Shown here in pieces: positions 1-47,810 of a stretch of DNA of 47,810 nt; the first letter of the stretch is position 1, and each line of letters starts with the position of its first letter. A program made the translations under genes and the position numbers. This DNA is from Planctomycetota bacterium (GTDB lineage Bacteria > Planctomycetota > GCA-002687715 > DRQF01): NCBI GenBank assembly GCA_011369445.1, contig DRQF01000122.1, positions 1 through 47,810 on the forward strand, given 5' to 3'. Below the pieces are notes generated by a model, which saw only the letters and a program-made list of their open reading frames with translations, was not told the DNA's origin and searched no databases.

Positions 1-183
1 ATCTCGAGGAAGGCCAACGATCGGGGCATGATATAGTGCGCTCCCCGCAACCCCCAGACGAGAAAGCAGGGTCAGAGCATGAAGCCTCCACGCGGCCCCC
101 GTGTCCATCATCGACGAAACAGGAGGGTTCCCGTGAGGAGAGCCCGCCGGTGCCTCGCATGCTTCGTCCGAACGTTTTGTCGG

Positions 184-885
184 ATGTTGTTGGCCGCGGC
201 GGTGCTCGTCCCGGCCTGCGGTGACGGTGGAAACGCGGCGCCCAAAGATTCCGAACCGCAACAGAATCTGGCGCCCGAGGCCTTCGTACGAAGGGAGGGG
301 TTTCAACCCGGCCGTCCAGGAGACGACTTCATCCTCGCTCGGTGGGCCGGCGAAGGCCACGTGGCGGACAGCCTCCCACCCGCCGTCGTCGGCCCCCTCC
401 CGGGGCAGACGATCGCGGACATCGGGTTCGGAAACGGTCGCCACGCCCTGGCAATGGCCCGCAGCGTCGGTCCCGAAGGGCGGGTGATCTGTCGGGACAT
501 CGACCCGCGAGCCGTCCATGCACTGCGACTGAAGGCCCTCCCGAACATGGACGTTCAAGTCTCCGAGCCGGGCGACCTCCACATCGAGCCGGGTGTCGTC
601 GATACCGCCCTGCTCTGCGACATCTTCCACCTGGTCCAGATGTCCCAGGTCGCGACGAGGGATCTTTTTCTCGACTCCCTCTACCGCTCCATGAAGCCGG
701 GTGGAGTGATCGTGATCTGCTACATCTTCGCGGCCGTGTTCAACAAACCGGAAGCGGGGAGACGCTTCATCGAGGAATCCGACCGGGTGCTCGCCGCGCA
801 CGGCTTCGAGGCCGGAAGACGTTGGCGTTTCGGACGTGCCTGGGCCACTCCCCTCGTCTTCGAGTATCGCAAGCCATTACGGTGA
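184..885 (+). CDS. Putative lipoprotein, class I SAM-dependent methyltransferase-like
   Basis: ORF 79..885; internal ATG at 184 gives MLLAAAVLVPAC (signal peptide plus lipobox-like C); motif I-like IADIGFGNGRHALAMA followed by acidic RDID. Confidence 0.65.
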   Translation: MLLAAAVLVPACGDGGNAAPKDSEPQQNLAPEAFVRREGFQPGRPGDDFILARWAGEGHVADSLPPAVVGPLPGQTIADIGFGNGRHALAMARSVGPEGRVICRDIDPRAVHALRLKALPNMDVQVSEPGDLHIEPGVVDTALLCDIFHLVQMSQVATRDLFLDSLYRSMKPGGVIVICYIFAAVFNKPEAGRRFIEESDRVLAAHGFEAGRRWRFGRAWATPLVFEYRKPLR

Positions 886-922
886 ACAGCCATGCTCACC
901 TCGCCCATCGACGGGAGCCCGG

Positions 923-1786
923 TCAGCGCTTGATACCGAGCAAGGCCATGCGGGTGTCCGGGAAGCGATCACCGCCGCTCTCGATGCCGAACGCCTCCGC
1001 GCGACGCTCGGTCACGAGGGGCGATGTGCCGATTTCGATCCGAAGCTCGAATCCGAGATCGTGCAACAGGACGCGCCATTCCTCGAGGTCCATGAATGCG
1101 TGGACCATCTCCCTTTCCCCCCGATCCCATTGCGCAAGCAGCGTCGCAAGGTGCTCCGCGGCCAGGGTGATTCCTTCCTCTTCGTCATACACAGCGCCCA
1201 AGTCGACGGAGCGATAGGAGATGCGCATCTCCTTGAGGAATCGCCTCGCCTCGTCGGTCTGGGGACGCAGTGTCCAAGGTTCCTTCCCGTGGACGACAAT
1301 GTCGGTCGCGATCATGATGGCGCCACCGGATGGGATGAGCTCCGCCGCCTGCTCCAATGCGCACTCGACATGCGCGCGCCCCAGCTCGTGGTGAACCCGC
1401 TCGTAGAGCGAACCCGACGGACGGCCATGCAGGGAATAGATCTCATGGGCCACGTCGAGGAAGAGGAACAGATCGGCCTTCTCGACCGAAGAAGCGATGG
1501 AGGACACGGACCCCACCTGCCAGAGGTCGACACCGCCATCGACGTCCCCGTCCTGGAGCGAGTCGAGACGCTCCTCGTCGGGGTGGAACACGATCAACTC
1601 GCCAGCACCGAGCTTCCACTTGATGTCTCTCGAGAAAGAGCCCGAGTCCCCGACATCGAGAATCACGTTGGGCCGGTTGTTGAGATGCCTCTCGGCAAGG
1701 CTCATCAGTGCTTCGTGCGTCCACTCCTCCGTGGCGGTGCGCATGTCGGCGCTCAGACGGGATTCGATGGCGGATTCGTCTCTCAT
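923..1786 (-). CDS. SAM-methyltransferase-like Rossmann protein (divergent)
   Basis: ORF 287 aa; NVILDVGDSGSFSRDI resembles motif I; ADLFLFLDVAHEIY resembles post-motif region; just downstream of the NTase/APH gene on the same strand. Confidence 0.45.
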   Translation of the reverse strand: MRDESAIESRLSADMRTATEEWTHEALMSLAERHLNNRPNVILDVGDSGSFSRDIKWKLGAGELIVFHPDEERLDSLQDGDVDGGVDLWQVGSVSSIASSVEKADLFLFLDVAHEIYSLHGRPSGSLYERVHHELGRAHVECALEQAAELIPSGGAIMIATDIVVHGKEPWTLRPQTDEARRFLKEMRISYRSVDLGAVYDEEEGITLAAEHLATLLAQWDRGEREMVHAFMDLEEWRVLLHDLGFELRIEIGTSPLVTERRAEAFGIESGGDRFPDTRMALLGIKR

Positions 1787-1806
1787 TTCTCGAGTCCTTT
1801 CGACGT

Positions 1807-3444
1807 TCAGGGCACAATGACGACGGGGTCGAGTTCCCCGCTACAAACCACGGGCGAGCCCGCTCCGGACGAACTCTGCCGTCCGATGATCTCTTCGAGT
1901 GCACTCCAACCGAGCAAGAAGAAGAAGGCTCCTTCCTCGGGCGCGTGCAGGGATGCCATGTTGAGGAATACGAGGGCCGAAAGCGTCTGCACCTTCTCCC
2001 AGTCGAGGCCGCGACTATTCACGTAGTCTTCCAGTATCCGGCGACCTTCGTCGAGCACCGGTGGGACCTCGTGGTCTATCCACGTGACACTCCCATTCCG
2101 CTCGACCGAGAAACGTCCCTCGTCGACGGCGCGGGTGTGGACTTGGAAGTAGTGCAGGAGCTTCGCCAAGTCGTAGTACAGATCCCCTAGCCGAATCTCA
2201 CCCGCGAAATCCTGCCGCCAATCCAGCAGCACAAATCGTTCCTCGGCGCCCTGATCCACGAGAAGGATGTTGTCCGTATGCAGATCTCCGTGTATTCGCA
2301 CGGGAATGCCATCGCTAAGCCAGTCCCAGTTCAAGCGCCCGAGGAGATCCGCCACCGGCCTAAGCGGGCGGTCGTTGAGAAGAATGCCGCCAGCGAGCCC
2401 CGGATGCTTCGCATAGAAGCTCTGCAGTCGCATCGCCGTCTTGTCGAAGTAGAATTCCCGGCAAAGCCGTCGAAAATCGACGGCGTCCATCACGTCTGTT
2501 CGGTCCTCCCAGAGATCGCGTTCACAGAACTCGAGGAGTCGCCCGACGCGGTCGCCCGTCAGCACGTCACCCAGCAGGTCGCCTTCCACGAACCGATAGG
2601 CGTAGAGTCCCCGATCGTGTCCAAGCATCTCGGGTACGAGTCCGTGAAGGTCGTCGGCTCGCCGGACACGATTCCGGGCTATCGTCGCGTCGGCAAACCA
2701 CCGCACGACGCGATCTCCCTCGAACCAGATGGCCTCCTCGGTCTTATCGAGAACCCTGAAAGGACAAGGCGCGGTTTCTCGAGTCTGCGCCAAGTCGGAC
2801 GGATTGCCTGTGTCGTGCCATGTGAAAGGGATCGCTCTCAGTCCGCCCTCGACGAGGGCCTCGAAGCCACCGATGAGATCCCGCTCGCCCGACGGCCCGA
2901 GACTCGCGCGCCGCAAACCGTCGAAGTACACCCCGACGCGATGGATGCCCGCAAGGCCGATCCAGGCGCGATTGTCCTGCCGGACGACCCTCCGATCCCA
3001 TCGAACGACACGATCGTCCTCGTCGGTCTCGACGGAGTCATAGCGTTCAAGATGGGCGTGGGGAGCCACGGCGATCCAGTCGGTCGTCGGCGAGGGGATG
3101 GCCTCATCCACCAGCGTGTCGCAGGTGACGAGAACGAAGGGGGTATCCAAGGCCTCGCGGCAGGCCAGAAGAGATGTTCCGGGTCCCGATCCCGGCCCAT
3201 CGGGGTTGTCGACGATCACATAGAGCACGTCTCGGCCGGGATGGGCCATTCGCATGTACCCCTGGAGCATCGCCGCATCCCGGCTGACCGCCATGACGAC
3301 CGGAATGTCCTCGGGGAAAGCGCCCAGAATACGGGAGATGACCGCACGCCCTCCGACGGTAAGAAGCGCCTTCGGAACGCCCTCCCCAGCGACCCGTGAC
3401 CCCGAGCCAGCGGCCAAGATGCAGACTTTCCATGGAGCACTCAA
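1807..3444 (-). CDS. Bifunctional NTP-transferase (N-term) / aminoglycoside-choline kinase-like phosphotransferase (C-term)
   Basis: N-term VCILAAGSGSRVAGEGVPKALL nucleotidyltransferase signature and TCDTLVDE; C-term RIHGDLHTDNILLVDQ...FVLLDWRQDFAGEIRLGDLYYDLAKLL APH-type catalytic and metal loops. Confidence 0.75.
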   Translation of the reverse strand: MSAPWKVCILAAGSGSRVAGEGVPKALLTVGGRAVISRILGAFPEDIPVVMAVSRDAAMLQGYMRMAHPGRDVLYVIVDNPDGPGSGPGTSLLACREALDTPFVLVTCDTLVDEAIPSPTTDWIAVAPHAHLERYDSVETDEDDRVVRWDRRVVRQDNRAWIGLAGIHRVGVYFDGLRRASLGPSGERDLIGGFEALVEGGLRAIPFTWHDTGNPSDLAQTRETAPCPFRVLDKTEEAIWFEGDRVVRWFADATIARNRVRRADDLHGLVPEMLGHDRGLYAYRFVEGDLLGDVLTGDRVGRLLEFCERDLWEDRTDVMDAVDFRRLCREFYFDKTAMRLQSFYAKHPGLAGGILLNDRPLRPVADLLGRLNWDWLSDGIPVRIHGDLHTDNILLVDQGAEERFVLLDWRQDFAGEIRLGDLYYDLAKLLHYFQVHTRAVDEGRFSVERNGSVTWIDHEVPPVLDEGRRILEDYVNSRGLDWEKVQTLSALVFLNMASLHAPEEGAFFFLLGWSALEEIIGRQSSSGAGSPVVCSGELDPVVIVP

Positions 3445-3656
3445 TGGACTCAGATCTCTCCCGTCCCGCGCGGACCCCTCGAGAAGACAGATCGCTGCAA
3501 AAGGTGCATGGACTCCCTCTTCCCCACCGGGTCCGCGGTGTCGCCGCGCGCACCGAGCCCGACGGAATAAAAACCCTTTTCCGCCCTAGGGATCGGCGTT
3601 ATCTCCCGGGAACTTGAATCCACGGCGCGCCGCTTACATCACAGGAAGACCACGAC

Positions 3657-4730
3657 ATGACTCCCCTCGCCCCCTCTCGCCTGTTCCCTCTCGTCCTGCT
3701 GGCCCTGACGACCGGACTCGGAGCCCAAACCGTTGAGGCCGCACTCGCCGACGGCACGACTCTTCACGGAAAGCCCGTGGGTGCCTACCGGTTCGTCCTG
3801 CGGATAGAGACGGCGAACGGCATCCATCGAGATCTGCCGTGGGAGAACTTGGCGTCCGTGAGCGGAGGCCCCGTCTCCTTGGGTCTTGGGGAGGGCGAAG
3901 CGCTTCAAGTCACCTTGGAAGGCGTCGCCGCTGGCCGACTTCAGGTCCGACATGCCCTGCTGGGCTCACTCACCGTGCCCCTCGCGGCGCTCCCGCAGGC
4001 ACCTCCTCTTCCCGCGCCCACCCAGGCGGCCGGCGACGACGAGCTCGCGAAGGAGGTCCAGGCCGCCCTCGAACCGAAACCCTGGAATGGGCACGTCTCG
4101 CTCGGCGCCAGTCTCTCGGCCGGCAACAGCGACGTGTTCACCGCGACGCTGGACGCACTTTTGCAACGGGACTGGGAGAACGACCACCTCGAGTTTCGCG
4201 CCTTCGCCGTGTACGGCACCGCCGAAGGCGAAGTCAACCAGAACTCTCAGCTTTTCGGGGCTCTCTGGCGCCACTTCTACGATCCGGATTTCTACGCCTA
4301 CATCTCGACGGAGGCGAGCCGTGACGAGATCCAGGATCGCAAATTCCGGGGCCTGGTGAACGTCGGCGCGGGCATCGTGCTTTGGAAGGACAGCGACAAG
4401 GAACTCTTCTCTCTCGAAGGCGGCGTGGGCTACCGACTCGAGACGTTCACCGGCAACACACCTACACGCAACGATGTCACTGGCCGGGCGGCAGCTCTCT
4501 ACAAGGACATTTTCTTCGACGACGTCGAATTCACGCAAACCGCCGAACTCATCGTCCCGTTCACGGACCCGAACAGCTTCATCGGCCGTTCGGAATCCAT
4601 TCTCTCGGTGCCGATCTCCGAGAGCTGGTCGTTCCGCACGAGCCTGAGACTCGAATACAACAACGACCCCGCCGGCGGCCGGGACAACCTCGATATCCTG
4701 ACCACGCTGGGCCTTGAGTACTCCTTCTGA
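3657..4730 (+). CDS. DUF481 (YdiY-like) outer membrane protein
   Basis: Signal peptide; NGHVSLGASLSAGNSDVFTATLDALLQRDWENDHLEFRAFAVYG with beta-barrel-like C-terminus LDILTTLGLEYSF. Confidence 0.8.
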   Translation: MTPLAPSRLFPLVLLALTTGLGAQTVEAALADGTTLHGKPVGAYRFVLRIETANGIHRDLPWENLASVSGGPVSLGLGEGEALQVTLEGVAAGRLQVRHALLGSLTVPLAALPQAPPLPAPTQAAGDDELAKEVQAALEPKPWNGHVSLGASLSAGNSDVFTATLDALLQRDWENDHLEFRAFAVYGTAEGEVNQNSQLFGALWRHFYDPDFYAYISTEASRDEIQDRKFRGLVNVGAGIVLWKDSDKELFSLEGGVGYRLETFTGNTPTRNDVTGRAAALYKDIFFDDVEFTQTAELIVPFTDPNSFIGRSESILSVPISESWSFRTSLRLEYNNDPAGGRDNLDILTTLGLEYSF

Positions 4731-4814
4731 GTCAACAAGGGCTCCATCGGACCGACGCCTCCCGACCAGAGCCTTCGATAGAACCTTGTCCCGCGAGCGA
4801 ATCCGGAGCCGGCC

Positions 4815-5708
4815 ATGGAGCAACTCGGAGTCATTGCCGCCTTGGGTTCGTGCATGCTCTGGGCGTGGTCGGCGACCCACTTTCAGCCGGCGGTTCGTCG
4901 TTGGGGGCCCTTCTCGTGCGGCCTTTTCAAAACACTCTTAGCCACAATCCTGTTCGGGGTGACGGCCCTTGCCCTGTCTCTGGACAAATCCCTGCCCCTG
5001 GGATCGCCCGGCGACGGCTGGGCGCTTGCTCTTTCCGGATTCGTTGGGATGGCACTCGGCGACTGGGCGCTTCTCGCAGCCATCGGGCACCTGGGAGTAC
5101 GGCAGGCCATGCTCATCCATGGGACGAGCCCCGTTTTTCTCCTCCTTTGGTCCGTGCTCGGCCCCGGAGCCCCCTTGGGTGGATTCGACATGGCCGGCAT
5201 CGTCCTCGTCGTCACCGGAGTCTCGATGGTCACGGTGGCCCAGGGGCAAGAGCCCACCCGCACGCCCCATGGGCGCGCGTTGGGCATCCTGTTCGGGTTC
5301 CTGGCGGCCATCGGGCAGGCCGCGGGCATTCTCATCGCCAAGGACGCGTTCACCGGTTTCCACGTCATCTCGGCATCCGGGATCCGCTTGGCCGGTGCAC
5401 TCACGGGCCTTCTGGCCATTCAGCTCCTGAGGGGGCGCATCGGCCTCAGCCTCTCACTGATGGTGCGGCGCGAGGTCTGGTCGGTCCTCTTCCGTCCAGC
5501 CTTCGTCGGCACCTACTTGGGCGTCCTGCTCATGATGACGGCCATCGACAACACACCCGCGGCCATTGCGGGCGCACTCCTCTCGACCACCCCGCTCTTC
5601 GTGATCCCGTTCGCCTTCTCGATCCTCGGTGAGCGCACGCGATGGCCGGTCCTGCTCGGCACGGCCGTCGCAGTCGCCGGCGTGGCGACCATCAGCGCAC
5701 TGAGTTGA
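4815..5708 (+). CDS. DMT-family transporter (EamA domains)
   Basis: 297 aa, about ten hydrophobic helices, two EamA-like halves. Confidence 0.85.
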   Translation: MEQLGVIAALGSCMLWAWSATHFQPAVRRWGPFSCGLFKTLLATILFGVTALALSLDKSLPLGSPGDGWALALSGFVGMALGDWALLAAIGHLGVRQAMLIHGTSPVFLLLWSVLGPGAPLGGFDMAGIVLVVTGVSMVTVAQGQEPTRTPHGRALGILFGFLAAIGQAAGILIAKDAFTGFHVISASGIRLAGALTGLLAIQLLRGRIGLSLSLMVRREVWSVLFRPAFVGTYLGVLLMMTAIDNTPAAIAGALLSTTPLFVIPFAFSILGERTRWPVLLGTAVAVAGVATISALS

Positions 5709-6854
5709 TCAACGTTTCTGCCCCGGGAGTTGGGGCTGCATGGGCTTTTGAAACGTTTCCGGGTCTCTCTGCAGGAACCCCACCGTCGCCTGGGGAATGG
5801 TGAAGACGAACGATTCCTTCACTCCACCTCCCGGAAACTTGGCTCTGGCGAAGCGATCCGGAGGACGCTTGACTCCATTGACGGGCTCGACCTCGTGCTC
5901 GCCACCGATCTCGAGGACTCGAATCGTCTCACCGCTTTCCTCTCGAAAGCGAGCTTCGACGCGCACCGCCAACTCATCGCGATCGGAAAGCCCGTATTCC
6001 GGTCGAAGCCCCGACCCCACAATCTCGGTGGCGCGAAGGTTCAACATCGTCGTCACGATGCCCTTCACGAGGAGGTCGTCCAGGCGAAGATCCTCTTTCC
6101 CCTCGGGTTCGACCACTTTCCACCAGGGATCTCCCCCGTCCTCTCCTTCTGGCTCGACACGCTCGTAGACGTAGCGAAGTCGCTCCATCTGTGGGGGACT
6201 GACGGGCTGCCCCTTATCGTCGCGCTTGGGGCGGTTCATCTCCACCTCGATGTGGAAACAGGCATTCCGCAACGTCGTCATGCGCTGAGGGTCCTTGAAC
6301 GAAACGTCCATGATCGCCGGGTCGTACCAGTCCTTGACGACCGTGCTGAAAAGCGTGGCCAATTTCTGGGAAGGACAGACCCAGACCTCATCCGTGCCAT
6401 TGACCCGGATGAAAGCACCTCGGCTCCCCTGGATGTCCTGCTTCCCGATGACAAGGTCGAGAAGAGGGGCACGTTTCGCGGTCAGCAAGGTCACCTTCTG
6501 TCCGCGAAGGTCGTCCACCTGCAGATCCTCGTGCAGAAAGCGTTTGTCGGTTCGGAACTCGCTCTTCGGGAGCAGTTTCAGCTCGTCGAGGACCTCCTCG
6601 ACTTTCTTCTGGATCGCCGGATACCCATGGAGGCTTTCCAGAACCCAGACTCCATCGCGCAAGGAGAGTTCGAGAGTCGCGCCGGTGGGATCGACGATCC
6701 GAATGCCGCCGATCTGACCCAGATCGACGGAAGGAAACGTGTGGGCCTTCACGGCTTCCGACTTGGGCGCGGACGTCTTCCACGGGGGGGCGACCAGAAA
6801 CCACACGGCCAATTGCCCGACGAGCAGGATGGATAGGACGACGTTGCGGATCAT
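5709..6854 (-). CDS. DUF4340 domain-containing protein
   Basis: N-terminal TM, VDLGQIGGIRIVDPTGATLELSLRDGVWVLES pattern; last gene of a Gld-like ABC operon. Confidence 0.75.
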   Translation of the reverse strand: MIRNVVLSILLVGQLAVWFLVAPPWKTSAPKSEAVKAHTFPSVDLGQIGGIRIVDPTGATLELSLRDGVWVLESLHGYPAIQKKVEEVLDELKLLPKSEFRTDKRFLHEDLQVDDLRGQKVTLLTAKRAPLLDLVIGKQDIQGSRGAFIRVNGTDEVWVCPSQKLATLFSTVVKDWYDPAIMDVSFKDPQRMTTLRNACFHIEVEMNRPKRDDKGQPVSPPQMERLRYVYERVEPEGEDGGDPWWKVVEPEGKEDLRLDDLLVKGIVTTMLNLRATEIVGSGLRPEYGLSDRDELAVRVEARFREESGETIRVLEIGGEHEVEPVNGVKRPPDRFARAKFPGGGVKESFVFTIPQATVGFLQRDPETFQKPMQPQLPGQKR

Positions 6855-8827
6855 TGGGCAACCCTCCTGTCATGGGTGGGCGCAACAGCGATCTCTCGAC
6901 GGCAGCGAAGATGGCGGAAAGCCGCCACGAGCAGTCCCAAAAGAATCACGGCACCCGGCAGATACACCATGTTGACCAGCTGGATTCGATCCTTCAGAGG
7001 ATCATCCTTCTCCAGGGCCTTGATGCGACGAGATCTGAACGTGCGGTGCTGCAGTTGGAAGAGGTCTTCGGCCTCCTCCCCGTAGGCGAGAACGTCCACG
7101 CAGTTGCTCACGAAGAAAAGCGGTGTCCGCAAGCGTCCGATGAGAGCCTCCCGGTTCATTCCGCCCGCCGAACCCTTGCGGCGCGCCCGGCCCATCTCGA
7201 TCTGCACGAGGGCCCCACGCATGTTGGGCGTGATGAACTGGTCGGAGCAGAAGTCGGCGTCGCCCACCACGAGGAGAGCGCCTCGCACCGACGCGACGTC
7301 GCGGCGGCTTTTTTCGAGTTCATCCTTCGTCGGAAGCGGTTTTCCCGCCGTTCCGGTGGGCTTAGGCATCTCCTTGCCACGGAAGAAACTCTGAAAACGC
7401 CCACGGACGAGCACCGCCACGGGCTGGGACGCCATCGCTGCCTTCCCGGGCCCGGCCTGTTCCGCCGGGTTCACGGGGAAACGCGTCTCCTTGATGGGCT
7501 TCACCCAGCTGCGAGGACCCGTCCGAAGAATCACGTCGGCGATGGCCTCGTGCCGTGTCAGATTGTCCTCGAGGACCGTGACCGGTGACGCCCAGGTCAA
7601 AACGAGGTCGTCATTGGGAGAGAGGATCGAAAACGAATCTCCCAGTTGATGGGAATCCTCGAGCCCCCCCTCGTCGTCTCGCGCCGGGATGACGGGCCAG
7701 GAGAAATAGGGGGCGTAGTCCTCGTTGGGCTTCACCTGGACCTGCCCGAACATGTTCCGAACAAAGTCTTTTCCGGTGTAGTAGATCATGTCGTAGCAGG
7801 AGAAATCCTGAACGAATGCGTGTTCGACGCGCACGCCGTAGTAGGCGAGCATGTCATCGAGCCCGTGATCGATTCCCTCGACCTTATAGTCGGGAAGATC
7901 GTAGTCCTGAACTCGAGCCCTCCCGTACTGAGTGAACTTGGGTTTGGGAGTGAAACTGACGTCTCCGGAGTCCACCATGCAGAGCAGGTTGCCTCCCCCC
8001 ATCAAGAACTGATCGATGACGTACTTGCCGACCTCCGTCAGGGACTTCGGTCGCCACAGCACAACGATGTCCATGCCGGATGGAATGGGCTCTCCGCGGT
8101 TGACCTGGGCGAGATCGAGGGTCTTGACGTCATGGGTTCGCGCGATCACGGCCTCGAGGTTGGAAAGCCCCTGATACTTCACTCGCTTCGAGCGCGGGTT
8201 CGAGGGATTCGAGGGCACCATCTGGACCTCCGAGAGGAGCCCCACGGTCTTTCGAGGACTGGAGACGTTCCGGATGGCCCGACTCAGCACGAATTCCAGG
8301 TCCGATCCGAAGCGTGCCGGGTCCTTCAATGTCTCGCCCGGCATGTCCGAGAAGAAGTTGTAGACGACCTTGCGATCGCCGTAGCGGAACACCAGCGCGA
8401 ACCACGAGATTTTCGTCTTCATCGTGGTGGAGCCCTCCAGCTCCTGGATGCGCCCGGGACCGATTCCCATGTCCTCGCATTCCTGCTTAGCCTCGGGGTC
8501 GGTATCGGGGTCCGCGAAGGTGTAGACGACAGCCCCTTCGCTCTCCTCGTTGAGACGCCCGTACTCATCCAACTTCTCGATGAGAATCCGCGGGCAGTGA
8601 GAGAGCTGCTTCGGGAAGTTCCCGGAGACATAACACTTGATGTTCACAGTGTCGCGCAACCGCTTGACAATGTTCTCTGTCCCGCTGGCGATCTCGAACC
8701 GCTTATCCTCCGTGAGATCCCACCGGAGCTTCACCTGTGTCATCCACAGGTTGGCGACGATGAGGTTCGCCACGACGAGAAAACTCGTGAGGATGACGGT
8801 GGCGACTCCATTCCTCTTTGCGCTCAT
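6851..8827 (-). CDS. GldG-like ABC transporter auxiliary protein
   Basis: 658 aa with N- and C-terminal TM segments; KLRWDLTEDKRFEIASGTENIVKRLRDTVNIKCYVSGNFP and DIVVLWRPKSLTEVGKYVIDQFLMGGGNLLCMVD typical of this family. Confidence 0.85.
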   Translation of the reverse strand: MSAKRNGVATVILTSFLVVANLIVANLWMTQVKLRWDLTEDKRFEIASGTENIVKRLRDTVNIKCYVSGNFPKQLSHCPRILIEKLDEYGRLNEESEGAVVYTFADPDTDPEAKQECEDMGIGPGRIQELEGSTTMKTKISWFALVFRYGDRKVVYNFFSDMPGETLKDPARFGSDLEFVLSRAIRNVSSPRKTVGLLSEVQMVPSNPSNPRSKRVKYQGLSNLEAVIARTHDVKTLDLAQVNRGEPIPSGMDIVVLWRPKSLTEVGKYVIDQFLMGGGNLLCMVDSGDVSFTPKPKFTQYGRARVQDYDLPDYKVEGIDHGLDDMLAYYGVRVEHAFVQDFSCYDMIYYTGKDFVRNMFGQVQVKPNEDYAPYFSWPVIPARDDEGGLEDSHQLGDSFSILSPNDDLVLTWASPVTVLEDNLTRHEAIADVILRTGPRSWVKPIKETRFPVNPAEQAGPGKAAMASQPVAVLVRGRFQSFFRGKEMPKPTGTAGKPLPTKDELEKSRRDVASVRGALLVVGDADFCSDQFITPNMRGALVQIEMGRARRKGSAGGMNREALIGRLRTPLFFVSNCVDVLAYGEEAEDLFQLQHRTFRSRRIKALEKDDPLKDRIQLVNMVYLPGAVILLGLLVAAFRHLRCRREIAVAPTHDRRVAQ

Positions 8828-8837
8828 TCGATCCCCC

Positions 8838-9596
8838 TCACTTCAGCCGCCGATACTCGAGCACGGAGACATTCAGAAACGCGAACATCGCCGTGAACGA
8901 AAGGAAGAAGAACAGGTCTCGAAAGTCGAGAACCCCCTTCTCGATGCTGGAAAACCGCACGGAGAATCCGATGAATTTCAGTCGTTCCGACAGCCAATCG
9001 GGAGTCACGAGATCGACCGCCGCCGTGCCCGCGAACGTCAGGAAGAAACAGATGACGAGGGCTACGAGGAGTCCCGTGACCTGTTCCTTGGTGAAAGCGG
9101 TCGCGAACATGGCCACGGCGCAATAAGCTCCTCCGAGCAAGAGCGCGCCCACGTAACCGCCGATGATCGGCCCGGAATCGAGCCCATCCACGGCAACCCA
9201 GCCCACGGTCCAGGGCACGACGAGGGAAAGCCCCAGAGCCGTCGCAACGATCGTGACCATTGCCAGGAACTTTCCGATCACGACGTCGGAAGCGCGCACG
9301 GGCAACGTCATGAGGACCTCCACGGTTCCTGTCTTGTACTCCTCGGGCCAGAGCCGAATACACAGGATCGGAACAAAAAGTCCCAGCGCCACCGGGAAAG
9401 TCGCAAAGTAGTCCGTCAGCGTGGCCTCGCCCTGCAAGAAGAAGTTCCCGCGAAACCCGCTCTTCAGGTCCACCGAGGGCAACACGAAGAACAGGAATGA
9501 CGTGAGGAGCAAGAAGAGAAACAGGAAGGCGTAACCCGTCGCTGACGTGAAGTAGCTCACGAGTTCCTTCTTCCAGATGCAAAGGATTCGACTCAT
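8838..9596 (-). CDS. ABC transporter permease (GldF/ABC-2 type)
   Basis: Multi-TM protein; EEYKTGTVEVLMTLPVRASDVVIGKFLA motif. Confidence 0.88.
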   Translation of the reverse strand: MSRILCIWKKELVSYFTSATGYAFLFLFLLLTSFLFFVLPSVDLKSGFRGNFFLQGEATLTDYFATFPVALGLFVPILCIRLWPEEYKTGTVEVLMTLPVRASDVVIGKFLAMVTIVATALGLSLVVPWTVGWVAVDGLDSGPIIGGYVGALLLGGAYCAVAMFATAFTKEQVTGLLVALVICFFLTFAGTAAVDLVTPDWLSERLKFIGFSVRFSSIEKGVLDFRDLFFFLSFTAMFAFLNVSVLEYRRLK

Positions 9597-10609
9597 TGGG
9601 CGTCATCCTCCAAAGTTCCGTCCGCCGCGACCGCCGAGACCGCGTCTGGCGCCTCCGACGGGGCGTCTCCCAACCGGACCTTTCCCCCCGTGAGGCGGCG
9701 AAAGACATCCTCCAGGGTCGTCTTCTTCCTCGAGGCTTCGAGAAGTCGGCTCCCGCGCTCGCCGGCCAGACGGGCCAGGGCGCCAACGAGGTCCGCGCCG
9801 TCCCGGCCCTCCACGCGCACTTCGAGCCGCTCTCCGGCACGCACCGTTTCCGAGGCCTGAGCCACCTCTTCGAGCGCGCGAATCTCTTCGATGGTGGGAA
9901 GACCCGCGCCTGTGAAGACCACGTCGTAGGCGGCGTCCTCCGCATATCGCGCCTCGAGTTCCGACGGGGATCCGTTGGCCACGATGCGCCCCTCGTCTAC
10001 GACGATGACGCGGGCGCAGGTCGCCTCCACTTCGGAGAGGATGTGACTCGAGAGGAGAACGGTGTTCTTGGCACCGATCTCCTTCAGTAGCTCGCGGATC
10101 TCGATGATCTGGTTGGGATCCAATCCGATCGTCGGCTCGTCCAGAATGACGAGCTTCGGATCGTGGACGATGGCCTGTCCCAGCCCCACGCGCTGGCGAT
10201 ACCCTTTCGACAGTGTCTTGATGAGCTTGTTCCGTTTCGGTGCCAGGCTGCAGACGGAGATGACGTACTCCAGACGCTCCTTCCGCCGACGACCGTCGAG
10301 GCCCCGCATGCCGGCCATGAAATTCAGGTACTCCTCCACGGTCATGTCCCCGTACAAAGGTGCGTGCTCGGGGAGGTATCCGATCTCCTCTCGAACCGCG
10401 AGGGAATCCGAGACGACGTCGTGTCCGGCCACGGTCACCTCCCCTCCGCTCATCGCCATGTAGCCGGTGATGATCTTCATGGTCGTCGTCTTGCCCGCAC
10501 CATTCGGACCGAGGAACCCCACGATCTCCTCGCGAGCGACGTCGAAACTGATCCCCCTGACCGCGTGGAACGGGCCGTAGAACTTGTGCAGATCACGGAC
10601 GCTCAACAT
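9593..10609 (-). CDS. ABC transporter ATP-binding protein (GldA-like)
   Basis: Walker A GPNGAGKTT, signature LSKGYRQRVGLGQA, Walker B LVILDEPTIGLDP. Confidence 0.95.
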   Translation of the reverse strand: MLSVRDLHKFYGPFHAVRGISFDVAREEIVGFLGPNGAGKTTTMKIITGYMAMSGGEVTVAGHDVVSDSLAVREEIGYLPEHAPLYGDMTVEEYLNFMAGMRGLDGRRRKERLEYVISVCSLAPKRNKLIKTLSKGYRQRVGLGQAIVHDPKLVILDEPTIGLDPNQIIEIRELLKEIGAKNTVLLSSHILSEVEATCARVIVVDEGRIVANGSPSELEARYAEDAAYDVVFTGAGLPTIEEIRALEEVAQASETVRAGERLEVRVEGRDGADLVGALARLAGERGSRLLEASRKKTTLEDVFRRLTGGKVRLGDAPSEAPDAVSAVAADGTLEDDAQ

Positions 10610-10624
10610 GCGTTTTCTCCTCCA

Positions 10625-10912
10625 TCAACTCGTGGGTGCGATCCTGAAGGGGCCGATCGGCCCCGCCGCGTCCTCGGCACACTCCACGTCCACCGCATCG
10701 ACACGGGCGTGGGGAGGGCCCTCCCTGATCCTTTCGAGCAAGCTATCCACGGCCTCGGGCTCACCGACGAGCAAACATTCCACGGTTCCATCTGCGCGGT
10801 TTCGTACCCATCCTTCGACACCGAGGGCCTGTGCATTCTCTCGGACGAACCAACGGAATCCTACGCCCTGAACGCGTCCGGTTGCAACCACTCGAAGACG
10901 CCGACTTCCCAT
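10625..10912 (-). CDS. Acylphosphatase
   Basis: 95 aa; VVATGRVQGVGFRWFVRENAQALGVEGWVRNRADGTVE signature. Confidence 0.95.
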   Translation of the reverse strand: MGSRRLRVVATGRVQGVGFRWFVRENAQALGVEGWVRNRADGTVECLLVGEPEAVDSLLERIREGPPHARVDAVDVECAEDAAGPIGPFRIAPTS

Positions 10913-10913
10913 C

Positions 10914-12149
10914 TCAGCGGAAGGCGCTCACCCGCCCCTTGCCGTCGCAGATGTAGACCAGACCGTCGATGAGCACGGGGCTACTCCAGGACGCCGCCCC
11001 GTAGTTGGCCTCCCACGCCAGCTCGCCGTTCTCCAATCTGATCGCAAAGATTCGCCCGTCTCCATTGGATGCGTAGACCAATTCCTTGCCCACGCAAGGT
11101 GACGCCACGCCGGGCTTCTCCATGTTGTACCGCCATTTCTCCTCGCCGGTGATCGCATCGAAGCAAAACAGCAGGCGGTTGATGATCACCATCACCTGGC
11201 GCTTCCAAACGCCGATCCCCTGCTGGTGCTGGGCGGTACACGGCTGGTGCCATCGGACATTCCCGCGGAGGAGGTCGACGGACATGAACTTTCGACCCGT
11301 GGCGCAAAAATAGGCGCTGCCGAAGGCGATGGCGGGCGATCCGGTGGAGCGATAGCCGATCTCGAAGGCGGCGATCAGCTTGCCCGTTTCCAGGTCGACT
11401 TTGCGGAGAAACTTGTCGTGGGCCGGGAAGATGACTTGGCCGCCTCGCGTGACGGCGGCCGAGGACCCCACAAAGTCGCCGGTCTCGAACTTCCAGATGG
11501 TCTTGCCGTTGGAGGGATCGAGGCAGTAGAGGTTGCGATCATTGCAGCCGATGAGCAGCTTGCCCTTGGCCAGACGTGGGGACGAGTAGACATCGTTGGG
11601 AAACTCCCTCTCCCACGCCACCGATCCGTCTGCGACGTTGAAGGCCGTGAGGATTCCCTGCTGCGTGGCTATGTACAGGTGCTCGTCGTCGACACAGGGG
11701 TTGCTGAACGAATAGACCTGCTCGGCCTTCACCGCGGTTCCATCGAGAGCAGGCGCCAAATCCGAAGGGGGCTTCGCCTTCTTCTCCTTGGGTTTCGGAT
11801 TCTTGGAAACGCGCTCCTCGGTGCTCCACACGAGCTTCCCCGTACGGTGATCCACGGCATAGGCCGAACCGCCCCAGTCGCCGAAGTACATCACTCCCTT
11901 GCGAAAACAGGGGGTGACGGTCACCCGATTCCCCGCCAGGAAGGACCAAACGCGCTCACCCTTGACCGCGTCCGTCGGGCTGGGAGAGCGCCCCGTGTTC
12001 TTGAGATCACCGCGCCACATGGGCCAGTCGTCGGCCGCCCGCTCGGACTGGGCGGACACGCCGTTCACCTGGACCACGAAGATCAAGACAAAAAGAGGGA
12101 GCCATCGGAGATCATTGCGGATCGGAATGGATCGAGCACACCTGACCAT
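10914..12149 (-). CDS. PQQ-binding-like beta-propeller repeat protein (secreted)
   Basis: Signal peptide, repeated blades of the W-x-F-x-TG type (YAVDHRTGKLVWST, YCLDPSNGKTIWKFETG, FAIRLENGELAWEANYG). Confidence 0.9.
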   Translation of the reverse strand: MVRCARSIPIRNDLRWLPLFVLIFVVQVNGVSAQSERAADDWPMWRGDLKNTGRSPSPTDAVKGERVWSFLAGNRVTVTPCFRKGVMYFGDWGGSAYAVDHRTGKLVWSTEERVSKNPKPKEKKAKPPSDLAPALDGTAVKAEQVYSFSNPCVDDEHLYIATQQGILTAFNVADGSVAWEREFPNDVYSSPRLAKGKLLIGCNDRNLYCLDPSNGKTIWKFETGDFVGSSAAVTRGGQVIFPAHDKFLRKVDLETGKLIAAFEIGYRSTGSPAIAFGSAYFCATGRKFMSVDLLRGNVRWHQPCTAQHQQGIGVWKRQVMVIINRLLFCFDAITGEEKWRYNMEKPGVASPCVGKELVYASNGDGRIFAIRLENGELAWEANYGAASWSSPVLIDGLVYICDGKGRVSAFR

Positions 12150-12396
12150 GAATGCGTTCCTTCAATCTCAAGGGACCGTCAACGGACCGAGTGTAACCCG
12201 GCCCTTCCCCGACTTCGAATCCGAGGGGAGCGAAAGCCCGGGCCCTCCAGAGTGACCCTCAGCGGGTGAACTCGTCGCTGGATCTTCATCCGGTCAGGAT
12301 GGGGGAAGGGAGCGGTCTGAGACCGCCGGCAGGAGGAGAATCGACGGGAGCGGCGTGAGCGCACCGATCCTCCCGATCTCGGTGGGGCCGCCCCCC

Positions 12397-12780
12397 CTAT
12401 CCGTCGTAGACGGGGAGCAGGAACGCGAGAACGAAGTAGGCAATGAGGCCGGGAACGATTCCCGTGAAGATGACCAACAGGACCACGAGGAAGCGAAAGG
12501 TATCCCGCTCCATGTTGGCGGCGTCCGCAAGACCGCCCAGAACACCCGCGATCTCCTTACCTTCATTGATCTTGTAGAAACGAGGCTTGTCGACCTCGGC
12601 TTGCTTGACGGCCTTCTCCACGCACGAGCGGCAGGCAGGATAGCCGGCCAGATCGATGAGTTGGTCCACGTCGAAGGCGTCGTCGCAGAGGGAGCAGTGG
12701 GCTGCTCGAGCTGAATTCACCGGCATGGCCAAGTCCTTCTCGGAGAGCAACTGAGTCGACATGGTAACCCATTCGGCCAA
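12397..12780 (-). CDS. PspC-domain protein with N-terminal zinc-ribbon-like domain
   Basis: CSLCDDAF...CRSC cysteine pairs then FYKINEGKEIAGVLGGLADAANMERDTFRFLVVLLVIFTGIVPGLIAYFVLAFLLP. Confidence 0.8.
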   Translation of the reverse strand: MAEWVTMSTQLLSEKDLAMPVNSARAAHCSLCDDAFDVDQLIDLAGYPACRSCVEKAVKQAEVDKPRFYKINEGKEIAGVLGGLADAANMERDTFRFLVVLLVIFTGIVPGLIAYFVLAFLLPVYDG

Positions 12781-12825
12781 CCCGGGGAGAGATTTTCGAA
12801 TCCTCCTCGGCTGACGTCGCGGCGC

Positions 12826-14634
12826 TCAGAGCCGTGGCCGCACGAGGACGACTTCGATCTCGCCCGCGCGGATCCCGGAGGGACAGGCGCCCAGAACATT
12901 CCACTTCCCGAGGCGCACAGTGGCGTGACCGCCCAGCTGGCGCAGGGTCGTCTGTGGCAATTCCGTCCCCACTTCCACCAACCCCGCCCCCTCGAAGGTC
13001 GGCGGCAGCCCGGCCGCCCCACCGGACAGTCGGCAGTCGTACTGGAGCATGACGCTCTCGCCTCGAAGCCGCAAAGGTGCCAAACGAATCGCCACGCCGC
13101 GAAAACGCACGCCCGGAATCGGCGCGAGGATGTCCGCACCCTGGGCGATCTCGACGGCGTTGTCGCGAATATAAGAGGATTCCCTGCCGGCGATGAAGTC
13201 GATCACCCCGCCGGGCTCCATGACCGACACGCCGTGAAAGCGCCGAAAAGCGTCCGGGGAGCGGAGGATGGTTCGGGCCGCTCGGTCACCCTCCCGGGCC
13301 GCAGCGGCGTAGACGTCCTGGGGAAGGGAGACGATGAGGACCTCCCAGCCAAGCGCCTTGGCCTTGACGTCCGTCAGCCCCCGAAGGAACCGTCGCACGG
13401 CCCGGTTTTGCTCCGGGCTCGTCAACAGCCAGAGCCAGTCGGACGTGGCTTCGAGGTCATAGAGGTTGGCCCCCCACCACTCGGGCCGGACCGATCTGCG
13501 AATGAAGTCGCCCAACTCCTCTTCGCTTATGAATCGATGACCGCTCTCATAGGGCGCCACCGCAGTGGGAATATCGCCATCCATCGCACGTTTGTCTCCC
13601 CAGGCCGCTCCCAGACTCACGGGAGGCATGACGAGGTAGGGCAGACAAAGATCACTCAACGGAAAAAGATCGACCGAGGGAATCGGCATCGGACCTTGGG
13701 GGGGAGAAGTCGCCCGTCGCGCACGGATCGCAAGGACCCGCGAGGAGTCCTCGCCGCCCAGGACGCATCCGACGACCAGAGCCTCACCGTCATCGAGGCG
13801 CCCGGATCCAGAAAAACGGGAGGTGCGCATCGACGGCAATTGCATCTTGCCCGTGCTGCGTGAGACGAAGTCCCTCGTAGCGAAGTCCTCGTCGATGCCT
13901 CCTTGAACTCTCAAGACGATCTTACCGTCGGCGCTGATGAGGGGGCGCACCGTGAGGTCGAGACCTTCGAACACGGTGAGAGTCGTGGGATCCACCGCCT
14001 CCGCCTCCTGGGCCACTTCCACGTCCACGATGCCGACGAAGGGTTTGCGAACCCCGGATTGGAGCCTCACCCTCAGCCCGGGAATCGTCGAAGCCCTGAG
14101 AACCCCATCCAGCACAGCGCCCTGGTCCTTTCCGGTCAAAAGGGCGTCCACTCGAGCCGCGGGCAACACAGGGCCGTTCGCGAGGAGGCCAACGAGTTCC
14201 GCCGGGCCCAACCGGAGGATCAGCGCCTCGAGGGCGATGGGCTCGCGTACCCGTAGAGTCATGCTCTCCAGCAGACTGCCGATCTTCTTCAGAACATCCG
14301 GCTTCTGGGAGACGACCAGGTGCCTTCCGTCCTCCAGCAGGCGCAGAGTGACCCCTTCCGAGTTCCAACTTTCCTCCGGGATTCCGTCGCGAATGATGGC
14401 GAGTAAGGCCTCAGGGCGTACGAGCATGCGAGGGTCGAGGCTCTCCCCGGACCGATCATTCGAGAAACGTTGGTAGTAGGCCGTCCAGATCGGGAGCCCC
14501 CAGAAACCGATCGGCGCATCCGAAACCGGCGAAATGAGAGGCGAAACGTCGAAGATACGGGTCTGCAGACCTCCTTGTCCGAAGGAGGTCGACGCCAGCA
14601 AGAAAAGCAGGAGGAATCGGTTCATGGAATTCAA
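12826..14634 (-). CDS. Secreted protein with secretin-like modules (internally duplicated)
   Basis: Signal peptide MNSMNRFLLLFLLASTSFGQ; GLDLTVRPLISADGKIVLRVQGGID secretin-like beta pattern; two similar halves. Confidence 0.5.
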   Translation of the reverse strand: MNSMNRFLLLFLLASTSFGQGGLQTRIFDVSPLISPVSDAPIGFWGLPIWTAYYQRFSNDRSGESLDPRMLVRPEALLAIIRDGIPEESWNSEGVTLRLLEDGRHLVVSQKPDVLKKIGSLLESMTLRVREPIALEALILRLGPAELVGLLANGPVLPAARVDALLTGKDQGAVLDGVLRASTIPGLRVRLQSGVRKPFVGIVDVEVAQEAEAVDPTTLTVFEGLDLTVRPLISADGKIVLRVQGGIDEDFATRDFVSRSTGKMQLPSMRTSRFSGSGRLDDGEALVVGCVLGGEDSSRVLAIRARRATSPPQGPMPIPSVDLFPLSDLCLPYLVMPPVSLGAAWGDKRAMDGDIPTAVAPYESGHRFISEEELGDFIRRSVRPEWWGANLYDLEATSDWLWLLTSPEQNRAVRRFLRGLTDVKAKALGWEVLIVSLPQDVYAAAAREGDRAARTILRSPDAFRRFHGVSVMEPGGVIDFIAGRESSYIRDNAVEIAQGADILAPIPGVRFRGVAIRLAPLRLRGESVMLQYDCRLSGGAAGLPPTFEGAGLVEVGTELPQTTLRQLGGHATVRLGKWNVLGACPSGIRAGEIEVVLVRPRL

Positions 14635-16235
14635 CTTCTCGTCAAAGAGTCGGGTTGGGCGGGCATGCCGCTAGGCCGTCGCAGGAAGACAAACCCCTGC
14701 CAAGCGCGCCGCAATCGCTTGGGAGCCAGACGAATCAGACGCGCCCGAGCCCGGTGCCGTACGCGTCCGTCGACATCATCGGCGAGTCGTCCCAAAACGT
14801 CCACGGCCTCGATTCCACCCACGTCGGCGATCACATCCACAAGCAGCCACCGGATGTCGTCGCGGTCGAGCAGCCCGTAGAGCTCGGGCAACAGCTTTTT
14901 GGAAGCGGAATACCGCAGGGCGCACACATACTGCATCTGGTAGGGGTCGTTGCCCGCCTTGATCCGCTTCAGGTAAAGGGCCGCTCCCTCGTCACCGAAT
15001 CGGCGAATCGCCCGACCGAGCATTTTCAACTGACGGCCGGGGCGCGCCCAATCGCTCAGCCGAATCCGGCGTGGCAAAAGCAGAGCGGCCTTCGCGCCCC
15101 CGATGCGGCCGAGCGCCTCCGTGGTCGCCACAAGGAATCTTCCCTCGAGAAAGAACCTCTCGAGCTGCGGCAAGCTCTCCTTGTCGCGGAGAATCCCCAA
15201 CAATTCGATGGCCCGCTCTCTGTCCTTCTGCCGGGTCGCGCCTCCGAAGGCGAGGCTGCGGAGATGGGGAACGACGTCCGAGCGGGAGCTGATCGCGACC
15301 ACAAGACTCTCTTCCTGGCGCCCACCCACCCAGAGGTCGACAAGAACCTTCGCCCCCGCCGTCGAGCGCGCAAGATGCACGACCGCTCGCCGAAAGGCCT
15401 CCCCTTCGAGACGGCTCAATTGCTCCTCGAGCCGAATAAGGTCGCGTCGCTTTCCGAGCTTCATCCAGTGATCGATGGCCGAATCGACGGGATAGCCCGC
15501 GGCGATAGCCGGTCCGAGCAGCCCACGAACGGCGTCCACGTCGAGATCGGCGAGGACGTCCAGAGCGCGAAACCGTTCTTCGGCGGAGCGCGTGGTGTCC
15601 TGAACGAGATCGCGCAAGGCTCCGAGATAGTGCCTTTGATCCCGATTCCGTATCGCGGCCAGCACCGCCGGGAGGGCGGGCGTTCCCCGGCCTCCTCTGA
15701 TCCAACCGATCAGAGTTCTCGAGAGTGAACTGCCACAGGAGCGCAGACGGCGTTCGAAACCGATAAGACGCGGACGGATCTCGTCGTCATCAGGATGACC
15801 CTCCAGCCACTGGGCCAGTTCGCGCTCGACCGACGCCAATTCGGCGCTCGAATCCATGGCCGCGCCCACCGTGATCGAAGACCCCGGCGGATTCGGCGAC
15901 GTCTCGGCACGTCGGAGCCAGAGGGCTCCTCCCAGAGTCAGCAGAAAGCCGGCGACCAAAGCCGCAGCGGGGCGCACGAGCGACCTGGCCCTGCGCATCT
16001 CCTCACCCGTGGACATCCGGGCCAGGAGTCGAGCGTGGAACCTCTCTTCGTAGTTGCTTTCAAGAGGCGGCCCGATGTCCTTCTCGAGACCGTGGGCGAG
16101 GCGGCGATAGGCATGGACCCGGCTGCGGCATTCGAAGCAGGAATGCACGTGCTCCCGAAGGAGCTTCGCGCTCTGTTCGGAGAGTTCGCCGTCCATCCAG
16201 GCGGAGAGTTCGAGAGGTTCCGGGCAAGCCATCAT
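14631..16235 (-). CDS. Anti-sigma factor-like protein: zf-HC2, TM, HEAT-like repeat ectodomain
   Basis: CPEPLELSAWMDGELSEQSAKLLREHVHSCFECRSR (zinc-binding anti-sigma motif); TM VRPAAALVAGFLLTLGGALWL; repeat-like helices; start ATG at 16235 overlaps the sigma-factor stop (ATGA). Confidence 0.75.
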   Translation of the reverse strand: MMACPEPLELSAWMDGELSEQSAKLLREHVHSCFECRSRVHAYRRLAHGLEKDIGPPLESNYEERFHARLLARMSTGEEMRRARSLVRPAAALVAGFLLTLGGALWLRRAETSPNPPGSSITVGAAMDSSAELASVERELAQWLEGHPDDDEIRPRLIGFERRLRSCGSSLSRTLIGWIRGGRGTPALPAVLAAIRNRDQRHYLGALRDLVQDTTRSAEERFRALDVLADLDVDAVRGLLGPAIAAGYPVDSAIDHWMKLGKRRDLIRLEEQLSRLEGEAFRRAVVHLARSTAGAKVLVDLWVGGRQEESLVVAISSRSDVVPHLRSLAFGGATRQKDRERAIELLGILRDKESLPQLERFFLEGRFLVATTEALGRIGGAKAALLLPRRIRLSDWARPGRQLKMLGRAIRRFGDEGAALYLKRIKAGNDPYQMQYVCALRYSASKKLLPELYGLLDRDDIRWLLVDVIADVGGIEAVDVLGRLADDVDGRVRHRARARLIRLAPKRLRRAWQGFVFLRRPSGMPAQPDSLTRS

Positions 16236-16828
16236 GATTCCATGAACCGCTCCACCTTGCGGCGGAGCTTCTCCCGAGCATGAAACAAATTGACCTTCAC
16301 CGCCTCGGGCGAGATTCCCAAGGCGTGAGCGATTTCGGCGTAGTCGAAGCCCGCCATGGCATGCATGAGCAAAACGGTGCGCTGTCGCTCGGGGAGTTCC
16401 CGAGTCCATGCCTGAATCCGCTCCTGCAGCTCATCGGCCATGAGCCTCGGCCCGGGCCGGTCCTCGTCGCGAGCCTGGGGCCCGTCGATGGGCAACTCGG
16501 CCATGGAACGGGCGCGACGACGCCCCGCCGGACGCAGCCAGTCGTTGAAATGTCGGGCGGCGATCCGATAGAGCCACCGCCGCGCAGCTTGGGGGTCGCG
16601 GAGGCTGTCCAGGGCCCGGTAGGCCTTCACGAAGACATCTTGGGCCAGCTCTTCGGCGTCATGGTGATTGCCGCACAGCCTCTCCAGAAAACGCCGGATT
16701 TCTCGGGCGTGGAGATTGACGAGCAGATCGAAGCGAACCCGCCGGTCCGTTTCGGGGTCGGCAACCTTTCGCTGCTTCAGTTGTCTTTCGATCCACCGCA
16801 TGGCGGCCCTCGTGACTTCGCTTTGCAC
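16232..16828 (-). CDS. ECF RNA polymerase sigma factor (sigma-70 family)
   Basis: HHDAEELAQDVFVKAYRALDSLRDPQAARRWLYRIAARHFNDWLR (region 2) and LPERQRTVLLMHAMAGFDYAEIAHALGISPEAVKVNLFHAREKLRR (region 4). Confidence 0.95.
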   Translation of the reverse strand: MQSEVTRAAMRWIERQLKQRKVADPETDRRVRFDLLVNLHAREIRRFLERLCGNHHDAEELAQDVFVKAYRALDSLRDPQAARRWLYRIAARHFNDWLRPAGRRRARSMAELPIDGPQARDEDRPGPRLMADELQERIQAWTRELPERQRTVLLMHAMAGFDYAEIAHALGISPEAVKVNLFHAREKLRRKVERFMES

Positions 16829-16874
16829 CCCCTGGAACCATTATCCACGACGGGCGTGGATCGGTTCAGTAAAG

Positions 16875-16902
16875 AAAAATGCCGAAATCGCGGTCATTTC
16901 GG
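16875..16902 (-). terminator. Rho-independent terminator candidate
   Basis: Minus strand CCGAAAT-GACCGCG-ATTTCGG followed by CATTTTTCTTT; directly downstream of the deacetylase stop at 16917. Confidence 0.65.
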
Positions 16903-16916
16903 GCCAAGGGGGGGGC

Positions 16917-17819
16917 TCAGCCCGGCCTTTCCCCTTCGTAGGACACTCGCGGAAGGTCCGTGGCAGCCCCCGCGGCCTGCAGGACTTGGCCCACCGTGCC
17001 AAAACGAAAATCATCGAGAAGCCTGGTGAATCGCCGCTCCGTCCGTCCCAGGTTGACGTAGTGCCGGAAACGGCCCGTGGCTCCCGTGTGTTCCCTCAAC
17101 CGCGGCTGGCCCGGATCCAGCTCCCACGGATGGAGGTAGAAGACGAAACTCTCGCCCCTCCTCTCGTGTCCCTGAAGGGCTTTTCGCGTCAACCGGTAGG
17201 GCATCAGACGAAACCAACCCCCTCCGCAAACCGTCAGGGGCGCGCCCAACAGACGGCTCGGGCGCAGAGGGAGTTCCACCAGCTCGTCGAAGCCGTCGAC
17301 GAGAATTCTATGAGGCCGGCTCGGAGCCCCTGGCCAGCCATATTCGGGATGACGGACCGGAAAGATGCTGGAATCCCTGAGAATTCCCTCCTCTCGGAGA
17401 ACCGCGAACGCCCAGGACGTCGACGGAGTCAGGCTGAAGCAGGGGGCGCGGTAGAGGTCGGGGCGCAACGCGGTCGCTGTCTCCAGGGCGTCCAGAGAGC
17501 GGCGAAGGTCCTCCCGAAACCCGTCAGGCGTGAGCTTCCAGAGGGGTTGATGGTGGAATCCGTGGCTCCCCACTTCGTGGCCTTCGGCGACGAGACGAGC
17601 TACGGCGGCGGGATACTTGTCCGCAACCCAACCCAGCACGAAGAACGTGGCCTTGATGCCCCGAGCGTCCAAGAGTTCCAAGATACGGTCCAGGTTGCGC
17701 TCGACGCGGCATTCGAAGGTGTCCCAATCCTCCACCTTGATGCTGCCCTGGAACACCCCCACCTGGAAGTAGTCCTCCACATCGATCGTCAGGGCATGGA
17801 GGGGTCGGAAGGACGACAT
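16917..17819 (-). CDS. Polysaccharide deacetylase of the XrtA/PEP-CTERM-associated (DUF3473) type
   Basis: LHALTIDVEDYFQVGVF, EVGSHGFHHQPLWKLTPDGFREDLRRS, FYLHPWELDPGQPR; internal ATG at 17819 chosen. Confidence 0.9.
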   Translation of the reverse strand: MSSFRPLHALTIDVEDYFQVGVFQGSIKVEDWDTFECRVERNLDRILELLDARGIKATFFVLGWVADKYPAAVARLVAEGHEVGSHGFHHQPLWKLTPDGFREDLRRSLDALETATALRPDLYRAPCFSLTPSTSWAFAVLREEGILRDSSIFPVRHPEYGWPGAPSRPHRILVDGFDELVELPLRPSRLLGAPLTVCGGGWFRLMPYRLTRKALQGHERRGESFVFYLHPWELDPGQPRLREHTGATGRFRHYVNLGRTERRFTRLLDDFRFGTVGQVLQAAGAATDLPRVSYEGERPG

Positions 17820-18002
17820 GAAGAATCTCTTTCCAGTGACTCGACCAGCGGAGACCACACGTGCGTGGTCGTTTCATCGACGGCCCAATCTACCAACTCT
17901 GCGGGTCGACGTTCCCACGGATCCTGCCGGGATGGCGCTGGACGACGACGTCGAGAAAGCCGGGAAGGCTCGAGTTCGGATCTCAAACGGGCGTGAGGAA
18001 GC

Positions 18003-18623
18003 TTACTTCGCGCCTCGGCCGGTGAGGCAGCGCACCGTGAGGAAAAGAATGATGACGTCCGTCATCATGCACATCCGCTTGATGTAGAGCAGGTCGTAGG
18101 CGAGCTTCTTGCGGACGTCGCGGAGGGTGGCGTCGTAGCTGTGGTAGACCTGGGCCAAGCCCGTGATTCCCGGCTTCACGAGGAGGCGATCTTCATAGTT
18201 GGGAATCTGACGCCTGAACTGCGCGACGAAGACCGGACGCTCGGGGCGAGGGCCGACCAAGCTCATGTGCCCCATCAAAACGTTGAAGAGTTGCGGGATC
18301 TCGTCCAGATGGGAGAGGCGGAGGAAACGACCGATCCGCGTGACCCGCGGGTCGTTGTCGACGGCCCAGATGGGCCCCGTCTTGCTCTCGGCATCGAGGA
18401 CCATGGTGCGAAGCTTCAGGATGTAAAACGGACGGCCGTATTGGCCGACACGTTGCTGCCGAAAGAACACGGGACCGCGGGAGGTGAGTTTCACGAGGAG
18501 GGCGAGAATGGCCAGAACTGGCAACAAGACGATCAATGCGACCAACGCGAGAACTCGATCCGAGACCTCTTTGAAGAGCATGAAACGATGTTGTCGTGTT
18601 CCGGGCTGTGCAGCCGCCATCAT
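18003..18623 (-). CDS. Sugar transferase (polyprenyl-phosphate glycosyl-1-phosphate transferase, short form)
   Basis: One N-terminal hydrophobic segment; GPVFFRQQRVGQYGRPFYILKLRTM; LSHLDEIPQLFNVLMGHMSLVGPRPE; KPGITGLAQV. Confidence 0.93.
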   Translation of the reverse strand: MMAAAQPGTRQHRFMLFKEVSDRVLALVALIVLLPVLAILALLVKLTSRGPVFFRQQRVGQYGRPFYILKLRTMVLDAESKTGPIWAVDNDPRVTRIGRFLRLSHLDEIPQLFNVLMGHMSLVGPRPERPVFVAQFRRQIPNYEDRLLVKPGITGLAQVYHSYDATLRDVRKKLAYDLLYIKRMCMMTDVIILFLTVRCLTGRGAK

Positions 18624-18668
18624 CCTACCTCACTCACCTTCCACGTCGGAGGAAGCGTGCTTCCCATC

Positions 18669-18768
18669 GTCTCCCATGGAGACATTCAGGCACCGGAGTC
18701 GACGGCTCCGGCCGAGTTGGGTTTGAAGACGTGTCTGGCAACGAAAAGAGTCTCCAGGATGCCCTGGA
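18669..18768 (-). promoter_or_regulatory. Structured 5' leader with three perfect 6-bp hairpins
   Basis: TCCAGG-N4-CCTGGA (18753..18768), CCGGAG-N7-CTCCGG (18693..18711), GTCTCC-N3-GGAGAC (18669..18683), between the candidate promoter and the start codon. Confidence 0.4.
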
Positions 18769-18805
18769 AGTGCTGCACAGTATACACCGCGGCGCATCGG
18801 GATCA

Positions 18806-18835
18806 ATTAGAAACACCTCGAAACGGGTTCGTCAA
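18806..18835 (-). promoter_or_regulatory. Sigma-70-like promoter candidate for the sugar transferase/deacetylase unit
   Basis: Minus strand TTGACG-N18-TCTAAT (18835 to 18806), about 180 nt upstream of the sugar transferase start in a locally AT-richer intergenic region. Confidence 0.5.
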
Positions 18836-19145
18836 ACACCTTACCCCCTCCCATAGAGGGAGACGCTTGCTAACTTACTGAGGGGACGCGAATTCCCTGG
18901 AACGGGAGCCGTCCTGCGGAAAACGGTCGCGGCACCACCTCAACATTCTTGTCGACCTTCGCCAGCGCAAAGCTGCAAGCCTGGAGAAAACCCGTGCACC
19001 GGCGCAGCATCGTCCGTGGAAGGCTCTGTCGAACAAGTAGTTAGCCGGACCGGATCCGAGAAAGCTCGCTTCGCCCGGGACGTAAGAGCTGCTAGGTTCC
19101 TGTTCAGCCAGTCCCGCAACCTGCGACAAAATGGAGGCATCCCCG

Positions 19146-19826
19146 ATGGGCCAACACCTCGATCGTTATCCGAACAGTCCCATGCTCACCTCGCGCGACG
19201 TCCGGAAAAGTTTGGATTTCTACACGAAGATACTGGGCTTCTCCCTCGACGAATGTTGGCCCGACGAGGCCCATCCGATGTGGGCGAGCCTCTCCAAGGA
19301 CCGCCAGTGCCTCATGGTGGGCTGCCCCCCTCAGGAGGAAATGTGTGCCGCCAAGGAGCTCGCCGAGGATCGTCGCGCGTGGTGGTCTGACTTGAAGAAG
19401 GCCTTCGAATCCCACCCGGCAGGGGTGGGCGTCGCCCTGTATTTCACCGTCCCCGATGTGGACGCCCTTCACGCGTCGATCATCGAGAAAGGTGGCTCCC
19501 CCGCCACCACCCCCGAAAACCAGTTCTACGGCCTGCGGGAATTCGGGGTCGTCGATCCCGACGGCTACCATCTCGTCTTCTACACGCCCATCGCCATGAG
19601 CACATGCCAATCCTGCGGCATGCCTCTCACCGACGCGAAGCCAGGCCAGATGTATTGCTCCTACTGCACGGACGACAACGGCAACCTGAAGCCGTACGAA
19701 GAGATCCTCGAGGGAACGATTCAAGGCTACTTCATGGGCATGCAGAACATGGAGCGCCCCCAGGCGGAAGTGGCCGCGAAAGAACATCTCTCCAAGATGC
19801 CGGCCTGGTCCGCTCGGAAGGACTGA
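19146..19826 (+). CDS. VOC/glyoxalase-like protein fused to C-terminal zinc-ribbon domain
   Basis: LTSRDVRKSLDFYTKILGF...GVVDPDGYHLVFY (VOC) and CQSCGMPLTDAKPGQMYCSYCTDDNGNLKPYEEILEG (zinc ribbon). Confidence 0.85.
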   Translation: MGQHLDRYPNSPMLTSRDVRKSLDFYTKILGFSLDECWPDEAHPMWASLSKDRQCLMVGCPPQEEMCAAKELAEDRRAWWSDLKKAFESHPAGVGVALYFTVPDVDALHASIIEKGGSPATTPENQFYGLREFGVVDPDGYHLVFYTPIAMSTCQSCGMPLTDAKPGQMYCSYCTDDNGNLKPYEEILEGTIQGYFMGMQNMERPQAEVAAKEHLSKMPAWSARKD

Positions 19827-19854
19827 GGGTGCGTCCCCCGACGGGCTCGCGCGT

Positions 19855-21960
19855 TCAGTGAAGCCTGCGGACGATCGGTCGGCGATCTTCGATGCGTCGC
19901 CGCAGATCGTAGACCCTCACGTTCCACGCGCCGGTCCACCGCCAGGCGTCCCTCTCGAAATCCGGCGTGTCGGGGCCGCCCCGAAAAGGGATGGGCCATC
20001 CGGTCCAGTGGATGCGTCGATGACCGCCGACAATCTCGATGCAGTCGTAGTGTGATTTCAGGTCGTCGTAGAAGGCGGTCCAATGCGGGAAACGTGTGCG
20101 CTTGTGACGGCTCACGTAGTTGTCATAGGAAACTTCGCTGGTCACGAGCCATTCCGCGGGATGGCCCTCTCGAACAGGATGAGCCCTCTGCTCCCGATGG
20201 AACTGGCGCCGTTCCCAGGCGCGACCCGGTTCCTTGAGAAAGGCGGGAGTTCGTTTGGGAAGAGCAGCCCTCGCGATGCGCAGACGTTCCACGGGCGGCG
20301 CCTTCGGCCCTCCTGGGAATACGGGCGGAAGGATGTCCCAAAGACCGTCGTATCCGGTGTACGCCCCCGGATCGAGACTCGGTCCCTTTTCCGACTGCCA
20401 AGGCTTGAGCATGACAATGACGTCGTACCGACGATGAGCGTAGCGTCGCGCGGCCTCTTTCTCGGCCACGTACCGCACGCGATCGTGTTCGAACTCGGCA
20501 ATCCGGCGCTGGTGATGACGCCAGCCCCCGCTCCCCTCCTCGAGCACGTTCATGCGCCGTTTCGACCGCTCGATCTCGTCATCGATGCGAGCGAGGATCC
20601 AGTCGAAGCGCTCCGTGTTCGGGATCAGGGGAAGGATCTCTCCATCATTGACGACGGTGGAGTCGGCGGGGACATTGTCTTGGAGCCATTCCCAAGCCCG
20701 CCGATAGCTGTGCTCGCGGTAAACGTTTTGGAGGTGGGTCGCGTGAGACCAGACGGGAAACCCAGGCAAGGGAAGCACAAGAACAGCGGACAGACCCCAC
20801 CGCACAAGGCGACGCCGGCTCTCCCAGACGCGATCCAACGCCACGGCCGCGAAGAGCGCCATGAAAGGTAGAAGGATCACGAGATGGTTGGCCCGCGTAT
20901 AGAGGAAATTGGCGGCCGTAAGGAGGAAGAGAAGAACGAGAACGCTGGTCATGGCCAGTACGGCTCCCGGCCTCCTCTTCGGGTCGCGAATCGCCATCAC
21001 AGCTCCCAGGACTGACAGTATGGTCAACGGGAGGGTGGCCACCGACCAGCTCGCAAGTTCTCGAAGCGCTCGTGCGAGCAGCACCCATAAGGGCGAGGTC
21101 GCGGGGTCCACCTCGCCAACGGCGAAACCGATCATCCTGCCCAGATGCTGGAGTTGGGGCTTGAGGATCGTCTCGAAGTAGGTCGGGTCCAAGAAGTTGT
21201 AGGGTGAACCGACGAAGCCAGCGAGCACCATGGCCAGGAAGGCCGACCCCAGGAGAAACGCTCCCTTCGGCGCGCTCTCCGGTCTCTTGCGGACGCTCAT
21301 GAAATGGGCAGCCAGAAGTGTCGCCACGAGAGCGATTGGGCTGTACTTGACGGCCCAACCCAGTCCGATCCAAACGCCCGCGCCGATGTAGTTCCTTGGG
21401 ACGGCCCGGCCCTTGCCGATGGCGAGAATGAACGAAAAAGCGGCCACGGCGCAGAACGTGGCGAGGACGTCGTGCTTGGCGACCTGTGCCCAGAACACAT
21501 GCCCTGGTGTGATGGCCAAGAGCAACGCCGCAAGCAGACCGACCCTCAACGACCCCCATCGTCGACCGATTCCCAGCAGAAGCACGCAGGTCAAGGCGCC
21601 CCAAAAAGCGTTGCTCGCACGGGCGATGAGATAGAACGCACCCCGCTCCCGATTCAGGAAATGGGAGGCGAAATCAGCGGGTGAATCGTACTCGTGGATG
21701 ACGTAACGGCCGATGAGGTAATAGACGCCGAATTCGAAGAAATGCCGGTAGTAGCCGAGAGCAGGCTTGTTGAACCAATGGGGATTGAGGTCGAGTCCGG
21801 TCGAAGGATTCCAGAATGCGACGGAGCGCTCGACGTTGTTGATCTCGTCTGGATAGAAGCTCATCGGGTAGCCGTTCCCGGCAATCCCGGAGAGCCGCAG
21901 GCCGAATGCCACCACGAAGACCAGCAGCAACCATTTCTTCGGCGTCCGCTCAGAATTCAC
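19855..21960 (-). CDS. Membrane glycosyltransferase (GT39/ArnT-like, dolichyl-phosphate mannosyltransferase type)
   Basis: Multi-TM protein; PDEINNVERSVAFWNPS acidic first loop motif; GTG start at 21960 overlapping the preceding gene inferred from VNSERTPKKW. Confidence 0.75.
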   Translation of the reverse strand: MNSERTPKKWLLLVFVVAFGLRLSGIAGNGYPMSFYPDEINNVERSVAFWNPSTGLDLNPHWFNKPALGYYRHFFEFGVYYLIGRYVIHEYDSPADFASHFLNRERGAFYLIARASNAFWGALTCVLLLGIGRRWGSLRVGLLAALLLAITPGHVFWAQVAKHDVLATFCAVAAFSFILAIGKGRAVPRNYIGAGVWIGLGWAVKYSPIALVATLLAAHFMSVRKRPESAPKGAFLLGSAFLAMVLAGFVGSPYNFLDPTYFETILKPQLQHLGRMIGFAVGEVDPATSPLWVLLARALRELASWSVATLPLTILSVLGAVMAIRDPKRRPGAVLAMTSVLVLLFLLTAANFLYTRANHLVILLPFMALFAAVALDRVWESRRRLVRWGLSAVLVLPLPGFPVWSHATHLQNVYREHSYRRAWEWLQDNVPADSTVVNDGEILPLIPNTERFDWILARIDDEIERSKRRMNVLEEGSGGWRHHQRRIAEFEHDRVRYVAEKEAARRYAHRRYDVIVMLKPWQSEKGPSLDPGAYTGYDGLWDILPPVFPGGPKAPPVERLRIARAALPKRTPAFLKEPGRAWERRQFHREQRAHPVREGHPAEWLVTSEVSYDNYVSRHKRTRFPHWTAFYDDLKSHYDCIEIVGGHRRIHWTGWPIPFRGGPDTPDFERDAWRWTGAWNVRVYDLRRRIEDRRPIVRRLH

Positions 21961-23131
21961 CCAGGGCCTCCTCGAATACGGTCGAGACGTCCTCCGCGAC
22001 ATCGTCCCAGTCCTGGCGGCGCCCCCACTTCGAGATCGCCGTGCGGTTCCAGGACCGATCGAGTGCCTCAAGAATCGCCGCGGCCATTCCATCCTCGTCG
22101 TCGAAGGGGACGACGAGCCCGTGATCCTCGGCTCCCACGACCTCCCGGTTGCCGCCCACATCGGTGGTGACCACCGGCGTGCCGCAGGCCAGGGATTCCT
22201 GAAGCACGTTCGCCCAGCCCTCGTTGCTCGTCGACAAGACGAAAAGATCCGCGGCCCGGTAGAAATCGGCGAGTTCCTCGTGGGGTCGCTCGCCAAGCAT
22301 GAGGACGCGGTCCCCCAGACCGAGATCGCGAATCGAGGCCTCCAAGTCCCTTCGAAAATCGCCCTCGACACTCCCTCCCCCCACGAGCACGTAGAGCAAG
22401 TCCGGGTGCCGTTCCAACAGGCGTGGCAGGATGCGAATCACTCTATGGGCCCCCTTCCTCGGTACGAGCCCCCCCACGGTCAGAAGAAGGGGCCGACAGG
22501 GAGGGAGACCCAGTCGCGCCACCGCCTGGTCCCTCTCCCCAGGCCGAAACAGACCCGTGTCGATGCCGTTGGGGATCACGCGACAGTCGAAGTCGACGTC
22601 GCGGCCGACGAGGCGTCGCGCCTCGTCCGCCAGGGATCGAGACACCGCGACGACGCGCGTTGCGCCCAGCAAGGCCTCGCGAATGCGCCCTCTCCTGCGA
22701 TCGGCCAGATAGCTCGGAAACGTGCCCCTCAAAGTGATCACCGAGGGGATTCCCAAACGTTCCGCGACACGGACGGCCGCGTAGCCGGCCGGGTAAGCGA
22801 AGTGGGCGTCGAGGAGGTCGGGCCGGAACGGTGAATCGCGAAGGGCCCGCTGCACGGACACGGCCAGACTGGGCCCGTCCCAGGTCTTGAAGACGCCCGG
22901 GACATAGGGGAAACGCAGGTCTCGTACGAGGACGCCGTCGACGGATTCCTTCTTTGGAAAGGGACGTCTCGCTTCCTTGCGGAACCAGCGGAACCCCGGG
23001 CACCAAGGACGACACCGCCAGACCTCCAGGGCATGCCGCCCCGCCAAGCCCTTGAGCCGCTCTTTGATGAAGACTCCCTGCGCGGGGGCAACCGCCGAGG
23101 GGAAAATCGTGCTGAGCGAAAGGACGTTCAT
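21950..23131 (-). CDS. Glycosyltransferase family 4
   Basis: LLTVGGLVPRKGAHRVIRILPRLLERHPDLLYVLVGGGSVEGDFRRDLEASIRDLGLGDRVLMLGERPHEELADFYRAADLFVLSTSNEGWANVLQESLACGTPVVTTDVGGNREVV; start at 23131 (MNVLSLSTIFP). Confidence 0.93.
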   Translation of the reverse strand: MNVLSLSTIFPSAVAPAQGVFIKERLKGLAGRHALEVWRCRPWCPGFRWFRKEARRPFPKKESVDGVLVRDLRFPYVPGVFKTWDGPSLAVSVQRALRDSPFRPDLLDAHFAYPAGYAAVRVAERLGIPSVITLRGTFPSYLADRRRGRIREALLGATRVVAVSRSLADEARRLVGRDVDFDCRVIPNGIDTGLFRPGERDQAVARLGLPPCRPLLLTVGGLVPRKGAHRVIRILPRLLERHPDLLYVLVGGGSVEGDFRRDLEASIRDLGLGDRVLMLGERPHEELADFYRAADLFVLSTSNEGWANVLQESLACGTPVVTTDVGGNREVVGAEDHGLVVPFDDEDGMAAAILEALDRSWNRTAISKWGRRQDWDDVAEDVSTVFEEALGEF

Positions 23132-25017
23132 GATCCTTTTCGTCCGAACCGTTCCAACCAGGTCGCGAAGACGAGAGCCAACCAGAGAACCCGGGCATGA
23201 TCCCGTTGCCCACGTCGGTGGGCCTCGAAACGACTCGCGAGAGCCGAGAGGTTCAAGAAACTGTCGAGGCCTCCTGGTGTGTCCAGCACTCGGTCCCGGA
23301 AGACGTCGGCCAGGTCCCTTCGCATCCAACCAGCGAGGGGCGGCGCAAACCCGCGCTTGGGAGCCCACGCCCAGTCGTCGCCTAGCTTTTCCGCGGCCAG
23401 TCTTCGGAGCAGGTACTTCGACTGTTTTCCCTGCATCTTCAGTTCGGCGGGAATCCGAAACGCCAGATTCACCATCTTTTGATCGAGAAGAGGAGATCGC
23501 ACCTCCAACGAGTTCGCCATGCTCATGCGGTCGACTTTCGTGAGGACCCCGTCCGCCAGATAGCTCTTCAGATCCACATGCAGGAGCCGACGGAGAAGAT
23601 CCCCTTCACCCGCATCGCGGAATCGTTCCTCCATGAGGGCGCGCGCCGACCAATCCCCCAAGGAGGCCCGGAAGTCGCCCCCGTAGAGTTCCTGCTTGTC
23701 CTCCGGGCGAAAGATCGACATGTCGAGAAAGTAGGCCTCTTCCGGGGAAACGGAAAGGTTGCGCAACCCCCACTTCAGACGCAGCGGTTTGGGGAAACCG
23801 TCGAGCTTCGGGTAGGCGCGCGCCACGGCGCCTACCACCCGGCGAAGCGTCGGCGAAAGATGCGCGCGAACCCGATCGATTGCCAGATTCTGGCCGTATC
23901 GCCATGCGTACCCACCGAAGGTCTCATCCCCGCCATCCCCCGAGAGGGCCACCTTCACCTCGCTTCGCGTGGCCCGCGAAACCATGAAACTCGGGAGGGC
24001 GCTGGAGTCGCCGAAGGGCTCGTCGAGATAGGAGGTCACCGCATCGAGTACGCTCAACACGTCGTCGGACATCCGCTTTTTCTCGTGGATGAGCCCCAGC
24101 CGGCTCGCCAGTCGCTCGATGCGCCCCATCTCCGCGTCGTCGTCATCGGAAAAAAGGATCGTCGTGGCCTTCAGCGGTCGCGGAGATAGAGACTGGGCCT
24201 CCTCGACGACCAACCCGGAATCGATCCCTCCCGAGAGGAAGACCCCCAGAGGGACGTCGGACCTCAGCCGAATGCGTGTCGCCTCGTGAAGGGTCTCCTC
24301 GATGCGTTCGAGGGCCACCTTCTCGTCCGTCACGGAATCTTCCGTCGGAGGGCGCCAGTATTCTCGAACGCGAATCCCCTTGGCATCACGCACGAGCAAG
24401 TGGGCCGCCGGAAGTTTTTGGACGTTTCGAAAGACGGTGAGCGGAGCCGGAATGTACTGGAACGTGAAGAACGCATCCACCGCCCGGGGGTCGACGTCGC
24501 GAGGAAGGTCCGGAACGGTGAGAAGGGCCTTCAGCTCGCTCGCGAATAGGAATCGTCCACCCATCTCGGTCCAGTAGACGGGCTTTTTCCCCAGGCGATC
24601 ACGCACGAGTACGAGGCGATCGTTCTTTCGGTCCATGAGCGCGATGGCAAACATGCCGCGCAAGTGATCCACGAAGTCGAGGCCGTGCCGTTCATACAGA
24701 TGCGGGATGACCTCGACGTCGGACCGCGTCCTGAATCGAACCCCCGCACCCTCCAAATCCCTCCGCAGCTCGACGTAGTTGTAGATCTCGCCGTTGACGA
24801 CGGTGACGATCGAGTCATCCGCGTTCCCCTGGGGTTGGTCGCCGGTCTCGAGGTCGATGATCGCCAGCCGCGCATGCCCGAGAACGACACCGCCATAGCT
24901 CTCCTGGGTGGTGCCATCGGGACCACGAAGCTCCAGAGCCCGACACATCTGCTCGACCTCGACGCGGCTTCTCGCCAGACGCCCCACGGGAGCAATGACC
25001 CCAGCGATCCCACACAC
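23128..25017 (-). CDS. Asparagine synthase (glutamine-hydrolysing), XrtA-associated amidotransferase type
   Basis: N-term MCGIAGVI (class II glutaminase), LGVFLSGGIDSGLV (ATP-PPase loop), SGDGGDETFGGY. Confidence 0.93.
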   Translation of the reverse strand: MCGIAGVIAPVGRLARSRVEVEQMCRALELRGPDGTTQESYGGVVLGHARLAIIDLETGDQPQGNADDSIVTVVNGEIYNYVELRRDLEGAGVRFRTRSDVEVIPHLYERHGLDFVDHLRGMFAIALMDRKNDRLVLVRDRLGKKPVYWTEMGGRFLFASELKALLTVPDLPRDVDPRAVDAFFTFQYIPAPLTVFRNVQKLPAAHLLVRDAKGIRVREYWRPPTEDSVTDEKVALERIEETLHEATRIRLRSDVPLGVFLSGGIDSGLVVEEAQSLSPRPLKATTILFSDDDDAEMGRIERLASRLGLIHEKKRMSDDVLSVLDAVTSYLDEPFGDSSALPSFMVSRATRSEVKVALSGDGGDETFGGYAWRYGQNLAIDRVRAHLSPTLRRVVGAVARAYPKLDGFPKPLRLKWGLRNLSVSPEEAYFLDMSIFRPEDKQELYGGDFRASLGDWSARALMEERFRDAGEGDLLRRLLHVDLKSYLADGVLTKVDRMSMANSLEVRSPLLDQKMVNLAFRIPAELKMQGKQSKYLLRRLAAEKLGDDWAWAPKRGFAPPLAGWMRRDLADVFRDRVLDTPGGLDSFLNLSALASRFEAHRRGQRDHARVLWLALVFATWLERFGRKGS

Positions 25018-25021
25018 TGGA

Positions 25022-26380
25022 TCAGGACTCCAGGGAGGGCGACGTGGACGCCCATGGCCGTGTTCGAACGGCTGAGGGACCGACGGCGGGCCGCTGCCGC
25101 CTGGCCAGGTCCTTCACGACCAAGACGAAGGCCGTGGATGCACCGAAGTACCACCACAAGAAGTCGATCTTGAAGTGGCTCCCGAACACCGATGCGATGA
25201 TGAAGGCCCACATGCTGGCCTCCATGACCTGACTCGTGATCCAGACGCGCAATCGCAGCTCCTCCGGCAAATGAATCCTGCGCACGGAATAGCAATTCAC
25301 GAAGTACATCACGAAAAGGAGGAAGAACGGAATCGCGCCGATCAACCCTCCCTCGGCCAGGGCCTGAATGAACGTGTTGTGACAGACGAACCCGGTGTAG
25401 CCCTTCACACCCTCCAGAGCCGGATCGTAAGGGCGTGGTGTGTCGCCTGCGAAAAATCCCGTGTATCGAGGCGAGAGAATCTGGAAGTTGTCATGCCCGA
25501 CGCCGGTGATGGGTGACTCCTTGAACATCGCCCACCCGGCCTTCCACAGCTCAATCCGGCTTTGCGCCGCGAAACCTCGGTCTTCCTTGCCCGCGAAAAT
25601 CGTCTTGTAGCGCTCCCATTTCGCCTCGGGAGTGATGGCCACGAACATGGCCACGAACAGCAATGCGGTCCCGGCACCTAGCATCACGCGACGCGATCGG
25701 ACCACCAGGAAGAAGAAGATCATGGCAAGCGTCAGCACACCGCCGCGAGAGCCCGTCCCGGTGACGGCTAGAAGCAGGAGCGGAGTGAGCGCGATCGCAA
25801 ATCGTTTTTCCCACTTCTTCCCGTAGAGAAATCGGAAGTAGAGCAAGGGTAGAGCCATCACGAAGGTCATGGCGAGGTAGTTGGAGCCCCCGCCCTGGGC
25901 CGCCGAAACGTTGGCTCGGGCAGCGTCGCCGGAGCCGAGGGTGATGATCACGACGGACTTGAGGGTCCACAGATTGAAGAGGATGTTCGCCCAGAGGAAG
26001 TACTCGATATCCTTCAGATGCCTGAAGAGCTGGATCACCAGAAATTGAACGATGACGAGCTTCAGAATGATGACTGTCGTGTCATAGGAGATGTCGGGGC
26101 TCACACGGGCCGTCGCGCTGGAGACCAGCATGCCAAGCAAAAGGAGGCCCGAAACGACCAAAGAGGGCGTGATTCTCAGATCCTTGGCCCTCATCGCCCA
26201 TCCGGCGATGGTGCAAAGCGTGATCCAGTAGACGGGCTGCCACCAACTCGGCTGCTGCCAGACCCCCGGTCGGAAATAGTAGAGCAGCATCGTGGAGTAG
26301 ACGCCCCAGAGGGGTTTCCTGAGGGCCACGATCATGAGGATCGGCACGATGACGAGCATGACCGCAAAGCGCAGTGACAT
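25022..26380 (-). CDS. O-antigen ligase/Wzy-like protein (exosortase-associated O-glycosylation ligase type)
   Basis: Multi-TM; YFRPGVWQQPSWWQPVYW; SRGGVLTLAM; GVGHDNFQIL...CHNTFIQALAEGGLIGAIPFFLLF. Confidence 0.85.
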   Translation of the reverse strand: MSLRFAVMLVIVPILMIVALRKPLWGVYSTMLLYYFRPGVWQQPSWWQPVYWITLCTIAGWAMRAKDLRITPSLVVSGLLLLGMLVSSATARVSPDISYDTTVIILKLVIVQFLVIQLFRHLKDIEYFLWANILFNLWTLKSVVIITLGSGDAARANVSAAQGGGSNYLAMTFVMALPLLYFRFLYGKKWEKRFAIALTPLLLLAVTGTGSRGGVLTLAMIFFFLVVRSRRVMLGAGTALLFVAMFVAITPEAKWERYKTIFAGKEDRGFAAQSRIELWKAGWAMFKESPITGVGHDNFQILSPRYTGFFAGDTPRPYDPALEGVKGYTGFVCHNTFIQALAEGGLIGAIPFFLLFVMYFVNCYSVRRIHLPEELRLRVWITSQVMEASMWAFIIASVFGSHFKIDFLWWYFGASTAFVLVVKDLARRQRPAVGPSAVRTRPWASTSPSLES

Positions 26381-27505
26381 CTATCGCCCCTCCATGACTG
26401 GGCGCCCGACAGCGCTGCCCGCGACCTCTTCGTAGAGTGAGGTGTACCGCTCCACCATACGCTCCAGAGTAAACCTCTCCGTCACACGATCCCGCCCCGC
26501 CGCCCCGAGACGACGGCGCTCGTCCGCGTCGTCCCGCAACCGCTCGAGCGCACACCGCAGAGCGGTGGTGTCGCCCGAGGGGACGAGTACGGCCTCGTCA
26601 TCGCGACCGACCACATCCGCGTTGCCGCCCACGTCCGTGGCGATCACCGGCACGCCGCAGGCCATCGCCTCCACGAGCGTGTTCGACATGCCCTCGTAGA
26701 TGGAGGGCTGGACGAAGACGTCCGCTGCCTTCAGGACGGCGGGAACGTCCTTGCGGAGGCCCAAGAACACGACGGCGGAGCCGAGACCGAGATCGCGAAC
26801 GAGCGCTTCCAATCGCCCCCGCTCGGGTCCGTCCCCGGCGATCACGAGCCGGTCCGTGGGCGCTCGATTGCGGCACGCGTGAAACGCCCGAATGAGGAGG
26901 GAAAAGTTCTTGACCGGATCGAGACGCCCCACGGCGGAGACCGTATACGAGGACCTCAGCCCCTCGTCGGCCTCGTGCTCGCCCACACGCGCCAAATCGA
27001 TGCCGTTCGGAATCACCTCGACCATTCGCTCGGGGACGCGAAAGTCCCTCACGTATTCCCTTTTCATCGTGGGAGTGAGCGTGACGATCCGGTCCGTTCG
27101 GAACGCAAGAAGCCGCCCCAAGACCCGCCTTCGCAGGATCTCGCCCCGCGCGTTGTGAACATCCCTCCCGTGAAATCCGTGGACGCATGCCTTGACGCCA
27201 GCAGCCCGCGCTGCGCGAATGCCATCCGGATAGGTCCCCCAGTTTCTCGTATGAAGGACTTGGGGTGACAGTTCCTTCAAAGCTTCGGCCACACGCCGCC
27301 ATGCGCGGGGGACGCGGCCCCGCTCGAGCCCGAGCGATTGCACCTTCCCCGCGTTCAGCCTCCAAGAGAGGTCCGTCTCGGGCCACATGGAGAGGACGAC
27401 GTGTTCTACCCGGAGGGCATCGGAGTGATTGATCAGGTTCACGATCCCGTTCTGAAGCCCGCCGGTGTCGAAGGAGGTCACGAGATGGACGACGCGGAGG
27501 CTCAT
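26381..27505 (-). CDS. Glycosyltransferase family 4 (resembling the XrtA-associated TIGR03088 type)
   Basis: VVHLVTSFDTGGLQNGIVNLINH; VSAVGRLDPVKNFSLLIRAF; PSIYEGMSNTLVEAMACGVPVIATDVGGNADVV. Confidence 0.88.
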   Translation of the reverse strand: MSLRVVHLVTSFDTGGLQNGIVNLINHSDALRVEHVVLSMWPETDLSWRLNAGKVQSLGLERGRVPRAWRRVAEALKELSPQVLHTRNWGTYPDGIRAARAAGVKACVHGFHGRDVHNARGEILRRRVLGRLLAFRTDRIVTLTPTMKREYVRDFRVPERMVEVIPNGIDLARVGEHEADEGLRSSYTVSAVGRLDPVKNFSLLIRAFHACRNRAPTDRLVIAGDGPERGRLEALVRDLGLGSAVVFLGLRKDVPAVLKAADVFVQPSIYEGMSNTLVEAMACGVPVIATDVGGNADVVGRDDEAVLVPSGDTTALRCALERLRDDADERRRLGAAGRDRVTERFTLERMVERYTSLYEEVAGSAVGRPVMEGR

Positions 27506-28698
27506 GAGCAGGCCTCCGCGGCGGCGCATTCCTCGAGGAGCCTCTCCATGGCCGTCTCGCAGGACCGCCATTCGAAACGATCCGCCACGAAGCGTCGCGC
27601 CGCCTCACCCATGGCCCGGGCGGCTCCCCGGTCACCGAGAACCTTGATCGCGGCGCGTGCCAAGGCGTCCGCGCTCTCCCCCACTTCGAGATGCTTTCCG
27701 CTCTCGGCTCCCAGCGAAGAGAGGATCTTGGGCGTCGTCACGACCGGGAGTTCCCAGGACATCGCCTCGAGGACCTTGTTCTGAATCCCCCTGGCGATCC
27801 GCAGCGGAATCAGGGCCGCGGAAGCCTTCGCCAAGTGAGGCTCGAGGCTGTCCACGGCACCGTGGACCTCCACGCCGGGGAGGCCTCCCAGCTCGACGAC
27901 GTCCCGGGTGGGATTACGCCCAACGATGTGAAAGCTCGCTTCCGGAATGACCTCGCGAATTCGCGGAAGGATCTCCTTCGCCCCGAAGACAACGGCGTCG
28001 ACATTCGGAAGGTAGTCCATGGCGCCGATGAAAAGCAATCGGGGTTCCGGCCGATCCTCCGGGATGAGGCTCGACGGTGGCAAGTCGACACCGTTCCCGA
28101 TGACGTCGATGCGCGCCTCGGGCACCCGGGCACGCAGCATGGCGGCCTCAGGTTCCGTGCAGAGAACGGTCGCGTCGAAATCCCGAGCGATATCCTCTTC
28201 GTAAGCGGCGAGCCTCTTCCCTTCCATGGCGTAGAGACGCCGACGGAGGAGACGTTCCCGTTCGGAGTAGCTCGCAAACTTGGAGGAATCCACGTCCACC
28301 ATGTCCATCACCCGGGGAAGCGACGGGTGACGCTTCAGGTACTCGGCCGTCGTCGATGAGAAGCACAGGGCGACGTCGACGTCCTCCTTCGCCAAGATCG
28401 CGTCCACGGCTCTTTGCGACTCGGCCTGATGAAACCATGCCAGAGAGAGAGGATCGCTCCCGAGGAGTCGTCTCGCTGCCGAGAGGCCGGACGCCAGGCG
28501 AGGCATGGCCGCCACATGGACACTTCGACAATACTGGTCCAATGCCGCGACATGGGGCCGATCCCCCTCGTCATCCAGAAGGGTGACCAAGTGGATCTCG
28601 TGGTTCTCCGCAAGATGGGAGAGCCAGCGAAAAGAACGGATCTTGTCCCCCTTGTCCGGCGGGTAGGGGATTCGATGGACAAGGTAGAGAATGCGCAT
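27502..28698 (-). CDS. Glycosyltransferase (resembling the XrtA-associated TIGR03087 type)
   Basis: MRILYLVHRIPYPPDKGDKIRSFRWLSHLAENHEIHLVTLLDD; LLFIGAMDYLPNVDAVVFGAKEILPRIR. Confidence 0.88.
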   Translation of the reverse strand: MRILYLVHRIPYPPDKGDKIRSFRWLSHLAENHEIHLVTLLDDEGDRPHVAALDQYCRSVHVAAMPRLASGLSAARRLLGSDPLSLAWFHQAESQRAVDAILAKEDVDVALCFSSTTAEYLKRHPSLPRVMDMVDVDSSKFASYSERERLLRRRLYAMEGKRLAAYEEDIARDFDATVLCTEPEAAMLRARVPEARIDVIGNGVDLPPSSLIPEDRPEPRLLFIGAMDYLPNVDAVVFGAKEILPRIREVIPEASFHIVGRNPTRDVVELGGLPGVEVHGAVDSLEPHLAKASAALIPLRIARGIQNKVLEAMSWELPVVTTPKILSSLGAESGKHLEVGESADALARAAIKVLGDRGAARAMGEAARRFVADRFEWRSCETAMERLLEECAAAEACS

Positions 28699-28702
28699 GG
28701 TG

Positions 28703-29638
28703 TTAGACGCTGTCGAGGGCGTCCGAACGGTCCGCATTCGTCAGGACGCAACCCACCAATCGAACTCCGGTCATCCCCAAGGAATCGATCGCACGCTCGG
28801 TCATCCGGCGCGGCGTGGCGCCCAGCTTGACTACGAAGAGGACTCCGTCCGCTTCGTGACCGACGACCGACGCATCGCTGGCGACCGACACGGGCGGGGT
28901 GACGATGAGAACTCGATCGAACGCGCTCCTCCACGTGCTGAGAGCCCGCGCAACCCGAAGTCCGGTGATCAATCCGCCGGGATTGGCGACGGCCGGGCCC
29001 GCCGAGACGATTGACAACCCGTCGATGCCTGTGGGGCGAACGACCTCCTCCGGAAGAGCACGATCGGCGAGCACTTGGCTGAGGCCGGGATTGTCACGGG
29101 CGAGCCCGAAGATCGACTCGACCTCGGGGGAACGCAAGTTGGCATCCACGATCAGGACGTTTTCGCTGCCCCCTTCGGCGAAGCACACCGCCAGATTCGC
29201 AGTTACGACGGCGACACCTTCGTGGGGGACGGCACTCGTCAACGCGAGGATCTCCGGGGAAGGATCGAGAACGGAAAGATTCGTGCGGATCGAACGGAAC
29301 TGTTCGCTGCGAAAGTCCGCGGGAGAGTGCCAGGACAGCAGGGCATCAGCGAACGGGGTCACGCTCCCCATGGTGGGGACGGATTCGGTCACTCGGTTCA
29401 ACACCCGGGCCACACGACCCGCCGGAGCCGCCTTTTTCTCCTCGGACCGCGGCGGGGAGGTCGCCGCTCGTCGAACCGGCTCGGGGCGCGCAGGGGGCGT
29501 GGAGCTCCTCGGCGCCTTGGGAGTGCGAGCCACATCGCTGGACGAGGCGCCGCCGCTCTCGGGGCCGCCGGAGGCTTCGGAACGCCTCCGAGCTCGCTCC
29601 CGTTCGGCTTTCTTGAGCGCGTCGTGTATCCGTCCCAT
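28703..29638 (-). CDS. CpsD/CapB (BY-kinase)-like protein, predicted catalytically degenerate
   Basis: MGRIHDALKKAERER N-terminus and EQFRSIRTNL, VLIVDANLRSPEV family motifs; Walker A lysine and Walker B Asp replaced, no tyrosine in the whole protein. Confidence 0.8.
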   Translation of the reverse strand: MGRIHDALKKAERERARRRSEASGGPESGGASSSDVARTPKAPRSSTPPARPEPVRRAATSPPRSEEKKAAPAGRVARVLNRVTESVPTMGSVTPFADALLSWHSPADFRSEQFRSIRTNLSVLDPSPEILALTSAVPHEGVAVVTANLAVCFAEGGSENVLIVDANLRSPEVESIFGLARDNPGLSQVLADRALPEEVVRPTGIDGLSIVSAGPAVANPGGLITGLRVARALSTWRSAFDRVLIVTPPVSVASDASVVGHEADGVLFVVKLGATPRRMTERAIDSLGMTGVRLVGCVLTNADRSDALDSV

Positions 29639-29714
29639 GCTCAGTGCCCTCGTTTCGGCGAATGACCTCTGACGATTCCTATCGGCAGTGGCATCGATCT
29701 TTCCTTCGCCCGAT

Positions 29715-30623
29715 TCATCGTGTTCGGTCCGCGAAGAAGGGAAGCCGCAAGAACGACTTCTTCTTTCGCGCCTTTTCTTCCTGGATGGCCGTCTGCTTGA
29801 ACGACCATTCCGGACCCTCGATCTCCTTGATCGCCGTAATGACGACCTGGCTCGTGATCTTGTGGGTCTCTTCGGTAAACGCGACCAGAAAGGCCCGATC
29901 GCAGACCAGATTGATCAACCGAGGAATCCCATGACTGTATCTATAGATGATGTGAATGGCTCGACTCGAGAATCTGGCGGCATGGTGAGATCCGGCGACT
30001 CTCATCCGATGCTGGATGTACTCCAGCATCTCTCGCTCGCCGAGAGCTTCGAGGTGATACCGCATCACGATTCTCTGCCGAAGCTGCACCAGGCTCGGAT
30101 GGGCCAGTTTTTGGCGCAGTTCGGGCTGGCCAAGCAGGAGGATCTGAATGAGTTTATCCCGCTCCGTCTCGAGGTTGCTGATCAGGCGCACTTCCTCCAT
30201 CGTGGCGAGAGGGAGATTCTGCGCCTCATCGATCACGAGGACCACGTTGCGGTCCTGAGACAACATCTCGATGAGAAACTCGTTGATGGCGTCCATGATC
30301 GCGAGTCTGTCCACCCGCTCGTCGGGAAGCTCGAGTCCGAACTCTCGCGCCACGGTGTACAGGAGTTGGACCCCGTTCAACCGCGGGTTCGTCACCAATG
30401 CCGTGGCTGCGCCGTCCTCTTCGAGTTCCCGCAACAGGCTCCGACAAACGGTGGTCTTCCCAGCGCCGATCTCTCCCGTCAGGACAGCGAAACCCTTTCG
30501 CTGTCCCACGGTGTACATCAACTGAGCCAGAGCCTCGTTGTGCCTCTCACTTGGAAAGTAAAAGCTCGTATCCGGCGTGTTGTTGAAGGGCGGCCGCGAA
30601 AACCCGAACCATTCCTCATACAT
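29715..30623 (-). CDS. AAA ATPase, ExeA/GspA-like (XrtA-associated ATPase type)
   Basis: MYEEWFGFSRPPFNNTPDTSFYFPSERHNEALAQLMYTVGQRKGFAVLTGEIGAGKTTVCRSLLREL; VVLVIDEAQNL. Confidence 0.93.
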   Translation of the reverse strand: MYEEWFGFSRPPFNNTPDTSFYFPSERHNEALAQLMYTVGQRKGFAVLTGEIGAGKTTVCRSLLRELEEDGAATALVTNPRLNGVQLLYTVAREFGLELPDERVDRLAIMDAINEFLIEMLSQDRNVVLVIDEAQNLPLATMEEVRLISNLETERDKLIQILLLGQPELRQKLAHPSLVQLRQRIVMRYHLEALGEREMLEYIQHRMRVAGSHHAARFSSRAIHIIYRYSHGIPRLINLVCDRAFLVAFTEETHKITSQVVITAIKEIEGPEWSFKQTAIQEEKARKKKSFLRLPFFADRTR

Positions 30624-30629
30624 GCCGCC

Positions 30630-32270
30630 TCATCTCCCCTTGTAGATCGAATCCATGAGATCCGCGAGGAAGGGCGGCAGGAAATGCTGAAGCCCTTTCG
30701 AAAAGTACAAGACGTGGAGCGCACCGACGATCAACGCGACGCAGCCCAGAATGATCCAAAGGCTCCGATTGCGCTTTTTCTGCTCCGCGATCTCTTCGTC
30801 CGTCGGGATGCAGGCCACCTCGCCCAGGATCGGCAGAGGCAGCGTGGCCTGCACCTGACTGGATGACGTGTAGGTCATGCCGGAGAACTCTTTCAGGAAA
30901 GCCAAGCCGAGCCCCAAAAGGAGTCCTGCGGCGGCGCCGAGTCCGAGAAAGAGTGGAACTGACGGGAAGACAGGCGGATCCGAGTCACGCGGATATTCCT
31001 GGACGTCGAAGAGGTCGCCCCCCTCTGACTTGATGCGATTCCACTCACCTTCGATGGTGGCGAATTTCTTCTGGGCCTGGATGACCCGCTCGTTGGCGCG
31101 GCCGATGTCGCGGCGGAACTTGTCATCCTGCGCCTGGAGATCCGGAATCCGCTCCAGATTCTTCCGCACGGTGATGAGCCGTTTCTCCACCTTGTCGAGG
31201 GAACGCTTGACGCCCTCGATCTGGGCCAACACATCGTCGCGACGCTCGACGAGGGTCTGGTAGAGCTTGTTCGGCCCCACCTCCTGACCGCCGGGGATGA
31301 GTTCGTCCATCGCGGCGTAGCGCCGCTCGAGGCTCTCGATCTTCGTCTTTTGCGCCCTGACCGTGGGCGTGAGATCCGTCAAGCCGTTCACGGTGAGCAT
31401 GACGTTCAGCTTGGCCCGTTCCTGATCCAGAAGGAGCTTCAGATCGCTCCTCTCCGGGTTGGGAACGAACTTCACGGTGACGGAGCTGGTCTTCTGGTCG
31501 CGAATCTGGGCCAAGACGCGCTGAAGCTGCCCCTGAAGCCCATTGAGCGTCACCTCCAGTTCGGTGCGCCGCTCCCGAAGCGACCCGGACTCGTTGGCGA
31601 GTTGGCGCCTCACGGAGACGAGTGAATAGTCGGGACTCGAGCGAAAGGCGTTGTACTCGGCCTGAAGGTCGACGAGGGTGCGCTCGTGGGACCTCAAGCT
31701 GGACTCGGCCGCGCGATAGAGACGTTCGGCGAGGCCCCGATAGCGATTCTTGAAATAGTTGCGATACCCGTCCAGCACCTCGCTGACGAACAGTGCCACC
31801 TTCTTCCGGTCACGCCCCTGATAGCTGATCGTCACGAGGTCCGACCCCGACTTCGTGAACGAGGGCTTCACGACGAGGTTCTTGTCGATGTACTTGAAGA
31901 AATCAGAGAGTTCCTCCGGGTCGTTCAGGTTGAATCCTTCCGTCAATCCGACGCGGCGCACGATCTCCATGTAGAACCCAGGACGAATGATGTCCGTACC
32001 GATCGTGGCGAGAAGCGGCTTGTGGGGAACGACGGCCTGCGTTCCTGCGAGCAGCCCGCGGGTCAGGCCCGGGTCGCGAACCTTGAACTGGGTGAACGAC
32101 TCGTACTTGGGCGGGATGACGTAGGCGATGAGCCCCGCCACGACGGTCATGATGAGCAGCGGGAAGATGATCGTTTTGGGTCGCCGCGTGAAGACCCCCA
32201 AGTACTCGACCAGACCTGGCCCCTCGACCTCCGTCGGAAGCGCTTGTTTGACTTCGGTGACAGCCATCAT
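30630..32270 (-). CDS. Polysaccharide chain-length determinant (Wzz/GumC-like)
   Basis: N-terminal TM, long coiled-coil region, C-terminal TM (IILGCVALIVGALHVLYF). Confidence 0.88.
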   Translation of the reverse strand: MMAVTEVKQALPTEVEGPGLVEYLGVFTRRPKTIIFPLLIMTVVAGLIAYVIPPKYESFTQFKVRDPGLTRGLLAGTQAVVPHKPLLATIGTDIIRPGFYMEIVRRVGLTEGFNLNDPEELSDFFKYIDKNLVVKPSFTKSGSDLVTISYQGRDRKKVALFVSEVLDGYRNYFKNRYRGLAERLYRAAESSLRSHERTLVDLQAEYNAFRSSPDYSLVSVRRQLANESGSLRERRTELEVTLNGLQGQLQRVLAQIRDQKTSSVTVKFVPNPERSDLKLLLDQERAKLNVMLTVNGLTDLTPTVRAQKTKIESLERRYAAMDELIPGGQEVGPNKLYQTLVERRDDVLAQIEGVKRSLDKVEKRLITVRKNLERIPDLQAQDDKFRRDIGRANERVIQAQKKFATIEGEWNRIKSEGGDLFDVQEYPRDSDPPVFPSVPLFLGLGAAAGLLLGLGLAFLKEFSGMTYTSSSQVQATLPLPILGEVACIPTDEEIAEQKKRNRSLWIILGCVALIVGALHVLYFSKGLQHFLPPFLADLMDSIYKGR

Positions 32271-32277
32271 TCGCTCC

Positions 32278-33057
32278 TCAGAAACCCGTTCCGCGACGGC
32301 GCCGCGGGAGTCTGCCCGTCTGGATGAAAAGGACCGTGTCCGCCGCCTCGCTCAGGTTGAGTGAGAGGGACTTGAGGGGCAGCGTGGCCTGGTAGAGAGT
32401 CTGGGCGATTCTGGCAAAGAACGAGGGCTGGAAATATACGATATCGTCGGGACGAAGTTGGATATTGCCCGCCGTGTAGCCGTTCACAAACATGTCATAG
32501 ACATTGATGTCCAGAACCTGCGGATGCCGCGGATCTCCTCGAATGACCTTGAGATGGCAATCATCGGCCAAAAAGTCGATCCCCCCCACGTCCGCGACGA
32601 GATCTAGGACCGTATAGTCTCCCTGAAGAGGCAGCGCCCGCGCCCGGATGCCACCGCGAAGCTCGGTCGTGAAGACGTAGATTCTCTTGCTGACGATGCG
32701 CTGAGGCGTCACCACGACAGAGACCCCGCGGATGTAGGGGCTGAGAAGCAGTTGGATCTTGCTTTGGATCTGCTCGGTCGTGAGCCCCGCCACCTTCACG
32801 GGACCGACGTAGGAGACCTGGACGGTGCCGTCGGCGAGAATGGGCTGCAGGGAGTCTAGGTCCGTATTGTTGGCGATCTGAATGCTGATCACGTCGCCGG
32901 GACCGAGGGTCCATTCGTCCTCATATTCGGGCTGCGCGTACTTGTGTCCAAAGGCACGGGTGTTCACCCGGTTTCCGAACTCCTCGTACTTACTGTTCGG
33001 CCCGTTACAGCCCACGGTCAAGATCACCATGAGCAACGCCAGAAGCGGTTTCATCAT
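32278..33057 (-). CDS. Polysaccharide export lipoprotein (Wza-like, Poly_export/SLBB)
   Basis: Lipobox MILTVGC-like; YEDEWTLGPGDVISIQIANN; VSYVGPVKVAGLTTEQIQSKIQ. Confidence 0.92.
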   Translation of the reverse strand: MMKPLLALLMVILTVGCNGPNSKYEEFGNRVNTRAFGHKYAQPEYEDEWTLGPGDVISIQIANNTDLDSLQPILADGTVQVSYVGPVKVAGLTTEQIQSKIQLLLSPYIRGVSVVVTPQRIVSKRIYVFTTELRGGIRARALPLQGDYTVLDLVADVGGIDFLADDCHLKVIRGDPRHPQVLDINVYDMFVNGYTAGNIQLRPDDIVYFQPSFFARIAQTLYQATLPLKSLSLNLSEAADTVLFIQTGRLPRRRRGTGF

Positions 33058-33354
33058 CGTCCCTTCCGTTCGGACGGCCCCTCCGTCAAGAGAGCTCGCC
33101 CGCCTGTTCCCCGGACACCGAACCAGCCGGGTCCAAGGGGTCTATCGGCCGTTCGGGCGGAGAAAATGCACCCCAGCCGACGGAAGCAGGGGTGAAATCA
33201 GCCGTTCCGGCGTCTCGGTACGTCATCCAGTCACCGAAGTATAGACACCGTTGCCTTGGTTCCGACAAGGAATCGGGGCTCCGAGAGTGGGTTCCCGGGT
33301 GTCATTTTGCCCCCTGATTGCCTACTTTTCCACGCAAAGTTCTTTTTTCGGCAA

Positions 33355-34146
33355 CTAAGGGGTGCCCGGCCCGGACCTCCAGACCTTCCGCTCGAGATGA
33401 AATCCCTTAGGCGGCCTCCAGGCCACCTTGAACCGGAGGATCGCCCAAACCGCTTCCAGAGCGTCCGAGAAACCGATCTTCTTCCCTTCGCTGTAGTCCC
33501 TGCCGTGGTAGGACACGCCCACCTCGTACACCTTCACTCCCATCTTCGCCACCTTTTGGGTGAGTTCCGGTTCCACCGCGAATCGGGAGGATTGAATCTC
33601 GATGGCCTGGAGGATTTCCCTGCGGAAGGCCTTATAGCAGCACTCCATGTCGGTGAGATTCAGGTTCGTGCAGATGTTGGAGAGCAGCGTCAACAGACGG
33701 TTCGCGACGTAGTGGAAGAAAAGGTGCACCCTTTGCTGAGGCCCCTGGAATCGGGACCCGAAGACCACGTCCGCGCGACCATCCAGTATCGGAGCCAGGA
33801 TGCGGGGGTATTCTTCGGGATCGTATTCCAAGTCCGCATCCTGGATGATCACGATGTCCCCTTCGGCGGCCTTGAAGCCGGTCTGAAGCGCACCTGCTTT
33901 CCCCTGATTCTTTTCGTGGAAAACGGTTCGAATCCGTGCGTCCTCGGCGGACAACTCGTCGAGCAGGTCGCGGGAGCCGTCGGTTGAACCGTCATCGACG
34001 CAGATCAGCTCGACACCGACGTCGGAGCCCAGGTCGACCGCCAGCACCCGGTCCACGATGGTCCGCAACGTGGCCATCTCGTTGTAGACGGGCATGACGA
34101 CGCTCAGGAGTGCCGAGGTGGGGTTCTGGTCGGATTCAGAACTCAT
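33355..34146 (-). CDS. Glycosyltransferase family 2
   Basis: LLSVVMPVYNEMATLRTIVDRVL...ELICVDDGSTDGSRDLLDEL...GDIVIIQDADLEYDPEEYP; start at 34146 overlaps rfbB stop. Confidence 0.93.
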   Translation of the reverse strand: MSSESDQNPTSALLSVVMPVYNEMATLRTIVDRVLAVDLGSDVGVELICVDDGSTDGSRDLLDELSAEDARIRTVFHEKNQGKAGALQTGFKAAEGDIVIIQDADLEYDPEEYPRILAPILDGRADVVFGSRFQGPQQRVHLFFHYVANRLLTLLSNICTNLNLTDMECCYKAFRREILQAIEIQSSRFAVEPELTQKVAKMGVKVYEVGVSYHGRDYSEGKKIGFSDALEAVWAILRFKVAWRPPKGFHLERKVWRSGPGTP

Positions 34147-35165
34147 GCGTCTCCCCGATCCCCGTACATGGTCTCGTACCAATTCATGTACTCGCCGGAC
34201 TTGATGCGACGCCACCAAGAATCGTGGTCCCGATACCACTGAACGCAACGTTCGAGGCCACCCTCGAAACTCACCGTGGGGGCGAAACCCAGTTCACGGG
34301 CCGCCTTGGAGAAGTCGATCGCATAGCGGCGATCGTGCCCTTTGCGATCCTCGACGAACTCGATGAGAGAATCCGGCTTCCCAAGCAGGGCCAGAATGCC
34401 TCTCACAACGTCGAGATTCGTCCGCTCGGCATCTCCGCCGAAATTGTAGACCTCCCCGGCCCGCCCCTTATCCAGTGCGAGATCGATCCCGCGGCAGTGG
34501 TCCTCGACCCAGATCCAGTCCCGGACGTTCAACCCGTCACCGTAGACCGGGAGGGCTCTCCCCTCCAGAGCATTGGAGATCATCAGGGGAATCAACTTCT
34601 CGGGAAACTGGTACGGACCGTAGTTGTTCGAGCAGCGGGTGATGACGACGTCCATCCCGTGGGTCTCGTGGGCGGCCCGCACGAGCATGTCTGCCGCGGC
34701 CTTGCTGGCTGAGTACGGACTATTGGGAGCGAGTGATGTCATCTCGGTGAACTTCCCCTCATCACCGAGACTTCCGTAGACCTCGTCGGTGGACACCTGC
34801 ACCATCCGGCGCACGCCGCGGGCACGCGCGAAGTCGAGAAGGGTCTGGGTGCCGATGACGTTCGTGCGGAGAAACGCACTCGCATCCTCGATCGACCGAT
34901 CGACGTGACTCTCAGCCGCGAAGTGGACGACGGCGTCCACGGGCTCGTCGACGGCCTCCTCGAGGGCCTGCCGGTCGGCAACGTCGATCCGAAGAAAACG
35001 ATACCCGGGCCCCTCGTCGATGCCCTCCAGGTTCTCGAGGTTTCCGGCGTAGGTCAGAAGATCGACGTTGAGGATGCGATCGTCGGGATGGGTTTCGCGC
35101 CTCAGACGCACCCAGTTGCTGCCGATGAATCCGGCGCCGCCCGTCACAAGAATCGTACTCACCAA
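34143..35165 (-). CDS. rfbB: dTDP-glucose 4,6-dehydratase
   Basis: ILVTGGAGFIGSNWVRL; VQVSTDEVYGSLGD; YSASKAAADMLVRA; RCSNNYGPYQFPEKLIPLMI. Confidence 0.95.
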   Translation of the reverse strand: MVSTILVTGGAGFIGSNWVRLRRETHPDDRILNVDLLTYAGNLENLEGIDEGPGYRFLRIDVADRQALEEAVDEPVDAVVHFAAESHVDRSIEDASAFLRTNVIGTQTLLDFARARGVRRMVQVSTDEVYGSLGDEGKFTEMTSLAPNSPYSASKAAADMLVRAAHETHGMDVVITRCSNNYGPYQFPEKLIPLMISNALEGRALPVYGDGLNVRDWIWVEDHCRGIDLALDKGRAGEVYNFGGDAERTNLDVVRGILALLGKPDSLIEFVEDRKGHDRRYAIDFSKAARELGFAPTVSFEGGLERCVQWYRDHDSWWRRIKSGEYMNWYETMYGDRGDA

Positions 35166-36031
35166 TTCATCTCCTGCCGGCGGCGCGTGAACTCCTCGAC
35201 CCCAGCCTCCCAGCTGGGCATGTCGTCACCGATGGTCAGCTCCAGCGCCCGGTTGCGCAACGCCGAATTGCGAGGGCGGGTCGCCGGACGAGGAAAAGCG
35301 TCGGTCGTGACCTTCTCCACGAGATAGTCCTCACGCCCCTCGGCGTCGAGCAGGGCCCGCGTGAAGCCCCACCAGGAGGTCTCGCCTCGCGAACTCATGT
35401 GGTAGAGGCCATATCGACCCGACTCCACGATCCGCTGGACCTGTTCGGCCGCATGCCTCGCATGGGTGGGGCAGCCGATCTGGTCGTCCACGACTCGCAA
35501 CATGGGGTGACGGCGCGACAGATCGAGAATCCGAGTGGCGAAATTCGGCGTCCGATCATCATAGAGCCACTGAACGCGCCCGATCCAAAAGCGCGCGCCG
35601 GATTCCACGACGGCTCGCTCCCCGCCGAGCTTGGAGCGGCCGTACGCGGAGAGCGGTCGGGGAGTGTCCCACTCATCGTACGCCCTCCCCTTTTCCCCAT
35701 CGAACACATAGTCCGTTCCGATGTGGAACAGGGCCGCCTCGACGTCGCGACAGGCCCACGCGAGGTGGCCCGGCGCCAAGGTATTCAAGCGGTAGGCGGC
35801 ATCGCCATCCGACTCCGCGCCATCCACGTCCGTGTAGGCCGCGCAGTTCACGACGACGTCTGGCCGCACGCGGCGCAGAACCGAACCCACCGCTGCATGG
35901 TCGGTCACGTCGAGGGCTTCAACTCCGTCCCCCGAACACCGTGCCGTGGCGATCACTTCATGAGCCGCCGAAAAGGCTTCCACGACCCTGCGGCCCAGCA
36001 TTCCGTTGGCACCAGTGACGAGAACTCTCAC
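35159..36031 (-). CDS. rfbD: dTDP-4-dehydrorhamnose reductase
   Basis: VRVLVTGANGMLGRRVVEAF; VVNCAAYTDVDGAESD; HIGTDYVFDGEKGRAYDEWDTPRPLSAYGRSKLGGE; GTG start at 36031 overlaps rfbA stop. Confidence 0.93.
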   Translation of the reverse strand: MRVLVTGANGMLGRRVVEAFSAAHEVIATARCSGDGVEALDVTDHAAVGSVLRRVRPDVVVNCAAYTDVDGAESDGDAAYRLNTLAPGHLAWACRDVEAALFHIGTDYVFDGEKGRAYDEWDTPRPLSAYGRSKLGGERAVVESGARFWIGRVQWLYDDRTPNFATRILDLSRRHPMLRVVDDQIGCPTHARHAAEQVQRIVESGRYGLYHMSSRGETSWWGFTRALLDAEGREDYLVEKVTTDAFPRPATRPRNSALRNRALELTIGDDMPSWEAGVEEFTRRRQEMNW

Positions 36032-36762
36032 AGCGACATCCGGTTCGCCCCGCCCTCCTTGACGAGGACGCTCGCGCGATGGAGGGACTCGAACGTGCCA
36101 GCATCCGTCCACCATCCATCGAGCTCGGACCATTCCATGCGACCGGCTCGAATGTAGTGGTTGTTCACGTCCGTGATCTCCAACTCGCCACGGTCGGAGG
36201 GTTCGCACTGACGAATGAAGTCGAAGACGGTGCCATCGTAGAAGTAGATTCCGATGACGGCGAAGTTGCTGGGTGGATTCGCGGGCTTCTCCACGACCTC
36301 GACAATCCTGTCTCCATCGATCACCGGCACTCCGAATCGCTCCGGGTCCTCGACGGCCTTGAGGAGAATGCGCGCCCCCCCGCCTTGCGCGTCGAACGCC
36401 TTCCTGGCCTCGAGGATGTTGCCCTGGATGATGTTGTCGCCGAGAACGACGCAGATGGAGTCTCCAGCCGCGAAGTGCTCGGCCAGGGAAAGAGCTTCCG
36501 CGATGCCGCCCTCGCCCTCCTGGTAGGTGTAGTTCACGTGTTTGAGTCCGAACTCCTTGCCGTTGCCGAGCAATCTCAGAAAGTCCCCGGCGCTGTTCCC
36601 CCCCGTCACGACCAGGATGTCCTCGATGCCTGCATTCACCAGGCATTGGAGGGGATAGTAAATCATCGGTTTGTCGTAGACGGGCAACAGATGCTTGTTC
36701 GTCACCCGTGTGCAGGGACTCAATCGGGTTCCCAAACCCCCGGCCAAAATCACGCCTTTCAT
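36028..36762 (-). CDS. rfbA: Glucose-1-phosphate thymidylyltransferase
   Basis: MKGVILAGGLGTRLSPCTRVTNKHLLPVYDKPMIYYPLQCL; VVLGDNIIQGN. Confidence 0.92.
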   Translation of the reverse strand: MKGVILAGGLGTRLSPCTRVTNKHLLPVYDKPMIYYPLQCLVNAGIEDILVVTGGNSAGDFLRLLGNGKEFGLKHVNYTYQEGEGGIAEALSLAEHFAAGDSICVVLGDNIIQGNILEARKAFDAQGGGARILLKAVEDPERFGVPVIDGDRIVEVVEKPANPPSNFAVIGIYFYDGTVFDFIRQCEPSDRGELEITDVNNHYIRAGRMEWSELDGWWTDAGTFESLHRASVLVKEGGANRMSL

Positions 36763-37718
36763 GACCGCGCCTCCTCGTTGCGATCCGCCGCCTCGCGATA
36801 CCACGCGATCGTCCGCTCGAGGCCGCAGCGAAGATCGACCTTCGGCTCGTAGCCGAGAAGCTCACGGGCCTTCTCGATGGACGCCAAGCTGTGGAGAACG
36901 TCACCCTTGCGGGGTGCGGAATAGTCGATCGTCACCTCGCGTCCAAGAACCTCCGCGATGGTCCGGATCAGCGCATTGATCGTGATTCGCTCGCCGATCC
37001 CCACGTTGAAGACCTCCCCCGGAGCGCCCGGCGACGTCATGGCCGCCACGTTCGCCGCAACGACGTTGTCGATGTGAGTGAAGTCACGCGACTGCTCACC
37101 GTCCCCGTAGACGATGGGCGCCTGCCCGCTCAGGATGCGTGTGATGAATTTCGGGATCGCCGCCGCGTAGTCGGAATCGGGAGCTTGGCGCGGGCCGAAG
37201 ACGTTGAAGTAGCGAAGCGCCACGGTCTCGAGGCCGAACCCCGAGTTGAAGACCTGGCAGAGGTACTCACCGTGCAGCTTGTCGGCGGCATACGGGCTCT
37301 TGGGGGCCGGTAGCATCGTTTCGATCTTCGGCAACGTGGGACTCTCGCCGTACGCCGAACTGCTCGCCGCGTAGATGACACGTTTCACCCCTGCATCGCG
37401 GGAGGCGATCAGAACATTGAGCGTCCCTCGGCTGTTCGCCTCGTGAGACAGTTCCGGGTCCTCCATGGAGCGCGGCACACTGGGAACGGCGGCCTCGTGG
37501 AAGACGTACTCGACGCCTTCGAAGGCGGGACGAATCCCGTCGAGCCTCGTGATGTCTGCCTCGAAGACCTGAATCGACTCCTCGAGTCCCTCCAGATTCT
37601 CCTGGCGGCCCGAGGAAAAATTGTCGAGCACCGAGACATCGTCTCCACTCTCGATGAACGCACGAACCAGGTTCGAACCGATGAAACCGGCTCCGCCCGT
37701 GATGAGAATCTTTGCCAC
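36759..37718 (-). CDS. NAD-dependent epimerase/dehydratase (UDP-hexose 4-epimerase-like)
   Basis: [66 protein letters not shown]. Confidence 0.92.
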   Translation of the reverse strand: MAKILITGGAGFIGSNLVRAFIESGDDVSVLDNFSSGRQENLEGLEESIQVFEADITRLDGIRPAFEGVEYVFHEAAVPSVPRSMEDPELSHEANSRGTLNVLIASRDAGVKRVIYAASSSAYGESPTLPKIETMLPAPKSPYAADKLHGEYLCQVFNSGFGLETVALRYFNVFGPRQAPDSDYAAAIPKFITRILSGQAPIVYGDGEQSRDFTHIDNVVAANVAAMTSPGAPGEVFNVGIGERITINALIRTIAEVLGREVTIDYSAPRKGDVLHSLASIEKARELLGYEPKVDLRCGLERTIAWYREAADRNEEARS

Positions 37719-37721
37719 GAC

Positions 37722-38816
37722 TCAGTCCTTTCCGTATCGCTCGACGAGGATGTCGATGGTGCGTTCCGCGGCCCGCCCGTCCCAATACTTCGGCACCTTC
37801 CGAACGGGGTTTTCGCCCCGAACGATCGCCAGAGCCTCCCGCGTGATGGTCTCCGGGTCGTCCCCGACGAGCTTGTTGCAACCGACTTCGATGGTCACCG
37901 GCCGCTCGGTGTTGCGCCGCAGCGTAAGACAGGGGACGCCGAGAATCGTGGCCTCCTCCTGTATGCCTCCGGAGTCGGTGAGGATCATGCCCGCGTCGGC
38001 CTGCAGCTTCAAGAAATCGACGTATCCGACAGGCTCCAAAAGCCGCATCGAATCCGAGGGTTGGAGCCCTGCATCGCTGAGCCTTCTTCGCGTGCGTGGA
38101 TGGACGGGAAAGACCAGCGGCATCTCTTCGGAAATTCGAGAAAGTGCCCGCCAGATCCCCGCCAAGGTCCGGGGATCGTCAACGTTCGACGGCCGATGCA
38201 GAGTCACCACGCCATAGGCCCTTTTCTCGAGCCCCAGGCGGTCGAGTACATCGGAGGCGTTCGCGAGATCCCTGCACGAAAGCAGCGTGTCGATCATCAC
38301 GTTGCCCACGAAGTGGACGCGGTCCTCCGGCACGCCTTCCCGTCGGAGGTTGTCAGCGCCGCTTTGCTCCGTGACGAACAGCTCATCCGAAATCGAGTCC
38401 GTGAGCACCCGGTTGATCTCCTCGGGCATGTCGCGGTCGAACGACCTCAGCCCCGCCTCCACGTGCGCCACCGGAAACCCGAGTTTCGTAGCGACCATGG
38501 CGCAGGCGATCGTCGAATTGACGTCTCCCACCACGAGAACCAGGTCGGGTTTCTCCTTCAGAAGCACGGGCTCGAATCGAGTCATGATCTCGGCCGTCTG
38601 GACGGCATGCGACCCCGACCCCACGCCCAGGTTGTGCACGGGCTTCGGGATCCGAAGTTGTTCGAAGAAAAGCTCCGACATATTGCGGTCATAGTGCTGA
38701 CCCGTGTGAACGATCTTGACCTCGACGTCCTCCAACTTCGTCGCGGCCCACGCGAGGGGAGCCACCTTCATGAAGTTGGGGCGAGCCCCCACGATCGCGA
38801 GGATGCTAAGAGTCAT
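37722..38816 (-). CDS. wecB: UDP-N-acetylglucosamine 2-epimerase (non-hydrolysing)
   Basis: ILAIVGARPNFMKVAPL; TGQHYDRNMSELFFEQL; VVGDVNSTIACA; DSGGIQEEATILGVPCLTLRRNTERPVTIEVG. Confidence 0.95.
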   Translation of the reverse strand: MTLSILAIVGARPNFMKVAPLAWAATKLEDVEVKIVHTGQHYDRNMSELFFEQLRIPKPVHNLGVGSGSHAVQTAEIMTRFEPVLLKEKPDLVLVVGDVNSTIACAMVATKLGFPVAHVEAGLRSFDRDMPEEINRVLTDSISDELFVTEQSGADNLRREGVPEDRVHFVGNVMIDTLLSCRDLANASDVLDRLGLEKRAYGVVTLHRPSNVDDPRTLAGIWRALSRISEEMPLVFPVHPRTRRRLSDAGLQPSDSMRLLEPVGYVDFLKLQADAGMILTDSGGIQEEATILGVPCLTLRRNTERPVTIEVGCNKLVGDDPETITREALAIVRGENPVRKVPKYWDGRAAERTIDILVERYGKD

Positions 38817-39763
38817 CCGTCGTCCCCCCGAAGCCAAGCGACGAATCGCCGCACGCCCTCCCGGATGTCGACGGAGGGGGCGTACCCCAGCTCTTCACGG
38901 GCACGGGTCACATCTGCCCAGGTCCGCGGTACATCGCCCGGCTGATCGGGCTGCCAGTCGATGACCGCCTTCTTGCCAAGTGCCTCCTCAAGAACCGACA
39001 CCAGTTCCCGCAACTCGATCGTCTGTGACTCGCCGAGGTTGTAGATCCGGTAGCCGCTGGAGCGCTCCATCGCCCGCACGACCCCGTCCACGATGTCGTC
39101 GATGTAGGTGTAGTCGCGACGGGAGTGCCCGTCACCGAACACGGGCAGGGGCTTCCCCTCGAGAATGAGTCGGGAAAAAAGATGGATGGCCATCTCCGGC
39201 CGCTGCCTCGGCCCATAGACCGTGAAGAACCGCAGGCAGGCGACGTCCATTCCGTGGATGTGATGGTAGGTGTGCGAAAGCAGTTCACCCGCCTTCTTGG
39301 TGGCCGCATAGGGCGAGACGGGAAAATCGACGGGGTCCTCCTCGGAGAACGGCACCTTTTCGTTGGCGCCGTAGACGGAACTAGAGGAGGCGAAAACGAT
39401 GTTCTTGCAACCCGCCTCGAGGGCGGCGTCATAGAGATTCGCCGTCCCTTTCAAGTTGACGTCCACGTAGAGACCGGGGTTTTTCAACGACGGCCGGACT
39501 CCCGCCATCGCAGCCAGGTGAATCACCTGATCGATACCGCCTTCGAACGCCCGATGGCAATCTCGGGCGTCCCTGAGGTCTCCCTCAACCAGTCGATATG
39601 CGCGGTTCTCCAAGTGAGGGGCGCAGTTCCTGCGCTTGAGAGAGGGGTCGTAGAAATCGTTGAAATTGTCGAGGACGACGACTTCGTCTCCGCGCGCCAG
39701 CAGCCGGTCCACGAGATGCGAGCCGATGAAACCGGCTCCTCCCGTCACGAGATAGCGAGCCAT
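38813..39763 (-). CDS. NAD-dependent epimerase, UDP-glucuronate 4-epimerase-like
   Basis: YLVTGGAGFIGSHLVDRLLARGDEVVVLDNFNDFYDPSLKRRN; SSSSVYGANEKVPFSEEDPVDFPVSPYAATKKAGEL. Confidence 0.9.
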   Translation of the reverse strand: MARYLVTGGAGFIGSHLVDRLLARGDEVVVLDNFNDFYDPSLKRRNCAPHLENRAYRLVEGDLRDARDCHRAFEGGIDQVIHLAAMAGVRPSLKNPGLYVDVNLKGTANLYDAALEAGCKNIVFASSSSVYGANEKVPFSEEDPVDFPVSPYAATKKAGELLSHTYHHIHGMDVACLRFFTVYGPRQRPEMAIHLFSRLILEGKPLPVFGDGHSRRDYTYIDDIVDGVVRAMERSSGYRIYNLGESQTIELRELVSVLEEALGKKAVIDWQPDQPGDVPRTWADVTRAREELGYAPSVDIREGVRRFVAWLRGDDG

Positions 39764-39769
39764 GGGTCT

Positions 39770-41116
39770 TCAGAGCCTCCAGATCTTGGCGGGCGCGTCG
39801 AAATCCTTTGTGAGATTTCTCGCATCCACGATCAAGTCGGAGGCCTCGACGACGACAGCCGGGTCGAATTGATCGTGGTCCGTGACGACGACGACGCAGT
39901 CGAAACCCCTCAGAGCGTCGGCGGAGAACTCGACGTTCGAGACGTCCGAGAAGCCGGATAGAGCGGGCTCCACGTGGGGATCGCACCACGACATGCGCCC
40001 GCCCAGTTCCGCGAGGTCCCGAAGGATCTCCGTGGCGGGTGATTCTCGGCAATCTCCCACGTTCTTCTTGTAGGCGAGCCCTAGAATCAGGATCGCCGAC
40101 CCCTTGACCGGTTTTCCCCGATCGTTGAGCGCGGCCATGACCTTCTCGACCACATAGGTGGGCATATGGCTGTTGATCTCGTCGGCGAGTTCGATGAATC
40201 GCGCGTGGTAATTGAGCGTCTTCAACTTCCAGGAGAGGTAGTGGGGATCGATGGGTATGCAGTGCCCTCCCAGGCCGGGACCGGGCCAGAAGGGCATGAA
40301 ACCGAAGGGCTTGGTCGCAGCCGCTCCGATGACCTCCCAGACGTTGGCTCCCAAGCGATCGCACATGATGGCGAGTTCGTTCACAAGACCGATGTTGACG
40401 CTGCGGAAGGTGTTCTCCAGCAACTTGACCATCTCCGCACTCTGAGTTCCCGAAACCGGAACGATCGTGTCGATGGCATGGCCGTAGAGCTTTCGAGCGA
40501 GGTCCGTGCAGACGGGAGTCACGCCCCCCACCACCTTGGGGGTGTTGCGGGTGTTGTAGTTCGGGTTGCCGGGGTCGACACGCTCAGGGGAGAAGCACAG
40601 GAAGAAGTCCTCCCCCACCACGAGTCCCTTTTCCTGCAGACGGGGCAGGATCACCTCCTCGGTCGTCCCGGGATACGTCGTGCTCTCCAGCACGACGAGT
40701 TGTCCCTTCCGTAGATGAAGCGCCACGGCATCGGCGGAAGCGACGATGTAGGAGATGTCCGGATCCTTGGATTTCCGCAGTGGGGTGGGCACGCAGATGC
40801 TGATCGCGTCCACTTCCCCGAGTACGGGTCCGGGAAGCGATGCCGTAATCATCCCTTCGTCGACGAGCCGCTTCAATTCGGAGGAATCGACGTCCCCCAC
40901 GTAGGATTCACCCCGCATCACGGCATCGATCTTGTCTTGGGAGACGTCGATCCCTACCACGTGAATGCCTTCCTTGGCGAATTCGACAGCGAGGGGGAGT
41001 CCCACGTAGCCCAGCCCGACAACCGCCAGGCGGACCTCCTTCGAGACGATTCGGCGCTCCAACTCGAGCGCGGATTCGGATCGGTCACTCATGGGTTTCG
41101 ATTCCTGAAGTTTCAT
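39770..41116 (-). CDS. Nucleotide sugar dehydrogenase (WbpA/UDP-GlcNAc 6-dehydrogenase-like)
   Basis: VRLAVVGLGYVGLPLAVEFA; STTYPGTTEEVILP; PFWPGPGLGGHCIPIDPHYLSWK. Confidence 0.9.
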   Translation of the reverse strand: MKLQESKPMSDRSESALELERRIVSKEVRLAVVGLGYVGLPLAVEFAKEGIHVVGIDVSQDKIDAVMRGESYVGDVDSSELKRLVDEGMITASLPGPVLGEVDAISICVPTPLRKSKDPDISYIVASADAVALHLRKGQLVVLESTTYPGTTEEVILPRLQEKGLVVGEDFFLCFSPERVDPGNPNYNTRNTPKVVGGVTPVCTDLARKLYGHAIDTIVPVSGTQSAEMVKLLENTFRSVNIGLVNELAIMCDRLGANVWEVIGAAATKPFGFMPFWPGPGLGGHCIPIDPHYLSWKLKTLNYHARFIELADEINSHMPTYVVEKVMAALNDRGKPVKGSAILILGLAYKKNVGDCRESPATEILRDLAELGGRMSWCDPHVEPALSGFSDVSNVEFSADALRGFDCVVVVTDHDQFDPAVVVEASDLIVDARNLTKDFDAPAKIWRL

Positions 41117-42945
41117 TCGACGGTCACACTTTTCGCGAGGTTGCGTGGCTGGTCCACATCCGCGCCTCGTTCCCTAGCGATGAAGTAGGAAAGCAGCTGC
41201 AGAGGAACCACATTGATGATGGGCGAGAGCAGATCATCCACGCGGGGCACCCAGAGGATATCGTCCGCGATCGGCTGGACCTCGTCGTCTCCGTCGTTGG
41301 CCACGACGATGACGCGGGCGTCTCTGACCCGGGCCTCCTCCACGTTCGTAATGACTTTCTCGCGAACGTTGCTGTGGGTGCAAAGGGCGACGATCGGCAT
41401 CCGGGAGTCCACGAGCGCAATCGGCCCATGTTTCATCTCTCCCGCCGGATATCCCTCGGCGTGGATGTAGGAGATCTCCTTCAACTTGAGCGCCCCCTCG
41501 AGGGCAATGGGATAGTTGATCCCCCGGCCGATGAAGAGGAAATCCTGGGCGCTCACGTACTTGAGAGCGACCTCGTGAACGTCGTCGGCGCGCTTGAGGC
41601 ACAGTTCGATCTGACCGGGAAGGGCGCGAAGACGATCCGACCACCGGGCGTCTTCTTCCTGTGAGAGACGCCCGTTCATCCGCCCGAGTTCGAGGGCCAG
41701 AAGCACGAGAGCGGTCAGCTGACCGGTGAACGCCTTGGTGGAGGCGACCCCGATCTCCGGCCCCGCATGGGTCATGAGACTCCCGTCGGCTTCGCGGTGA
41801 ATAGTCGATCCGATGACGTTGCAGATGCCCAGCGTGCGACATCCCGCCGCCTTCGCCATGCGAAGAGCGGCGATGGTGTCCGCCGTCTCGCCCGACTGAC
41901 TGACGGCCACGACGAGATCGTGTTCGCCGAGGACCGGTTCGCGGTAGCGGAACTCCGAAGCGTAGTCCACGTCGACGGGGATCCGTGCGATTCTCTCGAC
42001 AAGGAATTTCGCCACGTGTCCGGCGTGCCAGGATGTCCCGCAGGCGATGATATGAACCCGGCCGACGGTCGTCAGTTCATCCGCGCTCATGCCCAGGTCC
42101 GCCAGGACCCCGTGCTCACCGTCGTCCTCCAGACGCCCGAGAAGGGTGTCTGAAACGACGGTGGGCTGCTCGAAGATCTCCTTCAGCATGAAATGAGGGA
42201 ACCCCCCTCGCTCGGCCTGCGAGAGGGACCAACCGATGACGGTGGCCGTCCAATCCACGGGATGGCCTTCCTCGTCCACGATCTCCAACGATGTGCGGGT
42301 CAACTTCGCGGTCTGCCCGTCATCCAGGAAAACGACTTTCTGCGTGCGATCGAGCACGGCCGTCACGTCCGAGGCCAGCAGCATTTCGTCATCGCCAAGG
42401 CCTACGACGAGCGGGCAATCCTTCCTGGCCCCGACGAGGATCTCGGGATGGTCAGCGTGCATGGCTCCGATCGCCCAGGCGCCCCGGAGTCGACGGGTCG
42501 CCAACCGAACCGCCTCGGCGAGATCTCCCTCGTAGAACCGCGCAATGAGGTGGGCGATGATCTCGGAGTCGGTTTCCGACGTGAAGGTCACGCCCTCCTT
42601 CTCGAGTTCATCTCGAAGCTGGCGGAAGTTCTCGATGATGCCGTTGTGGACGACGACGATCTTGCCCGAGGCATCCCTGTGCGGATGTGCATTCACTTCG
42701 GTGGGGCGCCCGTGGGTGGCCCAGCGGGTGTGCCCGAGCCCCACGGCGCTCGGAAGGTCGAGGTCAGCGAGTGCCGTTTCGAGCTGACACAGCTTGCCGA
42801 CCTCGCGAATGGTGCGAATGTCGGCCCCATTGAGGACGGCGATCCCGGCGCTGTCGTAGCCCCGGTACTCCAGCCGCTTCAGTCCCTTCAGGAGAATCTC
42901 CGGGGCCTCCGTCCCGTTGGTGATGCACCCCACGATGCCGCACAT
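41113..42945 (-). CDS. glmS: Glutamine-fructose-6-phosphate aminotransferase (isomerising)
   Basis: MCGIVGCITNGTEAPEILLKGLKRLEYRGYDSAGIAVL; SIS domains; C-term QPRNLAKSVTVE. Confidence 0.97.
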   Translation of the reverse strand: MCGIVGCITNGTEAPEILLKGLKRLEYRGYDSAGIAVLNGADIRTIREVGKLCQLETALADLDLPSAVGLGHTRWATHGRPTEVNAHPHRDASGKIVVVHNGIIENFRQLRDELEKEGVTFTSETDSEIIAHLIARFYEGDLAEAVRLATRRLRGAWAIGAMHADHPEILVGARKDCPLVVGLGDDEMLLASDVTAVLDRTQKVVFLDDGQTAKLTRTSLEIVDEEGHPVDWTATVIGWSLSQAERGGFPHFMLKEIFEQPTVVSDTLLGRLEDDGEHGVLADLGMSADELTTVGRVHIIACGTSWHAGHVAKFLVERIARIPVDVDYASEFRYREPVLGEHDLVVAVSQSGETADTIAALRMAKAAGCRTLGICNVIGSTIHREADGSLMTHAGPEIGVASTKAFTGQLTALVLLALELGRMNGRLSQEEDARWSDRLRALPGQIELCLKRADDVHEVALKYVSAQDFLFIGRGINYPIALEGALKLKEISYIHAEGYPAGEMKHGPIALVDSRMPIVALCTHSNVREKVITNVEEARVRDARVIVVANDGDDEVQPIADDILWVPRVDDLLSPIINVVPLQLLSYFIARERGADVDQPRNLAKSVTVE

Positions 42946-42948
42946 GGG

Positions 42949-43899
42949 TCAGCGCGCCTCGCCCGCAAGGATGCGGGGCTTGAAGTCTTCGAGGGTCGCC
43001 TTGAGTCCTTCCTCGAGCCCCACGGTCGGTTCCCAGGAAAGGATACGCCTCGCCTTCGAGATGTCCGGTTGACGGACTTTCGGATCGTCTTCGGGAAGGG
43101 GCTTGAACGCAATGGTGCTGGGGGAGCCCGTCACCTTGATCACCTCCTTGGCGAACTCGAGAATGGAGATCTCGGACGGATTCCCGATGTTCACGGGCTC
43201 GATCTCGTCGCTCATGAGCAAACGATAGATCCCCTCGCAGAGGTCGCTGACGTAGCAAAAACTGCGGGTCTGCGATCCGTCACCGAAGACCGTGATCGGC
43301 TCGCCCCGTACGGCTTGGCCCATGAAGGCAGGCAGGGCGCGGCCGTCCTTGAGGCGCATGCGCGGACCATAGGTGTTGAAGATCCGCACGATGCGGGTAT
43401 CGACTCCGTGAAACCGGTGGTAGGCCATCGTCATCGCCTCGGCGAAACGCTTGGCCTCGTCGTAGACGCCTCGCGGTCCCACCGGGTTGACATTGCCCCA
43501 GTAGGTCTCCTTTTGGGGGTGCTCTAGGGGATCGCCGTAGACCTCGGAGGTGGAGGCCAGAAGGAACCGGGCGCCTTTTGCCTTCGCCAGACCTAGAACC
43601 TTGTGGGTTCCCAGACTTCCCACCTTGAGGGTCTGGATCGGCAACTCCAAGTAGTCGAGGGGGCTGGCCGGGGATGCGAAGTGGAGGATGTAGTCCAACG
43701 GGCCATCCACGTAGACGAAGCGGGTCACATCATGCTGGATGAAATGGAATCGGGCGTTTCCGAACAGATGCCCGATATTGTCGGGCGAGCCGGTGACCAG
43801 ATTGTCCATGCAGATGACATCGAACCCGCGCTCCAGGAAGAGATCGCAAAAATGGGATCCCAAAAACCCGGCCCCGCCGGTGATCAGGACGCGCTTCAT
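42949..43899 (-). CDS. UDP-glucuronate decarboxylase (UXS-like SDR)
   Basis: [93 protein letters not shown]. Confidence 0.92.
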
Positions 43900-43946
43900 G
43901 TCCTAAACCTCTTGGATAACAATGGATGGGAATGATTGGGCCGCGC

Positions 43947-43974
43947 ATGATAGCAGCGACCCGGCGGTCCACAA
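43947..43974 (-). promoter_or_regulatory. Weak sigma-70-like promoter candidate upstream of the UXS-first EPS operon
   Basis: Minus strand TTGTGG-N16-TATCAT in the 146-bp gap between accC and UXS. Confidence 0.3.
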
Positions 43975-44045
43975 CCGATCCTTCTCCCTTCTTCGGCCGT
44001 CGGATGCGTCGGGGATGAGCCCATGCGGCCGACGGGTATCGACTC

Positions 44046-45389
44046 TCAGGAGCCGAGAAGCTTCTCCACGAAGCTGGTGTCGATGTCGGCGGCGCGGAAC
44101 GAGGCGTGGCGCAAGATGCGGTGGTAGAGGGGGATGGTCGTTTTGATGCCCTCGACGACAAATTCCGAAAGGGCGCGCTCCATGCTGGCGATGGCCTCCT
44201 CTCGGGTGGCACGGTGCACGATGACCTTGGCCACCATCGAGTCGTAATGTGAGGGAATCATATAGTTGGAGAAAAGGTGGGAATCCACGCGCACGCCGGG
44301 CCCCCCAGGCGGGACATAAAGACCCACCCGCCCCGGAGACGGCCGAAAGTTTCGATCCGGGTCCTCCGCGTTGATGCGGCACTCGATGGCATGCCCCCGG
44401 ATCTCCACGTCTTCCTGGGAAAAACTCAGGGGCTCGCCGGCAGCGATTCGGATCTGTTCCTTCACGAGATCGATCCCGGTGATCATCTCCGTGACCGGAT
44501 GCTCGACCTGCAGCCGGCTGTTCATCTCCATGAAGTAGAAATCGCCGTTGGCGTCCAGGAGGAACTCGACGGTGCCCGCGTTCGTGTACTCCGCCGCGCG
44601 CGTCAGACGAACCGCCGCCTCGCCCATCTTGCGACGGAGTTCGTCGGTGAGGACCGGACAGGGCGCCTCTTCGATGAGTTTCTGGTGACGACGCTGGGTG
44701 GAGCAGTCTCTCTCCCCCAGGTGAACCACGTTTCCGTGATGATCACTGAGAATCTGAACTTCGACATGGCGAGGACGTTCGATGAACTTCTCGAGGTACA
44801 GGCTCCCGTCATTGAAGGCTGCCTGCGATTCGGTTCGGGCGGCCATGAACTCCTTCTTCAGGACCAACTCGGAGTGGGCGATCCGCATGCCGCGTCCCCC
44901 GCCGCCCGCCGCCGCCTTGATCATCACCGGATAACCGATGTCGGCGGCAATCCCGACGGCGTCCTCGTCGTTGTCGACGAGCCCGTCGCTCCCGGGAACC
45001 ACGGGGACCTCGGCGCGCCGGGCGAGGTCCTTCGCACGGGCCTTGTGGCCCACCATGGCGATGGTCTCAGGCGAGGGGCCGATGAACGCGATCTTGCAAC
45101 TGCGACAGATATCCGCGAAATCCGAATTCTCCGAGAGGAATCCGTAGCCCGGATGAATCGCGTCCACGTTCGCCACCTCGGCGGCGCTGATGATGCGTGG
45201 GATGTCCAAATAGGACGAAGCGCTGGGCGGCGGACCGATGCAGATGGTCTCGTCTGCAAAACGCCGGTACAGGGCGTCCTCATCGGCCTCGGAATAGACC
45301 ACCACGGATTCGACTCCGAGTTCCTTGCAAGCTCGGATGATCCTGAGGGCGATTTCCCCTCGATTGGCGACAAGTATGCGTCGGAACAT
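44046..45389 (-). CDS. accC: Acetyl-CoA carboxylase, biotin carboxylase subunit
   Basis: [71 protein letters not shown]. Confidence 0.97.
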
Positions 45390-45395
45390 GGCGGA

Positions 45396-45857
45396 TCAGC
45401 GAGGCTTGATGGTGAAAAGGGGCTGGCCGTACTCGACGGCTTCGCCGTTGCCCACGAGGACTTCGAGGATCTCCCCCTCCATCTCCGCCTGGATCTCATT
45501 CATGACTTTCATGGCCTCGATGATGCAGAGCACTGTCGTTTGGCTGACGCGGTCACCCACCTTGACGAAAGGCTCGGCGCCAGGAGACGGAGATGTATAG
45601 AAGGTGCCCACCATGGGAGAATTGAAAGTCACGGAATCGCCCTCGACCGACGAGGCCGCGACGGACTCGGCCGGACCGCCGCCACCGGGCTGGCCCGCTG
45701 GGGACGGCTGGGCCCAGAAGGCCTGGGGAGGCATCACCGGCTGATCGGCGCCCGCCTTCTTCAGGCGGACCTTCTTCTCGCCCTCTTCGATCTCGACCTC
45801 CACCAGGTCGTTCTCGTTCATGAGCTCGATGAGCTTTTGGAGGTCCTCGAGATCCAT
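45396..45857 (-). CDS. accB: Acetyl-CoA carboxylase biotin carboxyl carrier protein
   Basis: [55 protein letters not shown]; biotin site [11 protein letters not shown]. Confidence 0.95.
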
Positions 45858-45921
45858 TGTTCTTCCTTGTCTGAGTGACGGTCCCGGTCCGACGTCATCG
45901 AAACACGGGGCGATGAAACAT

Positions 45922-46431
45922 TCAAGCTGTCCCAGGGCCCTCCCGGGAGGGAGCATTCCAGGTCCCCGACTTTCCACCGGACTTGTGCAGAAGCCGGAGT
46001 TCCTCCACCGACATACCCCGATCCTTCGCCTTGCACATGTCGTAGACGGTCAAGGCCGCTACGGCGCAGGCCGTCAGCGCCTCCATCTCCACGCCGGTCC
46101 GGTCGAGCACGCGGGCCGTCGCGACGACCTCGAGGACGTCCTTGGCCGGAAAGGCGAAATCCACGTCGACGTGGGTGAGGGACAGGGGATGACAAAGAGG
46201 AATCAGGTCCGAGGTCTTCTTCGCCCCCATGATGCCGGCCACGCGAGCCACCCCGAGGACGGCTCCCTTGGCGACGTCGCCCTCCCGGATGGCCCGGAGT
46301 GTCTCCGGCGCCATGCGAACACGAGCGGCGGCCCGGGCGGATCGTTGGGTGGGCGATTTCCCGCCCACGTCCACCATCCGCGCCTTGCCCTGCTCATCGA
46401 AGTGAGTGAATCCGTCTCCCGGTCCGGTCAT
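45922..46431 (-). CDS. moaC: Cyclic pyranopterin monophosphate synthase
   Basis: [73 protein letters not shown]. Confidence 0.95.
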
Positions 46432-46548
46432 GGGCCCATGTTAGCCGGGTTCCGCGTCGCGCACGAGGCCCAACTCCCGCCTGCCGAGGAATCCAAGGCG
46501 GAGGCTTCAGGCTTCACCTGACGCCGCATGGCTTGGATCACCGCCCGG

Positions 46549-46577
46549 CCTTCGCGGGACGGGGACGTCCCGGCTCC
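46549..46577. repeat. 29-nt repeat, copy A (palindromic GGGACGTCCC core)
   Basis: CCTTCGCGGGACGGGGACGTCCCGGCTCC; 25/29 identical without gaps to copy B at 47752..47780. Confidence 0.7.
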
Positions 46578-46604
46578 AAGTCGCCGGTCCAAGAGAGGCG
46601 AAGA

Positions 46605-47609
46605 TTAGGGGGCAGAACCATCCAGCAGATCGGCGGGGGCGTCCACCGCGGGAGCGCGACGGAGCATGGCTTCCAGGGTGTCCGCATCGGACGAAGCGAT
46701 CCGCTCCGCGAGCTCCCGAGGGATCTCCCCGAATCGGGCGACGAGGAGGGTCTCCAGTCCCTTCCGGAGCCCTTCCCGCAGGCCCTTGTCCAGGCCCTCC
46801 TGCAGCCCCCCCTGCCAACCCTTCTCCAGGCCCTCGTGGAGTCCTTCTTCCCTGAGCCGTTCCGCTGTCGTTTTGATCATGGTCTTGGTCTCCTCGGATT
46901 CCTGGGCGAAAGGGAGGGCGTGCACCTCCTCGGGGGCGATGTCGGACACGAAGTAAAGATACCACACCATGGCCCTGAGAAGCGAAAGTCCTCCCTTCTC
47001 CTCAACCGTGGCCCGAAACAGATCATCCCATTCCCGAAGCCGGCTTCGAATCTCTTTTCCCCGGCCGTGATTCAGAAGAAGAACCAGCAGGGCCGCGGCG
47101 CACCTCCCCAGACGCCTGCGGATCTCCCCATCGTCGAAGCGACCCAGGTCGATGACGTGGACGATCACGTTCGTCCTCGATCCCGGATTCCCCTCCTTGC
47201 GGGCGTAGAGTTCCTCGAATTCGCGGGGCGCCGACCACCGACTGGCCCCGTGATACAGGACCACCACGTGAACATTGGGAAAGCGCGCGTTCGGCCCCAG
47301 GGACCGTTCGACGTCCTGATAGAGGGTGGTCTTGTGGGCCAAGGCCCTGAGGGGAACGTTGGGGGTTTGTCGACTCAAGTGCTCGACGACGATGAGGTCA
47401 CGGGGCTCCTCTCCCCCGTCCAAGGCGTAGAGGAAATCCGGCTCGCTCCGACGCAGGTCCGGGTCGATGAGCACGTCTCTCAGACGCACGAGCCGCCCCT
47501 CGGTGGGGCCACACGGGAGGGGCGGTTCCGCCAGACCATCGAGGATCGCCGCCATGCGATCGACATCGTCCAGGAGAGCACGCACCAGTCGATCGTGGGG
47601 TTGAGCCAT
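46605..47609 (-). CDS. Rpn family recombination-promoting nuclease / PD-(D/E)XK transposase-like protein
   Basis: MAQPHDRLVRALLDDVDRMAAIL; RRSEPDFLYALDG...DLIVVEHLSRQTPNVPLRALAHKTTLYQDVE; C-terminal (E/K)GLxxG repeats; start at 47609 chosen. Confidence 0.8.
   Translation of the reverse strand: MAQPHDRLVRALLDDVDRMAAILDGLAEPPLPCGPTEGRLVRLRDVLIDPDLRRSEPDFLYALDGGEEPRDLIVVEHLSRQTPNVPLRALAHKTTLYQDVERSLGPNARFPNVHVVVLYHGASRWSAPREFEELYARKEGNPGSRTNVIVHVIDLGRFDDGEIRRRLGRCAAALLVLLLNHGRGKEIRSRLREWDDLFRATVEEKGGLSLLRAMVWYLYFVSDIAPEEVHALPFAQESEETKTMIKTTAERLREEGLHEGLEKGWQGGLQEGLDKGLREGLRKGLETLLVARFGEIPRELAERIASSDADTLEAMLRRAPAVDAPADLLDGSAP
46755..46844 (-). repeat. In-frame degenerate 12-bp tandem repeat encoding GLxEGLxKG units
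   Basis: GLHEGLEKGWQGGLQEGLDKGLREGLRKGL. Confidence 0.8.
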
Positions 47610-47751
47610 GGAGTCGCCTTTGGGAATCAGGGAGTGCCGCAACAAGCGGGCTTCCACTGCCAAGACGGAGCCGAAGGCGAAGGGGTGACGCTCATTCTAC
47701 AAACCGACCGGAGCCCCAAAGCTCCCCAGAACCATGGATCTCATCCAACGA

Positions 47752-47780
47752 CCTTCGCGGGGCGAGGGCGCCCCGGCTCC
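47752..47780. repeat. 29-nt repeat, copy B (palindromic GGGCGCCC core)
   Basis: CCTTCGCGGGGCGAGGGCGCCCCGGCTCC; direct-orientation match to copy A. Confidence 0.7.
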
Positions 47781-47810
47781 AGCAGAAAGGGCGCAGCGGC
47801 GAAGCTGGGA

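Follow-up and report, generated by a model that had tools for sequence, protein, structure and literature searches.

Two published systems pair a BY pseudokinase with a PCP-2 protein: EcpK/EpsV of Myxococcus xanthus and HfsB/HfsA of Caulobacter crescentus (PMC12004946). EcpK is a stand-alone protein of the BYK fold that has neither catalytic motifs nor a Tyr tail, and it serves an EPS pathway with a kinase-less PCP-2. Walker A' is missing from it as well, along with several elements of secondary structure; it carries a basic helix at the C-terminus, and its gene does not lie beside the PCP gene (PMC12004946). HfsB is likewise paired with a kinase-less PCP-2 and is needed for its Wzx/Wzy pathway, here the holdfast pathway of an alphaproteobacterium (PMC12004946).

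In systems with BY-kinases, a juxtamembrane helix-strand of CapA and Wzc makes the contact with the kinase domain, and the interface of the CapAB octamer is formed half by the EX2RX2R motif and half by the Tyr cluster (PMC3795738). Two inactive BYK homologues, CapB1 of Staphylococcus aureus and PtkB of Bacillus subtilis, have been discussed as pseudokinases (PMC3795738).

We analysed a 47 810 nt contig (the window) from a Planctomycetota MAG (G000; 4.5 Mb, 90% complete). Its main EPS locus encodes what is, on the evidence of its sequence, a protein of the EcpK/HfsB kind: a BYK fold with the Walker A and B residues absent, no Tyr cluster, and a linked kinase-less PCP-2. The preliminary description of this DNA offered a non-catalytic BYK homologue as a new idea, which the systems above anticipate. 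Since the nearest relatives found here are planctomycete kinases with intact motifs, an origin independent of EcpK and HfsB is suggested.

The pseudokinase gene and its fold

The gene (28703..29638, minus strand, ATG start) encodes a 311 aa protein with a fold like that of CpsD and the Wzc C-terminus. It matches the TIGR01007 profile above the cut-off (E 7e-36, 123.6 bits against 108). It shares its domain with the XrtA-associated tyrosine autokinase (TIGR03018) and EpsG (TIGR03029), and the rest of its locus matches families of the XrtA system; unlike those two, it lacks the catalytic residues and the Tyr tail, and its scores (109 bits against the curated cut-off of 230.65, and 114 against 314; E-values about 1e-31 to 1e-33) fall below both cut-offs. 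A Pfam search of the protein gave zero matches. Its closest solved relatives by sequence are the BY-kinase domains of BceF, CapAB, Etk and Wzc, and an AlphaFold2 model built on an alignment of nine class orthologues (core pLDDT about 90) has the Wzc kinase domain 3la6 as its top Foldseek match (E 1e-17). The fold is retained, as the preliminary description had held.

All motif positions that follow are on the minus strand. The N-terminal helix GRIHDALKKAERERARRR (29573..29632; H3-22 in the model) occurs at every complete N-terminus in the class and leads into a disordered linker at about residues 24-72. The ring-interface motif EX2RX2R is retained as EQFRSIR (29285..29305; E112, R115, R118). 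Walker A is degenerate (TSAVPHEGVA, 29210..29239): it reads TSAVPHEGVAVVTAN, with Lys replaced by V142 and Ser/Thr by A143. In Walker B (VLIVTPP, 28892..28912) the Asp has become V246. There is no Tyr among the 311 residues and hence no C-terminal Tyr cluster; the chain ends without a tail past TNADRSDALDSV. At the 3.1% Tyr frequency of the neighbouring genes, the chance of finding no Tyr is about 6e-5 for the whole protein and about 2e-3 for its 205 aa kinase domain alone.

These losses are as first described from the letters; two other readings of the motifs needed correction. Walker A' (VLIVDANLR, 29132..29158) had been called retained; its first Asp and its Arg are in place, but DxDxR has become DANLR, so that the second Asp is Asn and the motif is only partly kept. 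In this respect the window protein still differs from EcpK, in which Walker A' is gone. The Phe of EQFRSIRTNL, taken as a mark of inactivity where Tyr is usual, is uninformative, being found in 17 of 54 mostly intact kinases from elsewhere in the phylum. Compared with active BY-kinases (CpsD, CapB, Wzc), then, the protein shares the fold and EX2RX2R, and lacks the Walker A GK[ST] with its P-loop Lys, the Walker B Asp and the Tyr-rich C-terminus. It also differs from CapB1, which keeps its nucleotide site (crystallised with ADP-Mg, 4jlv) and is inactive for another cause.

The export locus

The locus has the same order in 11 genomes of the class, as far as their contigs reach: OPX, PCP, AAA ATPase, kinase-like gene, stp1, (stp2), Wzy, (amidotransferase). 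In the window all these genes are on the minus strand. The pseudokinase gene lies within the PCP cluster, unlike ecpK. The OPX gene (32278..33057) encodes a Wza-like outer-membrane polysaccharide export protein (PF02563, E 7e-17). Next comes a Wzz/TIGR03007-like PCP without a kinase domain (30630..32270; PF02706, TIGR03007 below the cut-off), whose nearest solved relative by sequence is PslE (9v75, E 5e-5). Three TM segments are predicted in it, with hydropathy peaks at residues 34-52, 440-458 and 503-521. The cytoplasmic loop between TM2 and TM3 (30765..30896) carries the motif SxxQVxxxLPLPILGEV, which is conserved in all 11 class loci and also in loci with intact kinases. By its position after TM2 we infer that this loop is the counterpart of the CapA/Wzc juxtamembrane helix-strand, and it is the likely docking site of the pseudokinase. 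With three TM segments predicted, docking would involve an internal loop, where EpsV offers a free C-terminal tail.

The AAA ATPase (29715..30623; TIGR03015-like, E 2e-89, 299.5 bits against a cut-off of 324.5) has an intact P-loop and shows the highest conservation in the locus (54-73% identity). Downstream are a GT4 glycosyltransferase, stp1 (27502..28737; TIGR03087, 383 bits against 317), a second, stp2-like one (26381..27571; TIGR03088), a Wzy/O-antigen ligase-like gene (25022..26380; TIGR03097-like, PF04932 E 1.5e-21) and an asparagine-synthase-like amidotransferase (23128..25017; TIGR03108-like). With its listed ATG, stp1 runs into the end of the pseudokinase gene; because alignments to its relatives mostly begin at about residue 8-16, translation probably begins at the ATG at 28698. 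Two long minus-strand ORFs elsewhere in the window, 19855-22371 and 46605-47663 (838 and 352 aa), have no NCBIfam match at E 1e-10.

Exosortase was sought by PF09721, with no match in G000 (90% complete). Among the class genomes it occurs only in five of family f3, some with an intact kinase and some lacking one; its distribution therefore does not follow that of kinase loss. It shares a contig with the EPS locus in G004, G006, G010 and G011; G000, G001, G002, G003, G005, G007 and G008 have no detectable exosortase gene, and their EPS loci, where found, are of the XrtA type. We found no PMC paper that combines at least four of the terms Planctomycetota, exosortase, tyrosine kinase, polysaccharide export and PEP-CTERM.

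Distribution and probable order of the losses

The class sample of 12 genomes is identical to the order-level set (one order). A homologue with an open reading frame was found at the same locus in 11 of them; the twelfth, the fragmented MAG G002, gave no match. The orthologue survey bears out the losses of Lys, Asp and Tyr: the Tyr tail is kept in none of the 11 (3-14 residues follow the last strand), the Walker B Asp in two and the Lys in three. Nine have lost both the Walker A Ser/Thr and the Walker B Asp (kept in 0/9), and eight of these nine have lost the Lys as well, the exception being G008, where it stands in an otherwise broken P-loop (EAKD). The remaining two, G010 and G011, have intact GKS and VDT and no Tyr tail; they too have Asn at the second Asp of Walker A'. 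Tyr is depleted throughout the gene in this class, to 0.5% against 1.8-3.1% in neighbouring genes. The state outside the class is different: in 54 homologues sampled elsewhere in the phylum, nearly all stand-alone, the Lys is present in 50 and the Ser/Thr and Walker B Asp in all 54. The planctomycete proteins L128 (G045), L142 (G115), L107 (G074) and L113 (G061) are stand-alone BYK homologues with T, S, R and R, respectively, in place of the Walker A Lys, and keep the Walker B Asp.

Within the degenerate set the catalytic positions vary freely, and the residues that stand at the Lys position (V, A, S, C) have little in common, while P248 and D255 are invariant (9/9 each). The Glu and first Arg of EX2RX2R are kept in all nine and the second Arg in eight (K in one). 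The first Asp and the Arg of Walker A' are kept in all class members.

It had been proposed that close orthologues with intact motifs would point to local decay or sequencing error. The sole same-family orthologue found (G001/L005, 45-48% identity) has the same losses throughout; intact GKS and VDT appear only in the more distant G010 and G011, themselves tail-less, which look like intermediates rather than evidence of sequencing error. In a kinase-domain tree from which the motif columns had been removed, the class forms one clade (97/89), with G010 and G011 inside it, adjoining G008, and these two are likewise nested in a locus tree built from five genes and rooted among outgroups. Their position within the clade contradicts an origin of their kinases by replacement from outside. 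The locus tree rejects a single origin of P-loop loss, with the nine degenerate loci as one clade (AU p = 1e-4); the kinase tree does so weakly (p 0.02). The joining points of f2, g4 and G008 differ between the two trees, and both trees require three losses. With the degenerate loci rejected as one clade, the Tyr tail was probably lost once and the ATP site afterwards, at least three times, an order that rests on 11 genomes and parsimony and assumes that the P-loop was not regained.

A further likely pseudokinase is found at a second EPS locus of G010, whose main-locus kinase keeps its P-loop. This TIGR03018-like protein (L067:6425-7681) adjoins another OPX/PCP pair and has no Walker A or B (CVMVTSPATSRAAYL, WVLLSCRPV).

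Proposed role and rival explanations

The reading that we judge clearly the most probable is that the window protein is a phosphorylation-independent BY pseudokinase scaffold, the stand-alone cytoplasmic partner of a kinase-less PCP-2-type co-polymerase. The pseudokinase would dock on the cytoplasmic TM2-TM3 loop of the PCP, and its retained EX2RX2R interface would hold PCP protomers in a ring. Because the Tyr-cluster half of a CapAB-type interface is missing here, any such ring must be held differently. Binding and release would then help the PCP/OPX export machine to assemble, or set the timing of its assembly, with neither ATP hydrolysis nor Tyr phosphorylation, and so may affect polymer length or export. 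What was observed in favour of a scaffold is the catalytic loss, shared with relatives, the synteny, the purifying selection on those relatives, the predicted fold, and the retention of both the interface motif and the PCP loop; EcpK/EpsV is an experimental precedent and HfsB/HfsA a further one. The earlier proposal of a non-catalytic BYK homologue acting with a Wzz-type PCP is thereby well supported, though not new in kind.

Ordinary gene decay or an assembly error would also remove motifs, and the kinase gene does evolve faster than its neighbour (48% identity between G000 and G001, against 73% for the ATPase). Against this, all 11 frames are open, the locus order is fixed, the losses recur in another assembled genome (G001), and dN/dS, a check proposed at the outset, is low: 0.055-0.073 for the degenerate pair G003/G007 and 0.12-0.17 for G004/G006, values comparable to those of the adjacent stp1 and higher than those of the ATPase. 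These figures belong to pairs of relatives, as the window gene is saturated at synonymous sites against its only same-family orthologue. The related degenerate copies are under purifying selection, simple decay was rightly dismissed in the preliminary description, and we give this explanation almost no credence. An unlikely, though more serious, rival to the scaffold is a remodelled pocket that still binds a nucleotide or other ligand and serves for sensing or switching, with no phosphotransfer. The first Asp and the Arg of Walker A', P248 and D255 are kept around the old site, and G008 retains the Lys in its broken P-loop; yet Lys, Ser/Thr and Walker B Asp have been lost together in eight genomes, and the dissimilar Lys replacements suggest lost constraint and not a new conserved site.

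The two other rivals bring in a second enzyme. The adjacent AAA ATPase could have taken over energy coupling and drive the pseudokinase/PCP complex; its adjacency, its intact P-loop and its conservation speak for this. However, the same ATPase adjoins intact, Tyr-tailed kinases elsewhere in Planctomycetota (for example at L133, L134, L135 and L136), so that it does not track kinase loss and is a normal part of the locus, not a substitute ATPase. The special partnership first suggested for the two neighbours is not supported, and the takeover is rejected in its strong form and considered improbable overall. Alternatively, the pseudokinase might act through mixed rings to regulate some other, active BY kinase of the cell, as proposed for inactive BY-kinases and suggested for S. 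aureus CapB1/CapB2 (PMC3795738). LMW tyrosine phosphatase homologues are indeed present in all 12 class genomes, in G000 outside the window's contig, so that no cognate phosphatase of this type lies at the locus. No second BYK above the TIGR01007 cut-off was found in the nine genomes whose copy is degenerate, one of which is 97% complete; G000 is 90% complete, and a second BYK could sit in the missing part. The low-scoring BYK matches in those genomes resemble MinD/ParA-type ATPases. The one genome in which a canonical Wzc was found is G011, and its own kinase at the main locus has an intact P-loop. We therefore regard mixed rings as very improbable.

Returning to the scaffold, a wider reading, which we hold to be evenly balanced between right and wrong, is that this small class has generally come to control its main PCP-2 without phosphorylation: the tail would have gone once, in the common ancestor, and the ATP site later in at least three independent events, with the ring interface under selection throughout, and living intermediates would show the order from kinase to scaffold. 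PCP-2 assembly and disassembly are held to be driven by cycles of phosphorylation, a picture that a few pseudokinase systems contradict. What this locus adds to those systems is losses that are class-wide, tail-first and repeated, together with surviving intermediates. Since intact-P-loop, tail-less orthologues and fully degenerate ones share a single locus in this class, one can ask directly by experiment whether it is the tail, the ATP site or the ring interface of the kinase that the export machine needs.
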